From Cytobacillus massiliigabonensis (GTDB lineage Bacteria > Bacillota > Bacilli > Bacillales > Cytobacillaceae): 64,000 nucleotides of DNA. The position numbers and the translations under genes are program-made. The notes under the pieces were generated by a model that was given only the letters and a program-made list of their open reading frames with translations, ran no database searches and was not told the origin of the DNA. The stretch spans positions 2,518,074 through 2,582,073 of the forward strand of contig NZ_LT904904.1 in the NCBI RefSeq assembly GCF_900199725.1, in the 5' to 3' direction. This document shows, one piece after another, positions 1-64,000 of this stretch; position 1 is the first letter of the stretch, and the number at the start of each line of letters is the position of its first letter.

Positions 1-383
1 AAAAACAATACAAGCCACTAATCGTCATTCTTTTGTTATTAATTGGATTAAATCTTATCTTCTGGGTTAGAAATTTTTATGGTATTTTTTGGCTTATCAC
101 ATTTGGTGCAGCCTTTATCTTTTTATTATATAAAGGAACAGCTGCCATTGTGGAGCATTTCTTGCTAATGATAGCAAGTATTCTTTTGGTCGAATCCATT
201 TCGTCATCATTTACTATTTTTCTATTAAGTTTTACACAGCCACATGCTGCTGGAGATGCAACTGGACTTGCACAGTCCACACATATTATTCCAGCACAGT
301 TTTGGGGAATAGTCTTTTTATCTCAAGCGATTGCATTTGCGATAGCAGGATTTAAGGTTGGGAGCTATCGAATAAGTAAATAA
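1..383 (+). CDS. M50B-like membrane peptidase, C-terminal part (5' end outside window)
   Basis: The reading frame is open from the first bases of the window (frame of position 3) to a TAA at 381-383, so this is the 3' part of a longer gene. The visible 120 or so residues contain four hydrophobic segments. The C-terminal block with the order AGDATGLAQSTHIIPAQFWG followed by a last membrane helix resembles the end of the M50B-like (PF13398) site-2-protease-related family, which are integral membrane zinc proteins. The HExxH region would lie upstream and cannot be seen, so catalytic capacity is unknown. An intrinsic terminator follows directly. The family call is inference from the C-terminus only. 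Confidence 0.55.
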   Translation, partial: KQYKPLIVILLLLIGLNLIFWVRNFYGIFWLITFGAAFIFLLYKGTAAIVEHFLLMIASILLVESISSSFTIFLLSFTQPHAAGDATGLAQSTHIIPAQFWGIVFLSQAIAFAIAGFKVGSYRISK

Positions 384-397
384 TTTTTGTTTTCAGA

Positions 398-432
398 CAA
401 GGATGTATCGAACGATACATCCTTGTTTTTTT
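398..432 (+). terminator. Intrinsic terminator after the M50B-like gene
   Basis: A perfect 13-base inverted repeat (398-410 with 413-425) is followed by seven T residues. It separates the first gene from the pot operon. Confidence 0.85.
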
Positions 433-603
433 ATCTCATTAATAAGAATTAATTAGGTTCTTTCTTTATTATGTAAATTTTTCTATAAAAATCTGCCTGT
501 TCGTATTGGAATATGGTATTATTACGTTTGAATGTTTGTACTATGTTTTTTCGATTTTTTTCGATGAATTCAAACATTAAATAAATGATTGAAGGAGATA
601 AAA

Positions 604-1710
604 ATGGCAGATCATACAATAATTCGTTTTGAACAAGTAACGAAACAATATGATAATGACCCCCCAGTTTTAAATGACGTAAGCTTTGAAATCGAAAGAG
701 GGAAATTCTATACCCTTCTTGGACCATCTGGCTGTGGGAAAACAACGATACTGAGATTGATTGCTGGATTCATTGAACCGTCCAAAGGAAAAATCTTTAT
801 TAATGGAAAAATTGTTAACGGCGTGCCTGCAAATAAACGTCAAGTGAATACAGTTTTTCAGGACTATGCTTTGTTTCCGCATTTAAATGTATATGAAAAT
901 GTGGCATTTGGCTTAAGAATAAAAAAGCTTAAAAACAATGAGATTGATCGAAAAGTGAAAGAGGCATTAAGATTTGTCAATCTTGAAGGATATGAAAAAA
1001 GGGAAATTAAAGAAATGTCAGGCGGACAGCGTCAGCGTGTGGCTATCGCACGTGCGATTGTTAATGAGCCAGAGGTGATCCTGCTGGATGAACCATTATC
1101 TGCTCTTGATTTAAAGCTGCGTACGGAAATGCAGTATGAATTACGTGAGCTGCAGCGCAGACTCGGGATCACATTCATTTTCGTCACACATGATCAAGAA
1201 GAGGCACTAGCCATGTCTGATGAAATTTTTGTCCTTAATAATGGGAATATCGAGCAAAGTGGTACACCAACAGATATTTATGATGAACCGATTAACCGCT
1301 TTGTTGCTGACTTTATTGGAGAGTCGAATATTGTCCCTGGTGTTATGCTGCAAGATTTTTCTGTTCAATTTGCTGGAAAAACCTTTGAATGTGTGGATGG
1401 AGGATTCGATTCAAACGAAGCAGTCGAAATCGTCATTCGGCCTGAGGATTTAGAAATTACAAAGCCGGAAAATGGAAAGCTTCGCGTGCATGTAGATTCT
1501 CAATTATTCCGAGGAGTGCACTATGAAATTAGTTGCAACGATCAGGACGGCAATGAATGGCTAGTCCATTCGACAAGAAAGGCAATTGTTGGTGAGGAAA
1601 TAGGACTTACATTTGATCCTGAAGCAATTCATGTTATGAGACATGGGGAGACAGAAGAGGAATTTGACAAACGTTTAGAAGCATATGAAGAGGGAAGCTA
1701 TGAAAAGTAA
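604..1710 (+). CDS. potA: Polyamine ABC transporter ATPase PotA
   Basis: ATP-hydrolysing subunit of a spermidine/putrescine importer, 368 aa. Visible motifs are Walker A GPSGCGKT, signature [14 protein letters not shown], Walker [13 protein letters not shown] and the switch histidine in FVTHDQEEA, followed by a C-terminal TOBE-like regulatory region. The start is the ATG at 604 because GAAGGAG lies at the right distance; an in-frame TTG at 589 lacks one. It is the first gene of a tight four-gene operon in which each next gene overlaps the last by 1-11 bases, so transporter parts are probably made in fixed ratio. I see no PuuR-like regulator gene directly upstream. Substrate is inferred from the complete PotABCD arrangement. 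Confidence 0.93.
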
Positions 1711-2503
1711 ATCACGGAACTTTTATCTCATTCCATATGTTATTTGGATTGCCCTTTTTGTCATTACACCGATTCTATTAATCCTATATTACTCATTTTT
1801 TGATATTGATGGACAATTTACGTTTGAGAATTACAAGAAATTTTTTACACCCGTCTATTTGAAGATGACATTTAGCTCTTTCTGGTATGCATTTTTAATT
1901 ACAATGTTTACATTGCTTGTAGCATATCCAGTTGCTTTCTTGCTTACAAAATCAAAGCATAAACAGCTTTTACTATTATTAATTATCTTGCCTTCCTGGA
2001 TCAATTTATTGTTAAAAGCTTATGCGTTCATTGGCATTTTTGGTACATACGGAGCAGCTAATAGTTTCCTAGAAGTCATTGGGATCGGGACAAAGCAAAT
2101 TCTTTTCACTGATTTTAGCTTTATCTTTGTGTCTGTATATATATTCTTGCCATTTATGATTCTGCCTATTTTTAACGCATTGGATGAATTAAATCCATCA
2201 CTTGTTGATGCATCCAATGACCTTGGCGCTTCTAAATGGACAACATTTAAGCGTGTAATCTTCCCGCTGACGATTGATGGTGTTAAATCAGGCTGTCAAA
2301 TTGTCTTCATACCAGCCTTGTCACTGTTCATGCTTACAAGATTAATAGCCGGAAATCGAGTGATTACACTAGGTACTGCTATTGAGCAGCATTTCTTGGT
2401 TACACAAGACTGGGGGATGGGGGCAACAATTGCCGTCTTTTTAATCATTGCTATGGTATTAATTATGATTCTCACTGGGAAAAGAAAGCGGGGGATCTTA
2501 TGA
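1700..2503 (+). CDS. potB: Polyamine ABC transporter permease PotB
   Basis: Inner membrane permease, 267 aa, with about six hydrophobic helices and the binding-protein-dependent permease loop ([20 protein letters not shown]) that docks on the ATPase. Start chosen at ATG 1700, which has GAGGGA a few bases upstream; an in-frame ATG at 1685 is also possible. It overlaps the end of potA by 11 bases and the start of potC by 4 (ATGA), so it is likely translationally coupled. Pairs with PotC to form the heterodimeric channel for PotD-delivered polyamines. Confidence 0.92.
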
Positions 2504-3300
2504 AGAAATTATCTAAACTTTCTACAGTTTATTTAGTGATTATGTTTTTCATTCTGTATGCCCCGATATTATATTTAATGTTTTATTCCTTTAATAGTGG
2601 GGGAACGATGTATCAATTTGAAGGATTTACACTTGATTGGTACAAGGAGTTGTTTGGCGATTCAAGGTTATTGATCATCGTTTTAAATACAATTATTATT
2701 GCTTTGCTATCAGCTGCAATTTCAACGATTCTGGGTGTTGCAGGTGCTTTAGCTATTTATTATGCAAGAAGAAGAAGAGTGAAAAACACACTGCTTTCGT
2801 TAAATAATGTTCTTATTGTCAGCCCGGATGTTATTATCGGTGCATCCTTTTTAATTTTGTTTACAATGGTTGGTATCAAGCTAGGGTTTATCTCTGTTTT
2901 ACTAGCACATATTGCTTTTAGTGTGCCAATCGTTGTTATTATGGTTCTTCCGAAAATTGAGGAAATGAATACATCAATGATTTATGCAGCTCTTGATTTA
3001 GGGGCTAGCCGCTGGGATGTTTTGACAAAAGTCGTCCTCCCTTATATAACACCTGGGATTTTTGCTGGGTTTTTCATGGCATTAACATATTCATTAGATG
3101 ATTTTGCTGTTACCTTTTTTGTAACCGGGAATGGCTTTACCACCTTATCAGTAGAAATATATTCACTTGCAAGAAGAGGCGTTTCATTAAATATTAATGC
3201 TCTTTCTACACTTTTATTTATTTTTACTATGCTCCTAGTAGTCGGATATTACTTCATTACTAAACGTAATAATAAGCCGGGCAGAATGGGGGTTAGATAA
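2500..3300 (+). CDS. potC: Polyamine ABC transporter permease PotC
   Basis: Second permease of the importer, 266 aa, six predicted membrane helices and the EAA-type loop ALDLGASRWDVLTKVVLP. The start codon overlaps the potB stop (ATGA), and the stop overlaps the potD start by one base. Family assignment follows from both sequence pattern and operon position. Nothing odd is seen. Confidence 0.92.
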   Translation: MKKLSKLSTVYLVIMFFILYAPILYLMFYSFNSGGTMYQFEGFTLDWYKELFGDSRLLIIVLNTIIIALLSAAISTILGVAGALAIYYARRRRVKNTLLSLNNVLIVSPDVIIGASFLILFTMVGIKLGFISVLLAHIAFSVPIVVIMVLPKIEEMNTSMIYAALDLGASRWDVLTKVVLPYITPGIFAGFFMALTYSLDDFAVTFFVTGNGFTTLSVEIYSLARRGVSLNINALSTLLFIFTMLLVVGYYFITKRNNKPGRMGVR

Positions 3301-4373
3301 TGAAAGAGCTGATTCGTGCATTATTAGCCGTGCTAATCGTTTCGTTTGTTTTAATATTTATTGTTTTCAGGCTTAACTCATCTCAGGGATATACGAGCGG
3401 AAATACTCTGACTATTTTTAACTGGGGCGATTATATTGATGAGGAACTGATTAAGCAATTTGAAGATGAGACTGGAATAAAGGTTATTTACGAGACATTT
3501 GATTCCAATGAGGCAATGCTGACGAAAATCGAGCAAGGAGGGACCGCGTATGATATTGCCGTCCCTTCCGAGTACATCATCGATAAAATGATACAGGAGG
3601 ATCTGCTTCTTCCAATTGATCATTCAAAGCTCCCTAATTTTCAATATCTTGATTCCCGTTTCTTAGATTTGCCATTCGATCATGAGAACAAATATTCGAT
3701 TCCGTATTTTTGGGGAACGGTTGGCATATTGTATAACACGAAAATACTTGGCGATCGAGAATTAACAAGCTGGAATGACCTTTGGGATCCGGAATTTAAG
3801 AATCAAATTTTGCTTGTTGATAGTGCACGCGAAGTGTTAGGAATGTCTTTAAATAGTCTAGGCTATTCTTTGAATGATAAAAACAAAGATCACCTTCAAG
3901 AAGCAAAAGAAAAGATAGATGCACTTACACCTAATATAAAGGCGATTGTCGGGGACGAAAACCGTTTATTATTGCAAAATGAAGAAGCGGCAATTGGACT
4001 TGTCTGGTCTGGGACCGCTCAAGAAATTATGTGGGAAAATGAAAATGTGGAGTATGTAATCCCAGAAGAAGGATCGAATTTATGGTTTGATAATATGGTT
4101 ATTCCAAAAACAGCGAAAAATGTCGAAGCTGCACATCAATTTATCAATTTTATGCTTGATCCAGAAGTAGCTGCACAGAATACAGATTATGTCGGCTATT
4201 CTACCCCTAATAAAGAAGCACTAAAATTCATGGATGAAGAAGTAGTAAATGACGAACGTTTTTATCCGGATGAAGAAATGACTTCAAAGCTCGAGGTTTA
4301 TGAAAACCTAGGAAAAAGAATGCTCGCACATTACAATGATCTTTTTCTCGAATTTAAAATGCATACAAAATAA
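3300..4373 (+). CDS. potD: Spermidine/putrescine-binding protein PotD
   Basis: Extracellular substrate-binding protein, 357 aa. It starts with an uncleaved-looking hydrophobic helix (residues about 5-25) and has no lipobox cysteine, so it is probably membrane-anchored rather than a lipoprotein. The mature part opens with LTIFNWGDYIDEELI, the typical PotD/PotF start, and contains the DIAVPSEYIIDKM and IPYFWGTVGILYNT blocks of polyamine-binding proteins. The ATG overlaps the potC stop by one base. A terminator follows at 4378. Confidence 0.93.
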   Translation: MKELIRALLAVLIVSFVLIFIVFRLNSSQGYTSGNTLTIFNWGDYIDEELIKQFEDETGIKVIYETFDSNEAMLTKIEQGGTAYDIAVPSEYIIDKMIQEDLLLPIDHSKLPNFQYLDSRFLDLPFDHENKYSIPYFWGTVGILYNTKILGDRELTSWNDLWDPEFKNQILLVDSAREVLGMSLNSLGYSLNDKNKDHLQEAKEKIDALTPNIKAIVGDENRLLLQNEEAAIGLVWSGTAQEIMWENENVEYVIPEEGSNLWFDNMVIPKTAKNVEAAHQFINFMLDPEVAAQNTDYVGYSTPNKEALKFMDEEVVNDERFYPDEEMTSKLEVYENLGKRMLAHYNDLFLEFKMHTK

Positions 4374-4377
4374 TCAT

Positions 4378-4411
4378 AAAACTGACTGGCTAATAGCTGG
4401 TCAGTTTTTTT
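4378..4411 (+). terminator. Terminator of potABCD
   Basis: Inverted repeat ACTGAC...GTCAGT with inner GGCT/AGCT pairing, followed by a run of T. It lies five bases after the potD stop codon. Confidence 0.85.
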
Positions 4412-4475
4412 GTGCCTATGCTTAACATATTCTTATTGAAAAGTGGAAAAATTAATGAAAAAAAGGAGTGGTGAA

Positions 4476-5246
4476 ATGAAACAAATACTTTGCCTGCTTG
4501 CTCTGCTTTTCCTTCTAAACCAGCCCCAATTTACAGAAGCTTCTCAAATAAAAAGGGAGTTAGCAATTGTAATAGACGACCTTGGAAACAATATGCTAGG
4601 AACAGAAGAAATATTAGAGCTTCCTATAACCTTAACTGCAGCAATTATGCCCTTTATGCCGAGCACGAAAGCAGATGCAGAAATGGCAAAACGTAATGGA
4701 CATGAAGTGATCGTCCATTTGCCAATGGAGCCAAAGAAAGGAAAGAAGAGCTGGCTTGGTCCAGGTGCAATCACAACAGACTTAAGTGATGAAGAGATTC
4801 GGAAACGAGTTGTCGCTGCGATTAAAGATGTTCCGCATGCAACCGGCATGAATCATCATATGGGATCGAAAGCAACAGAGAATGAGAGAGTCATGAGAAT
4901 TGTTCTGGAGGTTTGCAAAGAATATGGATTTTTTTATCTTGATAGCAAAACAACAGCAAATAGTGTAGTGTGGAAGATTGCCAATCAACTTAACATCCCA
5001 TATTTAGAAAATAATTTGTTTTTTGATGACGTATATACAACAAGGCATGTCACTAAACAAGCGAACCTATTAGCTGGAAAGTTGAATAAAAGTGAGCAAA
5101 TCATTGCAATTGGACATGTTGGAGTCTCAGGTCCAATTATGGCAAGTGTATTAGAAGCATATATTCCTGTTTATAAAAATAAAGCAGAACTCGTCCCACT
5201 TTCTAAGCTTATACCAGGGTATGAATTACTTGATGAAGGAATATAA
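4476..5246 (+). CDS. Divergent polysaccharide deacetylase family protein (YibQ-like)
   Basis: A secreted 256-aa protein of the divergent polysaccharide deacetylase family (PF04748, YibQ-type). Residues 1-20 form a signal peptide ending near TEAS. The fold markers are LAIVIDDLGNN near the mature start (metal-site aspartates), VIVHLPMEP, GMNHHMGS and YLDSKTTANS. The start ATG at 4476 follows AAAGGAG; an in-frame ATG at 4443 would spoil the signal peptide. The substrate of this family is not firmly established; a role in cell-wall sugar processing is inferred. It stands alone between the pot terminator and a hairpin at 5252. Confidence 0.85.
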   Translation: MKQILCLLALLFLLNQPQFTEASQIKRELAIVIDDLGNNMLGTEEILELPITLTAAIMPFMPSTKADAEMAKRNGHEVIVHLPMEPKKGKKSWLGPGAITTDLSDEEIRKRVVAAIKDVPHATGMNHHMGSKATENERVMRIVLEVCKEYGFFYLDSKTTANSVVWKIANQLNIPYLENNLFFDDVYTTRHVTKQANLLAGKLNKSEQIIAIGHVGVSGPIMASVLEAYIPVYKNKAELVPLSKLIPGYELLDEGI

Positions 5247-5251
5247 AAAAA

Positions 5252-5292
5252 GAAAGACAACCTGGTATTTTTACTAGGTTGTTTCACTTTCT
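5252..5292 (+). terminator. Hairpin after the deacetylase-like gene
   Basis: ACAACCTGGT pairs with ACTAGGTTGT with one wobble, and outer GAAAG/CTTTC can extend it. The T-rich tail is weak, so it is a probable but not certain terminator. Confidence 0.5.
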
Positions 5293-5497
5293 GTAATGAA
5301 AATTTTTTAAAGGCCGTCCACATTCCAATCTGGTTAGTCCCGCAATCGCTGCGAAGGTAGAAGAGGTGAACGACCGTAATAATAGTATATGTTCTAGTAA
5401 AAAAAAGATGCAGATTGATATCCATTTAGTGAAAGAAATGAAGTTTTCCACTATTATAAAAGATGAAAAGTAATTTTTAGCAATTGAGGTGCAGCAA

Positions 5498-6604
5498 ATG
5501 AAGATTCAGGAAATTAGTTTGCGTCATTTAAAGATGAGAATGAGATCTCCTTTTGCAACAAGCTTTGGAACGATGCAGGATAAAGAATTTCTTCTGCTTG
5601 AAGCCAAATCAGTAAATGGTCATATTGGATGGGGTGAATCTGTTGCCTTTGATACACCATGGTATACGGAAGAAACAGTAAAGACAAACTGGCATATGCT
5701 CGAAGATTTTATCATTCCAGCTGTAATTAATAGAGAGTTAGAGCATCCTGATCAAATTACTTGTTTACTCTCATCTATTAGAAAAAATAATATGGCAAAA
5801 TCAGCTCTAGAAGGTGCTGTTTGGGACTTATATTCGAAAGAAAAGGGGATAAGCCTTACTAGAGCACTTGGAGGAAATAAGGGGAAAATCGAAGTTGGTG
5901 TAAGCATTGGTATTCAAAAAACAATCGATGACCTTTTACAATTAATTGATCGGTATACAGCAAAAGGGTACAAGCGAATGAAGGTAAAAATAAAACCGGG
6001 TTGGGATCTTGAGGTTATTCGAGAAATCCGAAAGAATTTTCCTGAAGTCCCACTAATGGCAGATGCAAATTCAGCATACACCTTAAATGACACTGATTTG
6101 TTTAAATCATTGGATGAGTACGGTTTAATGATGATTGAACAGCCTTTAGCTGCCAATGACTTTATTGATCATGCAAAGCTTCAAAAGCAAATTACAACAC
6201 CAATTTGTTTAGATGAAAGCATTCATTCGTATGAGGATGCGCGGATAGCCATTGAATTGAAAGCTTGCCAAATAATCAATATTAAAATTGGAAGAGTAGG
6301 GGGGTTAACAGAAGCAAGAAGAATTCATAACCTTTGTAAAGATAATAAGATCCCTGTATGGTGTGGAGGGATGCTTGAAGCAGGCATTGGAAGAGCGCAT
6401 AATATTGCATTAACCACATTATCGAATTTTATTTTGCCAGGTGATACCGCTGGTTCTTCACACTATTGGGAAAAAGATATCATATATCCAGAAGTTGTAG
6501 TTGAAAATGGGTATATTAATGTGCCAGATCATCCTGGTATTGGCTATGAGCCTAATAGAGAGACCATCCGGCAATTTACTTTAAATGAAAAGATATTTTC
6601 TTAA
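5498..6604 (+). CDS. MenC family enzyme: o-succinylbenzoate synthase / N-acylamino acid racemase
   Basis: Enolase-superfamily enzyme, 368 aa. The catalytic set is complete and well placed: a KxKxK stretch (K162, K164, K166), metal ligands D189, E214 and D239, and the second base K263, which closely follows the numbering of characterised N-succinylamino acid racemases. The start is ATG 5498 after TTGAGGTG; an in-frame GTG lies at 5489. Family members can make o-succinylbenzoate for menaquinone, racemise N-acylamino acids, or do both. No other men genes are nearby, so either role is possible and I leave the symbol empty. A hairpin follows. Confidence 0.85.
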
Positions 6605-6606
6605 AT

Positions 6607-6633
6607 AACTCCCAGGTACATATAGTCCTGGGA
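6607..6633. terminator. GC-rich hairpin between convergent genes
   Basis: Perfect 8-base stem CTCCCAGG/CCTGGGAG with a 10-base loop. It has no T-run on either side, so it is an atypical terminator for either the MenC-like gene or the convergent kinase gene. The remaining 140 bases up to the kinase stop show nothing recognisable. Confidence 0.4.
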
Positions 6634-6775
6634 GCGCAATCGAAAATAGCGGAATATTCAATTAATATTTCTCGGGAAAGCGCAGATTCAGACATTTCCT
6701 GCTTAGAATCGTCATCCTGCAAGTCTTAATTTGTCGTACACAAAGGATGTTGTCGGTTCTTGCGGAATGAATCAG

Positions 6776-8017
6776 TTATATAGGGAAGATCATTTTAAAG
6801 GTTGTCCCCGCATTTTCTTTGCTCATAATTTTGTAGTCGCCATTCATACGTTTAATGATATCAAAACTAATCATTAAACCAAGTCCTGTTCCTTTTGTTT
6901 TGGTCGAGTAATATGGCTGTCCTAATTGCTTAATATGGATAGGGTCGATACCAATTCCTTCATCCATGATATTTATAATGGCATTTCCATTTTCTTGATA
7001 AGCTAACAATTCTAACTTTCCCCCAGTGGGCATTGCTTCAATCCCATTCTTAATTAAATTGATAAATAATTGCTTGCATTCATTCGTATTTCCATTTATC
7101 ACTAAATTCCCTTCAATATTTGTAATAAGATTAACATTAGACATTACAGCAAACGGGTGCATAAATTCAGCCACATCTAATAATGTTTGCGAAAGAGGTA
7201 TGGATTCGCAAAAATGGTTTGAAGGGCGTGCAAGTGATAGAAAATCACCGATTATTTTCTGTGTGCGGTCCAATTCATCAAGTGAAACAGATATAAACAT
7301 TCCTTGTTTAGATGTTAAGTTTTTTTCGTCTTTCATGATTTGCAGAAAACCGCGAATGGTTGTCATTGGATTGCGAATTTCATGTGCAACCGAAGCAGCA
7401 AGCTGACTCACCGCATTCAATTTATCAGCATTTTGTAATTGTTCCTGCATGGCTAGCTGAAGCTTATTCATTTCAATTAAATAGATAATGATTGCAAGTG
7501 TCAGTAATGAAACGATGGAAAATGAGAATAAGTATAGGAAATCTTCCGAATGCCCTAATTTCAGAAAAGCAATTATGCGTGTACCAGTAATTAGAATATA
7601 AAAAGCAATGCCAATACAAAGTTTTTTCCAAGGGTTTCCTCTTTGATAGTTTTTATAAACAAAGCCAAATAAGGGAATGATGATTAAATAATTAATCAAT
7701 AGCAATAATAATTCCTTAAGCTCTCCAAGTACATTTACACCTAATAAAGCACCTATTGTAATACCGCCAGCTAGTGGACCTATATAGAAAAAGGAAATAA
7801 AAATAGGAATGAATTTTAAATCAAATGCCATACCGTCAGCAACTCTTACAGGAAAAGACATAGACAATAAAAGTGAAAATATAATCGTGATAAGAAAAAC
7901 AATATTTGTTTTCAGGTCTTTTTTATATCTGCTAAGAATGATATTTACTAAGGGAATCATCATCATGATAAAAAAGTGAAAAAATAAATCGGCTACAAAA
8001 TCCTTCAAGAGCACCAT
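6776..8017 (-). CDS. KinB-like membrane sensor histidine kinase
   Basis: Sensor kinase of 413 aa. Residues 1-185 hold about six membrane helices of the 5TM-LYT type with almost no extracellular domain, as in the sporulation kinase KinB. The phosphoacceptor histidine is H212 in SVAHEIRNPMTTIRG, followed by the N box (NLIKNGIEAM), G1 (DEGIGID) and G2 (GTGLGL) of the ATPase domain. No response regulator gene adjoins it, which fits phosphorelay kinases that feed Spo0F. It could equally signal to another regulator. It is a monocistronic minus-strand gene, convergent with the MenC-like gene. Confidence 0.85.
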   Translation of the reverse strand: MVLLKDFVADLFFHFFIMMMIPLVNIILSRYKKDLKTNIVFLITIIFSLLLSMSFPVRVADGMAFDLKFIPIFISFFYIGPLAGGITIGALLGVNVLGELKELLLLLINYLIIIPLFGFVYKNYQRGNPWKKLCIGIAFYILITGTRIIAFLKLGHSEDFLYLFSFSIVSLLTLAIIIYLIEMNKLQLAMQEQLQNADKLNAVSQLAASVAHEIRNPMTTIRGFLQIMKDEKNLTSKQGMFISVSLDELDRTQKIIGDFLSLARPSNHFCESIPLSQTLLDVAEFMHPFAVMSNVNLITNIEGNLVINGNTNECKQLFINLIKNGIEAMPTGGKLELLAYQENGNAIINIMDEGIGIDPIHIKQLGQPYYSTKTKGTGLGLMISFDIIKRMNGDYKIMSKENAGTTFKMIFPI

Positions 8018-8140
8018 TCCTCCATGCTAGTTCTTCCATATCTAATTAAACAAGCATGAAGAGGATTCCTTTATAATATGTAGATAAATGTTGAATGAGC
8101 ATGAAAAATAATTCCTGATTATTTTACAATACTCGACAAA

Positions 8141-8166
8141 TAAAAAACCGGCTCATAATGAGCCGG
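8141..8166 (-). terminator. Terminator of the FtsH-like gene
   Basis: On the minus strand CCGGCTCA/TGAGCCGG forms an 8-base stem followed by six T. It begins seven bases after the stop codon. Confidence 0.85.
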
Positions 8167-8172
8167 AATAAT

Positions 8173-9915
8173 TTAAACAAGAACGATTTCTCTTTCTGCA
8201 TCTGATGGAATAAAATCCACTATATCTTGCACTTCAGTACCATCTAAAGTTTCTTTCTTTAATAGAGCTTCTACTAGGTTTTCGAATTGGATTCTATTCG
8301 CTTGTATTAATTTTTCAGACCTCACTAACGCTTTCTGGAAAAGTTCTTGCATTTTTGCTTCCTTATCTGACTTGTTAAAGGTTAAAGTAAACCCGTCATC
8401 TAGTAAGCCTGTATCAACCATTTGTTCAATCATCTGTTTTGCCTGCTGAACATCGCCGCCAACACCTAAGCTATGCTCGCCAAGAATCATTCTTTCAGCA
8501 ACACCGCCAGCTAAAATCATAGCTACTTGATCAAGCATGTCACTTGTTGTCGATAAATGCATTTCTTTTGGTACCGGCGCAACATAGCCAAGCGCTTGAC
8601 CACGGGGAATAATGGTTGCTTTACGAACAGACCCAGGCTTTGTAATTGCTGCAACTAGAGCATGTCCTGATTCATGGATGGCAACTCGTTTTTTCGTTTC
8701 TGCGTTTTGAAGTGCACGAGTAGAGCTTCCAAGTACCGTTCTATCTAAAGCGAAATCAATATCTTCTTTTGAAATGCAAGCCTGTCCATTTTGTACAGCT
8801 CTACGACTTGCTGTTTCAAACAGGGATTGAAGATCTGCACCGGAAAAACCAGAAGTGCTTTCAGCAAGTTCTTCAAACGAATTCATGACATTTTCAGCTA
8901 ATTTTCTATTTTTCGTATGAATTTCGATAATTTCTTTTCTGCCTTTCATATCAGGAAGTGGAACATGAAAAGAAAAGTCAATCCGGCCAGGACGAAGAAA
9001 AGCATCATCTAACATATCTTTTCTATTTGTCGCAGCAATGAAAAGAATGCCGTCGTTAGAATGTCCGCCATCTAGCTGAACTAGCAGTTCGGTTAGCGTT
9101 TTCTCACTTTCTTCTCCACCATGCTGTTTTCTTTTACCAGCAAGGGCATCGACTTCATCGATAAAAACGACTGCAGGCTTTTGCTTCCTTGCATTTTGAA
9201 ACAATGTTCGCACACGGGATGCACCAACGCCTACAAACATTTCATTAAATGATGAACCGCTCGTTGAAAAGAAGGTTGCACCAAGCTCTCTTGCAATCGC
9301 TTGTGCAAGCAATGTTTTCCCTGTTCCTGGAGGACCATATAAAAGTATCCCTTTCGGCGGCTTTAAACCCATTTGAAGTGCACGTTCAGGTTCTTTTAGA
9401 ATAGAAAGAGTTTGCATGATCTCATCTTTCATTTCACCTTGTATTCCTCCAACATCAGCAAGAGAAATAGATGGAAGCGGCTTTGCCTTCGATACACTTT
9501 GCTTCATAGTATTTGCTGCACCAAGTCCGCCTTTGCCAGATTTGTATAAATAAATGCCGAGGGCAATAATTAAGATAGCAAGCACGCCTACAATCCATGG
9601 AGTATAGGGACTGCTAGATGAAAATGTATATTCAACATGATAGTTTTCTATCAATTTATCAATCATTTGACTATTTGGGGGCACATGTGAAATAAATTCC
9701 CCATCACGGGTTTGAATCGTAAGTTTTCCATTTATATGTTCATTTATCGTAACCATTTCCCCATTTTGCGAGGCAATCAATTCTTCAACAGAAGAATAGG
9801 GGATAGTTGCGGATTTATTCGTATTTTGAACAACCAAGAAAATCGCTGTAGCAATGACTAGTAGACTTACAATAATCGGAACAATTGTTGAAGCTTTTCT
9901 AAAATTTAATTTCAA
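8173..9915 (-). CDS. FtsH-type AAA+ zinc metalloprotease paralogue
   Basis: Membrane AAA protease of 580 aa, about 50-70 residues shorter than typical FtsH. There are two membrane helices (about 11-30 and 106-125) flanking a short external domain. Then come Walker A GPPGTGKT (194-201), the pore loop MFVGVG, Walker [10 protein letters not shown], the second region of homology ending at RPGRID, and the zinc-protease motif HESGH (414-418) with the third metal ligand probably in VGGDV. The acidic C-terminal tail of housekeeping FtsH is missing. The genome probably has another FtsH, so this is called a paralogue by inference. It stands alone, with its own terminator. Confidence 0.88.
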
Positions 9916-10051
9916 CTTTTTCCCTCCTCATTGTACTTTTTCATTATAATTAGTAAGACTATTAAAGGATAGTGGATGATTAATGTAAGAAATAGAAAAT
10001 AATGGATTGTTGTTCGAATAGATGAATGATCCTAAATAGTAAATGAACTCC

Positions 10052-10080
10052 TTCACAAATATTGGAAAACAAGATATAAT
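10052..10080 (+). promoter_or_regulatory. Sigma-A promoter of the TPP riboswitch-thiT transcript
   Basis: TTCACA at 10052 and a perfect TATAAT at 10075 are separated by 17 bases. The expected transcript starts about 15-20 bases before the TPP aptamer. Confidence 0.8.
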
Positions 10081-10102
10081 GGCATAGGATAATTAAATAA
10101 AC

Positions 10103-10195
10103 GAAACCACAAGGGGAGCGTAAAGCTGAGAGTGAACAGTTCACTGTTCTGACCCTTCGAACCTGTTAGATAATTCTAGCGCAGGAATGTGGATT
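10103..10195 (+). ncRNA. TPP riboswitch (THI element)
   Basis: The aptamer shows P1 arms ACCACA/TGTGG, the P2 strand AAGGGGAGC, the invariant GCTGAGA, a variable P3 hairpin (GTGAACAGTTCAC region), GACCCTTCGAACCTG and the final GCGCAGGAA before the P1 closing arm. These are the conserved THI-box elements and bind thiamine pyrophosphate. It lies upstream of thiT, the expected target. The downstream hairpin hides the ribosome binding site rather than forming a T-run terminator, so control is probably at translation. Confidence 0.93.
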
Positions 10196-10226
10196 GAATA
10201 GGTGTTTTGTTTTGACCTTGCTTATT

Positions 10227-10262
10227 CTCCCCTTGAGGTGCCGTACCATTTGAGAAGGGGAG
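10227..10262 (+). promoter_or_regulatory. Ribosome-binding-site sequestering hairpin of the TPP switch
   Basis: CTCCCCTT (10227-10234) pairs perfectly with AAGGGGAG (10255-10262), which contains the thiT Shine-Dalgarno sequence eight bases before the ATG. The same octamer AAGGGGAG also occurs inside the aptamer at 10111-10118. Confidence 0.75.
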
Positions 10263-10269
10263 TATTTTT

Positions 10270-10869
10270 ATGAAAAAATTAAGTTTAATCGCATTGATTG
10301 AGGCTTCATTTTTTGCGGCATTTGCTATTATTTTAGATTTATTGCCTTCAATCAAGCCAATGCCAAACATATCAATTTCAGTTGCCATGCTGCCAATCTT
10401 TATCCTGGCATTTCGATGGGGGTTTCGTGTAAGCTTGATTTCTGGATTTATGTGGGGTATTCTCCAAATTGCCATGGGGGATGCATGGATTGTTACCCCG
10501 GTGCAAGCAATTATTGAATATGTAGTAGCTTTTGCGTTCATCGGTATTGCAGGACTTTTTTACAGCTTCATTCAAAAACATCATAGAAATGGAAATAAGA
10601 AAATTGCTCTTGCATGGATTGTTGGCGCTATATTTGTCGGAAGCCTTGCTCGATATTTCTGGCATTTCATAGCCGGCGTATTATTTTTTGGCAGCTATGC
10701 GCCAGATGGAATGTCACCGTTCCTTTTCTCATTTGCAGTAAATGGAGCAACAGCGCTTGGGGCTTGGGTACTATGTTCAGTCGCTGCTGTATTGATTATT
10801 TCAACAGCTCCACAATTAATTATAAGGAAAAATGATATGATAGTTATCCCACAAAACAAAGCTTCCTAA
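10270..10869 (+). CDS. thiT: Thiamine ECF transporter S component ThiT
   Basis: Membrane substrate-binding subunit of an energy-coupling-factor thiamine transporter (YuaJ/ThiT family), 199 aa with six hydrophobic helices. It captures thiamine and relies on shared EcfA/EcfT modules encoded elsewhere. The family block with tryptophan and aromatic residues around GFMWGILQIAMGDAWIVTPVQA and the GSLARYFWHFIAG helix is present. The ATG at 10270 follows the AAGGGGAG sequence held in the riboswitch hairpin. Expression is expected to fall when thiamine pyrophosphate is abundant. A terminator follows. Confidence 0.93.
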   Translation: MKKLSLIALIEASFFAAFAIILDLLPSIKPMPNISISVAMLPIFILAFRWGFRVSLISGFMWGILQIAMGDAWIVTPVQAIIEYVVAFAFIGIAGLFYSFIQKHHRNGNKKIALAWIVGAIFVGSLARYFWHFIAGVLFFGSYAPDGMSPFLFSFAVNGATALGAWVLCSVAAVLIISTAPQLIIRKNDMIVIPQNKAS

Positions 10870-10878
10870 ATAATTTCT

Positions 10879-10915
10879 AATCCTCTCTAAGTATGTTAGA
10901 GAGGATTTTTTCTTT
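10879..10915 (+). terminator. Terminator of thiT
   Basis: A perfect 12-base inverted repeat (AATCCTCTCTAA and its complement) with a five-base loop and a long T-run. Confidence 0.88.
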
Positions 10916-11226
10916 TACATTTAGAGTTTTTTACAAATATGTGAACGATTTTAGAAATTGTCTATCCAATGAAGGGGGATTTTTCAGATCAAAACGAGCC
11001 TTAAATGCTTATATCATCAGCATTTATTGCTATTTTAATATATGAATGACCGTCACAAAGTAAAAATATTCCTTCGCTTATTTGTCACATTTATTTCGTT
11101 AACAACATGTTAATATTGTAAATGAACCAGCAAGAACAATTTTTAAATGTTCTTTTGTTGAAGATTGTGAAAATATGTACACAATAATTGGAATTTATTA
11201 TTTCTTATAAGAAAGGAGCCCCTGTT
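10916..11226 (+). promoter_or_regulatory. Upstream region of the qox operon
   Basis: This gene-free stretch of about 310 bases holds no small ORF with a credible start. A short inverted repeat, TTAACA-3-TGTTAA, lies at 11099-11113. A weak TTGAAG / ACAATA pair about 17 bases apart lies near 11154-11182 and could be a sigma-A promoter. The qoxA Shine-Dalgarno AAAGGAG is at about 11211. Confidence 0.4.
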
Positions 11227-12150
11227 ATGAAATTGAAATGGGCTGTATTAGCGGTATTTTTCACTATTGTCACTGTGTTAACAGGATGTGAACCATTAGC
11301 GGTCTTCGATCCTAAAGGGCCACAAGCTGAAAGGCAAGCCAATGACATTCTTTTATCGATAGGAATTATGTCGGTAGTTGTTATTGTTGTTTTTGCTATT
11401 TTAATATACGTATTGGTGAAATTTCGCGCTTCAAAACAAAGTGAAGACTATGAACCACCTCACATGGAAGGGAATCCATGGGTCGAAGCAATTTGTGTCG
11501 GAATTCCTGTGATAATTGTTGCATATCTATCTTTCGTTTCTGTACAAAGTAACTATATCGTAGAGTCTGCTCCGAAAGGTTATGAAGAACAAGAACCTTT
11601 AGTTGTCTATGCTTCATCGTCCAACTGGAAATGGCATTTTAGCTATCCAGAAGAAAATATTGAAACAGTCAATTATTTATATATCCCGACAGATCGTGCA
11701 CTTGAATTCAAATTGTATTCAAATGGACCAATTACTAGTTTCTGGATTCCACAGCTCGGCGGACAAAAATATGCAATGGCTGATATGATTACAACATTGC
11801 ACCTAGCTGCTGATGAACCGGGCGAATTTATGGGACGTAATGCAAACTTCAGCGGGAAAGGGTTTGCTGAAAACTCATTTAATGTCACTGCTATGTCTCA
11901 AAAGGATTTTGATGATTGGGTAGAGGAAGTAAAAGAAACAGCTGATCCACTTTCTGAAGAAAAATATAATGAATTATTAAAGCCTGGACATCTTGGTCAA
12001 ATGACATTCACTGGAACTCATTTAGAATTTGCACCACCACCTGAGCATGACCATGGATCATCAGACAGTGAATCAAAAGAGGAAACACATGAAGAACATT
12101 CTAATTCAAATGAATCAGAAGAAAATCATTCAGATCATAGCAATCATTAA
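11227..12150 (+). CDS. qoxA: Cytochrome aa3 quinol oxidase subunit II QoxA
   Basis: Subunit II of the menaquinol oxidase, 307 aa lipoprotein. The signal ends in the lipobox LTGC (C20), followed by two membrane helices and a cupredoxin-fold domain. The CuA cysteines of cytochrome c oxidases are missing, which marks it as a quinol oxidase. The start ATG 11227 follows AAAGGAG; an in-frame upstream start at 11188 would place a charged extension before the signal peptide. The last 40 residues are unusually rich in His, Glu and Ser (six or more HD, HE or HS pairs) and could bind metal. It leads the qoxABCD operon. Confidence 0.93.
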   Translation: MKLKWAVLAVFFTIVTVLTGCEPLAVFDPKGPQAERQANDILLSIGIMSVVVIVVFAILIYVLVKFRASKQSEDYEPPHMEGNPWVEAICVGIPVIIVAYLSFVSVQSNYIVESAPKGYEEQEPLVVYASSSNWKWHFSYPEENIETVNYLYIPTDRALEFKLYSNGPITSFWIPQLGGQKYAMADMITTLHLAADEPGEFMGRNANFSGKGFAENSFNVTAMSQKDFDDWVEEVKETADPLSEEKYNELLKPGHLGQMTFTGTHLEFAPPPEHDHGSSDSESKEETHEEHSNSNESEENHSDHSNH

Positions 12151-12198
12151 GAATAGAAGAATAGTTAAATAACTTTTCTCGAAAGGAGAAACATACGG

Positions 12199-14148
12199 AT
12201 GGAATTCTTTGAACGCTTTGCTATACCACATCCAAGTCCTGCGATTTATGTATCTATGGTTGTTATTGGACTTACTGTGATCGCAATTATTGCTGGATTA
12301 ACCTATTTTAAAAAATGGGGCTATCTATGGCGTGAATGGTTGACAACGGTTGACCATAAACGAATTGGTTTAATGTATTTAATATCTGCATTGCTGATGC
12401 TTTTCCGTGGTGGAGTAGATGCCATCATGATGCGTGCTCAGCTTGCACAACCTGATAGTAAATTACTAGATGCACAGCACTATAATGAAATTTTTACTAC
12501 ACATGGGGTCGTTATGATCATTTTTATGGCGATGCCTTTCATTTTTGCCTTTATGAACTACATTGTTCCATTACAGATTGGTGCACGTGATGTTGCGTTC
12601 CCACGTTTAAATGCAATTAGTTTCTGGCTATTTTTCATGGGAGCCATGCTATTTAACATCTCATTCGTAATTGGTGGTTCACCTGATGCAGGGTGGACGT
12701 CTTATTTCCCGCTTGCAGGAAATGAATTTAGCGAATCAGTAGGGACAAATTATTATATGATCGCGATCCAAATATCTGGTCTTGGTTCATTAATGACGGG
12801 TATTAATATGATCACAACGATTATGAAAATGAGAGCCCCTGGTATGACAATGATGAAAATGCCAATGTTCACATGGTCTACTTTAGTTGCAAACCTTATC
12901 ATTGTTACTGTTTTTCCAGTATTAACTGTTGCGCTAGCTATGGGTACAATGGACCGTCTTTTTGCAACAAATTTCTTCACGAGCTCAAATGGCGGTATGG
13001 ATATGCTGTGGGCGAATTTATTCTGGGTTTGGGGACATCCAGAGGTATATATCTTAATCTTGCCAGCTTTCGGGATTTATAGTGAGATTATCTCTACGTT
13101 CTCAAGCAAAAATCTATATGGCTATAAATCTATGGTCGCTTCAATGGTAATTATCTCAGTACTTTCATGTTTAGTATGGGCTCACCATTTCTTTACAATG
13201 GGGCAAGGCGCTGCATCAAATAGCTTCTTTTCTATTACAACGATGGCGATCGCCGTACCAACAGGGGTTAAGATATTCAACTGGCTATTCACAATGTGGA
13301 AAGGGAAGATTCGCTTTACCGTTCCTATGCTTTATTCAATAGGATTTATCCCTCTTTTCACAATCGGTGGAGTGACAGGGGTAATGCTTGCGATGTCAGC
13401 AGCAGATTACCAATATCATAATACAATGTTTCTAGTTGCTCACTTCCATAATACAATTATTCCTGGTGTCGTATTTGCGATGCTTGCAGGGCTTACGTAT
13501 TATTGGCCAAAAATGTTCGGCTTTATGTTAAATGAACGAATTGGGAAATGGACATTCTGGTTACTTTCAATCGGCTTTGTTCTTGCATTCTTCCCAATGT
13601 ATATTACTGGTCTAGATGGTCAAGCACGTCGTATGTACACATACTCAGAATCTACTGGGTTTGGACCATTAAATATGCTTTCATTCGCAGGAGCAGGGAT
13701 TATGGCAATTGCTTTTGCTCTAATCGTCTATAATGTTTATTACAGTATTCGTTATTCACCAAGAAATATTGGATCAGATCCTTGGGATGCACGTACTTTA
13801 GAATGGGCTACTAATACACCAGTTCCTGAATATAACTTTGCAGTAACACCGGAAGTGAATTCTATTCAGCCATTCTGGGATTCAAAGAAAAAGGGTCATG
13901 TGTTATTCCCAGCTAAGTTAGACAAGATTCATATGCCTAATAATAGCGGCATGCCATTTATCTTATGTTCAATCTTCTTCGTATGGGGCTTTTCATTTGT
14001 ATTTGCCATCTGGCCTCTTGTCATTCTTTCAACAATTGGCATCTTTGCTTGTTTGGCATTACGCTCATTCGAAAAAGATCACGGAAGATATATTTCTGTT
14101 GAAGAGATTAAAGAAACTGAAGAGAAAACAGGGGGGGCTAAATTATGA
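12199..14148 (+). CDS. qoxB: Cytochrome aa3 quinol oxidase subunit I QoxB
   Basis: Catalytic subunit, 649 aa, with the haem-copper oxidase core of at least 12 helices plus extra terminal helices. Visible ligands are the haem a histidine in TTHGVVM, the CuB histidine of WGHPEVY with its cross-linked tyrosine, the WAHHFFT pair, and the HFHNTIIPG pair that binds haem a3 and the low-spin haem. It reduces oxygen to water and pumps protons. GAAAGGAG precedes the ATG. It overlaps qoxC by four bases (ATGA). Confidence 0.96.
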   Translation: MEFFERFAIPHPSPAIYVSMVVIGLTVIAIIAGLTYFKKWGYLWREWLTTVDHKRIGLMYLISALLMLFRGGVDAIMMRAQLAQPDSKLLDAQHYNEIFTTHGVVMIIFMAMPFIFAFMNYIVPLQIGARDVAFPRLNAISFWLFFMGAMLFNISFVIGGSPDAGWTSYFPLAGNEFSESVGTNYYMIAIQISGLGSLMTGINMITTIMKMRAPGMTMMKMPMFTWSTLVANLIIVTVFPVLTVALAMGTMDRLFATNFFTSSNGGMDMLWANLFWVWGHPEVYILILPAFGIYSEIISTFSSKNLYGYKSMVASMVIISVLSCLVWAHHFFTMGQGAASNSFFSITTMAIAVPTGVKIFNWLFTMWKGKIRFTVPMLYSIGFIPLFTIGGVTGVMLAMSAADYQYHNTMFLVAHFHNTIIPGVVFAMLAGLTYYWPKMFGFMLNERIGKWTFWLLSIGFVLAFFPMYITGLDGQARRMYTYSESTGFGPLNMLSFAGAGIMAIAFALIVYNVYYSIRYSPRNIGSDPWDARTLEWATNTPVPEYNFAVTPEVNSIQPFWDSKKKGHVLFPAKLDKIHMPNNSGMPFILCSIFFVWGFSFVFAIWPLVILSTIGIFACLALRSFEKDHGRYISVEEIKETEEKTGGAKL

Positions 14149-14741
14149 AAATAGATCACTCGCAACCTCTTGAATATAGCACTGGGCAAAATAATTTAAA
14201 TATTTTCGGTTTCTGGATTTTCCTTGGTGCCGAAATTATGCTTTTCGCAACACTTTTTACAACTTATTTCACATTAGAACACCGCACAGGTAATGGACCT
14301 ACTGGCGCAGAAATTTTTGAAATAACGCCAGTTTTAATTGAAACGATCTTACTTCTTACAAGTAGCTTTGTAATTGGTCTTGGAATTCATGCGATGCGTT
14401 TAGGCAAAATAAAAGCAATGATTAGCTTTTTTGCCATCACTCTTTTATTGGGCTTAGGGTTCTTAGGATTTGAAATTTTTGAGTTTGTACACTATGTTCA
14501 TATTGGAGCAGGATTACAAACGAGTGCATTTACAGCCAGCCTTTTAACAACATTAGGAACGCACGGAGCACACGTAACGTTTGGTTTATTCTGGGGATTA
14601 GCGATCATCCTGCAAATTAAGAAACGCGGGTTGACTCCTGAAACAGCCAATAAATCATTTATTTTCTCCCTTTACTGGCATTTCTTAGATGTAGTTTGGA
14701 TCTTTATCTTCAGCTTCATCTACTTGAAAGGAATGATGTAA
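14145..14741 (+). CDS. qoxC: Cytochrome aa3 quinol oxidase subunit III QoxC
   Basis: Subunit III, 198 aa with five membrane helices. Typical blocks are FGFWIFLGAEIMLFATLF near the start, the glutamate in LGFEIFEF and THGAHVTFGL. The start overlaps the qoxB stop (ATGA), so it is probably translationally coupled. It stabilises the proton-pumping core; it carries no cofactor. Confidence 0.95.
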   Translation: MKIDHSQPLEYSTGQNNLNIFGFWIFLGAEIMLFATLFTTYFTLEHRTGNGPTGAEIFEITPVLIETILLLTSSFVIGLGIHAMRLGKIKAMISFFAITLLLGLGFLGFEIFEFVHYVHIGAGLQTSAFTASLLTTLGTHGAHVTFGLFWGLAIILQIKKRGLTPETANKSFIFSLYWHFLDVVWIFIFSFIYLKGMM

Positions 14742-14742
14742 A

Positions 14743-15024
14743 ATGAAAGAATTATTCCCAGCTAAACAAGTAATGGGCTTTGTGTTTTCATTAATTCTAA
14801 CGGCTATTGCTCTAGCAGTTTATTTCTTAGACCTGTCATTCGCAGCAGGATTAACGGTTCTAATCGTAACAGCATTTATTCAAGCTTTGCTTCAACTTGT
14901 TGTATTTATGCATGCAGGTGAAACAAAGGATAAATGGTCCATTTATGGCAATGTCTACTTTATGATTTTCATTGCGTTAATTACAATATTCGGTACACTT
15001 TTCCTATTCAACTGGGATATGTAA
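14743..15024 (+). CDS. qoxD: Cytochrome aa3 quinol oxidase subunit IV QoxD
   Basis: Small subunit IV, 93 aa with three membrane helices and the HAGETKDKW stretch common in this family. It begins one base after the qoxC stop. It helps assemble the oxidase. A structured repeat and then a terminator follow the stop codon. Confidence 0.94.
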   Translation: MKELFPAKQVMGFVFSLILTAIALAVYFLDLSFAAGLTVLIVTAFIQALLQLVVFMHAGETKDKWSIYGNVYFMIFIALITIFGTLFLFNWDM

Positions 15025-15030
15025 CAAAAT

Positions 15031-15155
15031 GAAAAGCGGAGGCGACTGTTCAGCCCCGAAAAGCATAAGTCAAGCTGGATGGAAGGTTGTTCTTTAACCT
15101 TCTAGCCGGATTGGCTTAGACCCAAGAGGGGCTAGGAGCCGCAGCTAGACAAATT
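15031..15155 (+). repeat. Structured intergenic repeat, family B, copy 1
   Basis: A 125-base element starting a few bases after the qoxD stop. It has the conserved shell GGAGGCGACTGTTCAGCCCC at the left and GAGGGGCTAGGAGCCGCAG then CTAGACA at the right, around a variable hairpin (GGAAGGTT/AACCTTC). Related copies are at 47815-47928 and, inverted, at 54371-54490. Confidence 0.8.
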
Positions 15156-15162
15156 GCAAAGC

Positions 15163-15195
15163 AAGGAGCATCTAAATGGATGCTCCTTTTTTTGT
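15163..15195. terminator. Shared terminator of qoxABCD and the convergent small gene
   Basis: AAGGAGCATC pairs with GATGCTCCTT and a T-run follows on the plus strand. The last codons of the minus-strand gene at 15172 lie inside the hairpin. Confidence 0.85.
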
Positions 15196-15399
15196 TTTGT
15201 TCAGCATCTCTTCCGTCGCTACAAAAAATATTCCCATCACAAAGATAAAAACTGCACCCATAATTGTTCCAATTCCAATTGGTGTTATTATATTGTTACC
15301 GTTTCCAAAGAAACCGATTGTAAAAATGATAAGGCCAATTGCAAGTATTGTTACTGCAACATAATTTACTGCCCTTAAAATATTTGCATTTACATTCAT
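15172..15399 (-). CDS. Small two-helix membrane protein, unknown function
   Basis: A 75-aa protein with two hydrophobic segments (about residues 12-32 and 42-61) separated by a glycine-rich turn, and a short charged tail (EEMLNKTKKG). I do not recognise the family. The start is the ATG at 15399, nine bases after AAGGAGG; a longer reading to 15441 lacks such a site. It is convergent with qoxD and its 3' end lies in the shared terminator. The strong ribosome binding site supports it being translated. Confidence 0.65.
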   Translation of the reverse strand: MNVNANILRAVNYVAVTILAIGLIIFTIGFFGNGNNIITPIGIGTIMGAVFIFVMGIFFVATEEMLNKTKKGASI

Positions 15400-15503
15400 C
15401 TCATTCAACCTCCTTATATTTAAATTATTCAATTTGTTCACAAAATTGTCAAACTTTTTTTAAAAAATATTTTATTATTTCTAAAAATTTAGGTATTATA
15501 ACG

Positions 15504-15536
15504 CAAAAAAAACTTGAAGACAAAATCTTCAAGTCT
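15504..15536 (-). terminator. Terminator of the 46-residue gene
   Basis: On the minus strand a 9-base stem (15526-15534 with 15512-15520) is followed by eight T. Confidence 0.82.
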
Positions 15537-15543
15537 TAATTTG

Positions 15544-15684
15544 TTATTTTTTATAGTGAGGCTCTAATTGTTTTCTAATATCATTAAGTAATTCTTTTAC
15601 TGTCATACGATTTTCGTTTTGTCCTTTATTTAATACAGACTGCATAACCTTTGCCATTTCGTGTGAATTTACTTTTGGCTTCAT
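15544..15684 (-). CDS. Small 46-aa protein, unknown function
   Basis: A 46-aa reading frame starting MKPKVNSHEMAKVMQSV and ending LEPHYKK. It is predicted to be mostly helical, basic and soluble. The ATG at 15684 has AGGTG eight bases upstream, and a good terminator follows the stop at 15544, so it has the layout of a complete small gene. I do not recognise the family. Confidence 0.6.
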   Translation of the reverse strand: MKPKVNSHEMAKVMQSVLNKGQNENRMTVKELLNDIRKQLEPHYKK

Positions 15685-15927
15685 ATTCTAACACCTGCTA
15701 ATATTCAATTAATAAACTTGGTAATCATTTATTGATGTGTTACGTGTTTTTTATAGTATATTCTCCACGAATTTTGTCCGTGAATTGTTTGCAATATTTC
15801 AAAAAAAGTGATTGTTGAGGTTTAAAGATGGAAAAAATGGGTAATAGTATATGGACCCTCATAAATCCAAACAGGTCGACGAATACTGTAATAAAGCAAA
15901 AGGTCTAAATGAAAAGGAGGTCTGATT

Positions 15928-16056
15928 ATGCAAAAGAAGAACATGGATATCGATAAGCTTCTGGATGCAACGAAAGAAATAGCTGACGACGACTTTCACT
16001 ATATGATCAGACATATCGAAATCGATTCATTGCTTGAAAAGACAGAGAACTGGTAA
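15928..16056 (+). CDS. Small 42-aa acidic protein, unknown function
   Basis: The 42-aa frame begins MQKKNMDIDKLLDATKEIAD and ends LLEKTENW. An excellent AAAAGGAGGT lies seven bases before the ATG at 15928, and a terminator begins 28 bases after the stop. The composition is acidic with amphipathic helices and no membrane segment. No function can be suggested. A possible 26-codon frame at 15828-15908 just upstream is weaker and is not called. Confidence 0.65.
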   Translation: MQKKNMDIDKLLDATKEIADDDFHYMIRHIEIDSLLEKTENW

Positions 16057-16083
16057 AAACATTATTTCCATACATAAATGGTC

Positions 16084-16112
16084 AATCCACTCTTATCTGA
16101 GTGGATTTTTAT
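16084..16112 (+). terminator. Terminator after the 42-aa gene
   Basis: AATCCACTC pairs with GAGTGGATT around a six-base loop, followed by a T-rich tail. Confidence 0.82.
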
Positions 16113-16185
16113 TTTTCATTTTTATTACAAATATGTAACAGAATACAATTGGGGTCCGTCAATAGCTATAAAAGGAGTGAAAAAT

Positions 16186-18345
16186 ATGAAGAAAAAATGG
16201 ATATTAGTATTCGGGGCTCTCGTTATCATGATGTTTGTCCTTACCGGCTTCTTTGTTACTCAATTAAAAATAGTAGGGGGTTTAGACGAAAAGGAAGATT
16301 TGATCGTTTTAAAGAATAAACTTTGGAAAGTACAATTTTCCGAAAAGCTTGAACCATCAAGCGTTAATGACCGTAGCATATCTATTTTGAATCAGGAGGG
16401 AGAGAAGCAAAAAACTCCTGTATCATTGAGTGACGACCAGAAAACGATTCTTATTGAACCCCCAGAAAATGGTTACGAATTAAACTCCTATACATTACAC
16501 CTTTCAAATGAAATCCAGTCAAAAATGGGCAGAAAAATGAAGGCAAGTATTTATCAGCAGTTTATTGTAAATGAATCGCTGCCGATCGCTGAATCAAAAA
16601 GCAAGTTAAACGAATATATCCTGAAACGAATGGCTGAAGTGTGGGAGAAGAATGATCATGCTGTGACAGAGGAAGCTGCAATGGATTCTGCAGCAGGGGA
16701 ATCTGAAAAATCACAAGATCATTCAGAAACAAATGTACAAGTAAATGGGATTGATGAAGCAGATATTGTCAAAACCGATGGCAAGTATATTTTCCAGCTG
16801 AAAGATAATAAACTGCAAATTATTAGAGCAACCCCTGCTGAAAAAATGGCATTGGAAAAAGAGATTATTTATAAACAATCATTTTATCCATTTCAATTGT
16901 ATTTACAAGACGATCAGCTAATCGTTATGGGTACGAGTTACGAGGGACAGGCGAGCGAGAAAAAAACAGCAGACATGAAAATTGCACCTGTACATGAAAC
17001 CACGAAAGCAATTATCTACGATGTGAAGGATAAAAAGAATCCTGAAGAAATAAGGCAAATTGAGATTGAAGGAACACTTGTCACATCAAGATTAATGGAT
17101 AGCAAGGTTTATTTAATTGCCAATAAATACCCGGATTACTGGCTGCTGCGAGAGAATCCAGAAATTGATATTCGTCCAAGATATTCAGATTCTGCTAGTC
17201 ATACAAAAATGCAAGCTGTTACTTATGATAAGATTCAGTACTTTCCAGATTCTAAAGAAACCAATTTTACAAATATTGCTGTCATTGACTTAGAGAAACC
17301 AACTTCCAATATAGCTCTCACCACTTATTTAGGGAGTGGCGATCAGCTATACATGTCAAAAAACAATCTATATCTTGCCGTTACAAATTATATGCCGATG
17401 GCAATTGAAAAAGATGATTCATTCACCCCTGATACAACGGTTTATAAATTTAGTGTAGATGGGATGAAGGTTGATTTCCACAGTTCAAGTGAAATCACAG
17501 GAACGATATTAAATCAATTCTCGATGGATGAATATAAAGGTTATTTCCGCATCGCTACGACTAAGGGGCAAGTATGGGATAATTCAAGGCCATCTGCCAA
17601 TAACCTTTATATACTTGATGAAAATTTAAAGCAGGTTGGAAAGCTAGAGGATTTAGCTAGAGGAGAACGAATATACTCTGCCAGATTTATAAATGATAAA
17701 ATCTTCATCGTAACTTTCAAGGAAACCGATCCGCTCTTTGTCATTGACGGATCAAATCCAAAACAGCCGAAAGTATTAGGAGAATTGAAAATTCCTGGCT
17801 TTAGCAATTATCTTCACCCATATGATGAAAATCATTTAATTGGATTTGGTCATGACACAAAGGTAATCCCTGGAAAGGGAACAAATGGGCAGCCGCTAAT
17901 TTTCACAGACGGTGTTAAGCTTTCACTATTTGACATCACAGATTTATCGAATCCAAAGGAGAAATTTACAGAAATAATCGGCGGCAGGGGAACATATTCT
18001 CAATTAAGCTATGACCATAAGGCTCTGCTATTTGATAAAAAGAAAAACATATTCTCTTTCCCGATAACTGTATATGAAAATGGGAAAGCAAAGAATGAAA
18101 TGGATTGGAACTCAACTTTTACATTCCAAGGTGCATATGTCTACAATATTGATCTAAAAAAAGGATTTTCACTTAAAGCTAAAATGACGCACCACAATCA
18201 AAATTCCATCTACGAGGAGTGGGAAAACAGCATCCAGCGTGTCCTTTATATTGGCGATGCGTTCTATGCTTTATCTCCGAATAAAATCAGTTCTTATGAA
18301 TTAGGTTCCTATAAATTAAAAGGGGAGTTAAATTTAAATAAATAA
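16186..18345 (+). CDS. Secreted beta-propeller domain protein
   Basis: A 719-aa exported protein. Residues about 5-27 form a signal or anchor helix, then an N-terminal Ig-like stretch (about 35-130), then the C-terminal beta-propeller domain family (PF09826). That domain opens with NGIDEADIVKTDGKYIFQL and carries repeated KVYLIANK/IDLEKP-type blades. The start at ATG 16186 follows AAAGGAGTG; the upstream in-frame ATG at 16078 would add 36 unlikely residues. Function is unknown; a cell-surface binding role is inferred. It is transcribed alone, with a weak hairpin after it. Confidence 0.82.
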   Translation: MKKKWILVFGALVIMMFVLTGFFVTQLKIVGGLDEKEDLIVLKNKLWKVQFSEKLEPSSVNDRSISILNQEGEKQKTPVSLSDDQKTILIEPPENGYELNSYTLHLSNEIQSKMGRKMKASIYQQFIVNESLPIAESKSKLNEYILKRMAEVWEKNDHAVTEEAAMDSAAGESEKSQDHSETNVQVNGIDEADIVKTDGKYIFQLKDNKLQIIRATPAEKMALEKEIIYKQSFYPFQLYLQDDQLIVMGTSYEGQASEKKTADMKIAPVHETTKAIIYDVKDKKNPEEIRQIEIEGTLVTSRLMDSKVYLIANKYPDYWLLRENPEIDIRPRYSDSASHTKMQAVTYDKIQYFPDSKETNFTNIAVIDLEKPTSNIALTTYLGSGDQLYMSKNNLYLAVTNYMPMAIEKDDSFTPDTTVYKFSVDGMKVDFHSSSEITGTILNQFSMDEYKGYFRIATTKGQVWDNSRPSANNLYILDENLKQVGKLEDLARGERIYSARFINDKIFIVTFKETDPLFVIDGSNPKQPKVLGELKIPGFSNYLHPYDENHLIGFGHDTKVIPGKGTNGQPLIFTDGVKLSLFDITDLSNPKEKFTEIIGGRGTYSQLSYDHKALLFDKKKNIFSFPITVYENGKAKNEMDWNSTFTFQGAYVYNIDLKKGFSLKAKMTHHNQNSIYEEWENSIQRVLYIGDAFYALSPNKISSYELGSYKLKGELNLNK

Positions 18346-18352
18346 AATACAA

Positions 18353-18382
18353 GCAGCACCCAGATAATGGGTGCTAATTTTA
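18353..18382 (+). terminator. Weak terminator after the beta-propeller gene
   Basis: Seven-base stem AGCACCC/GGGTGCT followed by AATTTTA. Confidence 0.5.
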
Positions 18383-18454
18383 TTGAAGAAAATTTAATTT
18401 TACTTCATAATTATATCTAAAACATTATTTATTTTTCAAAGACTGGAGTATTCT

Positions 18455-19018
18455 ATGAATCTAATCATTTTTTTTGTTAGCTCCTATTTTATTGGGAATA
18501 TTTTAACAGCACATTTTCTAATAAAAATTTTTCATAAAGGGGAAATTCTTGGGGAAGGTTCAGGCAATCCTGGTGCAAGGAATGCGGGACGTTTATATGG
18601 AAAAAAGGCTTTTGTTCTTACTTTTCTTGGGGATGCATTAAAAGGGGCACTCGTTATTTTTATTGGCAGAATGCTTGAACTATCTGCTCTGGAACAGTTA
18701 ATCGGGCTTGCCTTTGCATTGATCGGGCACATTAGACCAGTTTTTTTTCGTTTTAGAGGAGGAAAGGGAATATCCACTTATATTGGCGGGGCACTTGCTT
18801 TCGAACCATTATTGGCTGTTGTCATCATTATAGCGTTCTTAATCACTTATCCATTTACTAAAAGCTTCACACTTTCAGGACTTGGTTCCTTTCTTGTCCT
18901 TCCCGTAGCTGTTGATTTCCTGCATAATTCTGTCACATCCATGTGGGGCTTCATCGGAATAACGATTATTATTTTATTGGCGCACATAAAGAACTTGATA
19001 GAAAAATGGAAATCCTAA
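18455..19018 (+). CDS. PlsY-family glycerol-3-phosphate acyltransferase paralogue
   Basis: Membrane protein of 187 aa with the PlsY pattern: an N-terminal helix, then GEGSGNPGARNAGR (family motif usually GSGNxGATNxxR), GDALKGALV, and FRGGKGISTYIGG, which is the second conserved loop. PlsY transfers acyl groups from acyl-phosphate to glycerol-3-phosphate in phospholipid synthesis. The motif differs from housekeeping PlsY (ATN to ARN), so this is probably a second copy with a related or altered substrate; that is inference. The Shine-Dalgarno is weak (GGAG eight bases before the ATG). Confidence 0.8.
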   Translation: MNLIIFFVSSYFIGNILTAHFLIKIFHKGEILGEGSGNPGARNAGRLYGKKAFVLTFLGDALKGALVIFIGRMLELSALEQLIGLAFALIGHIRPVFFRFRGGKGISTYIGGALAFEPLLAVVIIIAFLITYPFTKSFTLSGLGSFLVLPVAVDFLHNSVTSMWGFIGITIIILLAHIKNLIEKWKS

Positions 19019-19048
19019 CCGAATTATTTTCGGTTAGGATTATTTTTA
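19011..19048. terminator. Bidirectional terminator between PlsY-like and globin genes
   Basis: A 12-base perfect stem (19011-19022 with 19030-19041) with a T-rich tail. It overlaps the stop of the plus-strand gene and lies next to the stop of the minus-strand gene. Confidence 0.82.
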
Positions 19049-19438
19049 TTCAGGATCAGGACTATTTACCATAATGCCAGCAACTTGAGTCAGGCGATCA
19101 TAGAAAACAGGACCCGAAGGATGTTCATCAAGCCCAATTTCATGAAAGGCTTCCTTCATACAACGAAGCCAGCACTTTGCACGTGTTGGAGTAATCTCAA
19201 AAGGAAGATGTCTTCTTTGCATCGCAGGCGGTCCAAATTCTTCACTGTAAAGGGCTGGTCCACCAGTAAATTGGGAAAGAAACATCCGCTGCTTTCTTTT
19301 TATCTCTTCCATATCATCCTCAAATAGTGGCCGCAAATCTTTATCTGCATACACTCGCGGATAAAAAGCATTAACTAATTTATCAATTGTTTCAGCTCCG
19401 CCAATTTCATCAAAAAGATTTTTAAACTTATAATCCAT
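19046..19438 (-). CDS. Group II truncated haemoglobin (YjbI/GlbO type)
   Basis: A 130-aa 2-on-2 globin. Proximal haem histidine H77 in QRRHLPFEI, distal tyrosine Y26 (B10) and the group II tryptophan W90 (G8) in KCWLRCM are all present, as is the conserved FTGGPALY loop. Such globins bind oxygen or NO and are linked to oxidative or nitrosative stress. It is a single gene; the thiol-protease adaptor gene yjbH that often accompanies it is not nearby. An Fnr-like inverted repeat lies 68-83 bases upstream of the ATG, suggesting oxygen or NO control. Confidence 0.92.
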   Translation of the reverse strand: MDYKFKNLFDEIGGAETIDKLVNAFYPRVYADKDLRPLFEDDMEEIKRKQRMFLSQFTGGPALYSEEFGPPAMQRRHLPFEITPTRAKCWLRCMKEAFHEIGLDEHPSGPVFYDRLTQVAGIMVNSPDPE

Positions 19439-19505
19439 TTTTCAACACCTACCATCGACTTTTCTATTAGTTAATTTAATTATAATAATTATAAGCGTAA
19501 AATTT

Positions 19506-19521
19506 TGTGATTTAAATCACG
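19506..19521 (-). promoter_or_regulatory. Fnr/CRP-type inverted repeat upstream of the globin
   Basis: TGTGA-6-TCACG differs by one base from the Fnr consensus TGTGA-6-TCACA. It is on the promoter side of the globin gene. Confidence 0.5.
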
Positions 19522-19658
19522 TTCATTTAAACAATTGCTACCGTGCTATACATATTGTGCATTTATTAAAACTATTGGAATTGGATGATAAATATAGAAG
19601 GATTACTAAATGGAAGGGGAAATTAAGTTGGAGAAAAAGGGTAGTATAAAATGTGGCT

Positions 19659-19687
19659 AAAGCATTGCTGAAGTCAGCAATGCTTTT
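19659..19687 (-). terminator. Hairpin after the 53-aa gene
   Basis: An 11-base perfect stem, AGCATTGCTGA and its complement, with a two- or three-base loop. The minus-strand tail is only moderately T-rich. Confidence 0.55.
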
Positions 19688-19849
19688 CTAATCTTCAAAA
19701 AGATAATTATTTACATCAATTTTCGTGCTGTTTTCTTCATCATTCATATCGTAATCATTTACTGAGTTTGTTACGATCGATTCGGTCGTATATGCACCAT
19801 TCATACTTTCTAGCAATAATGCCATTTCCGGTATGTTTTGATCATTCAT
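19688..19849 (-). CDS. Small 53-aa acidic protein, unknown function
   Basis: A 53-aa frame starting MNDQNIPEMALLLESMNGAY and ending NNYLFED, strongly acidic and Asn-rich with no membrane segment. TAGGAGGTG lies 11 bases before the ATG at 19849 and a hairpin follows the stop, so the gene unit looks complete. I do not recognise a family. It is divergent from the DUF3889 gene pair, with a 12-base palindrome between them. Confidence 0.6.
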   Translation of the reverse strand: MNDQNIPEMALLLESMNGAYTTESIVTNSVNDYDMNDEENSTKIDVNNYLFED

Positions 19850-19932
19850 AATTCACAGCACCTCCTACTGTTAGATTGCAATATTTCCTCATAAATATTC
19901 ATTAAATGATAATTTTCCTCTTGGTGAATAAG

Positions 19933-19979
19933 CAAACCTCCTATAGTAAATCCTATAATCAGTTAAGATAGGAGGTTTG
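19933..19979 (+). promoter_or_regulatory. Hairpin that includes the ribosome binding site of the 47-aa gene
   Basis: CAAACCTCCTAT (19933-19944) pairs perfectly with ATAGGAGGTTTG (19968-19979) over 12 bases. The 3' arm carries the AGGAGG of the next gene, and TTTTTA follows, so the same structure could act as a terminator or as a translation block. Confidence 0.55.
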
Positions 19980-19986
19980 TTTTTAT

Positions 19987-20130
19987 ATGAAAAATAAAGA
20001 AAATGAATGTTTAGATGATAAAGATATTATGCATCATTTGATGTCTGAACAAATTGCCTATATATGCGTGGAAGAAGAGGAAGAACGGATGCGTGCGGAA
20101 GAAAAGAGCATAAAGAGACAAAATCCATGA
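19987..20130 (+). CDS. Small 47-aa charged protein upstream of DUF3889 gene
   Basis: A 47-aa protein starting MKNKENECLDDKDIMHHLMS with a run of six acidic residues (EEEEER) and a basic end. The ATG at 19987 lies 11 bases after AGGAGG. Its TGA overlaps the ATG of the next gene (ATGA), which has no ribosome binding site of its own, so this short frame probably drives translation of the DUF3889 protein. I do not know its function. Coupling is inferred from the overlap. Confidence 0.6.
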   Translation: MKNKENECLDDKDIMHHLMSEQIAYICVEEEEERMRAEEKSIKRQNP

Positions 20131-20441
20131 TGAAGAATGTGTTTGTTTGCCTCTTGATGCTAGGGGGTTTAATATTATCAGCCAATGCTGCTAATGCTTC
20201 TCCACCTTCCTATGCAAAATGGGGGCAACTAGCTGTTAAGACTGCGAAGGAGAAGTATCCTCGTGCGAATATTGTTGATTATTTACATATTGGGAGAGAG
20301 GACAAGCCAAATTCTTCAATTGAAAAGTTTAAGCTTTGGGTGGATGATCAAGGAAAAGAGTTCGGGCTGCTCATTCAGATTGAATTTGATCCCAAAGATG
20401 ATCGGGTAATAAATGTAAGTACGCAAAAAACAATCAACTAA
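20127..20441 (+). CDS. DUF3889 family secreted protein
   Basis: A 104-aa exported protein. Residues 1-24 are a signal peptide ending near ANASPP. The mature part has the DUF3889 (PF13028) pattern YAKWGQLAVKTAKEKYP, DYLHIGRE and KFKLWVDDQGKEFGLLIQI, a small PepSY-like fold of unknown function found in Bacillaceae. The start is at ATG 20127 or the adjacent ATG 20130; neither has a Shine-Dalgarno, and the gene overlaps the preceding small gene by four bases. Confidence 0.78.
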   Translation: MMKNVFVCLLMLGGLILSANAANASPPSYAKWGQLAVKTAKEKYPRANIVDYLHIGREDKPNSSIEKFKLWVDDQGKEFGLLIQIEFDPKDDRVINVSTQKTIN

Positions 20442-20442
20442 A

Positions 20443-20487
20443 TACCCTAGCACATCCGCTTGAAATGCAAAAGATGTGCTAGGGTTA
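20443..20487. terminator. Hairpin between DUF3889 gene and metH
   Basis: A 14-base stem, TACCCTAGCACATC with GATGTGCTAGGGTA, and a 16-base loop between convergent genes. T-runs are short on both sides. Confidence 0.6.
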
Positions 20488-20489
20488 GC

Positions 20490-23400
20490 TCATACCTTCT
20501 GTACATTAAAATATCTTGCATCAGGATGGGCAAAAACAATAGCTGAAACGGATGCTTCAGGCTCCATCATACAGCCATCTGTTAAATGAACGCCAATATC
20601 TTCCGGACAAATTAAACGGAATAATTTTTTCTGATCTTCTAAATCTGGACAGGCTGGATATCCGAATGAATATCGCTGGCCATGATATTTAGCTGCAAAT
20701 CGTTCTTTCATTGTCATTTCAACTGGATCTGGGAACCCCCAACGATCTCTAATTTGGCGATGAATGAGTTCAGCAAAGCCTTCAGCCGTTTCGAGAGCAA
20801 GTGACTGCAGGGCATGGCATTCCAGGAATCTGCCTTGTCCCTTTAATTGGTCTGCAACTTGACGGATGCCTTTACCAGCAGTAACAGTAAAGAAGGCAAC
20901 ATAATCCATTTGACCGCTTTCCTTTGGCTTTAAATAATCTGCAAGGCAAAGAAATGGTTCAACTTCCTGCCGTGGAAATTCAAATGTTTCAATAATAGCT
21001 GTTTGCTCCTCATTATAAATAATCACTTTATCGCCATCTGACTGTGCCGGGAAAAATTGATAAACAGCTGCCGGCTTGATCCAATTATTTTCTTTTGATG
21101 CCTGGATCAAGTCATTCACCACACCATTTATTTTAACCGCCTTCTCATCGCCAGCAGCAAGCAATTTATCAAGTTTTCCTTTTAAGCCAAGATGGTGTCC
21201 AATCAGCATTTGCTTATTAATATACGGTTCAATATGTGCGAGAGAATAGGACTTCAGCAATTTTCTCTTTAAATCCTTTGGAACAAAAACAGGAATGTTT
21301 ATATTTAATTTTGTTCTCATTTTAACTGCGGTTGCGGTATTTGCTCGATTTCTTTCAAAAGGTACAGCACTTAAAGCAGTCAATTGTTTTTCTGCTTGCT
21401 GAAGCTTTAGCTTTTCTAATTCTTCGGGCACCTGCAGCTGGTTAGCAAGCGAAAGACCATTCATTGCATCCTTTGCATAAAGAACAAGACCATCATATTC
21501 TTTAGCGATTTTTGTATCGGTAAATTTTCTTGATAATGCTGCTCCACCAACTAAAATCGGGATATCAATTCCAGCCTGCCTTAAATCATGGGCGGTAAGG
21601 ACCATTTGCTGTGCAGATTTCACAAGCAAACCAGAAAGTCCTATCATATTTGGTTTTTCTTTTTTAATCGTCTCCACAAGCTGTGCTGGAGCCACTTTAA
21701 TTCCAAGATCAATTACATCATAGCCATTATTACTTAATATAATATCCACTAAATTCTTACCGATATCGTGGACATCTCCCTTAACGGTAGCAAGAACAAT
21801 TTTTCCTTTTCCTGAAGTTGTGTCATCCTTTTCCATATAAGGCTCCAGATAGGAAACAGATGTTTTCATCACCTCAGCACTTTGCAGGACCTCAGCAACA
21901 ATTAGCTGATTGTCATTAAATAAGCGTCCAACTTCCTTCATTCCATCCATTAATGGACCATTAATGATTTCAAGGGGGGCAGAATAAACACGGAGTGCCT
22001 CTTCAAGATCGGAAATCAGTCCTTCTTTTGTTCCCTCTACCACATAATAAGCAAGACGTTCCTCAAGCGTCATATCAGGCAAAATACTTTTCTTCTCTTT
22101 TCTCTTATCTCGGTAAAAATCTGTAAATTCAGCTAGTGCTTGATCTGTCGTTTCAAAAAGCAGCTTTTCTGCTAGCAGCACTTCTTCCTTAGGAATAGAG
22201 GCAAATCGCTCCAACTTTTCCGTATTGACAATTGCATAATCTAAACCGGCTTGAGTACAATGATAGAGAAAAACAGAATTTAAAATTTCACGGCCAACAG
22301 GAGGGAGGCCAAATGACACATTGCTAATGCCAAGGATCGTCTGTACGCCTGGTATTGCTTTTTTAATTAAGCGAATGCCTTCTACCGTTGCTTTCGCTGA
22401 TCCAATGTATTGTTCGTCACCAGTTCCAACAGGGAAGACAAGCGGGTCAAAAATAATATCCTCCGGTTGGATGCCATATTTATTTACAAGTAAATCGTAA
22501 GAACGCTTCGCTATTTCTAACTTCTTCGCGGCAGTAACACCCATCCCTTTTTCATCAATTGTACCAACTACTACAGCAGCACCATATGTGTGAATAAGAG
22601 GAGCGGTCACTGCAAATTTTTCTTCTCCGTCTTCTAGATTAATAGAGTTAATAATTGCTTTTCCCTGAGAATACGAAAGAGCCTTCTCAATCACTTTTTC
22701 GTCAGTTGAATCAATAACAAGGGGAGCCTTCACTTTCTTGACAAGTTCCTTCATAAAGTTTTCAACATCTTCAAGTTCTTCACGGTCAGGATCGGCAAGA
22801 CAAACATCGATTACATGGGCACCGCCTTTTATTTGCGCGCGTGCAATTTCAGATGCCTCCTCAAATTTCCCTTCTCTTATCAGCCTTTTAAATTTTCGTG
22901 AACCAATGACATTCGTACGTTCTCCAACCATAATTGGACGAAGGGTAGGATCATCATAAATAAATGGTTCAATTCCGGAAACTTTATGAATCGTACTTTT
23001 TTCAAATGTACGTGGCTCATACTTTTTCATTTCTTCAGCAATTGCTTTAATATGATCAGGCGTTGTTCCGCAGCAGCCCCCAACGATATTCAGCCATCCT
23101 TCAGAAGCAAAACCTCCTAGCTTTTGTGCTAACGTTTCTGGTGTTTCATGATATTGCCCTTCCTCATCTGGCAGTCCAGCGTTTGGATAACAGCTGATGG
23201 CTGTCGAGGCAAGACCGGATAAGGATCGTATATGATCCTGCATGAATTCAGGACCTGTTGCACAGTTTAATCCAACTGCCAATGTTTTCATATGTTCAAG
23301 TGAAATATAAAAAGCTTCAATAGATTGTCCTGCAAGTGTTGTTCCCATTGGTTCAATCGTTCCCGACACAATAAGCGGCAATTCTTTGCCCGTCTTTTTG

Positions 23401-23942
23401 AAGGCATTTTGAATACCGATATATCCTGCCTTTACATTTAACATATCCTGACTTGTTTCAAGGAGAAGGAGGTCTGAATTCCCGTCGATCAATCCTCGCG
23501 CCTGCTCCTCATAGGATTGAATCAGATTTTCAAAGGTTGTCCCGCCTGTCACACTTAAGGTTTTAGTTGTAGGTCCAAGTGAACCTGCCACAAATCTTGG
23601 CCAACCCTTAGTAGACAGCTGATCGGCTGCTTTTCTGGCAATTAAGGCAGATTTCTTATTTAGCTCATATGCCAAATGGGCTAATCCGTATTCATCTAAA
23701 ACCACACTTGTAGCCCCAAAGGTATTCGTTTCAATGATGTCGGCACCAGCATGCAAATACTCAAGGTGAATACGTTCAATGAGAGAAGGGGAGGTAATCG
23801 TCAAATATTCATTGCAGCCTTCATATTCCTCCCCGCCAAAATCATCGGCTGATAAATTAGCGTTCTGAAGCATTGTGCCCATTGCGCCATCCATGATCAG
23901 AATTTTTTTCTTTAGTTGATCAGATAGTACTGATTTCTGCAT
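20490..23942 (-). CDS. metH: Cobalamin-dependent methionine synthase MetH
   Basis: Methylates homocysteine with methyl-tetrahydrofolate via bound cobalamin; 1150 aa. Domains in order: homocysteine-binding barrel (about 1-325, zinc cysteines C227 and CC at 290-291 in GGCCGTT), pterin-binding barrel (about 330-620, opening [14 protein letters not shown]), cobalamin cap and binding domain (about 630-860 with [10 protein letters not shown], whose histidine coordinates cobalt), and a C-terminal activation domain with [10 protein letters not shown]. The start at 23942 follows GAGGAGG. It is the last gene of the metI-metC-yitJ-metH operon and overlaps yitJ by 23 bases. Control is expected from the S-box at 28170. 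Confidence 0.96.
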
Positions 23943-25785
23943 GTTTTTTCCTCCTCGTTATTTTGGCGCTCACTTCTTTTGTATATGCTGATAGTTCAAC
24001 CGTCATGTCGTAGCGCATAAAAGGAGTAATCAAGTAGATTCCATTAAAAAGCTCACAGGCCGCATCAATTAATGACTTGGCAATAGCTACTCCTTCTTGC
24101 GCTGCTAGAATAGGATTATCGATTAAACTGGCCATACGGCTGCGGATTTCCTCTGAAATTTTTATGCCTGGCACTTCATTATGGAGAAATTCTGTATTTT
24201 TACTCCCTGTTAGTGGCATGATCCCAATGTAAATTGGTTTTTCTAGATGTTTAACCGCTTCATACACTTCCGTTAGTTTTTCTTCTGAAAATACAGGCTG
24301 GCTAACAAAATAATCTGCCCCATAATGGATTTTCTTTTCGAGCCTTTGTACAGCCTTTTCGATGGATCGAACATTCGGATTAAAAGCGGCACCTACGGAA
24401 AATACGGATTGTTCTTTTAAATGTGTGCCCGAAATCGAATAGCCTTTATTCAACTGCTTAATCATTTGAATCAGCTCAAAGGAAGATAAATCATAAACAG
24501 AAGATGCTCCAGGAAAATCTCCAACTCTTGCTGGGTCACCTGTTACAGCTAATACATCATATAGTCCAAGTGTATGCAGTCCCATCAAATGGGATTGAAG
24601 ACCTATCAGATTTCGATCCCTGCATGTAATATGAACTAATGGACGAACGCCAATCTCCTTTTTAACGCGATAACCAAGGGCTGAATTACAAATTCTTGGA
24701 GTAGCAAGAGAATTATCAGCTAATGTGATTGCATCAATGCCCATTTTCTTAAAAGCCTTTACGCCCTCAAAGAAATTCTCCGTTTTCAAATGTTTCGGCG
24801 GATCAAGCTCTACAATTATTGATGGTCGGTCATTGACGATTTCTTCTAACGGGGGAAACTCTCTAACCGGGATGTCTTTCTTTAATACTTGTATCTGCTC
24901 ACGTTTCTTAATTATCTTTTCTGAAATAGGGGAGAGGCCCTTAAGTTCATCTGCAAATGCCTGGATATGCTCAGGTGTTGTCCCACAGCATCCTCCTAAC
25001 AATCTAATACCTTGATTTCTAAATGCACTGGCAGACTGTTTGAAATAATTGGAGTCACCTTCAAAATGGAATTTACCGTCCGTATATGCAGGAATACTCG
25101 CATTCGGATAAGCTGATAAAAAAGCATGCTTTGAAAGGGGAATATCCTCTAATGTTAAAAGCATATGATGGGGGCCTAGCCGGCAATTTAAGCCGACTAC
25201 ATCAGCTCCCAGACTCTCAAGACGCTTAAATGCCTCTGAAATCGGTGTTTGATTTTGCAGAACACCAACTTCGTGAAGGGAAACCTGGGCAATGATTGGC
25301 AATTGTGTTTCTTTCCGCACAATGGGTAGAACATTTTCCATTTCCTCAAGATCATAATATGTTTCTAGTAATATCCCATCAACCCCTTCAAGCAGAAGAC
25401 AATAGAGCTGCTCCCGAAAACTTCTTTTTATCTCTTCAAGAGGTACCATATTGGGTTTAATCCCTCGTATACCGCCAATTGTTCCAACTACAAAGCTGTC
25501 TTTTTCAGCTGCTTTCCTAGCGTTCCGAACGGCAAATGTGTTGATTTCCTTCACATTATCCTCAAGACCATACCTTTGCAGCTTTATATAGTTGGCGGCA
25601 TAGGAATTGGTTTGTATCAGGTTTGCACCGGCATGTATATACGCTTGGTGAATTTGCTGGATTTGTTCTGCATGCGAAAGGTTTAATTCCTCAAAGCAGC
25701 AATCTGTCCCATATGAATAGAGAAGGGTCCCCATAGCACCATCAGCAATGAGAATTTCATTTTTCATTTTTTCAAGGAAACTCAT
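23920..25785 (-). CDS. yitJ: Bifunctional homocysteine S-methyltransferase / methylene-THF reductase (YitJ type)
   Basis: A two-domain protein, 621 aa. Residues about 1-290 form a homocysteine methyltransferase barrel with the zinc motif [11 protein letters not shown]. Residues about 320-600 form a methylenetetrahydrofolate reductase barrel with [31 protein letters not shown] and YFVSQPVF. It supplies methyl-THF for MetH. Start: ATG 25785 is seven bases from GAGGAG; another ATG at 25791 is almost on top of that site and overlaps the metC stop. Together with metH it completes the methyl-transfer branch. Confidence 0.93.
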
Positions 25786-25787
25786 TT

Positions 25788-26978
25788 TCATTCTCCTCTA
25801 TGAAGTACTTTTTCTTTGAAACTACTAGCAGATAGTGCTTTATTAAAGTCCTTTAATAAATCATTTGAGTTCTCTAATCCAACTGAGAGGCGAAGAAGGC
25901 TATTGCTAATTCCTCGTTTTTCACGTTCATGAAGGGGCATGGCTGCATGGGACATTTTTGCAGGATAGGAAAGGATGGATTCCACAGCACCAAGACTCAC
26001 AGCAAACACAGGAATTTTTACCTTTGATACAAAATCTCTTAATATTCTTTCATTTTCAAGTTCAAATGAAAGGACAGCTCCAGCACCTTTTGCTTGCTTG
26101 CTTTGTAAAACATAGTGTGGATGGTCCTCCAAGCCAGGATAGTAAACATTTTTAATGGCTGGATTTTCCTTAAGGGCTTGGGCGATTTGTTTGGCCGATT
26201 GGATGGATTGAGCAAGTCTCACATGTAGCGTTTTGATTCCGCGTAAAACGAGCCAAGCATCTTGTACACCAAGTACTGCTCCAAATGAATTTTGCAAAAA
26301 ACCAATTTTATCTGCAAGAATTCGGTCCTTTACTACAGTAAGTCCGGCAACAACATCACTATGACCTGATAAAAACTTTGTTGCACTATGCAGGACAACA
26401 TCTGCTCCTAAAGTTAAGGGCTTTTGTAATGCTGGCGTTAGGAAAGTGTTATCAACGAATGTCAGTGCGCCATGAGACTTAGCGATCGAGCTGACCGCTT
26501 TAATATCCGTTACTTTCAACAGTGGATTGGATGGAGTTTCAACATAAAAGACCTTTGTATTTGGACGGATAGCCTGCTTAACATCATCTAAATCAGTCAT
26601 ATCAACAAAAGTATGCTCAATGCCATATCTTGAAAGCACTTCTGTTACAAAGCGATAGGTTCCTCCGTATACATCCTCTGTAATTATTACGTGATCTCCC
26701 TTTGACAGTAGCAGGAAAGCAGTTGAAATGGCCGCCATTCCTGATGAAAATGCAAAGCCTCTAGTTCCTTCCTCCATATCAGCTATAACCGTTTCTAATG
26801 CTTCTCTCGTTGGATTTAAGCTACGGCTGTAATCATACTTTCCAAATGAATCAATATCATATTGATGAAAGGTAGAGGCATGCTGGATTGGAACACTGAC
26901 AGCACCTGTTAGATGATCAATTTTTTGACTATTATGAAGAAGTTTCGTCTGAAAACTCCATGATTCTATTTCACACAT
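25788..26978 (-). CDS. metC: Cystathionine beta-lyase MetC
   Basis: PLP enzyme of the Cys/Met metabolism family, 396 aa, expected to cleave cystathionine to homocysteine. The PLP lysine lies in [11 protein letters not shown] and the substrate-binding motifs [19 protein letters not shown] and SLGAVESI are seen. The ATG at 26978 follows GGAGGGTG and overlaps metI by 13 bases. Beta-lyase and gamma-synthase are hard to separate by sequence; position after MetI in an S-box operon supports this assignment, as in Bacillus metIC. Confidence 0.9.
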
Positions 26979-28087
26979 TGCACACCCTCCGTCTGAGCTT
27001 TAGCAAAAGCCAGCTCTAGGTCATTTTTTAAATCTTCTACATGCTCTATTCCAACCGAAAAACGCAATAATCGATTGCAGACACCTGTTTCAAGCCGGAT
27101 ATGTTCTGGAATATCGGCATGTGTCTGCGTTGCGGGATATGTTATAAAGCTTTCCACTCCGCCAAGACTTTCTGCAAATGTAACAAGGCGAAGACTTTGT
27201 AAAAACGGATTTACCCAACCTTGGTCTTTGATTCGGAAAGAGATCATTCCGCCTTGTCCTGGATAAAGAACATCGGTAACAGCATCATGCTCAAATAAAT
27301 ACTGGAAAATTTCCTTTGCATTTCTTTCATGACGCTCCATTCTTAGAGATAATGTTTTCATTCCACGAATAAGCAGCCAAGAGTCAAATGGACTTAATAC
27401 CGCACCCGAAGCATTATGATTTGCAGCTAATGATTCACATAGCTCTTTGCCCTTGGCAACGATAAGACCAGCCAATACATCATTATGACCGCCTAAATAT
27501 TTTGTTGCACTGTGGATGACAATATCTGCTCCAAGTTTTAAAGGCTGTTGTAAAAGGGGAGTGAAAAACGTGTTATCAACAATAAGCAGAAGATGATGCC
27601 TATTTGCAAAAGTAGCGACCTCTTCAATATTCGTTTGCTCCATTAAGGGGTTCGTTGGTGTCTCGATAAAAATGGCTTTCGTCCGATCAGTGACTTCTTC
27701 CTCTAAAACTTCAGAGGATAATGATTGAATATATTTGCAGCGTAAACCCCATTTCTTACATCCTTGTTCAAATAGACGATAAGTACCGCCATATAAATCC
27801 TTTGAAACAATAAATTCGTCGCCAGACTGAAAGAGGGATAGTACGGTGAGAATAGCCGCCATCCCTGAACTGCATGCAAATCCTTGGTCGCCTTCTTCAA
27901 GCTCAGCAATTGCATTTTCAAGCAAATATCTTGTAGGATTGCCAGTGCGGATGTAATCATATCCAGTTGACTGGCCAATCCCTTCATGACGATAAGCAGT
28001 AGATAAATAAATGGGTGGATTCACTGCTCCTGTTGCAGATTCACTTCGATTGCCAATTTGGGCAAGAATTGTATCAAGCTTATGCAT
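26966..28087 (-). CDS. metI: Cystathionine gamma-synthase / O-acylhomoserine thiolyase MetI
   Basis: First enzyme of the operon, 373 aa, a PLP-dependent enzyme joining O-acylhomoserine to cysteine or sulfide. It carries the PLP lysine in SATKYLGGHND, ACSSGMAAIL, FIETPTNPLM and SLGGVESFI. The start is ATG 28087, eight bases after AGGAG; an in-frame GTG at 28096 overlaps the Shine-Dalgarno. The SAM riboswitch leader lies directly upstream. Confidence 0.92.
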   Translation of the reverse strand: MHKLDTILAQIGNRSESATGAVNPPIYLSTAYRHEGIGQSTGYDYIRTGNPTRYLLENAIAELEEGDQGFACSSGMAAILTVLSLFQSGDEFIVSKDLYGGTYRLFEQGCKKWGLRCKYIQSLSSEVLEEEVTDRTKAIFIETPTNPLMEQTNIEEVATFANRHHLLLIVDNTFFTPLLQQPLKLGADIVIHSATKYLGGHNDVLAGLIVAKGKELCESLAANHNASGAVLSPFDSWLLIRGMKTLSLRMERHERNAKEIFQYLFEHDAVTDVLYPGQGGMISFRIKDQGWVNPFLQSLRLVTFAESLGGVESFITYPATQTHADIPEHIRLETGVCNRLLRFSVGIEHVEDLKNDLELAFAKAQTEGVQCVK

Positions 28088-28109
28088 CTTATGCACTCCT
28101 TTTTCTCTA

Positions 28110-28148
28110 TAAAAAATAAAAAAAGCCTTCTATAAGAAGAAGACTTTT
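28110..28148 (-). terminator. Regulated terminator of the S-box leader
   Basis: On the minus strand AAGTCTTCT pairs with AGAAGGCTT and a long T-run follows. The left arm TCTTCTTAT can instead pair with the GATAAGAAGA that closes P1 of the aptamer, giving the classic antiterminator. Confidence 0.88.
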
Positions 28149-28167
28149 TCATAAGCAATAATTAGCC

Positions 28168-28283
28168 GTTCTTCTTATCTTTCAAGTTATAAAAACTTGC
28201 AGGAATTAGCACCTTATTAATCTCAAGGATTAATGGTTGCTGAGGTGTCTTCGGGCCTTACCCTCGACCTCTCTTGATAAGAA
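28168..28283 (-). ncRNA. SAM-I riboswitch (S-box) of the methionine operon
   Basis: Read on the minus strand it contains P1 CTTATCAAGAG...GATAAGA, the conserved GAGGTCGAGGG stretch, GGCCCGAAGACACC and CAGCAACC (the S-box core), a P3 hairpin, the AAGGTGCTAATTCCTGC block and a P4 hairpin. S-adenosylmethionine binding stabilises P1 and frees the downstream terminator to form, so the four met genes are switched off when methionine is plentiful. Confidence 0.95.
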
Positions 28284-28304
28284 ATCAATATTTAATTATT
28301 TCAA

Positions 28305-28334
28305 ACTTTACAACACTTTTATAATAAAAGTCAA
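28305..28334 (-). promoter_or_regulatory. Probable sigma-A promoter of the met operon
   Basis: On the minus strand TTGACT is followed 18 bases later by TAAAGT, with the start expected near 28297, about 15 bases before the S-box. Confidence 0.6.
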
Positions 28335-28541
28335 TGGGTATTTAAAAAATGCGCGAATGCACAATAATATTATTATGTAAACTAAATTCATTAATCCATT
28401 ATCTCTTATAGGAAAGTTATAAAAAAGTATGAATGATTTATTTAATCCTTATACTTATGGAAGATAATCACTTTTTTAGTATAAGTTTTTCTTCCTGAAT
28501 AATAAAAAAAATATTTTTCACTAGTTTCGTATTAAAAACCT

Positions 28542-28570
28542 TTGAACAACAGGGTTTTACATGGTAGAAT
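28542..28570 (+). promoter_or_regulatory. Sigma-A promoter of odhAB
   Basis: TTGAAC at 28542 and TAGAAT at 28565 with a 17-base spacer. Transcription should begin near 28577. Confidence 0.75.
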
Positions 28571-28575
28571 GGCTT

Positions 28576-28589
28576 TGAAAACGATTTAT
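28576..28589 (+). promoter_or_regulatory. Candidate cre (CcpA) site at the odhAB start point
   Basis: TGAAAACGATTTAT matches the core of the cre consensus TGWAARCGYTWNCW at 12 of 14 positions. It overlaps the predicted transcription start, a position where CcpA would block initiation. Confidence 0.45.
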
Positions 28590-28689
28590 CCTCTGAAAAA
28601 TATTATTATTCTAATAATTATCAATTACATGAGAAAAAGTGGATAAAAAGTTGCATTTACTACAAATTCAGTTATGGAGGTCATTTTCC

Positions 28690-31530
28690 ATGAAAAAGCC
28701 ATTGAATGGCGAAAAGCCTTTTGCTGAAGGCTTTCATGGCCCGAACCTTGGCTATGTCATTGAATTATATGAAGCATATTTAGAAGACCCTGAATCTGTT
28801 GATCCTGAAATGAAAGCATACTTCGAAACTGCAGGATCACCAATGCTAGAAAATCGTACAGAGAAGGCGGAAATTAGTGGCGTTAATCAAACTGTTCCGC
28901 AACTAGAAAAAACTTTGTCGGCAATTCGTCTGGCAGATAATATTCGCACTTATGGCCATCTAGCCGCAAACATTTATCCATTAAATGACCATGAACCCGA
29001 AAAAAAGCTTTTTGAGCTTTCACATTATGGGTTAATAGAAGAGGATCTGTATGCAATTCCAGCAGGAGTCATATGTAAAGATGCGCCAATTCCTCTAAGG
29101 AACGCATTTGATGCAATTGATTACTTAAAAAGCATGTATATGGGTACGATTGCATTCGAATTCCATCATGTATATGATGCAAACGAAAAAAATTGGCTGC
29201 GCCGAAAAGTTGAATCAGGCAGCTTAAAGCTTAAATTGCAAAGAGAAGAAAAAACAAAGATTCTAAAAAGATTAACAGAAGTAGAAGAATTTGAAAAATT
29301 TCTTCATCGGACATTTGTTGGTCAAAAACGGTTCTCAATTGAAGGGCTTGATTCAATGGTGCCTTTACTTGACGAGATTGTTGCAGAATCAGTTTCAAAA
29401 GGGGCAAAAACAATTAATATTGGCATGGCACATCGAGGGCGCTTAAATGTACTTGCCCATGTGCTTGGTAAGCCGTATGAAATGATTTTTGCTGAATTTC
29501 AGCATGCGCCAAATAAAGAACTTGTTCCATCTGAAGGATCTATCGGGATTAGCTATGGCTGGACAGGAGATGTGAAATACCATCTAGGTCTTGATAAACA
29601 AATAAAAGATGAAAATACAACTGTGACACGTCTGACATTAGCGAATAACCCAAGCCATCTTGAATTTGTCGGTTCTGTTGTTGAAGGGTTTACACGAGCT
29701 GCACAGGATGATCGATCAACTAAAGGCTATCCAATTGAAAATTTAAGTTCAGCGATGTCCATAATTATTCATGGGGATGCAGCATTCCCTGGTCAAGGAA
29801 TTGTTGCAGAAACATTAAACTTAGGGCAATTGAAGGGATATAATACTGGAGGATCCCTTCATATCATTGCAAACAATACAATTGGCTTTACAACAGAATC
29901 TCGAGATTCCCGTTCAACGAGATATGCAAGTGATCTCGCAAAAGGATATGAGATTCCAATTCTGCATGTGAATGCAGATGATCCTGAAAGCTGCATAGCA
30001 GCTGCAAGATTTGCGAGCGAATACCGAGAAAAGTTTCAAAAGGACTTCTTAATCGATCTTATTGGTTACCGCCGCTTTGGGCACAATGAAATGGATGAGC
30101 CAATGACAACAAATCCATTAATGTATAAAATTATTAATGAACAGCCTACAGTAAAAGAACTGTATGGACGAAAACTTGTAAATCAATCAATCATCAGCAA
30201 AGATGAAGCTGATATAATCGAGGAAAATGTATTAGTTAAATTGAAAGCTGCCTATGAAAAAGTACCTGCAAGTAAAAAGGAAACAGAAGAATTAAATCCG
30301 CCTGAAACTGTAGAAAAAGGCTTGCCAAAACTTAAGACAGCTGTTTCTTTTGATACGTTAAAGGAAATTAACCAAGAGCTGATAACATGGCCAGAAAAGT
30401 TTACAGTTTTCAATAAATTGGACAAAATTCTGAACCGACGAAAGAACGCACTTGATGGCGAAAAGAAAATTGATTGGGGTCATGCTGAAACATTAGCTTT
30501 TGCATCAATTTTACATGATGGCACACCAATTCGCCTGACAGGTCAAGATTCCGAGCGAGGAACATTTGCCCACCGGAATATAGTTTTACATGATAGCAGC
30601 ACAGGTAAATCTTATTCGCCGCTGCATTTACTTTCATCCGCGAAGGCTTCCTTCGCTGTTCATAATAGCCCATTATCAGAAGCAGCTGTACTCGGCTTTG
30701 AATATGGTTATAATGTCTTTGCACCTGAAACACTTGTTTTATGGGAAGCACAATTTGGAGATTTTGCTAACTCAGCACAGGTGATCTTTGATCAATTTAT
30801 TGCTGCGGGAAGAGCCAAATGGGGGCAAAAATCCGGTCTAATTATGCTCCTGCCACATGGGTATGAAGGTCAAGGTCCTGAGCATTCAAGTGCACGCCTG
30901 GAAAGATTTTTAACATTAGCCGCAGAAAATAACTGGACTGTTGCTAATTTGACTTCTGCTGCACAATATTTTCATATTTTACGCAGACAGGCAGCCATTC
31001 TGAAACGTGAAGAGGTTCGTCCGCTTGTTATTATGGCACCGAAGAGCCTATTGCGTCATCCACTTGTTGCTTCAAGCGGATATGAGCTGAGTGAAGGTGA
31101 ATTCCAATCAGTCATTGAACAGCATGATTTAGGTCAAAGTATCGAGAAAGTTACTCGCCTAATTCTATCGACAGGAAAAATGGCTATTGATTTAGCTGAT
31201 CACCTGAAAAATATAGACGACCATGAATGGTTCCATCTTCTGCGAGTAGAAGAAATCTATCCTTTCCCGATTGAAGCCATTCAAAAAATAATTAAACGCT
31301 ATCCAAACTTAAGTGAAATTGTTTGGGTTCAAGAGGAACCAAAGAATATGGGTTCTTGGAATTTTGTTGAGCCAAGATTACAATATATTGCACAGAAAGA
31401 AATCGATGTTTCCTACATTGGCAGACGCAGACGATCAAGCCCTTCTGAAGGGGATCCAAATGTTCATAAAAAAGAACAAGCACGAATGATAAAAGAGGCA
31501 TTTACGCATAAGCAAGAGGGAGGAAATTAA
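28690..31530 (+). CDS. odhA: 2-oxoglutarate dehydrogenase E1 component OdhA
   Basis: Thiamine-diphosphate-dependent E1 enzyme of the 2-oxoglutarate dehydrogenase complex, 946 aa, a TCA-cycle step. It shows the start block [21 protein letters not shown], the [17 protein letters not shown] active-site region, [18 protein letters not shown] (thiamine-binding) and [19 protein letters not shown]. The start is ATG 28690 after ATGGAGG; an upstream in-frame start at 28639 lacks such a site. It begins an operon with odhB, one base apart. The E3 gene is not here and is presumably shared. Confidence 0.96.
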
Positions 31531-31531
31531 G

Positions 31532-32788
31532 GTGGCAGATATAAAAGTACCAGAACTAGCTGAATCGATTACAGAAGGAACAATCGCCCAATGGTTAAAA
31601 AAACCAGGTGATTTCGTAAATAAAGGCGATTATGTTGTCGAGCTTGAAACAGATAAAGTGAATGTCGAGATCATTTCAGATCATAGCGGAATCCTTAAAG
31701 AAGTTAGAGCTGCTGAAGGCGATACGGTTAATGTTGGTGAAACGATTGCCGTAGTAGATGAAAGCGGGGAAGCTTCTGCTGAGTCAGTCCAATCACAAGC
31801 TGAAACAGCAAAGGCTCCAATTCAAGAGGCACCGAAACAAGCTGTTCAAGAAGAAGAAAACGTTCAAGTAAACAATGAGCAGAAGGGGCAGCGGCCAATT
31901 GCTTCACCTGCCGCAAGAAAAATGGCTCGTGAGAAAGGAATTGATCTTACACAAGTACCGACTGTTGATCCGCTTGGACGTGTTCGTGCACATGATGTAT
32001 CATCTTTTACCCATCAAGAGGCAGTACAGCAAAAAACGTCATCAGCTCCAAAACCGCAGCCAGCACCTGCCGTTCAGCCTGCTGGTAAAGAAGTTGAGCG
32101 TATTCGTATGACCCGCCGCCGTCAAACGATCGCTAATCGACTTGTTGAAGTACAGCAAACCGCAGCGATGCTGACTACTTTCAATGAAGTCGATATGACA
32201 AATGTTATGAATCTGCGTAAACGTCGTAAAGATAAATTCTTAGAAGAAAATGACGTAAAGCTTGGATTTATGTCCTTCTTCACTAAAGCTGTTGTTGCTG
32301 CTTTGAAAAGAAGTCCTTTATTGAATGCAGAAATTCAAGGCGATGAGCTCGTTCTGAAAAAATTCTATGATATCGGCATTGCCGTGTCTGCGAACGAAGG
32401 CCTTGTTGTTCCAGTCGTACGCGATGCAGACCGTAAAAACTTTGCTGAAATAGAAAAGGATATTTTGGATCTTGCTGAAAAGGCAAGAAACAACAAATTA
32501 GCTTTGCAAGATCTGCAAGGTGGAACATTTACGATTACAAATGGCGGAGTTTTTGGCTCGCTATTATCCACACCAATTCTTAATGGACCACAAGTCGGCA
32601 TTTTAGGCATGCATTCCATTAAGCTGCGTCCAGTAGCAATTGATGCAGAGCGTATGGAAAACCGTCCAATGATGTATATTGCACTATCATATGACCATCG
32701 AATTGTAGATGGCAAAGAAGCAGTAACTTTCTTATCAAGAGTGAAGGAATTAATTGAAGATCCAGAATCACTGTTGTTTGAAGCATAA
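31532..32788 (+). CDS. odhB: 2-oxoglutarate dehydrogenase E2 component OdhB (dihydrolipoyl succinyltransferase)
   Basis: 418 aa, in three parts. The lipoyl domain (about 1-76) carries the lipoylated lysine K42 in [12 protein letters not shown] flexible Ala/Gln/Pro linker leads to the E3-binding region (about 125-160, [14 protein letters not shown]), and a second linker leads to the catalytic acyltransferase domain with [13 protein letters not shown]. The start codon is GTG 31532 after GGGAGG. It is co-transcribed with odhA. The stop codon is embedded in the left end of a decayed repeat. Confidence 0.95.
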
Positions 32789-32880
32789 GAAAAACGCAAA
32801 CGCCTTAATCATTGCCTTACAGACTAGGGGAGAACTGAAGTTATAAAGTCGAGGGACCGCTTGCATTAGACAGTTCACAG
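32786..32880 (+). repeat. Structured intergenic repeat, family A, decayed copy
   Basis: It begins at the odhB stop (TAAGAAAAACGCAAACGCC) and continues as GGGGAGAACTGAAGTT...ACCGCTTGCATTAGACA. This parallels the copy at 41551 with internal deletions. The ends can pair with one or two mismatches. Confidence 0.6.
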
Positions 32881-32907
32881 ATTTGAAAAATGTTATTAAA
32901 ACAAAGT

Positions 32908-32937
32908 AACAGGGTGGAGTATTCCACCCTGTTTTTA
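32908..32937 (+). terminator. Terminator of odhAB
   Basis: AACAGGGTGGA pairs with TCCACCCTGTT, with a four-base loop and five T. Confidence 0.88.
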
Positions 32938-33020
32938 TGTGCTAATCGGACTAATTAAAATGCAATTAAAAAGAGCGAAAGGGATCTAAACCAATCGCTC
33001 CATTGTTGGAATTGTGTCTT

Positions 33021-33152
33021 TTACTTTTTAAATGGCTTTAAACCGCGTTTTGCAATCTCCATTTTCAATATCCTAATCCATTCTTTCTCTGACCCAGACT
33101 TTAATGCATCACGATACGAGACGACCAATTGTTCATTACTCATAATCTTCAT
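33021..33152 (-). CDS. Sda-like sporulation kinase inhibitor peptide
   Basis: A 43-aa protein: MSNEQLVVSYRDAL, then EKEWIRILKMEIAKRGL and a basic end. This helix-turn-helix pattern (LSxExLxxSYxxA ... EFIxLIxxEIxRRxL) resembles Sda, the antikinase that blocks KinA/KinB autophosphorylation when DNA replication is disturbed. The ATG at 33152 follows AGGAGG by eight bases. B. subtilis sda is driven by DnaA boxes; I see no clear TTATNCACA upstream here. It may therefore be an Sda paralogue with different control. A KinB-like kinase gene is at 6776. Confidence 0.7.
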   Translation of the reverse strand: MKIMSNEQLVVSYRDALKSGSEKEWIRILKMEIAKRGLKPFKK

Positions 33153-33339
33153 TCTGCATACCTCCTGAAATGGATTGAATATGAAGCTTTCATTCATTTT
33201 AATCGTTTCTGTCACATTTGAAAACCCTAATTTTCTAAAAAGACAAAAAAAGGACTTTTGAACCTTAAAAACACTGAAAAAAAGTGGTTTACTCAACATA
33301 GGTAAAAAATTGGAAGTAAATACATAGGAGGATGCAACT

Positions 33340-33924
33340 ATGAAATTAATGAAATGGATATTTATATCCACACTCGTCCTATTCCTTGCTGCTGCCTGTT
33401 CAAAAGATAAAGAAGAATCAACAAAGGAAGTAACAGCTGAAGCGAAGGAAGACGAGAGTGAAAAAGAGCAAAAAAAGGAGAAACAACAAGAAGAGACTGA
33501 GGAAAAAGCAGCCGAAGCTAAAGAGGATGCGGAAGTGTATGTAGCAGAACAAACATTTGAAGAGATTGCTTTTCAAAATGTCAATTGGTTTTTTGGATCT
33601 CCTGAACGCCAGCCAAAGGGAGGCATTTGGGTATTTACCGCAGAGAAGCATGCTGGTGAATTAAAAGAGACGTTTGATTGGGAAAAGGAAGATGTATTGC
33701 TTGTTCAAGTCAATGACCCTGCTTACGTAAATCATGCGATGACAATTAAAGGACTCCAAATCGTTGATGACAAAACAGTGAAAATTGTTGTTTCTTTAGA
33801 GGCTGAGGAAACTGAAAGTGACAAAGTGCCTAGAAGATATGTAACTGTTGAAAAGAATTCACTTACAGGGAAAAACTTCCTCCTGGAAGACGAAAAGACT
33901 GGAGAAGCTATAAAGTTGAATTAA
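33340..33924 (+). CDS. Lipoprotein with charged linker, unknown function
   Basis: A 194-aa lipoprotein. The signal ends in the lipobox LAAAC (cysteine about residue 20). Residues about 22-65 are an extremely charged Glu/Lys spacer that holds the rest away from the membrane. The C-terminal 125 residues form a compact beta-rich domain (WFFGSPERQPKGGIWVF, VLLVQVNDPAYVNHAM) that I do not recognise. The ATG at 33340 follows AGGAGG. It is monocistronic, with a strong terminator. Confidence 0.75.
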   Translation: MKLMKWIFISTLVLFLAAACSKDKEESTKEVTAEAKEDESEKEQKKEKQQEETEEKAAEAKEDAEVYVAEQTFEEIAFQNVNWFFGSPERQPKGGIWVFTAEKHAGELKETFDWEKEDVLLVQVNDPAYVNHAMTIKGLQIVDDKTVKIVVSLEAEETESDKVPRRYVTVEKNSLTGKNFLLEDEKTGEAIKLN

Positions 33925-33950
33925 GAGAGCAGCTCTGCTCTCTTTTTTCT
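33924..33950 (+). terminator. Terminator of the lipoprotein gene
   Basis: AGAGAGCAG pairs with CTGCTCTCT and is followed by six T. It starts at the stop codon. Confidence 0.85.
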
Positions 33951-34001
33951 ATTTCTATTTCCATTTACAATAAAAGCAGAATACGATGAAGGGGAGATTC
34001 T

Positions 34002-34799
34002 ATGAAATTAGCACTTGATCATATTGTTCACTTTATACAGCAGCATCCTAACGTGGCAGTGGAAGAATGGGTGAGGCATGGATTTCATGCAGTAATGGGA
34101 GGAAGCCATGAAAAATGGGGCACATATAATAGTTTACTTTATGTGGGAGATGCATATATCGAATACTTAGCGATCGAGAATGCGGAGATTGCAGCTAAAT
34201 CTAATAATCCTTTAATCTCTCAATTAATTAAAGATCTCACGATTGGAGAAGGGATTGGACAAATTTGCTTCAGAACAAATAATATGCTTGATTTAAAAGT
34301 AGAGCTAGAGAACAAAGGTTGTGAAACGTATCCTATTTTTAATGGAAGCAGAAAAAGGCAAGATGGCTCAACGATTCGGTGGAAAATGCTTTTTATTAAA
34401 AACTCATCGAGCTTGCCGTATCCCTTTTTTATTGAATGGGAGCAAGAGGATTCGGTCCGGATGAAAGAATTGAAAGAACTTGCATACTTGGATGATAGAC
34501 TCGTGATGCATTCCATATTTTCTATTCAGGTTGCAGTTAATGACTGTCAATCTGCAGCGAAGCATTGGGCAAAATTATTCCATTTTACCTTAACCGACAT
34601 TTATATAGATGAACGCTCATCATTGAAAAAGGCTATACTAAAAGCTGGATCGTTTGAAATTCATTTTTGTCAGCCATTAAATGAGGACAGCCCGTTACAT
34701 AACATCCTATATAAAAAAGGCGAAAGACCTTTTGAAATAAATTTTGCCCCAGTCCTTGATGTAAATTCTATCTTTTTGTTTTCGGCGGAATATAACTAA
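34002..34799 (+). CDS. VOC superfamily (glyoxalase-like) protein
   Basis: A 265-aa protein with two vicinal-oxygen-chelate halves (about 1-135 and 165-262), resembling the Glyoxalase_3 type (PF13468). It opens with LALDHIVHF, where the histidine is the usual metal ligand, and has IEYLAIEN as the strand with a glutamate ligand. The second half is more degenerate. Substrate is unknown. AGGGGAG precedes the ATG. No operon partner is evident. Confidence 0.78.
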   Translation: MKLALDHIVHFIQQHPNVAVEEWVRHGFHAVMGGSHEKWGTYNSLLYVGDAYIEYLAIENAEIAAKSNNPLISQLIKDLTIGEGIGQICFRTNNMLDLKVELENKGCETYPIFNGSRKRQDGSTIRWKMLFIKNSSSLPYPFFIEWEQEDSVRMKELKELAYLDDRLVMHSIFSIQVAVNDCQSAAKHWAKLFHFTLTDIYIDERSSLKKAILKAGSFEIHFCQPLNEDSPLHNILYKKGERPFEINFAPVLDVNSIFLFSAEYN

Positions 34800-34898
34800 A
34801 TATGTTTAAAATGCGTTGCAGCCTAGTGACGCATTTTTAATTGCAAAATACCATTATTAGAAAATATTGAATATTACGTGATATATGATAACATAAAA

Positions 34899-34911
34899 TG
34901 TAAGCGTTTCA
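34899..34911 (+). promoter_or_regulatory. Possible shortened cre-like site before the acyl-CoA ligase
   Basis: TGTAAGCGTTTCA has both cre half-sites but is one base shorter than the consensus spacing. TTGAAT and TATGAT elements lie just upstream. Confidence 0.25.
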
Positions 34912-34946
34912 GATAACTTATGTTTATACGAAAGGGTGATGTTCAT

Positions 34947-36596
34947 ATGACAGAGTTGTTAAGTTTAACTGTCGGCAAGCTATTAGAGGAAAAAGCAATA
35001 AAGCATCCAGATCACGAAGCAGTCGTGTACGCTGATAGAGGTCTGCGTATGACATATAAGCAATTGGAGGGCAATTGCAGACGTGCTGCAAAGGGCTTGA
35101 TGAAGCTTGGGCTGGAAAAAGGCGAGCATATTGCAGCTTGGTCAACGAATACACCAGAGTGGCTCATTACTCAATTTGCAACTGGTCAAATGGGGGCAGT
35201 TCTCGTTACCGTTAACACAAATTATCGAACAGCAGAACTTGAATACTTATTAAAGCAATCTGATTCGACAACAATAATCTTAATGGAACAATATCGTGAT
35301 GCATCGTACATAGACATGCTGTATGAAATTGCACCAGAATTAAAAACGAGTAAACCTGGCTGTCTTCAGTCCACCCGGCTGCCATTCTTAAAAAATGTCA
35401 TTGTGCTCGGTGAAAAGAGATACCCAGGGACATTTAGCTGGGAAGATATTTTAGCTTTAGGGGATACGGTGCCTGATAACCTGCTTGATGAGCGGTTAAA
35501 CAGCCTTGATCCTGATGATGTGATCAATATGCAATATACTTCAGGAACAACTGGTTTTCCAAAGGGTGTTATGCTTACGCATAATAATGTTGTTAATAAT
35601 GCATTTAATATCGCCCATTGCATGCGATTATCAAAGGATGACCGTTTATGTATTCCTGTGCCATTCTTTCATTGTTTTGGCTGTGTAATCGGCACGCTCG
35701 CGTGTGTTTCGGTTGGCGCAACAATGGTTCCAATACAAGAATTCAATCCAAAAACAGTACTTCAAACTGTACAAGATGAGAAATGTACAGCCCTCCACGG
35801 GGTACCAACCATGTTTATTGCAGAATTAAACGATCCTGACTTCAATCAGTATAACCTTACTACACTTCGCACAGGTGTCATGGCAGGATCCAATTGTCCA
35901 ATTGAAGTCATGAAGGCAGTAATTGAAAAAATGGGTGTACGTGAAATTACGATTGCCTACGGACAGACTGAATCATCTCCTGTCATTACACAAACAAGAA
36001 CAGATGATCCAATCGAACTTCGGGTTGAATCTGTAGGAAAGGCTTTACCCAATGTTGAAGTAAAGGTTGTTGAACCTGGAACAAGTAAAGAGGTCCCAAT
36101 TGGGATACAGGGGGAGCTTTGTACAAAAGGCTATCAAGTCATGAAAGGCTATTACAAAAATCCTGAGGCAACTAAAGAAGCAATTGATGAGGATGGCTGG
36201 CTCCATACTGGGGACTTGGCAGTGATGGATGAGAATGGATACTGTAAAATTACCGGACGGTTAAAGGATATGATTATCCGAGGCGGTGAAAATATTTATC
36301 CCCGTGAAATTGAGGAATTCTTATACTCACATCCGAGCATCCTTGATGTGCAGGTAGTAGGTGTACCTGATGCGATATTCGGTGAAGAAGTAGTTGCTTG
36401 GATTATTTTAAAGGAAGGGGAATCAATTACAAGCGAAGACATGCACGAATACTGCAAAGGGAAAATTTCAAGGCATAAAATTCCTCGGCATTTTGAATTT
36501 ACAGATGCTTACCCAATGACAGCATCTGGGAAAATTCAAAAATACCGTTTACGGGAGCAGGCCAAAGAAAAAATTGAAAGAGCAAATTCAATTTAA
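34947..36596 (+). CDS. Acyl-CoA synthetase, AMP-forming (fatty-acid-CoA ligase family)
   Basis: ANL-superfamily ligase, 549 aa, that activates a carboxylic acid as acyl-AMP and then acyl-CoA. Motifs: the P-loop YTSGTTGFPKGVMLTH, the A5 motif AYGQTESSP, the ATP-binding DGWLHTGDLAVMDENGY, the hinge GRLKDMIIRGGENIYPREIEE, and the catalytic lysine in TASGKIQKYRLRE. It resembles the medium/long-chain AMP-binding proteins of Bacillus; the exact substrate cannot be read from sequence. The start is ATG 34947, ten bases after AAAGGGTG. Confidence 0.88.
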   Translation: MTELLSLTVGKLLEEKAIKHPDHEAVVYADRGLRMTYKQLEGNCRRAAKGLMKLGLEKGEHIAAWSTNTPEWLITQFATGQMGAVLVTVNTNYRTAELEYLLKQSDSTTIILMEQYRDASYIDMLYEIAPELKTSKPGCLQSTRLPFLKNVIVLGEKRYPGTFSWEDILALGDTVPDNLLDERLNSLDPDDVINMQYTSGTTGFPKGVMLTHNNVVNNAFNIAHCMRLSKDDRLCIPVPFFHCFGCVIGTLACVSVGATMVPIQEFNPKTVLQTVQDEKCTALHGVPTMFIAELNDPDFNQYNLTTLRTGVMAGSNCPIEVMKAVIEKMGVREITIAYGQTESSPVITQTRTDDPIELRVESVGKALPNVEVKVVEPGTSKEVPIGIQGELCTKGYQVMKGYYKNPEATKEAIDEDGWLHTGDLAVMDENGYCKITGRLKDMIIRGGENIYPREIEEFLYSHPSILDVQVVGVPDAIFGEEVVAWIILKEGESITSEDMHEYCKGKISRHKIPRHFEFTDAYPMTASGKIQKYRLREQAKEKIERANSI

Positions 36597-36692
36597 TGAA
36601 ATTTCCTCAGCATTATTTCCCTCTCAATGTTTAAGACACCCTGCAAAGGTGGTATATAAATATTGCCATCTTCTAAGAGAGAGGGTTTTCTT

Positions 36693-36926
36693 ATGGATTA
36701 TGTTACGAATGCACGGTTATTAGAACTGGTTTATGATGGGAGAACCTATGAATTTTTAGAATTTATTCGTATTGACCGCATATGTGAAATTACTTATATA
36801 ACATTAAAGAATGTGATTACGGCTGAAATGTTTACTTTTGATGAAAATAAAATCAGAAGTATACGGATGAAAATACATCCGCATTCACGGGAGAATTTAA
36901 AAAATCAAGAATCATCTTGCAGTTAG
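36693..36926 (+). CDS. Small 77-aa protein, unknown function
   Basis: A 77-aa protein starting MDYVTNARLLELVYDGRTYE and ending with a Ser-rich QESSCS tail. It looks like a small mixed alpha/beta fold. The ATG at 36693 follows GAGAGAGGG; that purine-rich site could pair with CCCTCTC at 36619-36625. The longer reading to 36663 lacks a site. I recognise no family. Confidence 0.6.
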   Translation: MDYVTNARLLELVYDGRTYEFLEFIRIDRICEITYITLKNVITAEMFTFDENKIRSIRMKIHPHSRENLKNQESSCS

Positions 36927-36977
36927 TAGCCCCTTTTCTTTATACTATTAAATATAAAGAATGAAGGAGTTGCTACA

Positions 36978-37181
36978 ATGATCCATCTAAACTGGCATGA
37001 ACGAGAGACTGTAAAACATGTTAAATGTGTGCACACAGATGCAGCTAAATATATCGTGAACAAAGCATTAACAGCTGGTAAAACGTATGAAGTAAAAAAT
37101 GAAACTGAGGAATTTTATTTTATCATTGATAATTCAGGAAAAGTTGGCGGTTTTTACAAAGATTATTTCCAAAATGCATAA
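36978..37181 (+). CDS. DUF6501-like small protein
   Basis: A 67-aa protein with the pattern VKCVHTDAAKYIVNKALTAG, YEVKNETEEFYFIIDNSGK and VGGFYKDYF, which I recall as a conserved Bacillaceae family (DUF6501). It resembles a small SH3-like beta barrel. The ATG at 36978 has GAAGGAG eight bases upstream and a terminator follows. Function unknown. Confidence 0.7.
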   Translation: MIHLNWHERETVKHVKCVHTDAAKYIVNKALTAGKTYEVKNETEEFYFIIDNSGKVGGFYKDYFQNA

Positions 37182-37188
37182 TGAATGA

Positions 37189-37219
37189 AACTGTCAGTAA
37201 AAAATGCTGGCAGTTTTTT
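37189..37219 (+). terminator. Terminator after the DUF6501-like gene
   Basis: AAACTGTCAG pairs with CTGGCAGTTT, with one wobble, and T6 follows. Confidence 0.85.
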
Positions 37220-37252
37220 AGGTAATAGGAATTTCAAGAGGTGAGGATACAA

Positions 37253-37840
37253 ATGAATATAGGTGAAAGGGATTTTATATTATCTGGTGATACAGTTGAG
37301 TTATTGCCATTAGAACAAATTCATGAAGATCCGTTGTGGGAAGCATCTAAAAATAAAGAAATTTGGACATTTATGGCAACAAAAATCAATACAAAGGAAG
37401 AATTAAGTGCTGAAATTTCAAAAGCGATAATTGCAAAGAAGCAGGGGACTCAATATCCATTTGTTGTTATACATAAGGAAAGAAATGAAATTGTGGGGAG
37501 TACTCGCTTTCTAGATGTTTCAAATGCAAACAAAAGTGCAGAGATTGGATTTACATGGTACCACCCATCCGTTTGGCGAACAAAAGTGAATACAGAATGT
37601 AAATTCTTGCTGCTAACACATGCTTTTGAAAGCTGGCAGTTGAATCGTGTATTTTTTAAAACAGATGCAAGAAATATACGATCCCAGCAGGCCATTGCCC
37701 GTCTTGGTGCCGTTAGAGAAGGAGTTCTGCGAAAGGATAGAATTATTTCTGATGGCTTTGCACGTGACACCGTATACTTTAGTATCCTTCAAGATGAGTG
37801 GCCTGAGGTGAAAAAGCTGCTTCTTGAAAAAATGAAATAA
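37253..37840 (+). CDS. GNAT family N-acetyltransferase (RimJ/RimL type)
   Basis: A 195-aa acetyltransferase. It has the RimJ/RimL outline: VELLPLEQIHEDPLW at the start, EIVGSTRFLDV, SAEIGFTWYHPSVWRT and NIRSQQAIARLGAVREGVLR (acetyl-CoA binding and C-terminal motifs). Such enzymes acetylate ribosomal or other protein N-termini, or small molecules; the target is unknown. ATG 37253 follows GAGGTGAGG. It is convergent with the YhcN-like gene and shares its terminator. Confidence 0.87.
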   Translation: MNIGERDFILSGDTVELLPLEQIHEDPLWEASKNKEIWTFMATKINTKEELSAEISKAIIAKKQGTQYPFVVIHKERNEIVGSTRFLDVSNANKSAEIGFTWYHPSVWRTKVNTECKFLLLTHAFESWQLNRVFFKTDARNIRSQQAIARLGAVREGVLRKDRIISDGFARDTVYFSILQDEWPEVKKLLLEKMK

Positions 37841-37868
37841 GAGGATCAGCTTTCGATCCTCTTTTCTC
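37840..37868. terminator. Bidirectional terminator, GNAT and YhcN-like genes
   Basis: AGAGGATC/GATCCTCT with a six-base loop between the two convergent stop codons; T-rich on both strands. Confidence 0.8.
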
Positions 37869-37870
37869 AT

Positions 37871-38431
37871 TTACCGTTGTTTATTCACATTTGAAGGAAA
37901 CATCCTGCGGACACTTTCTGTGAATTCTTCAAATAAACCTTCAATTGGTTCACCATTACGAATATCATTTGTATATGAAGTCATACGATCATAGAAATCT
38001 GGGTTTGCCGAAATATATACATCGTTAATATCCTGGTCAACCGCCTTCACTTGATCAGAAATCTTTTTTTCAACAATACGTGTTAATTCAACGCCTTCAC
38101 CAAGCTGAGCTGCAACATACGCATTATCATCTGTAACAATTACGTTCACATCTTCCACTTCTGGCATTGAAGCAATTCGATCTGCAGCTTTATCGGCTAC
38201 TCTCATTCTTGGTGAATCATTATTTTCATTTTGTGTATCATTTCTCACTCGAAGCAAAGGGTCACGGTCGTTTAGATCATTTGTATCATTAAAACGATTC
38301 CCATCATTTACGCGAACCGGATCTGTTACATCACGGTTTCCGAGAGCAGTATCATTCCCATTGTTATTTGCCCCGCATGCCGTAAGGAAAATTGCTGCTA
38401 AGGCTGCAATAAACATCCATTTATATTTCAA
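37871..38431 (-). CDS. YhcN/YlaJ family sporulation lipoprotein
   Basis: A 186-aa lipoprotein with the lipobox LTAC (about residue 19), then a low-complexity Asn/Asp/Arg region (about 20-75), then the YhcN/YlaJ domain (ADKAADRIASMPEVEDVNVIVTDDNAYVAAQL). Members are found on the inner membrane of spores and some affect germination. The start codon is TTG at 38431, ten bases after AAAGGAG. It is a single gene. Expression in the forespore would be expected but I could not identify a sigma-F/G promoter with confidence. Confidence 0.87.
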   Translation of the reverse strand: MKYKWMFIAALAAIFLTACGANNNGNDTALGNRDVTDPVRVNDGNRFNDTNDLNDRDPLLRVRNDTQNENNDSPRMRVADKAADRIASMPEVEDVNVIVTDDNAYVAAQLGEGVELTRIVEKKISDQVKAVDQDINDVYISANPDFYDRMTSYTNDIRNGEPIEGLFEEFTESVRRMFPSNVNKQR

Positions 38432-38503
38432 CTTACATTCACTCCTTTCAAGTCATTCATATTTATTTTTCCTACTTAAATAGGAGCTATTCATGCTTTA
38501 TTT

Positions 38504-38533
38504 TTCATAAGGATGAGATTTTTTCCTTATGAA
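38504..38533 (+). promoter_or_regulatory. Inverted repeat upstream of the crcB pair
   Basis: TTCATAAGGA and TCCTTATGAA form a perfect 10-base inverted repeat around a 10-base T-rich loop, 43 bases before the first crcB start. It could be an operator or an RNA hairpin. The fluoride riboswitch consensus is not seen. Confidence 0.45.
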
Positions 38534-38576
38534 TGGTATGATAGGATTGATGAACATGGAAAGCAGGGAGAGAAGC

Positions 38577-38957
38577 ATGATTTATGTTTTTATTGGAATT
38601 GGCGGAATTGCTGGCAGTTTGCTTCGCTATTTTGTTTCTATTTGGACTGATCATTTATGGGCACATGCCTTTCCATATGGAACTCTTATCGCAAATTTAA
38701 CTGGATCCTTTCTCCTTGGCATTTTCACAAGGAAATACGGTAATAACGAGAAGGTAAATCGCATGCTTGTTCTGTTAATCGGTACCGGTGCAATTGGTTC
38801 TTATACGACAATGTCTACCTTTAGCACGGATATGATCAAGCTCATTGATAAAGGGGATTTTGGTATCGCACTACTATACATCTTGCTTAGTTTAACTGGC
38901 GGACTGGCAGCATCCTGGTTTGGCTATTTCTATCCATTCAGAAAAGTGAGGACATAA
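38577..38957 (+). CDS. crcB: Fluoride channel CrcB/Fluc, subunit 1
   Basis: A 126-aa four-helix membrane protein of the Fluc fluoride-exporter family. It has GGIAGSLLRYFVS, the pore asparagine in GTLIANLTGSFLLG, and the central phenylalanine/threonine block TTMSTFSTD. Proteins of this type form dual-topology dimers. The start is ATG 38577 after AGGGAG, with several in-frame upstream starts (38529, 38553) less likely. The second crcB follows two bases later. Confidence 0.9.
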   Translation: MIYVFIGIGGIAGSLLRYFVSIWTDHLWAHAFPYGTLIANLTGSFLLGIFTRKYGNNEKVNRMLVLLIGTGAIGSYTTMSTFSTDMIKLIDKGDFGIALLYILLSLTGGLAASWFGYFYPFRKVRT

Positions 38958-38959
38958 AA

Positions 38960-39331
38960 TTGGTTTTTCATATATGTTTGGTAGGAATTGGCGGTTTTTT
39001 TGGGGCAATTTGCCGGTACCTTGCAACTTCATACTTCCAAAGAAAATTCCCAAGCAAGATTCCATTAGGTACAATAGCTGTTAATTTGATGGGCTCCTTT
39101 TTATTAGGCTATCTATTGGGAATAGCAGAAGATGATGAGTTGACCTTATTTCTTGGAACAGGTTTTATGGGAGCATTTACTACGTTCTCAACCTTTAATT
39201 TAGAAGCAATAAAACTGATCGAAAGTAAAGAAAAAATAGCAGGAATATTTTATATTGCGATCACCTATGCAGGCGGAATTATACTTGCTTTCCTGGGGAT
39301 GCTTGCCGGAAAAATTGGAAAAGGAGCATAG
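38960..39331 (+). CDS. crcB: Fluoride channel CrcB/Fluc, subunit 2
   Basis: A 123-aa CrcB with GGFFGAICRYLAT, GTIAVNLMGSFLLG and TTFSTFNLEA. It begins at TTG 38960, two bases after the first crcB stop, with GTGAGG upstream. The tandem arrangement, as in B. subtilis, points to a heterodimeric channel of oppositely oriented subunits; that is known for paired crcB genes and inferred here. A terminator shared with the convergent yidC follows. Confidence 0.9.
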   Translation: MVFHICLVGIGGFFGAICRYLATSYFQRKFPSKIPLGTIAVNLMGSFLLGYLLGIAEDDELTLFLGTGFMGAFTTFSTFNLEAIKLIESKEKIAGIFYIAITYAGGIILAFLGMLAGKIGKGA

Positions 39332-39357
39332 CATTTTGGCTATACTCCTTCTTTTTG
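39320..39357. terminator. Terminator between crcB and yidC
   Basis: AAGGAGCATAGC pairs with GCTATACTCCTT with one mismatch, then CTTTTTG. It lies between convergent stop codons. Confidence 0.8.
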
Positions 39358-40143
39358 TTAGTTTGAGCTTACTTCTGTACCTTTTGATTTCTCGGATGGG
39401 TACAGCCTTCGACCAATCATTGTTTGCACAGTTAAGAAAATACCGCCAACTGTCCAATAAAGCGGCAATGCCGCTGGTGCATTTAGCGAAATTAAGACAA
39501 TCATTATAGGGGAGAGAAGACCCATAAACTTCATTTGCTGCTGTGTTTGAGCAGGCATATTCGCCTGTGAAACCTTGAACTGCAAATAATAAACAATCCC
39601 AGCAACTGCTGTAATCCATATATCTGAATGCCCGAGATTAAACCATAAAAACGAATGGGCAGCAATTTCCTCGGAACCTCTAATCGCATAATAAAATCCC
39701 ATTAATATTGGCATTTGAATAAGAATTGGAAGACATCCCATATTAAGCGGATTGACATTATGCTTCTTATAAAGAGCAAACATTTCCTGCTGAAGCTTTT
39801 GCTGTTCTTTTTGATCCTTTGCAGCTTTTAACTTCTTTTGGATGCTATCCATTTCAGGCTTAAGGACATCCATTTTCTCTTTCATTATTTGTTGTTTTTT
39901 ATATTGCTTTAACATTAAAGGCATTAACAACAGTCGAATGGCAAGAGTAATCACAATAATTGCAATGCCATAATTATCATGAAAGAGAACTGCCACTCCG
40001 TGTATTAAAGAGGCAAATGGTTCGACAGCGAATTTTTGAAAGAAGCCATCGCTATTTTGTGTATTGGGTGATCCACAAGCTGATAAAAGCATAGTTCCTG
40101 CTGCGAGCATGAATAATAAATAAAAGTATTTCAGTTTTTTCAT
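39358..40143 (-). CDS. YidC/Oxa1 family membrane protein insertase (YidC2/YqjG type)
   Basis: A 261-aa membrane insertase with a lipoprotein signal (lipobox LLSAC, about residue 23) and five further membrane helices. The hydrophilic-groove arginine lies in IRLLLMPLML, followed by a cytoplasmic coiled coil (KMDVLKPEMDSIQKKLKAAK) and the NPLNMGCLPILIQMPI and ALPLYWTVGG helices. It is the second, regulated insertase type by context: a MifM-like gene lies 28 bases upstream, and its Shine-Dalgarno AAGAGGAGTG is locked in a hairpin with the end of that gene. Expression is expected to rise when the main YidC fails. Confidence 0.93.
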   Translation of the reverse strand: MKKLKYFYLLFMLAAGTMLLSACGSPNTQNSDGFFQKFAVEPFASLIHGVAVLFHDNYGIAIIVITLAIRLLLMPLMLKQYKKQQIMKEKMDVLKPEMDSIQKKLKAAKDQKEQQKLQQEMFALYKKHNVNPLNMGCLPILIQMPILMGFYYAIRGSEEIAAHSFLWFNLGHSDIWITAVAGIVYYLQFKVSQANMPAQTQQQMKFMGLLSPIMIVLISLNAPAALPLYWTVGGIFLTVQTMIGRRLYPSEKSKGTEVSSN

Positions 40144-40149
40144 ATTGTC

Positions 40150-40192
40150 ACTCCTCTTAATAGTAAATAAATTATTTTACAATTAGAGGAGT
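40150..40192 (-). promoter_or_regulatory. Hairpin hiding the yidC Shine-Dalgarno, left arm inside the leader ORF
   Basis: Read on the minus strand, ACTCCTCT (40192-40185, codons T91-L93 of the leader peptide) pairs perfectly with AGAGGAGT (40157-40150), which is the yidC ribosome binding site. The loop is 27 bases and holds the leader stop codon. A ribosome halted near the end of the leader ORF would open it. Confidence 0.75.
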
Positions 40193-40462
40193 AGCACCTT
40201 CAGGATCATCACTAGGACCTTGTTTTTTGCGAATGCATTTAATCATCCAAACTAATAATGGATTTCTATATTTATAATAAAATAACTGCTGAATCGAAAA
40301 TTTATTCGATGATTCAATTGTTCTAGCAGTATCTAAAGAGTTATAAAAATGATATTCAATATTCCAAACCCAAATAAACTTAACAATCATGCCCAAGAGG
40401 AAGCTTGCATAAATTGTATACTCGGTGGGAATATTCGAGATATCGATAATAAATTCAGTCAT
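40172..40462 (-). CDS. MifM-like nascent-chain sensor / leader peptide upstream of yidC
   Basis: A 96-aa protein with one N-terminal membrane helix (about 15-34, YTIYASFLLGMIVKFIWVW), a cytoplasmic middle, and a C-terminal segment with W72, basic residues 75-80 and an acidic patch (PSDDPEGA, 83-90). The ATG at 40462 follows GAGGTG. In B. subtilis MifM has this layout (one helix, then an arrest segment with Trp and a DEED-like patch) and stalls its ribosome to expose the yqjG start site. The position, length, topology and hairpin all match, while the arrest sequence itself is clearly divergent. Arrest here is inference. Confidence 0.75.
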   Translation of the reverse strand: MTEFIIDISNIPTEYTIYASFLLGMIVKFIWVWNIEYHFYNSLDTARTIESSNKFSIQQLFYYKYRNPLLVWMIKCIRKKQGPSDDPEGATPLIVK

Positions 40463-40632
40463 ATTTTCACCTCATAACTTAAGGCCAATGGATAAATTAT
40501 AGAGTAAATGTTTGATTTAAGCAATGAAGAACATATTCAAATACAATTGAAACATAAGCTTTCCTGTTGAACCCAAGGGAATAGAGTAATAGAATAGTAG
40601 ATAGACTGACTAATTTAGAACGGTGGGGTATT

Positions 40633-41553
40633 TTGTTATTACCAAAGCAAAAAACGCTCGTTAAATTTATAAAAGTATTTATTCCCATTTTTATTTTATT
40701 TGTTCTCGCCTTTGAGTCAAAGGAAATTTTCAAAGATTTTAATTGGCAGCTGCTTAATCATTATTTGGACAGGTTAGCATTAAATAAACTTTTATTTATT
40801 TTAATCCTAGGTCTAATTTCACTGATACCGATGTTTTTCTATGATGTCATTCTGCTTCAAATATTTCACATATACATACCGAAAAGGAAGCTTATCTTTT
40901 TTTCGCTTGCTGCAAATGCATATTCCAATCTGATCGGATTTGGTGGAGTTGCTGGCACAACATTACGCTCCTTTTACTATAGATCATACGTAAGAAATGA
41001 CACACCTTATATCCAGACCATTGCGAAATTGTCCCTATTTTATTTATCAGGACTTTCCGTATTATCCTGGATCACCGCATTTTCTGATATGCATGTTTAT
41101 TCAGAAGTAAAATTCATCAAACTGGCAGTCTGGGCAATTGCCTTATACACACCTATTCTCTTGATTGTTTTCTTTCTAAAAAAATCTTTTTGGAACCTAG
41201 GGCATGTAAAACGCGGCTTTATTAGTGAACTAATGGCTGTTTCCTTATTCGAATGGTTATTTGTTGTTTTTTGTATATGGGGGATAGCGAACTTTTTAGG
41301 CGTTTCAGTTCCATTTACGAATGTATTTCCAATTGTAATTATTTCTGCTTGTGCGGGTATTATTAGCTTGATCCCTGGTGGAATCGGCTCCTTCGATCTT
41401 GTTTTTTTAATAGGAATGGAGACAAAGGGAGTACCAGCAGAACTTAGCTTATTAATTATTATGTTCTACCGTCTAAGCTATTATATCGTTCCAGCTGTTT
41501 TAGGGACGCCGTTTATTATGAGACATTTTATGCTGAAAAAAAATACTCGATAA
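40633..41553 (+). CDS. Lysylphosphatidylglycerol-flippase-like membrane protein (UPF0104 / MprF N-domain only)
   Basis: A 306-aa protein with about eight membrane helices. It matches the N-terminal flippase half of MprF (PF03706-type): SNLIGFGGVAGTTLRSFYYR, the LIPGGIGSFDLVFL helix end and YRLSYYIVPAVLG. The C-terminal aminoacyl-PG synthase domain is missing, so it cannot make lysyl-PG by itself. The start codon is probably TTG 40633 with GGTGGGG five bases upstream. It is divergent from the MifM-like gene. A structured repeat starts at its stop codon. Confidence 0.83.
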   Translation: MLLPKQKTLVKFIKVFIPIFILFVLAFESKEIFKDFNWQLLNHYLDRLALNKLLFILILGLISLIPMFFYDVILLQIFHIYIPKRKLIFFSLAANAYSNLIGFGGVAGTTLRSFYYRSYVRNDTPYIQTIAKLSLFYLSGLSVLSWITAFSDMHVYSEVKFIKLAVWAIALYTPILLIVFFLKKSFWNLGHVKRGFISELMAVSLFEWLFVVFCIWGIANFLGVSVPFTNVFPIVIISACAGIISLIPGGIGSFDLVFLIGMETKGVPAELSLLIIMFYRLSYYIVPAVLGTPFIMRHFMLKKNTR

Positions 41554-41702
41554 GAAAAGCGCAAGTGTCTTGGTCATCGCGGAAGGGCCGGTTCTTTCGA
41601 TAAAGGAAACACGGTGAGAGTGAGCGAACCGATGTTGACGCAATCGTTGCGGAGGGGACCTGAAGTTTGATAGGCGATAAGACGCTTCCGCTAGACAATT
41701 CT
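41551..41702 (+). repeat. Structured intergenic repeat, family A, full copy
   Basis: It starts at the preceding stop codon (TAAGAAAAGCGCAAGTGTCTT) and ends GACGCTTCCGCTAGACAATT. The ends pair (GCGCAAGTGTCTT with AAGACGCTTCCGC, one mismatch and one wobble), and an inner stem CGGTTC/GAACCG is present. Other copies: 32786 (decayed) and 47705-47979 (inverted, interrupted). Confidence 0.8.
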
Positions 41703-41735
41703 CTAACTCCAAAGTTATGCTTTCTTATCTTTATA

Positions 41736-41766
41736 TAAAAGGGGGCTGTCTCATCAACAGCCCCTC
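41736..41766 (-). terminator. Terminator of bioY
   Basis: GGGGCTGT/ACAGCCCC with a seven-base loop and a T-rich minus-strand tail, four bases after the bioY stop. Confidence 0.82.
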
Positions 41767-41769
41767 CAA

Positions 41770-42351
41770 TTATATTGATTCCTGCTTAACGTTTGTGTGA
41801 GCGGAAAATAAAAGGTTTGCGGAAACTAATCTTTTTCGAATGATAATGCCGATCCATGAAGCAAGTGCTGCTTTAATTAACCCAACAGCAAGGAACGGAG
41901 TGAAGCCGCTGGCTAAAGCCTGTACCCAAGTAAGTTCTGCTGAAATTTTCAGCCACGCAGTACCAAAAGATAAGGTGATAATCATCCCAATGGTATTTGC
42001 AAACATTGCATGTTTAAATGTAAATCCAACTTTCTCCATATAGAAACCGATGATAAATGTTGCAGGAATAAATCCAACTAAGAATCCGCCTGTCGGTCCA
42101 ATTAACTTAGAAATTCCACCTGAGAATTCGGCAAATACAGGTACACCTGCAGAGCCAATCACTAAATACAATAGGACAGAAAGCGTACCATAACGGGAAC
42201 CAAGGATTGTTGCAGCTAACCCGATGGCCAGTGTTTGTCCAGTAATCGGTACTAGCGGAAGCGGAATCGTTATTTGTGCTAAAACGCCGATAATAGCAGC
42301 GAATAGTGCAGTAACAATCATTGATCTTAATTTTAGTTGCTGATTTGTCAT
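41770..42351 (-). CDS. bioY: Biotin ECF transporter S component BioY
   Basis: A 193-aa membrane biotin-binding subunit of an ECF transporter with six helices. The family block PLVPITGQTLAIGLAATILGSRYG and SGGISKLIGPTGGFLVGFIPA, with the conserved GPTGG(Y/F)L loop, is present. It works with EcfAT proteins encoded elsewhere. A BirA-type operator lies upstream, so biotin should repress it. The gene is monocistronic. Confidence 0.95.
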   Translation of the reverse strand: MTNQQLKLRSMIVTALFAAIIGVLAQITIPLPLVPITGQTLAIGLAATILGSRYGTLSVLLYLVIGSAGVPVFAEFSGGISKLIGPTGGFLVGFIPATFIIGFYMEKVGFTFKHAMFANTIGMIITLSFGTAWLKISAELTWVQALASGFTPFLAVGLIKAALASWIGIIIRKRLVSANLLFSAHTNVKQESI

Positions 42352-42368
42352 TTGCGAACTCCTCTCTA

Positions 42369-42397
42369 TGTTAACTTTAAGATAATTAGGTTAACAA
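42369..42397 (-). promoter_or_regulatory. BirA operator upstream of bioY
   Basis: Read on the minus strand: TTGTTAACC, 13 bases, GTTAACA. This is the inverted repeat bound by the biotin repressor BirA in Bacillus, placed 18 bases before the bioY ATG. Confidence 0.85.
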
Positions 42398-42521
42398 TTT
42401 TAAATTAATATTTTCTTAATCTTTTGTCAAGCTCTTTTTCCTTGATGGAACATGGCTTGTGTAATCATACTCATTTCAGGGTAATATAAAACTATTAATT
42501 GCTTATAAGAGGAGGTATATT

Positions 42522-44012
42522 ATGAGCACATCATATAATGATGACAGTCTTTCTTTGCATACAGATTTATACCAAATTAATATGGCAGAAACGTATTGGA
42601 ATGATCAAATACATAATAAAAATGCCGTTTTTGAATTGTATTTTCGTAAAATTCCATTTGGAAATGGATATGGAATATTTGCAGGTTTAGAAAGAGTCAT
42701 TGAATTTATTGAGAAATTCCGTTTTTCAGATAGTGATATCGCCTATTTGCGTGATGAGTTACAGTATAAAGAAGATTTTCTTGAATATTTGCGCTCTCTT
42801 ACATTTACAGGTTCCATTCGTTCTTTACAAGAAGGGGAGCTTGTATTCGGAAATGAACCAATTATAAGAGTAGAGGCTCCGCTTGCACAGGCACAATTAA
42901 TTGAAACAGCCTTGTTAAACATTATTAATTATCAAACTTTAATCGCAACAAAGGCCGCTCGAATTAAAGAGGTCGTTGGTGAGGAAATAGCGATGGAGTT
43001 TGGAACAAGAAGGGCACATGAAATGGATGCAGCTATTTGGGGGGCAAGAGCTGCATATATTGGAGGCTTTCAATCAACATCAAATGCTAGAGCAGGGAAA
43101 AAATTTGGCATGCCTGTATCTGGTACACATGCTCATGCACTCGTGCAAGCATATAGAGATGAATATACGGCATTTCATAAGTATGCACAAAGGCACAAAA
43201 ATTGTGTATTCCTTGTTGATACTTATGATACATTGAAATCTGGAATTCCAAATGCCATAAAAGTAGCGAAAGAGCTTGGTGATCATATAAATTTTGTGGG
43301 TATTCGTCTTGACAGCGGTGACCTGGCTTATCTTTCGAAAGAAGCGAGGAAAATGCTTGATGATGCAGGATTTCATCAAACGAAAATTATTGCTTCCAAT
43401 GATCTTGATGAATATACAATCATGAATTTAAAAGGGCAAGGTGCGAAAATTGATGTATGGGGAATTGGAACAAAATTGATTACTGCCTATGATCAGGCTG
43501 CTCTTGGAGCAGTTTACAAGCTTGTTTCGATTGAAAATGAAGCAGGGAACATGGTTGATACGATAAAAATCAGCGGAAATCCTGAAAAGGTTACGACACC
43601 GGGTCTAAAGAAAGTGTATCGGATCATAAATAAAAAATTTAATAAATCTGAAGGGGATTACATTGCGTTAGACTTCGAGTATCCACAAGATGAAAAACGT
43701 TTAAAAATGTTCCATCCTGTTCATACATATATGAAGAAATATGTAACAGATTTTGAAGCAAAAGAACTCCATAAAGATATTTTTATTAATGGAAAACGTG
43801 TTTACTCTTTGCCAAACCTTTCATCGATTCAGCAATATGCGAGGGAAAACTTAAATCTCTTATGGGAAGAGTATCGAAGAGCATTAAATCCAGAAGAGTA
43901 TCCAGTCGATTTAAGCCAAAAGTGCTGGGATAATAAAATGAAGCATATTGAAATGGTGAAACAAAAGGTAAAAGAGTATTTAGAAAAGGGAAAATTGGGG
44001 GAAGAGAAATGA
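42522..44012 (+). CDS. pncB: Nicotinate phosphoribosyltransferase PncB
   Basis: Converts nicotinate and PRPP to nicotinate mononucleotide in NAD salvage; 496 aa. Motifs: [15 protein letters not shown] at the start, [62 protein letters not shown] and [24 protein letters not shown] precedes the ATG at 42522. Its stop overlaps the nadE start by four bases, so salvage and final amidation are co-expressed. Confidence 0.95.
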
Positions 44013-44833
44013 CATTACAAAAAGAAATAATGCAGAGCCTTCATGTAAATCCGGACATTGATCCAAAAAACGAAATTAGAAGACGGATTGATTTCTTAAA
44101 AGAATATCTGATTCGCACAAAAGCGAAAGGATATGTCCTTGGAATAAGCGGTGGGCAGGATTCCACACTTGCCGGCAGATTAGCCCAGCTGGCAGTAGAG
44201 GAACTGCGTAATGAGGGGCAAAATGACGTATTATTTATTGCAGTACGTCTTCCATATGGCGTACAAGCAGATGAAACCGATGCAAAGTTAGCTTTATCCT
44301 TTATTAAAGCTGATCAAGAATATGTATTTAATATAAAAGCAGCAGTCGATGAGGTCCAAAAAGAATTTAACTCCATTATCCAAGCTCAGCCTTTAAGTGA
44401 TTATCAAAAGGGAAATGTAAAGGCTAGAATGAGAATGATTGCCCAATACGCTTTTGGCGGTGAAAAAGGGCTCCTAGTTATTGGAACGGATCATGCTGCA
44501 GAAGCAATTACAGGATTTTTTACAAAATATGGAGATGGCGGCGCAGATATCACACCATTAACTGGATTAACAAAAAGACAGGGGAAGGCACTGCTGAAAG
44601 AATTAGGTGCGGATGAAAGATTGTACTTAAAAGTACCAACTGCCGACCTTCTTGATGAAAGACCAGGACAGGCAGATGAAACAGAGCTAGGCATTACTTA
44701 TGAAGAATTGGATGATTACCTAGAAGGGAAACAAGTATCATCGGATGTTGCTGAAAAAATTGAAAAACGCTATTTAATCACAGAACATAAAAGACAAATT
44801 CCTGCTTCGATGTTTGATAGATGGTGGAAATAA
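44009..44833 (+). CDS. nadE: Ammonia-dependent NAD synthetase NadE
   Basis: Amidates deamido-NAD to NAD with ammonia; 274 aa, the length of the short form without a glutaminase domain. It shows the PP-loop [62 protein letters not shown] and [17 protein letters not shown]. It overlaps pncB (ATGA) and ends in a terminator shared with the convergent gene. Confidence 0.95.
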
Positions 44834-44836
44834 AAC

Positions 44837-44866
44837 AGACGCTTGGGGGAACCCAAGCGTTATTCA
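44837..44866. terminator. Bidirectional terminator after nadE
   Basis: ACGCTTGGG/CCCAAGCGT with a four-base loop between the two convergent stops. Confidence 0.75.
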
Positions 44867-45598
44867 TACCCAATATGTAATTGAATCCATGATGCCAATC
44901 AACAATAGAATCACCCCCGCAATCCTTTGAATAAATAGCCCAATTTTCTTGCTTTTCCTCATTAAGGCTCCATCAACGCCTAACACATAAATGATCATTA
45001 AAAAAACAATGAGTGGGACAGAGGTGCCAATCGCAAAAATAGGAGGGAGGACAGCTCCATAAGTTGAATTCAAAACTAAAGGCATAAGCCCAAAAAAGAA
45101 TAGCGAGAACATCGTCGGACAAAACGAAATAGAGAAGATTGCCCCCATTAAAAATGATCCCATTTTTCCGCTTCCTTTGAATTCTGGCAGTTTTTCACTC
45201 ACTTTAGACACCCATTTAAGCCGAATCATTCCAATTAGGACAAGTCCCATAACTATGAATAATGGACCCATGAGCTTTCGAAATATCGAAAAGTATTCTG
45301 GAAGCATCATTTGCAGCTCTTGACCAAGAAACCACACAAAAAAGCCTAAAGCTGAAAAAACAGCGATTTTGCCGACTATAAAAAAGAATACTTCTGCCCA
45401 CTGATTTTTAGTCTGAATACTTTTATTGCCATAAAAAGTAATAGCACCTATATTTCCTGTTAGCTGACAAGGTGCCAGCGCACCAACTAAACCTAGTATA
45501 AAAGCACCCAGCAGCGGTATTTCTTTGCTCTCATCAACCATGGATAAAAAAGGACCACTTAAAACTTGTGAAAGATCATTGAGCAGTTGATACATCAT
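44864..45598 (-). CDS. CcdA/DsbD-like (or SafE-like) membrane protein
   Basis: A 244-aa protein with six membrane helices. It has two conserved single cysteines placed as in the thiol-reductant transporters CcdA/DsbD: GALAPCQLTGN in helix 1 and SFCPTMFSLFF in helix 4. Such proteins pass electrons from thioredoxin to the outside, for cytochrome c or copper-site assembly; related proteins are annotated as sulfite exporters. The start is ATG 45598 or 45595, with GGAGGAAT upstream. Substrate and partner are unknown. Confidence 0.68.
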   Translation of the reverse strand: MMYQLLNDLSQVLSGPFLSMVDESKEIPLLGAFILGLVGALAPCQLTGNIGAITFYGNKSIQTKNQWAEVFFFIVGKIAVFSALGFFVWFLGQELQMMLPEYFSIFRKLMGPLFIVMGLVLIGMIRLKWVSKVSEKLPEFKGSGKMGSFLMGAIFSISFCPTMFSLFFFGLMPLVLNSTYGAVLPPIFAIGTSVPLIVFLMIIYVLGVDGALMRKSKKIGLFIQRIAGVILLLIGIMDSITYWV

Positions 45599-45696
45599 TA
45601 TTCCTCCAAGGCTGTAAGATATATTCTTATTAAGCATATCAAATATTTGTCCTAGTGAAGTCTTAATTAATAACAAGTTCGTTAACTTTTTTGAAT

Positions 45697-45729
45697 AGAA
45701 AAAAACCGTTTCTTACTCAGAAACAGTTT
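45697..45729 (-). terminator. Terminator overlapping the end of the next minus-strand gene
   Basis: AAACTGTTTCT pairs with AGAAACGGTTT (one wobble) and a run of T follows. The left arm overlaps the last codons of the gene ending at 45713. Confidence 0.8.
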
Positions 45730-46792
45730 CATCCATTCCAATTCTTTGTTGAATAGCTTGATAAAAATCTTCTGGATCATCAACATTTAAAATGATTCGT
45801 TTAACTTCCTTCTGCATCCCGTAAGCGAAGTTCACTACTTGATGCTCCTTTAAATTTATTTCGAATTGAGGCTTTTCTTGAAAAAAATCGATTACTCTTG
45901 CATCAAATAGGTTACTCAGTTCTTTTTTATTTAACTTTTCTGGACCATCGTAATATTTTATTTCTTTTATATTCTCTAAAGGGAGCTCCATGCTTCTGGA
46001 AAAGCCTGATTGCAGAAGAAGGCAATCTTTTGTAAGCACAAAAGGGGTAAGACGAATCGCATGAATTTCAGCCAGAAAATATAGAATGGCATATAAATTA
46101 AGGAATAGAAGAATGTAAGAAGCCATTTCATTCCATTGATGAAGAAAATAATGAAAGCCAATCGATTCAATGACTGTCGCATGAATAAGCATGATGTAAA
46201 CAGCATTAACACTTGTCTTTTTATGATAAGTATAGGAGCGACCATTTTGAATATTTACCTTTTTTCGCCAAGCAAAGAGGGAATAATAGAACATAGATAA
46301 CTCCGACAAGAAAACAGTGATTAGACGATGATTTGGCAGATGATTTTTAACAGTTCTCCTCACATGTAATTGAAAAAGTGAATCTTGTTTTGAAATGGAC
46401 CGATAATTTCTAATGAGCCTAGGCAGTTTTGATATGATCTTGTAAAGAATGAAGAGCTCAACTAGAATGAGCAATCCTTCCGAAAGGAAAACAATATATG
46501 GCAAAAAAGAGTATTGAGATAAATGTTCATTGGGAATAATCATGGACGCAGCACCATAAGCAGCAAGGATTACGATCCCCATATACTTAAGTGAATATCT
46601 CTTCCGGATGATAAAGAAGTAGGCAAGCAAAGGAATCACAATCATGAAATCGAGTATCGATCCTATAACTGCACCACTAGGAACTGGAACTGCTATTGGA
46701 ATTCTATATAAAGTATAATTTGCAGCGAGTATGAAACTAATGAAAATGAAAAATAGAAGAATTTTATTATTTTTTGCACTTATTTTTGTCAA
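45713..46792 (-). CDS. Polytopic membrane protein with C-terminal PH-like region, unknown function
   Basis: A 359-aa protein. The N-terminal two-thirds hold about seven hydrophobic helices arranged in two groups, broken by a basic cytoplasmic loop (about 125-190). The C-terminal 100 residues (FVLTKDCLLLQSGFSRSMEL through the end) look like a soluble bacterial PH-type domain. The start is TTG 46792, nine bases after GGAAGGAG; an upstream start at 46858 gives an implausible Phe run. I do not recognise a named family, though similar Bacillus proteins exist. Monocistronic. Confidence 0.62.
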   Translation of the reverse strand: MTKISAKNNKILLFFIFISFILAANYTLYRIPIAVPVPSGAVIGSILDFMIVIPLLAYFFIIRKRYSLKYMGIVILAAYGAASMIIPNEHLSQYSFLPYIVFLSEGLLILVELFILYKIISKLPRLIRNYRSISKQDSLFQLHVRRTVKNHLPNHRLITVFLSELSMFYYSLFAWRKKVNIQNGRSYTYHKKTSVNAVYIMLIHATVIESIGFHYFLHQWNEMASYILLFLNLYAILYFLAEIHAIRLTPFVLTKDCLLLQSGFSRSMELPLENIKEIKYYDGPEKLNKKELSNLFDARVIDFFQEKPQFEINLKEHQVVNFAYGMQKEVKRIILNVDDPEDFYQAIQQRIGMDETVSE

Positions 46793-46888
46793 ATATAACC
46801 ACTCCTTCCATTTAATTATACTGTATTTAAAGAAGAAGAAAAACAAAAAATGCAGCAATGGTCAGTTGCTGCATGTAAGAAAAGTGAG

Positions 46889-47617
46889 TTAATTTTTTGT
46901 AAGGATTCGCTGTGCCCATGCAGTTTTTTCTTCGCTTGGCGGCTCAATTTCTTTTAGAGGATAGTCTAGACCGAGCGCTTCCCATTTGTATACACCAAGC
47001 TTATGGTAGGGGAGTACCTCAACCTTCTGCACATGATTTAATGAATGGATGAACTCCCCTAGTTTTCTTAAGTCCTGTTCATCATCTGAAATGGTTGGAA
47101 CAAGTACATGGCGAATCCAAACTGGTACCTCATGATCAGACAAGTAACGAGCAAACGTTAAGATATGATCATTGGTTAAACCAGTCAGTCTTTTGTGTTT
47201 CTCTTTATCAATTTGTTTTAAGTCGAGTAGAACGAGGTCAGTATATTGCAATAACTCTTTTAATTGTTCTTGAAATAACGGTGCGTTTGAATAACAGCCA
47301 CCTGATGAATCAATTGCGGTATGAATCCCAGCCTTCTTGCATTCTTTAAAGAGTTCAATTAGAAAGGGGATTTGCAGCAGCGGTTCACCTCCGCTAACAG
47401 TAATGCCACCACCAGATGCTTCAATGAAAGGCAGATAGGACCTTATATCTGACATGATTTCTGAGACAGACATTCGCTTGCCTGTGCCTATCTCCCACGT
47501 ATCGACATTATGGCAAAATTGGCAGCGGAGCAGACAGCCCTGTGTAAATACAACATATCGAATACCTGGTCCGTCAACGGTTCCAAATGTTTCAATTGAA
47601 TGTATGTTTCCAATCAT
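46889..47617 (-). CDS. pflA: Pyruvate formate-lyase activating enzyme PflA
   Basis: Radical-SAM activase, 242 aa, which abstracts hydrogen from the glycine of PflB. The CX3CX2C cluster motif is CLLRCQFC, preceded by SIETFGTVDGPGIRYVVF and followed by SGGGITVSGGEPLLQ. The start is ATG 47617, seven bases from AAGGAAG; the ATG at 47623 abuts that site. It lies downstream of pflB on the same strand, separated by a 360-base stretch occupied by nested repeats, so it may depend on read-through or its own promoter. Confidence 0.93.
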   Translation of the reverse strand: MIGNIHSIETFGTVDGPGIRYVVFTQGCLLRCQFCHNVDTWEIGTGKRMSVSEIMSDIRSYLPFIEASGGGITVSGGEPLLQIPFLIELFKECKKAGIHTAIDSSGGCYSNAPLFQEQLKELLQYTDLVLLDLKQIDKEKHKRLTGLTNDHILTFARYLSDHEVPVWIRHVLVPTISDDEQDLRKLGEFIHSLNHVQKVEVLPYHKLGVYKWEALGLDYPLKEIEPPSEEKTAWAQRILTKN

Positions 47618-47704
47618 GATCATCTTCCTTTCATGCCAGAGGTTAGAGAGGAGGGTTCAAGAAATCGATAATAATGCTGGTTTCTTGAACACTTCCGCTT
47701 ATAT

Positions 47705-47979
47705 TATTGTCCAGCTCCAGCGCCTATCGCCTATCAAACTTCAGGTCTTCTCCCTACGATAAGTCAACATCGGTTCGCTCACGCAAACCGTGTTTCCTAT
47801 ATCTTAGTCATTAAAATGCGAGGCGAATGTTCAGCCCCGACAAGCATAAGATGGACTGTGGCGTGGCGTAATTTGCCACAGAACAGTACAGCTTATGACC
47901 TCGAGGGGCTAGGAGCCGCAGCTAGATTCGAAGCCCTTCCAGTTTGTACGGCGATGACCAAGGCGCTTCCGCTTTTCTT
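47705..47979 (-). repeat. Structured repeat, family A, interrupted by a family B element
   Basis: The outer element is on the minus strand. It begins right after the pflB stop (TAAGAAAAGCGGAAGCGCC) and continues to GGTCATCGCCG (47979-47930). It then resumes at 47810 and runs to CGCTGGAGCTGGACAAT at about 47705. The family B element at 47815-47928 sits between. The outer halves align with the uninterrupted copy at 41551-41702. Confidence 0.75.
47815..47928 (+). repeat. Structured intergenic repeat, family B, copy 2 (nested)
   Basis: It carries GCGAGGCGAATGTTCAGCCC with CGACAAGCATAAG at the left and CTTATGACCTCGAGGGGCT then AGGAGCCGCAGCTAGA at the right. The core hairpin is CTGTGGC/GCCACAG, unrelated in sequence to that of copy 1. 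It lies inside the outer family A copy, in the opposite orientation. Confidence 0.8.
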
Positions 47980-47980
47980 A

Positions 47981-50206
47981 TTACATTGTCTCGTGAAATG
48001 TACGATTTATAACGTCCAGCTGCTGCTCTTTTGTCAGTTTAATAAAGTTTACCGCATAACCGGATACTCTAATTGTTAATTGCGGGTATAGTTCTGGATG
48101 TTCCATTGCATCTACTAATGTGTCACGATTAAAGACGTTCACGTTTAAATGATGCCCGGATTTAATTGTGTAGCCATCAAGAATAGATACGAGATTACGA
48201 ATACGGCTTTCATCATCTTTCCCCAACGCTTTAGGGACAATCGAAAAAGTATTTGAAACACCGTCCAATGCATATTGATAGGGGAGCTTCGCGACTGAAG
48301 AAAGGGAAGCGAGCGTACCTTTCGTATCACGGCCATGCATTGGGTTAGCTCCTGGTGCAAACGGTTCACCCGCACGTCGTCCGTCAGGTGTATTTCCCGT
48401 TTTCTTCCCATACACCACATTGGACGTAATTGTTAAAATAGACAATGTATGAACAGAATCACGATAGGTTTGATGTTTTTTCAGTTTTTTCATAAAACGT
48501 TTAAGAATATCAACCGCAATGCTATCTACACGATCATCATTATTTCCGTATTTTGGATAATCGCCTTCCGTAATGAAATCAACTGCTAAACCATTGTCAT
48601 CACGAACGATTGTTACTTGTCCATATTTGATTGCACTTAATGAATCTGCAACAACACTAAGTCCCGCAATGCCCGTTGCCATTGTACGAATAACCTCAGA
48701 ATCATGAAGAGCCATTTCAATTCTTTCATAGCTGTATTTGTCATGCATGAAATGGATAATATTTAACGTATTAATATATAAATCTGCCAGCCATTCCATC
48801 ATATGATCGAATTTATTCATCAGATCTTCATAGTTAAGGAGTTCTCCTGTTATCGGTGCATACTCAGGTCCGACTTGAGCATGCAGCTTTTCATCTTTCC
48901 CTCCATTTATCGCATAGAGAAGGGCTTTTGCTAAATTAGCCCGTGCACCGAAGAATTGCATTTGTTTACCAATTTTCATTGCTGAGACACAGCAGGCAAT
49001 TCCATAATCATCTCCAAATTCGGGCAGCATAATGTCGTCATTTTCATATTGAATAGAACTCGTCTCTATGGACATTTTTGCACAATATTTCTTAAAGTTT
49101 TCAGGCAGCTTCGATGACCAGAGAACAGTTAAATTTGGTTCTGGTGCAGGACCAAGGTTATTTAAAGTATGAAGGAACCGGAATGAATTTTTCGTTACTA
49201 AAGGGCGACCGTCTAATGCCATCCCGCCAATTGATTCCGTTACCCATGTTGGATCTCCGCTAAACAATTCATTGTAATCGGGTGTTCTTGCAAATTTAAC
49301 AAGACGAAGCTTCATCACAAAATGATCGACAAGTTCTTGAGCTTCTTGTTCAGTCATCACACCGTTTCGAAGATCTCTTTCTAAATAAATATCAAGGAAT
49401 GTCGATACGCGGCCAAGACTCATCGCTGCACCATTTTGTTCTTTAATTGCAGCAAGGTAGGCAAAATAAAGCCACTGAAATGCTTCAACTGCATTACTAG
49501 CAGGCTCAGAAATATCAAAACCATAAATCAATGCGAGTTGTTTCAATTCATTCAATGCACGAATTTGTTCTGATATCTCTTCGCGAAGCCTTATATTTGT
49601 TTCTGTCATTACCCGGCTTGTTGCTTTTAAATCCTCTTTCTTCGCTTTAATTAGTGCATTAACTCCATAGAGTGCAACTCTTCGATAATCTCCAATAATT
49701 CTTCCGCGTCCATAAGCATCGGGTAAACCTGTAATAATTCCAGCTTTGCGCGCAAGCTTCATTTCATCTGTATAGGCGTCAAATACACCCTGATTATGCG
49801 TCTTCCTATAATCTGTAAAAATCTTTTCCATTTCCTTGCTAGCTTCATAACCATAGGATTCGCAGGCGGAAATTGCCATCCGTACGCCGCCAAAGGGCTG
49901 AAGGGAGCGTTTAAAAGGCTTTTCAGTCTGGAAGCCAACAATCTTTTCTTTATCTTTATTTAAATAACCTGGTCCATGTGAAGTGATTGTTGAAACGATT
50001 TCAGTATCCATATCAAGGACTCCGCCACTTTCTCGTTCCTGCTTAGTAAGTTCCATCACTTGATCCCAGAGGGAAGTCGTTGCGCCGGTAGGTCCTTCAA
50101 GAAAATTTTCATCTCCAAGGTATAGAGTGAAATTGTTTATTATAAAATCACTGACATTTACTTCTTTTTCCCAGTTTCCAGTTTTAAACCCTTTCCATTG
50201 TTCCAT
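47981..50206 (-). CDS. pflB: Pyruvate formate-lyase PflB
   Basis: Glycyl-radical enzyme, 741 aa, converting pyruvate and CoA to formate and acetyl-CoA without oxygen. The active-site cysteine pair is in [11 protein letters not shown] and the radical glycine in [12 protein letters not shown] near the C-terminus. The start is ATG 50206, seven bases from GAGGTG; ATG 50212 is possible. The stop codon is followed at once by a repeat element. Its presence with the aa3 oxidase indicates a facultative anaerobe. Confidence 0.95.
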
Positions 50207-50536
50207 TTCCATTCACCTCGGGTTAATAAATTGTAATACAGATGCTGGCAATATCTACAATTTGAGTATAACAGATGATTAGTGAAATACCTCACAAACT
50301 TTTCGACTTTATTGTGAACACTTATATATCAGCAACTAAAAGAGGGGAAATTGTTATTCGTTCCTGAAACTGTATTATAACGGTTGCTCAAAATGAAAAC
50401 TCTGTTATATAAAGTTCATTCTCATTATAAAAAAATGTCTTTACAATAAGAAGGAAAGTACTAATATGAAAATAGCAAAATGAATAGCCAGCATTTACCG
50501 GTTTAATAGAGATAGAGATTTTGGTTTAATAGAATT
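50207..50536. promoter_or_regulatory. Divergent region between pflB and the LysM-CAP gene
   Basis: 330 bases without a credible ORF. A TTGTGAA half-site at about 50310 resembles half of a Rex site (TTGTGAA-N-TTCACAA), but the second half is not seen. I find no clear Fnr box and no confident promoter. Confidence 0.25.
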
Positions 50537-51163
50537 ATGAAAACATTTAAAAAGATTTCACTTACTATTTTGTTGTCTGTCGCTCTAGCCTTTGGACTTT
50601 CTATTCATACAAGCGCCTCTACCGTACACACTGTACAGTCTGGGGATACCATGTGGAAAATTGCTGTTAAATACCAAATAGGTGTTACTGAGATTATCAA
50701 TGCAAACACGCAAATTTCTAACCCTAACATGATATACCCGGGGCAAAAAGTAAATATTCCAACTTTATCAGCTGCTACAACGAGTGTAGAAGATCAGGTT
50801 GTACAGCTTGTTAATCAGGAAAGAGCTAAATACGGATTAAACCCATTAAAATCAAATTGGGAGCTTGCAAGAGTTGCAAGATACAAGTCTCAGGATATGA
50901 TTGATCGAAAATATTTCGACCATAACTCCCCAACTTATGGAACACCATTCCAAATGATGAAGAGTTTCGGCATATCATATCGTTCGGCTGGTGAAAATAT
51001 TGCAGCTGGACAGGCTACTCCAAAAGAAGTTGTTCAAGCCTGGATGAACAGTGAAGGGCACAGAAAAAATATACTTTCCAGCAGTTTCACAGAAATTGGG
51101 GTCGGTTATGTAAAAGGTGGTTCCTACGGTCATTATTGGACACAAATGTTTATTTCTAGATAA
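50537..51163 (+). CDS. Secreted LysM-CAP domain protein (YkwD/SafA-like layout)
   Basis: A 208-aa exported protein. Signal peptide residues 1-27 (ends HTSAS), then one LysM peptidoglycan-binding domain (about 30-74, VHTVQSGDTMWKIAVKYQIG), then a CAP/SCP domain (about 84-206) with VNQERAKYGLNPLK, FDHNSPTYGTPF, AGENIAAGQ and SEGHRKNIL. Such proteins bind the cell wall or spore cortex; CAP activity is unknown. The ATG at 50537 has no recognisable Shine-Dalgarno, which is unusual here. Confidence 0.88.
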   Translation: MKTFKKISLTILLSVALAFGLSIHTSASTVHTVQSGDTMWKIAVKYQIGVTEIINANTQISNPNMIYPGQKVNIPTLSAATTSVEDQVVQLVNQERAKYGLNPLKSNWELARVARYKSQDMIDRKYFDHNSPTYGTPFQMMKSFGISYRSAGENIAAGQATPKEVVQAWMNSEGHRKNILSSSFTEIGVGYVKGGSYGHYWTQMFISR

Positions 51164-51167
51164 TTTA

Positions 51168-51200
51168 AAAAAGCACCGGAATTTTTTCCGGTGCTTTACT
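51168..51200. terminator. Bidirectional terminator, LysM-CAP and cupredoxin genes
   Basis: AAAGCACCGGA pairs with TCCGGTGCTTT around a six-T loop; A/T tracts on both sides serve both convergent genes. Confidence 0.85.
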
Positions 51201-51201
51201 T

Positions 51202-51654
51202 TTAATCAACTACAATGTATGCAATCATTGGTCCGTTTTGTGATTTATCATGGTGAGTATGGCAAATTAACCGGTAAACTCCATCTTTTTTAAATTGAAG
51301 TGGAACAACGGTTTCTTCGCCTTTTTTCACTATGCCTTTAATATCTGTACCCTCTATAGAAAAAGGATGCTCTGCCCCATTTATACCAGAGATCATTAAA
51401 TTTACTTTTTCTCCTTTTTCCATAAAAATCGTTCCTGGATCCCAGCGATACGATTCAATTTCTTTGCCGTCAGATAATGTAGCCTTAAATTCGCCTGTAA
51501 CCATATGAATTTCACGAACTTCACCCTTCGTTTCCTGATTAAAAACCGTTTCTGCACTTGTGTTCAAAATTAACCAAATGGATGCAGATGCAACAACAGT
51601 AATTAAAATAAGAAACATAATAATGGAGCTTTTTTTCAACACAAAAAATGGCAT
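51202..51654 (-). CDS. Membrane-anchored cupredoxin-domain protein
   Basis: A 150-aa protein with an N-terminal anchor helix (about 10-30) and a cupredoxin fold. Probable copper ligands are the histidine in GAEHPFSIEG and the C-terminal set CHTHHDKSQNGPM (Cys, His, Met). The arrangement resembles nitrous-oxide-reductase or Cox2-like cupredoxins rather than plastocyanin. AGGAGGAG precedes the ATG at 51654. It probably binds copper outside the cell; the partner is unknown. The Sco gene at 60762 is 9 kb away. Confidence 0.8.
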   Translation of the reverse strand: MPFFVLKKSSIIMFLILITVVASASIWLILNTSAETVFNQETKGEVREIHMVTGEFKATLSDGKEIESYRWDPGTIFMEKGEKVNLMISGINGAEHPFSIEGTDIKGIVKKGEETVVPLQFKKDGVYRLICHTHHDKSQNGPMIAYIVVD

Positions 51655-51752
51655 TTTTTCTCCTCCTTACAAATGGTTGTCCATTATTATAGATATGCAA
51701 GGAGGGGGGTAGAACTTGTCTGCTTTATAATATTTTCATTGATTTAAACAAA

Positions 51753-52415
51753 CTATTTATATCTGGAGACAACAAGCAGCATAAAAAACGAAATTAAAAT
51801 CATTGATATGACAAGAAGCCACGCAAGCTTCATATTACCTGATTCAATTGACATATATATCGCAGTAGACATCGTTTGTGTTTTTCCAGGAATATTTCCG
51901 GCAAACATCAATGTAGCACCGAATTCACCTAAAGCTCTTGCAAAGCTGAGAATGGCACCAGTTATTAGCGAGTGGTGGGCAAGTGGCATTGTTACTAGAA
52001 AAAATACTTTCCATTCTCCAGCTCCATCTACTCTTGCAGCTTCTTCTATGGCAGGATCAATCGTTGAAAATCCTGTTTTTGCAGACTGATACATAAGCGG
52101 CAATGCAACAACTGTCGACGCAATTACGCCAGCCCACCAAGTAAACATCACTGGCTGGTCGAAAATCCACTCGATCCATTTACCTGCTGGACTTGTATTC
52201 CCAAAAATCACAATTAATAGAAAGCCGATAACTGTTGGCGGAAGCACTAGTGGAAGCAAAAGGATTGTTTCAGCGATGACTTTTCCTTTAAACTTCTTAT
52301 TAACCATCCATTTTGCTAGGAGTATTCCAAGTAAAAAAACAATAATAAGCGAAACAAAGGCAATTTTTAATGAGAGCTGTACGGGTGAAAAAAATGTTTC
52401 ATTCATTCCGCTCAA
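51753..52415 (-). CDS. modB: Molybdate ABC transporter permease ModB
   Basis: A 220-aa permease with five membrane helices and the ATPase-docking loop EEAARVDGAGEWKVFFLVTMPLA. It opens with SPVQLSLKIAFVS, as in ModB. The frame opens at TTG 52415, overlapping the modA stop; an ATG at 52406 is also possible, and neither has a strong site, so coupling to modA is likely. No modC ATPase gene follows, as in B. subtilis yvgLM, so the ATPase must come from elsewhere. Confidence 0.9.
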   Translation of the reverse strand: MSGMNETFFSPVQLSLKIAFVSLIIVFLLGILLAKWMVNKKFKGKVIAETILLLPLVLPPTVIGFLLIVIFGNTSPAGKWIEWIFDQPVMFTWWAGVIASTVVALPLMYQSAKTGFSTIDPAIEEAARVDGAGEWKVFFLVTMPLAHHSLITGAILSFARALGEFGATLMFAGNIPGKTQTMSTAIYMSIESGNMKLAWLLVISMILISFFMLLVVSRYK

Positions 52416-53227
52416 TCCGTTACAATAAATCCGTATTTTTCAAATATTTTATTAGCGGATTCCTCTTGAAGGAATTGAAAAAAGGCTTCGGCTTCTTGCA
52501 TATGTTTTGTTCCTTTCAAAATGCCTACAGGATAAACAATTGGATCGTGAATATTGCTGTTAGCTTCTTCAACGATTTCAACTTTGTCTGACGTTAAGGC
52601 ATCTGTCTTATAAACAATCCCTGCATCGACATTTCCAGTTTCTACATATGTTAACACTTGTCTCACATCTTTTGCAAAGACAAGATTTTTCTCTATTTTC
52701 TTCCAAACGTTCATATTTTCAAGTGTTTGTTTCCCATATTGTCCAGCAGGGACAGCTTCTGGTGTACCAAGCGCCAGTTTTCCATCCTCAAAGTTTCCCA
52801 GATCTTTAAATCCTTTTATCCGATGATCTGATTCTTTTGGTATGATTAAGACAAGCGAATTTTGTAGAAGATCTTTCCCTTTTGTTTTTTCAATAAGACC
52901 TTTTGATATAAGCTCATTATACTGATTCTGTGCTGCTGAAAAGAAGAGATCAACAGGGGCACCTTGAATAATTTGCTTCTGAAGCGATCCAGATCCGCCA
53001 TAATTAAAGAAAACCTTAATGTTCTTGTTTTCCTTTTCAAAAAGGGGCTTCATTTCATTCATTGCATCTTCTAAGCTGGCAGCCGCCGAAATCGTGAGTT
53101 CTACAGTCTCTTCTTTTCCTGAATCTGCTGTCTTTTTAGATGGGTCATCTGTTTGCTTATTTGAGCATCCACTAATAATCAGCATGAACAGCAAAAAGAG
53201 AATAACCATTAAACCTTTACATTTCAT
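52412..53227 (-). CDS. modA: Molybdate-binding lipoprotein ModA
   Basis: A 271-aa extracellular binding protein. The lipobox is ISGC (about residue 21), then a short linker and the ModA start LTISAAASLEDAMNEMKPLF. Oxyanion-contact blocks NYGGSGSLQKQI, GAPVDLFFSA, VPAGQYGKQTLE and AGIVYKTDA are all present. AGGATG lies ten bases before the ATG. It is the first gene of modAB, divergent from a YvgK-type regulator. Confidence 0.93.
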   Translation of the reverse strand: MKCKGLMVILFLLFMLIISGCSNKQTDDPSKKTADSGKEETVELTISAAASLEDAMNEMKPLFEKENKNIKVFFNYGGSGSLQKQIIQGAPVDLFFSAAQNQYNELISKGLIEKTKGKDLLQNSLVLIIPKESDHRIKGFKDLGNFEDGKLALGTPEAVPAGQYGKQTLENMNVWKKIEKNLVFAKDVRQVLTYVETGNVDAGIVYKTDALTSDKVEIVEEANSNIHDPIVYPVGILKGTKHMQEAEAFFQFLQEESANKIFEKYGFIVTD

Positions 53228-53266
53228 TTTTCAATCATCCTAACTATTTATAATTTTATTTAACAA

Positions 53267-53304
53267 GTTATAATTAATTATAATTAGATATAACTAATTA
53301 TAAC
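53267..53304. promoter_or_regulatory. Candidate operator between modA and its regulator
   Basis: Perfect inverted repeat GTTATAATTA (53267-53276) and TAATTATAAC (53295-53304), with an 18-base AT-rich spacer that holds further TATAA half-sites. It lies in the 110-base divergent promoter region. Confidence 0.5.
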
Positions 53305-53337
53305 AGTAATATTTATCACATTATTAAAAATGATTGG

Positions 53338-54279
53338 ATGGATTCTATGTCTGATAATGATGTTTCATACACAATTGAAGAAGTTGCTTCTTTATTAAAA
53401 GTTTCTAAGCTAACTGTTTATGATTTAATAAAAAAAAATGAATTGCCATCTTATCGGGTTGGAAGGCAAATGAGAGTGGATATGAAGGATTTAGAAGAAT
53501 ATAAAGAAAGGATGAAAACAGGGGGAAATATAAAAGTACCTCTCAGTCAAAAGAATATTCATAAAATCCAGCAAGAATCCTTTGTAATAAGCGGGCAAGA
53601 CTTAGCATTAGACTTACTTGCCAAACAGCTGGAAAAGGGGGAAGGGAGCTTGCGTCCTTTACGTGTTTACTCCGGCAGCTTAAACAGTTTAATATCGATG
53701 TATAATAATCAATGTGATTTAGTGAGTCTGCATCTGTTTGATGGGGATACTGGCACATATAATATTCCATACGTAAAAAAAATCCTGACGGGTTATCCGT
53801 TTATCGTTATTAACTTTTTATCTAGATGGGCTGGGCTCTATGTGAAAAACGGGAATCCGAAAAATATAAAAGGATGGGCTGATTTAAATAGAGAAGATAT
53901 AAAAATAATTAATCGCGAAAGAGGGTCTGGGGCAAGAATCCTATTGGATGAGCAGCTGAGAGTACATGGGATTAAATCATGTGAAGTAAATGGGTATTAT
54001 AGTGAAGAAACAAGTCATTTAACGATTGCTTCAGCTATTGCCGGGGGAAAAGCAGATATAGGAATTGGGATTGAAAAAGCTGCAAAAATTGTTGGAGTTG
54101 AATTTATTCCTTTAATTAAAGAACGATATGATCTAGTTTTAATAAAAAGGGAAGAGAATAAAGATATCATTCGAAAAATTAAAGACATTTTGAGTTCAGA
54201 GGAAATGAAAAAAGACATACATTTAATGGGGGATTACGATATGACAGAAACTGGAAATGTTATGTATGAGACCTTTTAA
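53338..54279 (+). CDS. Molybdate-responsive regulator: excisionase-type HTH plus binding-protein domain (YvgK type)
   Basis: A 313-aa one-component regulator. Residues about 8-60 are a MerR/excisionase-like DNA-binding domain (YTIEEVASLLKVSKLTVYDLIKKNELPSYRVGRQMRVD). The remaining 220 residues are a periplasmic-binding-protein-like domain (PBP_like) with INRERGSGARILLDEQL and IGIEKAAK. The layout matches B. subtilis YvgK, encoded next to yvgLM. It probably senses molybdate or tungstate and controls the divergent modAB. The start is ATG 53338 or 53347; neither has a strong Shine-Dalgarno. Confidence 0.85.
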   Translation: MDSMSDNDVSYTIEEVASLLKVSKLTVYDLIKKNELPSYRVGRQMRVDMKDLEEYKERMKTGGNIKVPLSQKNIHKIQQESFVISGQDLALDLLAKQLEKGEGSLRPLRVYSGSLNSLISMYNNQCDLVSLHLFDGDTGTYNIPYVKKILTGYPFIVINFLSRWAGLYVKNGNPKNIKGWADLNREDIKIINRERGSGARILLDEQLRVHGIKSCEVNGYYSEETSHLTIASAIAGGKADIGIGIEKAAKIVGVEFIPLIKERYDLVLIKREENKDIIRKIKDILSSEEMKKDIHLMGDYDMTETGNVMYETF

Positions 54280-54284
54280 AAATT

Positions 54285-54318
54285 GAAAGACTAAAGAGGA
54301 AAAATCTTTAGTCTTTTC
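54285..54318 (+). terminator. Terminator of the YvgK-type regulator gene
   Basis: AAAGACTAAAGA pairs with TCTTTAGTCTTT and TTCTC follows. Confidence 0.85.
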
Positions 54319-54370
54319 TCATGTTCGAGGAATTATAAAATTGTATATTGTGGATAACTTTGTGACAGGT

Positions 54371-54490
54371 TGTCTGCATCTAGCTCCGGTGCCTACCCCC
54401 TCGAGGTCACAAGCCAATCCTCCCAGAAAGGTAAAGGACACCTTTCTGAGAGGCTCGTCTTGTGCTTGTCGGGGGTATCAAGGCTCTTGC
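54371..54490 (-). repeat. Structured intergenic repeat, family B, copy 3
   Basis: On the minus strand it begins 14 bases after the ykuS stop: GCAAGAGCC...ACCCCCGACAAGCACAAG, then a hairpin (CAGAAAGGT/ACCTTTCTG), then CTTGTGACCTCGAGGGGGTA and AGGCACCGGAGCTAGA. Compared with copy 2, CATAAG/CTTATG has become CACAAG/CTTGTG and GCCCC/GGGGC has become ACCCC/GGGGT, which keep pairing. Confidence 0.78.
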
Positions 54491-54503
54491 AAATTTGTAT
54501 TGT

Positions 54504-54746
54504 TTATTGTAATCTTGATTCCACTTGTGAACAAACCTCATCTGCAGTTAAGCCGCTTGCCTCAATAACCGGGGCTTTTGTCGAAACGTCCTGCATACCC
54601 ATTACATTTGAATCTATTCCGCTTACAACACAGCAGGAGCAATCTTCGGCATCAGCAGCCGATTTCAAATCGATGACATCATATCCTTTTTCACGAAGAG
54701 CTTCTGAAACGTTCGTTAACGATTGTTCAACTGCAATTTTTTTCAT
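54504..54746 (-). CDS. ykuS: YkuS family (UPF0180) protein
   Basis: An 80-aa soluble protein of the UPF0180/YkuS family: MKKIAVEQSLTNVSEALREK, GYDVIDL, DCSCCVVSGIDSNVMGMQD and the TADEVCSQVESRL end. The two adjacent cysteines are typical of the family. Function unknown. AGGAGGTGTG precedes the ATG. A family B repeat follows the stop. Confidence 0.88.
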   Translation of the reverse strand: MKKIAVEQSLTNVSEALREKGYDVIDLKSAADAEDCSCCVVSGIDSNVMGMQDVSTKAPVIEASGLTADEVCSQVESRLQ

Positions 54747-54861
54747 AATAAATCACACCTCCTACGTTGTATAATGCCTTTTCTCTCCCGCAATTATTCT
54801 GGATTTTTTTAAGTATAAAAAAGAAAAGAGAATCAAAAAGTAAGGAGGGAGGTGATACATA

Positions 54862-54999
54862 TTGGGAAAGCGTAAAAAGGATCCATCAAAGGCTGGACTC
54901 AGCTCCCCAGAAGTAAAAGGGCAGGGGACAACGAATATAGAAACAGGGGGATTCACCTCATCCTCAGCACGTCATAAGAAGAAGAAACAGGATATATAA
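54862..54999 (+). CDS. Small basic spore-type protein, YuzL-like
   Basis: A 45-aa very basic protein with DPSKAGLSSPEVKGQGTTNI, then ETGGFTSS and a KKKK tail. It resembles the YuzL family of Bacillus short proteins (PF14115), for which a spore location is often assumed. The start is TTG 54862, seven bases after a very strong GGAGGGAGGTG. A terminator shared with the ABC-F gene follows. Family assignment is from memory of the pattern and is not certain. Confidence 0.68.
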   Translation: MGKRKKDPSKAGLSSPEVKGQGTTNIETGGFTSSSARHKKKKQDI

Positions 55000-55000
55000 A

Positions 55001-55039
55001 AGAAGAAATCGGCTATCTCGCCGATTTCTTCCATTTTTA
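55001..55039. terminator. Bidirectional terminator, YuzL-like and ABC-F genes
   Basis: AAGAAATCGGC pairs with GCCGATTTCTT around a six-base loop; CCATTTTT follows on the plus strand. Confidence 0.82.
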
Positions 55040-55051
55040 AATAAAATATTC

Positions 55052-56671
<1,620 letters not shown>

Positions 56672-56902
56672 CTATTTATATTCCTCCAAAAAACATAATC
56701 CTTTAAAGTATAACATTTTCCTCTTTGATTCGCGAATATTATTGATATGTATTAATTAAGAACTAATGGATCTTTATTAACTAATGATAATGAATAAAAA
56801 ATCAGAAATTTTTGATAACTAGAAGGAAGTGTCATGAAAATATCGAATTATAGTAAGAAAATAAATTATGGTCTACAGAATAGAAGGAGGAAGTAAAGAA
56901 AA

Positions 56903-59269
56903 ATGGAAGTCATACAGAATAGACAAACAAAGCGAAAAGCCAATTGGAAAAAAATCTCCCTTTGGTCAGTAGCTATCCTAGCTTCAATCATTGTGATTGC
57001 AGCCATTTCATTATATTTATATATTTCACGATCACTTCCAGTAACAAAAGGTGAAATCAATATCGGATCTATTTCATCGTCAGTTCAAGTAACAAGGGAT
57101 GACAGTGGAGTACCGCATATTCTCGCAAAGAATGAACGGGATTTATACATTGCGCAAGGGTATATTCAAGCACAGGACCGACTCTTTCAAATGGATTTAA
57201 GCCGCCGCCAAGCTTCTGGAAGGTTAAGTGAGGTCATTGGGGAGGCAACTGTCGAAAATGATAAGTACTTTCGTACACTTGGTTTAAGACGTGCTGCAGA
57301 AGCCTCCTATAGTCAATATTCAAATGATGCGAAAGAAATATTGGGATGGTTTGCAGAAGGAGTAAATATCTACATGAAAGAACTTGAGGAAAATGGGAAA
57401 TGGCCAATTGGCTTCAAGCTCTTAGGCTATCAGCCAGAGGAATGGAAGCCTATAGATTCATTAACGATCGGAAAGTATATGGCTTATGATCTGGGGGGCC
57501 ATTGGGAAAACCAAGCATTTAGATATTATTTGCTGCAGAATTTTTCAGAGGAAAAAGCATACGATCTTTTTCCGTCTTACCCATCAGATGCCCCATATAT
57601 TATTGGCTCAGATAAGCTTGATATTGAAAAAAGTCTTGCATCAGCAATTATTCCGCCAGAATTCAACGGAAGCAACAACTGGGTAGTCAGCGGTGAGAAA
57701 ACAGCTTCCGGTAAACCATTATTAGCAGATGATCCACATTTATCGCTAAGTACACCTTCAATTTGGTATCAAATGCGTTTGCAGTCACCAGAAATGAATG
57801 TAAGCGGGGTTATTTTTGCGGGAATTCCAGGAATTATTTTAGGTCATAATGAGCAAGTGGCTTGGGGGGTAACAAATACTGGGCCTGATGTCCAGGACCT
57901 TTATATCGAAAAAAGAAATCCAGAGAATCCAAAAGAGTTTCTTTATAATGACAAATGGGTAGAAGCTACAATAGTGAACGAGCCCATTAAGGTAAAAGAT
58001 AAGAAAACAATTGACTATGAAGTAACAATAACCCGTCATGGACCAGTTATTTCTGAATTTGCAGAAGAAAGCGGAAAGGAAGATGTTCTATCTCTGCAAT
58101 GGACAGCTCTTGAGCCTTCTATTGAATTGGAGGCAATTATCGAAATGAACAAAGCTGCTAATTGGGAACAATTTGAAAAAGCTCTTGAGCTATTCCATAC
58201 ACCTGCTCAAAATTTTGTCTTTGCCTCCAATGATGGAACCATTGCTTATAAAGCAAACGGCAAAATTCCTATACGTAAACAAGGGCAAGGGCTGCTTCCT
58301 GTTCCAGGATGGACGGATGAATACGGATGGGAAGGCTATGTACCTTATGATGAGCTTCCAAAAACAGTTAATCCAGAGGAAGGATTCATTTCAACAGCAA
58401 ACAATAAAGTCATAGATGAAAGCTATCCATACCATATTAGCAATGATTGGGCACAGCCGTATCGGCAAATGAGGATTCAGGAATTCCTAAAGACAAATGA
58501 AAAACTCACCTCGGAAGATATGATGACCCTGCAGATGGATCAGAAAAACTTACAGGCAGAAGAGTTTGTTCCAATTTTTATTGATAAACTGGATGCTTCA
58601 TTAAAAGGAAAAGAGAAAGAAGCTCTTGCTATTTTAAAAGATTGGAATTATCAGGATAGAAAAGATGAAGCAGCACCATTAATTTTTAATCTTTGGATGA
58701 AGAAGATTTCGGATGTGCTTTTTCAAGATGAAATCTCAACGGAAATGAGAGGATTATTCAAAGGGCAAAAACAAGCAGTGGATGAATTAATTAGAAGAGC
58801 CGCAAAAGGCAATGAAGGGTCATGGATAGAAGAAAAAGGCGGACTTTCTAATGTATTGCATGAAGCCTTACAGATGGCGTTAAAGGAAGGTGAGAAGCTT
58901 CAAGGAAGCACGCCTGCTAAATGGAAGTGGGGGGAATACCATCAAATTTACTTCCCGCATTCATTATCAAGTGTCAAACCATTAAACTATTTATTTAATA
59001 AAGAAGGCAGTATTCCAGTAGGGGGAAGTTCTGTAACTGTACAAGCAGCAGCAAATAAAGAGGATGGCACCGTTAATCACGGAGGCTCGTGGAGATTTGT
59101 CATCGATACAGCAGAGATGAACATAGGCTATCATCTAGTAGGTCCCGGTCAATCAGAACATCCATTAAGCCAGTGGTATCACAACCAGATGAAGGCATGG
59201 GTTGAAGGTGAGTATCATGAAACTTATCTAACTGATATAAAAGGTGAAAAACTGACACTTAATCCATAA
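56903..59269 (+). CDS. Penicillin acylase family N-terminal-nucleophile hydrolase
   Basis: A 788-aa membrane-anchored Ntn hydrolase. A helix at about 18-42 anchors it, then comes the alpha chain (VQVTRDDSGVPHILAKNERDLYIAQGYIQAQDRLFQMDL). The self-cleavage and catalytic serine is S257 in EFNGSNNWVVSG, which starts the beta chain (ADDPHLSLSTPSIWYQM). Family members cleave penicillins, acyl-homoserine lactones or other N-acyl compounds; the substrate here is unknown. AGGAGG lies 12 bases before the ATG. Monocistronic. Confidence 0.88.
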   Translation: MEVIQNRQTKRKANWKKISLWSVAILASIIVIAAISLYLYISRSLPVTKGEINIGSISSSVQVTRDDSGVPHILAKNERDLYIAQGYIQAQDRLFQMDLSRRQASGRLSEVIGEATVENDKYFRTLGLRRAAEASYSQYSNDAKEILGWFAEGVNIYMKELEENGKWPIGFKLLGYQPEEWKPIDSLTIGKYMAYDLGGHWENQAFRYYLLQNFSEEKAYDLFPSYPSDAPYIIGSDKLDIEKSLASAIIPPEFNGSNNWVVSGEKTASGKPLLADDPHLSLSTPSIWYQMRLQSPEMNVSGVIFAGIPGIILGHNEQVAWGVTNTGPDVQDLYIEKRNPENPKEFLYNDKWVEATIVNEPIKVKDKKTIDYEVTITRHGPVISEFAEESGKEDVLSLQWTALEPSIELEAIIEMNKAANWEQFEKALELFHTPAQNFVFASNDGTIAYKANGKIPIRKQGQGLLPVPGWTDEYGWEGYVPYDELPKTVNPEEGFISTANNKVIDESYPYHISNDWAQPYRQMRIQEFLKTNEKLTSEDMMTLQMDQKNLQAEEFVPIFIDKLDASLKGKEKEALAILKDWNYQDRKDEAAPLIFNLWMKKISDVLFQDEISTEMRGLFKGQKQAVDELIRRAAKGNEGSWIEEKGGLSNVLHEALQMALKEGEKLQGSTPAKWKWGEYHQIYFPHSLSSVKPLNYLFNKEGSIPVGGSSVTVQAAANKEDGTVNHGGSWRFVIDTAEMNIGYHLVGPGQSEHPLSQWYHNQMKAWVEGEYHETYLTDIKGEKLTLNP

Positions 59270-59410
59270 AGAATAAACTTTGAATAATTTGTGAAATATG
59301 CCAAAATCCTTAGATAATAATTTTAAAAAAGCAACCTATTGTTCATAATTTTTTCATATTTTTCATGTACAATTAATCCATACAGGCAGGATAAAAAAGG
59401 AGTTTTTATT

Positions 59411-59545
59411 GTGGCCAAAAAACAGCTCGTCGAATTAGTAAACCGTTTAAAAAAAGCAGGTATTAACGTAAGTTTTACAAAACCAAGATCAAAAATGCTG
59501 ATTGCACTACCACAAAACAAAAGACTAACTACGTCAACAAATTAG
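59411..59545 (+). CDS. Small 44-aa basic protein, unknown function
   Basis: A 44-aa protein, MAKKQLVELVNRLKKAGINV followed by FTKPRSKMLIALPQNKRL, strongly basic with an N-terminal amphipathic helix. The start is GTG 59411, ten bases after AAAAAGGAG; a terminator follows the stop. I do not recognise it. Its size and charge would suit a nucleic-acid or ribosome-associated peptide, but that is speculation. Confidence 0.6.
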   Translation: MAKKQLVELVNRLKKAGINVSFTKPRSKMLIALPQNKRLTTSTN

Positions 59546-59548
59546 GTT

Positions 59549-59601
59549 AAAAAAGGCTGTCTCTAAAGTTAAAAAAGTGGATTTTAGCGGCAGCCTTTTT
59601 C
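59549..59601. terminator. Bidirectional terminator after the 44-aa gene
   Basis: AAAAGGCTG pairs with CAGCCTTTTT around a 31-base loop that may hold inner pairs; T-run on the plus strand, A-run (T on minus) on the other side. Confidence 0.7.
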
Positions 59602-59605
59602 ATGC

Positions 59606-60622
59606 TTAGTTTTTCCTTTTAGCTAATTTTTCACGGTCTTCAAATTGCGGAGGCTGTTCCAGCCAATTCCGCTCAATCATTAGATTCATCCCATCTTCAC
59701 CATATGCCCCAGCTTTAGACATAAAACCAAGATACATTGAAACGATATCTCTGCGCATACTTGCAGAAATTCCAACCCCATAGGCAGCTACACCAAGATT
59801 GGATAGTGTACCTACGATATAAAGCATGAGTTGATCTGAAAAAGGTGTGTTCGTCGAATTTGTTACATTTTGATCCCAAGACATAGCAGTCGGTACGTCA
59901 CTTTCTTCAAGTACATCATGTATGGAACTCAAAAGGTGTGTACATACATGTTTCCCACGCAGAAAATAGTCACGCACCACTTGATCTGTCGCAACTTGTG
60001 AAAAACCAACACAAGTTGCTTTGCCTATTTCATTATTAATCGCATTCATAATTAAATGTGTTGCTTCCATTCCTAACAATGCTCGACGGCGCCCAAACCA
60101 GCCTGTTAAAAATTTCTTTTCATCGACAAAATCTACCGCTTCCGGATAGGTCATAAAAGGCATCCGAACAAATACACCCTTGGATTGCATACAATGAACC
60201 ACATGCTGATATAATTGAGAAGTATGTCCCATGAAGTCACGGTACATCTGACAAATATCTTCTCTTGCAGACAGTGTAATAGCAGAGGTATGAGAGGTGA
60301 CGCCAAATCTAGCTAACTGCAGTACAAATTGTAAATAAAAAATATCAGAAAAAAGCCTTGGTGCATTAGGCGTAACATGCTTTTCTATCGGAAAGCCTTG
60401 TGGCACAACAATCTTTTCATTAAGAAAAATATCTTCAATTGTATCTTTATGGTTTTTAGCAATCTGTAAGGTTTCTTCTAGCATCTGCTTTACTTCCGAA
60501 TCTTCAACCGTTTCCAAAAAATGAGTTATCACACATATAACCATGCTATCATTTAAAAATGTACCCCATAAGCTTGAAATTTCTGCACAAGTTAATTTGA
60601 CAACCTCAGCTTTTTCACCCAA
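59606..60622 (-). CDS. DUF3231 family protein
   Basis: A 338-aa all-helical protein made of two similar halves (about 5-165 and 170-330). Each half has a ferritin-like four-helix pattern with E..H-type residues (EISSLWGTFLND and ATHLIMNAI). It belongs to DUF3231, common in spore formers, with unknown function. The start is TTG 60622, eight bases after AAGGAGG. An alternative ATG nearby is out of frame. Single gene. Confidence 0.83.
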   Translation of the reverse strand: MGEKAEVVKLTCAEISSLWGTFLNDSMVICVITHFLETVEDSEVKQMLEETLQIAKNHKDTIEDIFLNEKIVVPQGFPIEKHVTPNAPRLFSDIFYLQFVLQLARFGVTSHTSAITLSAREDICQMYRDFMGHTSQLYQHVVHCMQSKGVFVRMPFMTYPEAVDFVDEKKFLTGWFGRRRALLGMEATHLIMNAINNEIGKATCVGFSQVATDQVVRDYFLRGKHVCTHLLSSIHDVLEESDVPTAMSWDQNVTNSTNTPFSDQLMLYIVGTLSNLGVAAYGVGISASMRRDIVSMYLGFMSKAGAYGEDGMNLMIERNWLEQPPQFEDREKLAKRKN

Positions 60623-60704
60623 TTCATCTTCCTCCTTTTTCAGTATTTTTACCGATTTATTACTAAAGCATGCAAATCATTATCATTGTTTAAATAAATG
60701 CAAA

Positions 60705-60750
60705 GTAAAAAAGCGAGGGAAGAAAAATAATGATTTTCTTCCCTCGCTTT
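60705..60750 (-). terminator. Terminator of the sco gene
   Basis: A 17-base stem (AAAGCGAGGGAAGAAAA and its complement) with six T on the minus strand. Confidence 0.88.
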
Positions 60751-60761
60751 GAAGGTCTTTT

Positions 60762-61361
60762 TTAAATTTCCTTCATGATCTTTTTAAATACATCATCCTT
60801 ATTAAAATCTTCTCCCATTGGAAACTTTTTAATAAATTTATTATTCTCATCAAGCAAGAACACAAATGTACTATGAACATAGAAGCCGTCACCTGGATCA
60901 CGATATTGAAATTGAAAGGACTCTGCTAATTCTCGAATTTCCTTTTGATCTTGCTTAATATTATCTTGATCCCCAGTTAATAACGTCCAATTGCCATCAT
61001 CCTCGATGTCAAAGGTTTTCATATAGTTCATCATTTCTTCAGGTGTGTCTCTGTATGGATCAATACTAATTGATAAAAATTCAACATTCTTCCCAAAAAC
61101 ACCTTCAGCAGATAAATCATTTTTCAACAGGTTCATTCTTTGAGTTGTTGTCGGACAAATATCTGGGCAATGTGTGTACATAAATTCAACTAGTTTTAAC
61201 TTTTTGTCTGAATTAGAAAAGTCATACTCCTCATTATGCATTGTGACAAGAGAAATATTTTCTGGAATCTTTGAGGTCATGTCACGAATGACAAAAAAAG
61301 AAATACCGGCAGTAATTCCAATTACAACAGCAATTGAGCAAATGATATATATTTTTTTCAT
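60762..61361 (-). CDS. SCO1/SenC family copper chaperone
   Basis: A 199-aa membrane-anchored thioredoxin-fold protein (anchor helix about 2-26). The copper/thiol motif THCPDICPTT (CX3C) and the distant histidine in YVHSTFVF are intact, as in BsSco. Sco proteins metallate the CuA site of cytochrome c oxidase or act as thiol reductants. The oxidase in this window (qox) has no CuA, so its client is likely a caa3 oxidase elsewhere. The start is ATG 61361 after GGGAGGG. Confidence 0.9.
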   Translation of the reverse strand: MKKIYIICSIAVVIGITAGISFFVIRDMTSKIPENISLVTMHNEEYDFSNSDKKLKLVEFMYTHCPDICPTTTQRMNLLKNDLSAEGVFGKNVEFLSISIDPYRDTPEEMMNYMKTFDIEDDGNWTLLTGDQDNIKQDQKEIRELAESFQFQYRDPGDGFYVHSTFVFLLDENNKFIKKFPMGEDFNKDDVFKKIMKEI

Positions 61362-61544
61362 TATTAACCCTCCCTTTATAAGGATAATGAAAACTAACTG
61401 AAAATCATATGGATAATCTGTGAACATGTGATATCAATCATAGGTTTTCAATAAAGATTTTAAACTTTTTCCGTTTTTTTATCATATCCAGGGAGGGTGG
61501 GGAGAATGAAAGCAGGCTTGATTGAGTTCAAGAAAGGTTATCAA

Positions 61545-61576
61545 AAGAAAAAAGGAACTGTCAAGTTCCTTTTTTC
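61545..61576 (-). terminator. Terminator of the aldehyde dehydrogenase gene
   Basis: AAAAGGAACT pairs with AGTTCCTTTT around four or five bases; the minus strand reads into a T-run. Confidence 0.82.
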
Positions 61577-61589
61577 TTTATCCAATCAT

Positions 61590-63074
61590 TTATTTCATAG
61601 AAATCCAAACACTTTTCACTTCAGTGTAGTTATTTAGTGCATATGATCCCATTTCACGGCCCATGCCTGATTGTTTATATCCGCCAAATGGAGAAGCAGC
61701 ATCAAATGCATTATAGCAGTTCACCCATACGGTACCTGCACGAAGCTTGCTTGCAACGTAATGGGCATTAGCAATATCACGTGTCCAAACACCAGCAGCT
61801 AAACCATACTCACTGTTATTTGCACGATTAATCAATTCATCTAAATCCTCATAAGGCAATGCAGAAATGACAGGGCCAAAAATTTCTTCTTTTGCAATCG
61901 TCATTTCATCCCGAACATCAGCAAAAATAGTAGGGGAAACAAAATATCCTTGCTCCTGAGGCTTTTCACCGCCAACAAGAAGCTGTGCACCTTCACTAAC
62001 ACCCTTTTCAATATAACCTAGTACTCGACTTTGCTGTTCAGTGGACACGAGCGGTCCAATTTCAGTATCTGCATGAATCCCAGCGCCTTGCTTAATATTC
62101 TTCGCGTGACTAACCATATCCGCAACGACATTATCAAATTGCTTCTTTTGGATAAATACACGAGATCCAGCACAGCATACTTGCCCTTGATTAAACATGA
62201 CTCCATTTAATGCACCAGGTATCGCCTTTGTTAAATCAGCATCTGGAAGAATGATATTAGGAGATTTTCCTCCTAATTCAAGGGTCACTCTCTTTAATGT
62301 TTTAGATGCTCTCTCCATAATCATTTTGCCCACTTCAGTAGATCCAGTAAATGCAATTTTATCCACTAGTGGGTGATCAACCAAAGGCTGACCGGCTGTT
62401 TCGCCAAATCCAGGTACAATATTCACAACACCAGGAGGGAAACCAGCTTCTTCAATTAATTCTGCCAAGTATAAAGCAGAAAGCGGTGTTTGCTCTGCTG
62501 GCTTCAATACAACTGTGCATCCGGTGGCTAGAGCTGCACCTAATTTCCACATTGCCATTAAAAGAGGGAAATTCCATGGAATAATTTGCCCTACAACACC
62601 TACTGCTTCATGGCGTGTATAGTTGAAAAATGGTCCGCTAACAGGAATCGTTTGACCTACAATTTTTGTTGACCAGCCAGCATAATAACGCATATGCTCA
62701 ACCGCAAGCGGAATATCTGCATTTGTTGTTTCACGAATAGGCTTCCCATTATCTAATGTTTCTAATTGGGCTAATTCTGCACTATTTTCTTCCATTAAAT
62801 CCGCAAGCTTATACATAAGTCTGCTTCTTTTAGCTGCACTCATCTTAGACCAAGGTCCTTCATCAAACGCCTTTCTTGCAGCTTTCACAGCAAGATCGAT
62901 ATCCTCAGGTCCAGCCTCGAATACGTTTGCTAGCACTTCTCCTGTAGCAGGATTATATGTTTCAAATGTTTTTTGAGACTTGCTTTCAACAAATTCTCCA
63001 TTGATATATAGATGCTTTTTTCCGCTGAGAAATTTTTCTACCTTTTCCTTTAAACTCACTGTTAATTGACTCAT
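61590..63074 (-). CDS. NAD(P)-dependent aldehyde dehydrogenase (DhaS/AldA type)
   Basis: A 494-aa aldehyde dehydrogenase oxidising aldehydes to acids. Catalytic residues: asparagine in IIPWNFPLLM, glutamate in TLELGGKSPNI and the nucleophilic cysteine in GQVCCAGSR; the cofactor loop FTGSTEVGK and the C-terminal SPFGGYKQSGMGRE are seen. The start is ATG 63074, six bases after AGGAGGAAT; ATG 63077 is adjacent. Substrate cannot be read from sequence. Single gene. Confidence 0.93.
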   Translation of the reverse strand: MSQLTVSLKEKVEKFLSGKKHLYINGEFVESKSQKTFETYNPATGEVLANVFEAGPEDIDLAVKAARKAFDEGPWSKMSAAKRSRLMYKLADLMEENSAELAQLETLDNGKPIRETTNADIPLAVEHMRYYAGWSTKIVGQTIPVSGPFFNYTRHEAVGVVGQIIPWNFPLLMAMWKLGAALATGCTVVLKPAEQTPLSALYLAELIEEAGFPPGVVNIVPGFGETAGQPLVDHPLVDKIAFTGSTEVGKMIMERASKTLKRVTLELGGKSPNIILPDADLTKAIPGALNGVMFNQGQVCCAGSRVFIQKKQFDNVVADMVSHAKNIKQGAGIHADTEIGPLVSTEQQSRVLGYIEKGVSEGAQLLVGGEKPQEQGYFVSPTIFADVRDEMTIAKEEIFGPVISALPYEDLDELINRANNSEYGLAAGVWTRDIANAHYVASKLRAGTVWVNCYNAFDAASPFGGYKQSGMGREMGSYALNNYTEVKSVWISMK

Positions 63075-63469
63075 CATATTCCTCCTTTGAAAATAGTAAT
63101 CTATGTATTTCATGCTGCTAGTTTAAGAAGAATGCCCTTGTGAACGCTTACAATACTATGTTAACACTATGAAAAATTGATAATCAATGAATAATTAAAC
63201 AAATATTCTGACATTAATCGACAGTTCTTTTTACGAAAGGTTATATTCAATCTGTGTAAATATGGCAGAAAAATGGCAGTAGTTTGAACTATAGGTGAAC
63301 ACTTTTCATGTCTGATACGAAAAGCCTGAATTAATGCCACTTTACTGATTTTCGAACATTCTGTGATTTGAGGAATATGTCACAGAACTACGTTTAGGTA
63401 AAGAATACGATAAGGATAAGTATTTTTTTAATAGTTTAAAAGACCTGTTTTCAAAAGGGGGGCAACGGA
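63075..63469 (+). promoter_or_regulatory. Divergent region with an inverted repeat upstream of the NapG-like gene
   Basis: 395 bases without a credible ORF. At 63359-63387, TTCTGTGA and TCACAGAA form a perfect 8-base inverted repeat with a 13-base spacer. The half-sites resemble Fnr/CRP half-sites (TGTGA/TCACA) but the spacing is too long for one dimer. No convincing sigma-A promoter was found. Confidence 0.45.
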
Positions 63470-64000
63470 ATGAAAGGTACGAGACTAATTAAAATATTGA
63501 TTGGCGGGTTAGCAGCATATGAACTTCTCGGGATGATGAAGTCTGGAAATAAAACTGTTCTGCGCCCCCCAGGAGCTATTGATGAAGATGAATTTCTAGC
63601 ACTCTGCGTTAGATGCGGGAAGTGTAATCAAGCATGTCCCTATGACTCTATCAAAATGGGAAAGGAAAACTTAGGCTTTGGGATTGGAACTCCTTATATC
63701 GATGCAAGAGATAATCCATGCCGTCTTTGTGATGACTATCCTTGTGTGAATGTTTGTCCGACAGACGCCCTAACAGGAATTAATAACGTATACGATGTGG
63801 AAATGGGCACAGCTGTTATTGATACGGAGCATTGTATTGCTTACAAAGGTATGAGGTGCGAAGTATGCTATCGTGAATGTCCCTTAATAGACGAAGCAAT
63901 TAAATTAAATATTTATGTAAAACCTGATGACCCAACACACGCCGTCTTTGCACCTATTATCGACCCTGAAAAATGTGTCGGCTGTGGGATCTGCGAAGAA
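63470..64000 (+). CDS. NapG/MauM-like polyferredoxin (3' end outside window)
   Basis: The first 177 codons of a gene that runs off the window. After a short hydrophobic start (about 8-22), four 4Fe-4S cysteine clusters are seen: CVRCGKCNQACP, CRLCDDYPCVNVCP, a third with CEVCYRECP, and the beginning of a fourth, CVGCGICEE. This is the NapG/MauM ferredoxin pattern, a protein passing electrons between quinol and a periplasmic-type reductase. The ATG at 63470 has AAGGGGGG about eight bases upstream. A napH-like membrane partner would be expected next. Confidence 0.88.
   Translation, partial: MKGTRLIKILIGGLAAYELLGMMKSGNKTVLRPPGAIDEDEFLALCVRCGKCNQACPYDSIKMGKENLGFGIGTPYIDARDNPCRLCDDYPCVNVCPTDALTGINNVYDVEMGTAVIDTEHCIAYKGMRCEVCYRECPLIDEAIKLNIYVKPDDPTHAVFAPIIDPEKCVGCGICEE

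Follow-up and report, generated by a model that had tools for sequence, protein, structure and literature searches.

The question raised by this locus is how translation of a second yidC gene is controlled, and whether the short open reading frame directly 5' of it encodes an arrest peptide of the kind known from MifM (YqzJ) of Bacillus subtilis. The window, by which we mean the whole 64,000-nucleotide stretch of DNA analysed here, comes from a Cytobacillus-like bacterium. The leader is very probably the MifM orthologue of this bacterium, a monitoring substrate for YidC that carries a variant arrest motif. The features on which the argument draws are the following:

40496..40524, minus strand: promoter-like TTGCTT (40519-40524), 17 nt, and TATAAT (40496-40501), read by eye
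40468..40473, minus strand: Shine-Dalgarno (SD) of the leader, GAGGTG, 5 nt 5' of the ATG, from sequence reading
40172..40462, minus strand: MifM-type leader ORF, 96 aa plus stop, from the ORF call, homologues, and a dN/dS of 0.22 against C. praedii
40358..40414, minus strand: single hydrophobic, presumed membrane segment, residues 17-35, from hydropathy only
40199..40249, minus strand: putative arrest segment W72-E88 (WMIKCIRKKQGPSDDPE), which matches MifM W73-D89 ungapped in the alignment
40199..40210, minus strand: acidic patch D85-D86-P87-E88, aligned at the place of MifM DEED 86-89
40185..40192, minus strand: anti-SD ACTCCTCT within codons 91-93, from the pairing analysis
40149..40193, minus strand: presumed repressive hairpin from the leader end to the yidC2 ribosome-binding site, predicted fold
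40151..40156, minus strand: yidC2 SD GAGGAG, paired inside the hairpin in the predicted fold
39358..40143, minus strand: yidC2 (YqjG type), 261 aa, the presumed regulated gene (Pfam 60KD_IMP, 2.4e-44; tree)
39319..39352, minus strand: intrinsic-terminator-like hairpin 3' of yidC2, from a terminator scan

The initial annotation had described a 96-codon frame with one N-terminal helix, a tryptophan at residue 72, and a basic and then acidic C-terminal part, and both the ORF call and the hydropathy profile agree with that description. The extent it had assigned, 40143-40462, holds at the upper end and fails at the other: the leader proper spans 40172-40462, and positions 40144-40171 form a spacer outside the ORF that holds the 3' arm of the hairpin. 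Leader and yidC2 are co-oriented on the minus strand with a gap of 28 nt between them, which is the placement of a MifM-type leader. By hydropathy, 61 residues lie C-terminal of the hydrophobic stretch 17-35, where PMC10987492 asks for a soluble part of at least 30, and the 15 residues preceding this stretch carry a net charge of -3. W72 is followed by K75, R78, K79, and K80 and then by D85-D86-P87-E88. Within residues 70-100, a 5-residue window nets -3, that is -0.6 by a simple charge count in place of the published R package, which lies below the -0.3 that PMC10987492 sets for such windows. Between the window and Cytobacillus praedii, the nearest named relative found (YidC2 93% identical), the leader shows dN 0.072 and dS 0.330, hence a dN/dS of 0.22 in the true frame, and dN/dS exceeds 1 in both shifted frames; the leader frame is under coding constraint. 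Pfam and NCBIfam models gave no match to the window leader, and a PDB sequence search returned nothing usable (top match E 0.24). The promoter candidate upstream of the leader is weak, since a promoter scan at the locus did not report the TTGCTT/TATAAT pair and TTGCTT agrees with TTGACA at 3/6 positions.

The downstream gene had been taken for a yidC of the YidC2/YqjG type, and a 12-sequence tree supports this assignment: the window YidC2 groups with the MifM-associated YidC2 of a B. subtilis-like genome, which has a long branch, and apart from YidC1, at 100/100. The window's own genome (G000, 5.23 Mb) contains two yidC genes. The other copy is flanked by frames that we take to be rnpA, jag, and mnmE, and because of these neighbors it is presumably SpoIIIJ/YidC1. 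The terminator scan after yidC2 found one hairpin against a shuffle mean of 1.0, so this feature is weak alone. Two tandem crcB-family genes (fluoride channel type; window 38529-39331) run tail to tail towards yidC2.

Conservation in related genera, above all of W72 and the acidic patch, had been proposed as the check on this locus, and the leader stands up to it. A leader lies directly 5' of yidC2 in 79/80 named loci (the best 80 of the 114 matched by the window YidC2), of which 78 were found by script and one, L112, by eye, and the acidic patch stands in the same register; an equivalent of W72 is not universal. L112 enters no scripted analysis, L038 was dropped from the junction collection, and the same assembly may appear both under a G handle and under a name. 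Across the family, the window leader protein was matched in 143/193 genomes, namely in 0/14 of those with one YidC match, some of which are incomplete, versus 143/179 of those with more. The other 36 of these 179 genomes gave no match to the window leader protein, and divergence may explain part of them, since the leaders of named Peribacillus, read directly, keep the acidic patch and the basic region and are very different elsewhere. At one locus, that of Heyndrickxia sporothermodurans DSM 10599 (L101), yidC2 stands without a leader, and another strain of the species (L103) has one. In L146 (G053:C1), the leader is frameshifted after ~50 codons with the arrest segment intact in another frame, the result of either an assembly error or a recent loss.

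In B. subtilis MifM, R69, I70, W73, I74, M80, N81, and DEED at 86-89 are important for stalling, which takes place when D89, A90, G91, and S92 occupy the P site; uL4 R66 is contacted by R79 and N81, A751 by the backbone close to R79, and uL22 F85 by I74 (PMC4423224). In the ungapped register, W73 corresponds to W72 of the window leader, R79 to R78, and the patch at 86-89 to DDPE at 85-88. As the initial annotation had noted, the arrest residues differ from the MifM pattern: R69-I70 are replaced by P68-L69, I74 by M73, and M80-N81 by K79-K80, and in the patch D86 is kept, E87 becomes D, E88 becomes P, and D89 becomes E. The full B. subtilis residue set, which is the motif of one protein and no published criterion for the family, is thus absent from the window leader. 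The proposal that the arrest peptide has diverged holds at the sequence level, where the MifM register is ungapped and M80-N81 and R69-I70 are substituted, and the putative ribosome contacts would differ from those of MifM. Given that R78 keeps the place of R79 and that N81, I74, and DEED have given way to K, M, and DDPE, a stall is expected around codons 88-91. Because only some of the B. subtilis arrest residues survive, the leader is placed in the MifM kind as a member whose motif is variant, and not as one that stalls like MifM in detail.

Searches place this similarity close to what can be detected. A profile-profile comparison (hhalign) of 30 family leaders with 9 B. subtilis-group leaders aligned 25 columns, all within the arrest segment, at E 1.5e-4 and a probability of 52%, and BLASTP of the window leader against a B. 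subtilis-type leader gave a marginal E of 0.006. The 30-row family profile did not find the B. subtilis-group leaders in a class-wide search, which matched 8/398 genomes; two of its matches, L039 and L040, were dropped because no yidC adjoins them. A search with a B. subtilis MifM sequence did not find the window leader, and 9 of the 19 genomes matched by that query had weak hits only (E 0.004-0.009), which were unused. Homology of the window leader to B. subtilis MifM may thus be regarded as moderately supported by these comparisons, and not overwhelmingly so.

The variation that the arrest region admits was tallied, in MifM numbering, over 79 leaders (68 distinct) anchored by script with a pattern that demanded R or K at 79; 13 leaders that the script left unplaced were anchored by hand for the stem, stall-model, and helix-distance analyses. 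Among the 68, position 73 is W in 44, R in 9, and Q in 9, position 78 is I, V, L, or F in 66, and at position 79, where the anchor required R or K, 58 leaders have R and 10 have K. R or K stands at position 80 in 48 and at position 81 in 61, both positions being basic in 46 leaders, one in 17, and neither in 5. Acidic D or E occupies position 86 in 57, 87 in 57, 88 in 37, and 89 in 49, with P at 88 in 11. All 13 hand-anchored leaders have W at 73, and their position 79 is L in 7, R in 3, G in 2, and C in 1; the seven L79 leaders are those of the C. firmus/oceanisediminis group and L052, with K-K next. R at 79 is invariant in the 30-row family alignment only, and because L, G, or C stands there in 10/13 hand-anchored leaders, R79 must be called usual and not invariant. 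M-N at 80-81 occurs in 4/68 distinct anchored leaders, all B. subtilis-like (it was seen only in L122-L126), and M-K in leaders L127-L131. These M80-K81 leaders and L035 (WISKVIRRKVCPNDDGEE) look intermediate towards B. subtilis MifM in sequence. The spacing of the leader varies little: in the window, 53 residues separate the hydrophobic stretch from the predicted arrest site, equal to the median of 92 leaders, and the 5th-95th percentile of the helix-to-patch distance in those 92 is 51-62 residues. For MifM, a median helix-to-arrest distance of 54 is given in PMC10987492.

Codons 91-93 had been said to pair over 8 perfect bases with the yidC SD, and this pairing is found. The codons ACT CCT CTA give ACUCCUCU, which forms 8 Watson-Crick pairs with AGAGGAGU, a stretch that includes the yidC2 SD. 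The 8-pair stem sits in a longer predicted hairpin, whose 12+5 pairs are interrupted by a single mismatch and a single bulged base. The predicted folding energy of segment 40145-40195 is -16.5 kcal/mol, whereas dinucleotide shuffles average -5.1 (z -4.95), and 0/200 of them were as stable as the native sequence. Counted from the first base of E88, the predicted P-site codon, the 5' arm sets in 8 nt downstream. A hairpin that sequesters the yidC2 SD beside the arrest codons, as in MifM, is therefore predicted here, and with the leader directly 5' of an orthologous yidC2 and an arrest segment in MifM register, it makes up the MifM-yqjG-like architecture that the initial annotation had recognised.

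The same arrangement recurs among relatives. A contiguous stem onto the SD was found in 86/92 leader-yidC2 junctions, with at least 6 pairs in 78 of those 86, and no such stem in the other 6. Measured from the first base of the codon equivalent to D89, the 5' arm has its start 2-17 nt downstream in 81 of the 86 loci; the outliers are L044 (21 nt), L063 (20), L067 (39), L080 (91), and L105 (-20). All three reading phases are represented among the arms (0 in 23 loci, 1 in 18, and 2 in 45), which implies that no protein motif dictates where the arm lies; the distance of the arm is steadier from the D89 codon than from the stop codon (sd 3.7 vs 5.2 nt, 82 loci). When the last 14 codons of the leader were recoded synonymously and SD pairing was rescored, native pairing exceeded that of the recodings by a mean z of +1.43 over 87 distinct loci, which are related and not independent, with p <0.05 in just 26 of them (0.045 in the window and a non-significant 0.12 in its nearest relative, L042). 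Swapping tails between loci lowered the mean stem score from 7.47 to 6.16, and the best of 2000 permutations reached 6.63. As the loci are related, the recoding and swap figures describe a tendency and are not independent tests. Four loci (L067, L080, L037, and L105) were left out of the recoding, swap, and stalled-ribosome work. In the stall model, which puts the ribosome edge 15 nt past the start of the P-site codon, mean SD accessibility rises from 0.09 to 0.33 over 88 loci; the change exceeds 0.2 upward in 47 loci and downward in 1, and for the window the modelled rise goes only from 0.00 to 0.29.

These observations suggest the following course of events. When SpoIIIJ/YidC1 activity is low, the leader helix would stay uninserted and the nascent leader chain would stall its ribosome around codons 88-91. 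The stalled ribosome would then cover the anti-SD at codons 91-93 and free the yidC2 SD, as the modelled opening has it, so that yidC2 could be translated. If YidC inserts the helix, the resulting pull would release the stall and the hairpin would re-form. The proline in the acidic patch could alter the number of stall sites, although this is a guess.

The ribosome of the host adds a further consideration. M90 of uL22 is important for stalling by B. subtilis MifM, and R, Q, K, or H at this place is not expected to support it efficiently (PMC4423224). B. subtilis has M90, and uL22 of the window's genome (L041:1489-1830, G000:C7) has Q90 in place of the methionine or other hydrophobic residue associated with efficient MifM stalling. 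Residue 90 is Q in 9 and M in 20 of 29 genomes (G000 and the 28 matched of 30 asked), and among named genomes (48 matched of 50 asked) it is Q in 8, all of which have a leader, and M in 40. On Q90 ribosomes, variant leaders would either tolerate Q90 or stall less. The leader position preceding W73 (B. subtilis T72) is V, I, or C in 6 Q90 genomes, which hinted at coevolution with uL22 residue 90; this idea was rejected when H turned up alongside Q90 in L043, L051, L057, and L076. A tie between the basic pair at 80-81 and Q90 was likewise rejected, as the pair also occurs with M90 (e.g., G029 and G057).

The window's own leader starts with ATG. Elsewhere in its genus the start place is less conventional: in 17 leader regions it reads ATC in 12, ATT in 1, and ordinary ATG in 2, and in L136 and L146 an ATG lies two codons 5' of the same ATC. 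The ATC cases, with ATC behind GAGGTGA and no standard start, belong to the C. firmus/oceanisediminis clade (L134, L135, L137, L141-L145, and L147-L150), and the ATT case, also behind GAGGTGA with no standard start there, is L140/L052. These ATC and ATT triplets lie 7 nt after GAGGTG, and a TGA within the SD closes the frame. The ATC set within L134-L150 consists partly of the same assemblies as L054-L056, L061, L062, and L094; an ORF search with ATG, GTG, and TTG found no leader in L055, L056, L061, L062, and L094, and in L052 and L054 only leader forms beginning within or after the helix. ATC TTT GA is invariant in the clade leaders and the two codons before ATC vary. Their dN/dS is ~0.27 (the median of 74 usable of 78 pairs among 13 sequences, a set that includes L136 and leaves out L140 and L146). 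In L134-L150, pS is 0.06 in leader codons 2-15 versus 0.30-0.34 later, and this low synonymous change makes a nucleotide- or RNA-level constraint near the start possible. In Pseudoneobacillus rhizosphaerae (L060), the leader may start at ATA (GAGGTGAGACCT ATA TTT GAA), unless translation begins at a GTG within the SD. Of 92 leaders, a rough count by script gave 64 with a recognised SD, of which 43 start with ATG, 11 with TTG, 2 with GTG, 6 with ATC, 1 with ATT, and 1 with ATA. On this pattern, the leaders of the C. firmus clade seem to start at AUC. If so, near-cognate starts would imply low leader translation and, in one clade, a further layer of control, and surveys based on annotation could miss such leaders.

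Could yidC2 be controlled without translation arrest? A small membrane protein might couple its own translation to that of yidC2, the passage of the ribosome opening the hairpin with neither arrest nor sensing of YidC. The hairpin and the coding constraint would be needed there too, and the absence of several MifM contact residues sits well with it. Coupling of this kind, however, has no need for a conserved acidic patch whose register with W73 and basic 79-81 is constant, for an anti-SD steadier from the patch than from the stop codon, or for a helix-to-patch distance as narrow as 51-62 residues, and we consider it unlikely. A fortuitous ORF or a decaying remnant, with a hairpin that sets only basal yidC2 translation, would be in keeping with the frameshifted leader of L146 and the lack of a leader at L101, but a dN/dS of 0.22 in the true frame against values >1 in the shifted frames and the retention of the leader in 79/80 named loci (best 80 of 114) leave this explanation with next to no credibility.

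Another proposal is that a YidC-monitoring arrest leader arose independently and converged on the MifM layout, as put forward for CliM (PMC13183943). The overall similarity to B. subtilis MifM, near the detection limit, lends this some color. Yet the leader occupies the same place before an orthologous YidC2 in the same ungapped register, the significant profile match is confined to the arrest region, and leaders L035 and L127-L131 look intermediate, all of which makes convergence a distinctly improbable history, more so than simple coupling. We retain the reading that the leader is orthologous to MifM and that its arrest motif is a variant one. A wider claim can be built on it tentatively, and we think it possible rather than probable as a whole: that the B. 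subtilis mechanism is lineage-specific, that the wider Bacillaceae would usually make contact through basic residues at 79 and at both 80 and 81 together with a D-D-x-D/E acidic patch, that arrest would work on uL22 Q90 ribosomes expected not to support MifM, and that leaders of the C. firmus/oceanisediminis clade would start at near-cognate AUC (AUU, and perhaps AUA, elsewhere).

What is known of the MifM mechanism comes from a single species. With a large natural collection of leaders that share one register but differ at the contact positions defined by mutation, some of them on Q90 ribosomes, the distinction between essential and replaceable contacts becomes directly testable. A 2024 catalogue drawn from 592 Firmicutes genomes holds 572 non-redundant MifM sequences, chosen because they cluster with B. 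subtilis MifM, satisfy a rule on the acidic patch, and carry a localization signal (PMC10987492). A search of the open literature returned no paper pairing MifM with Cytobacillus and, judged by the title or abstract start of the matches listed, none on MifM start codons.

Among known systems, the window leader is closest to MifM, the yidC2/yqjG regulator of B. subtilis, with which it shares a length of 95-96 aa, an N-terminal hydrophobic segment, a place before yidC2, the equivalents of W73, R79, and acidic 86, 87, and 89 in the same register, a predicted hairpin that covers the yidC2 SD and places the anti-SD directly past the arrest codons, and a similar span between helix end and arrest site (53 residues, and 59 in the B. 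subtilis-like L122). It differs in P68-L69, M73, K79-K80, and DDPE, and in the Q90 of its uL22 as against M90. MifM and CliM are named as the two arrest peptides shown to sense YidC (PMC13183943). CliM of Clostridia, first called uC_KYxIW, is likewise an arrest leader that monitors YidC, and an mRNA structure that goes with it represses the yidC gene that follows (PMC13183943); the KYxIW string, which represents the CliM motif here through that name alone, is absent from the window leader by eye. ApcA of Actinobacteria is also an arrest peptide encoded before a secondary yidC (PMC7897499), but it belongs to another phylum, has an R-A-P-G arrest end (PMC10987492), and had no hairpin over the SD predicted for it (PMC7897499). 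SecM and VemP follow the same monitoring-substrate logic, in which arrest opens an mRNA structure over the SD of the next gene (PMC10987492), and differ in that they monitor Sec export with other arrest sequences and other target genes. MifM-type leaders are a kind already known, and the window leader is on the best reading an added member of that kind with a variant arrest motif.
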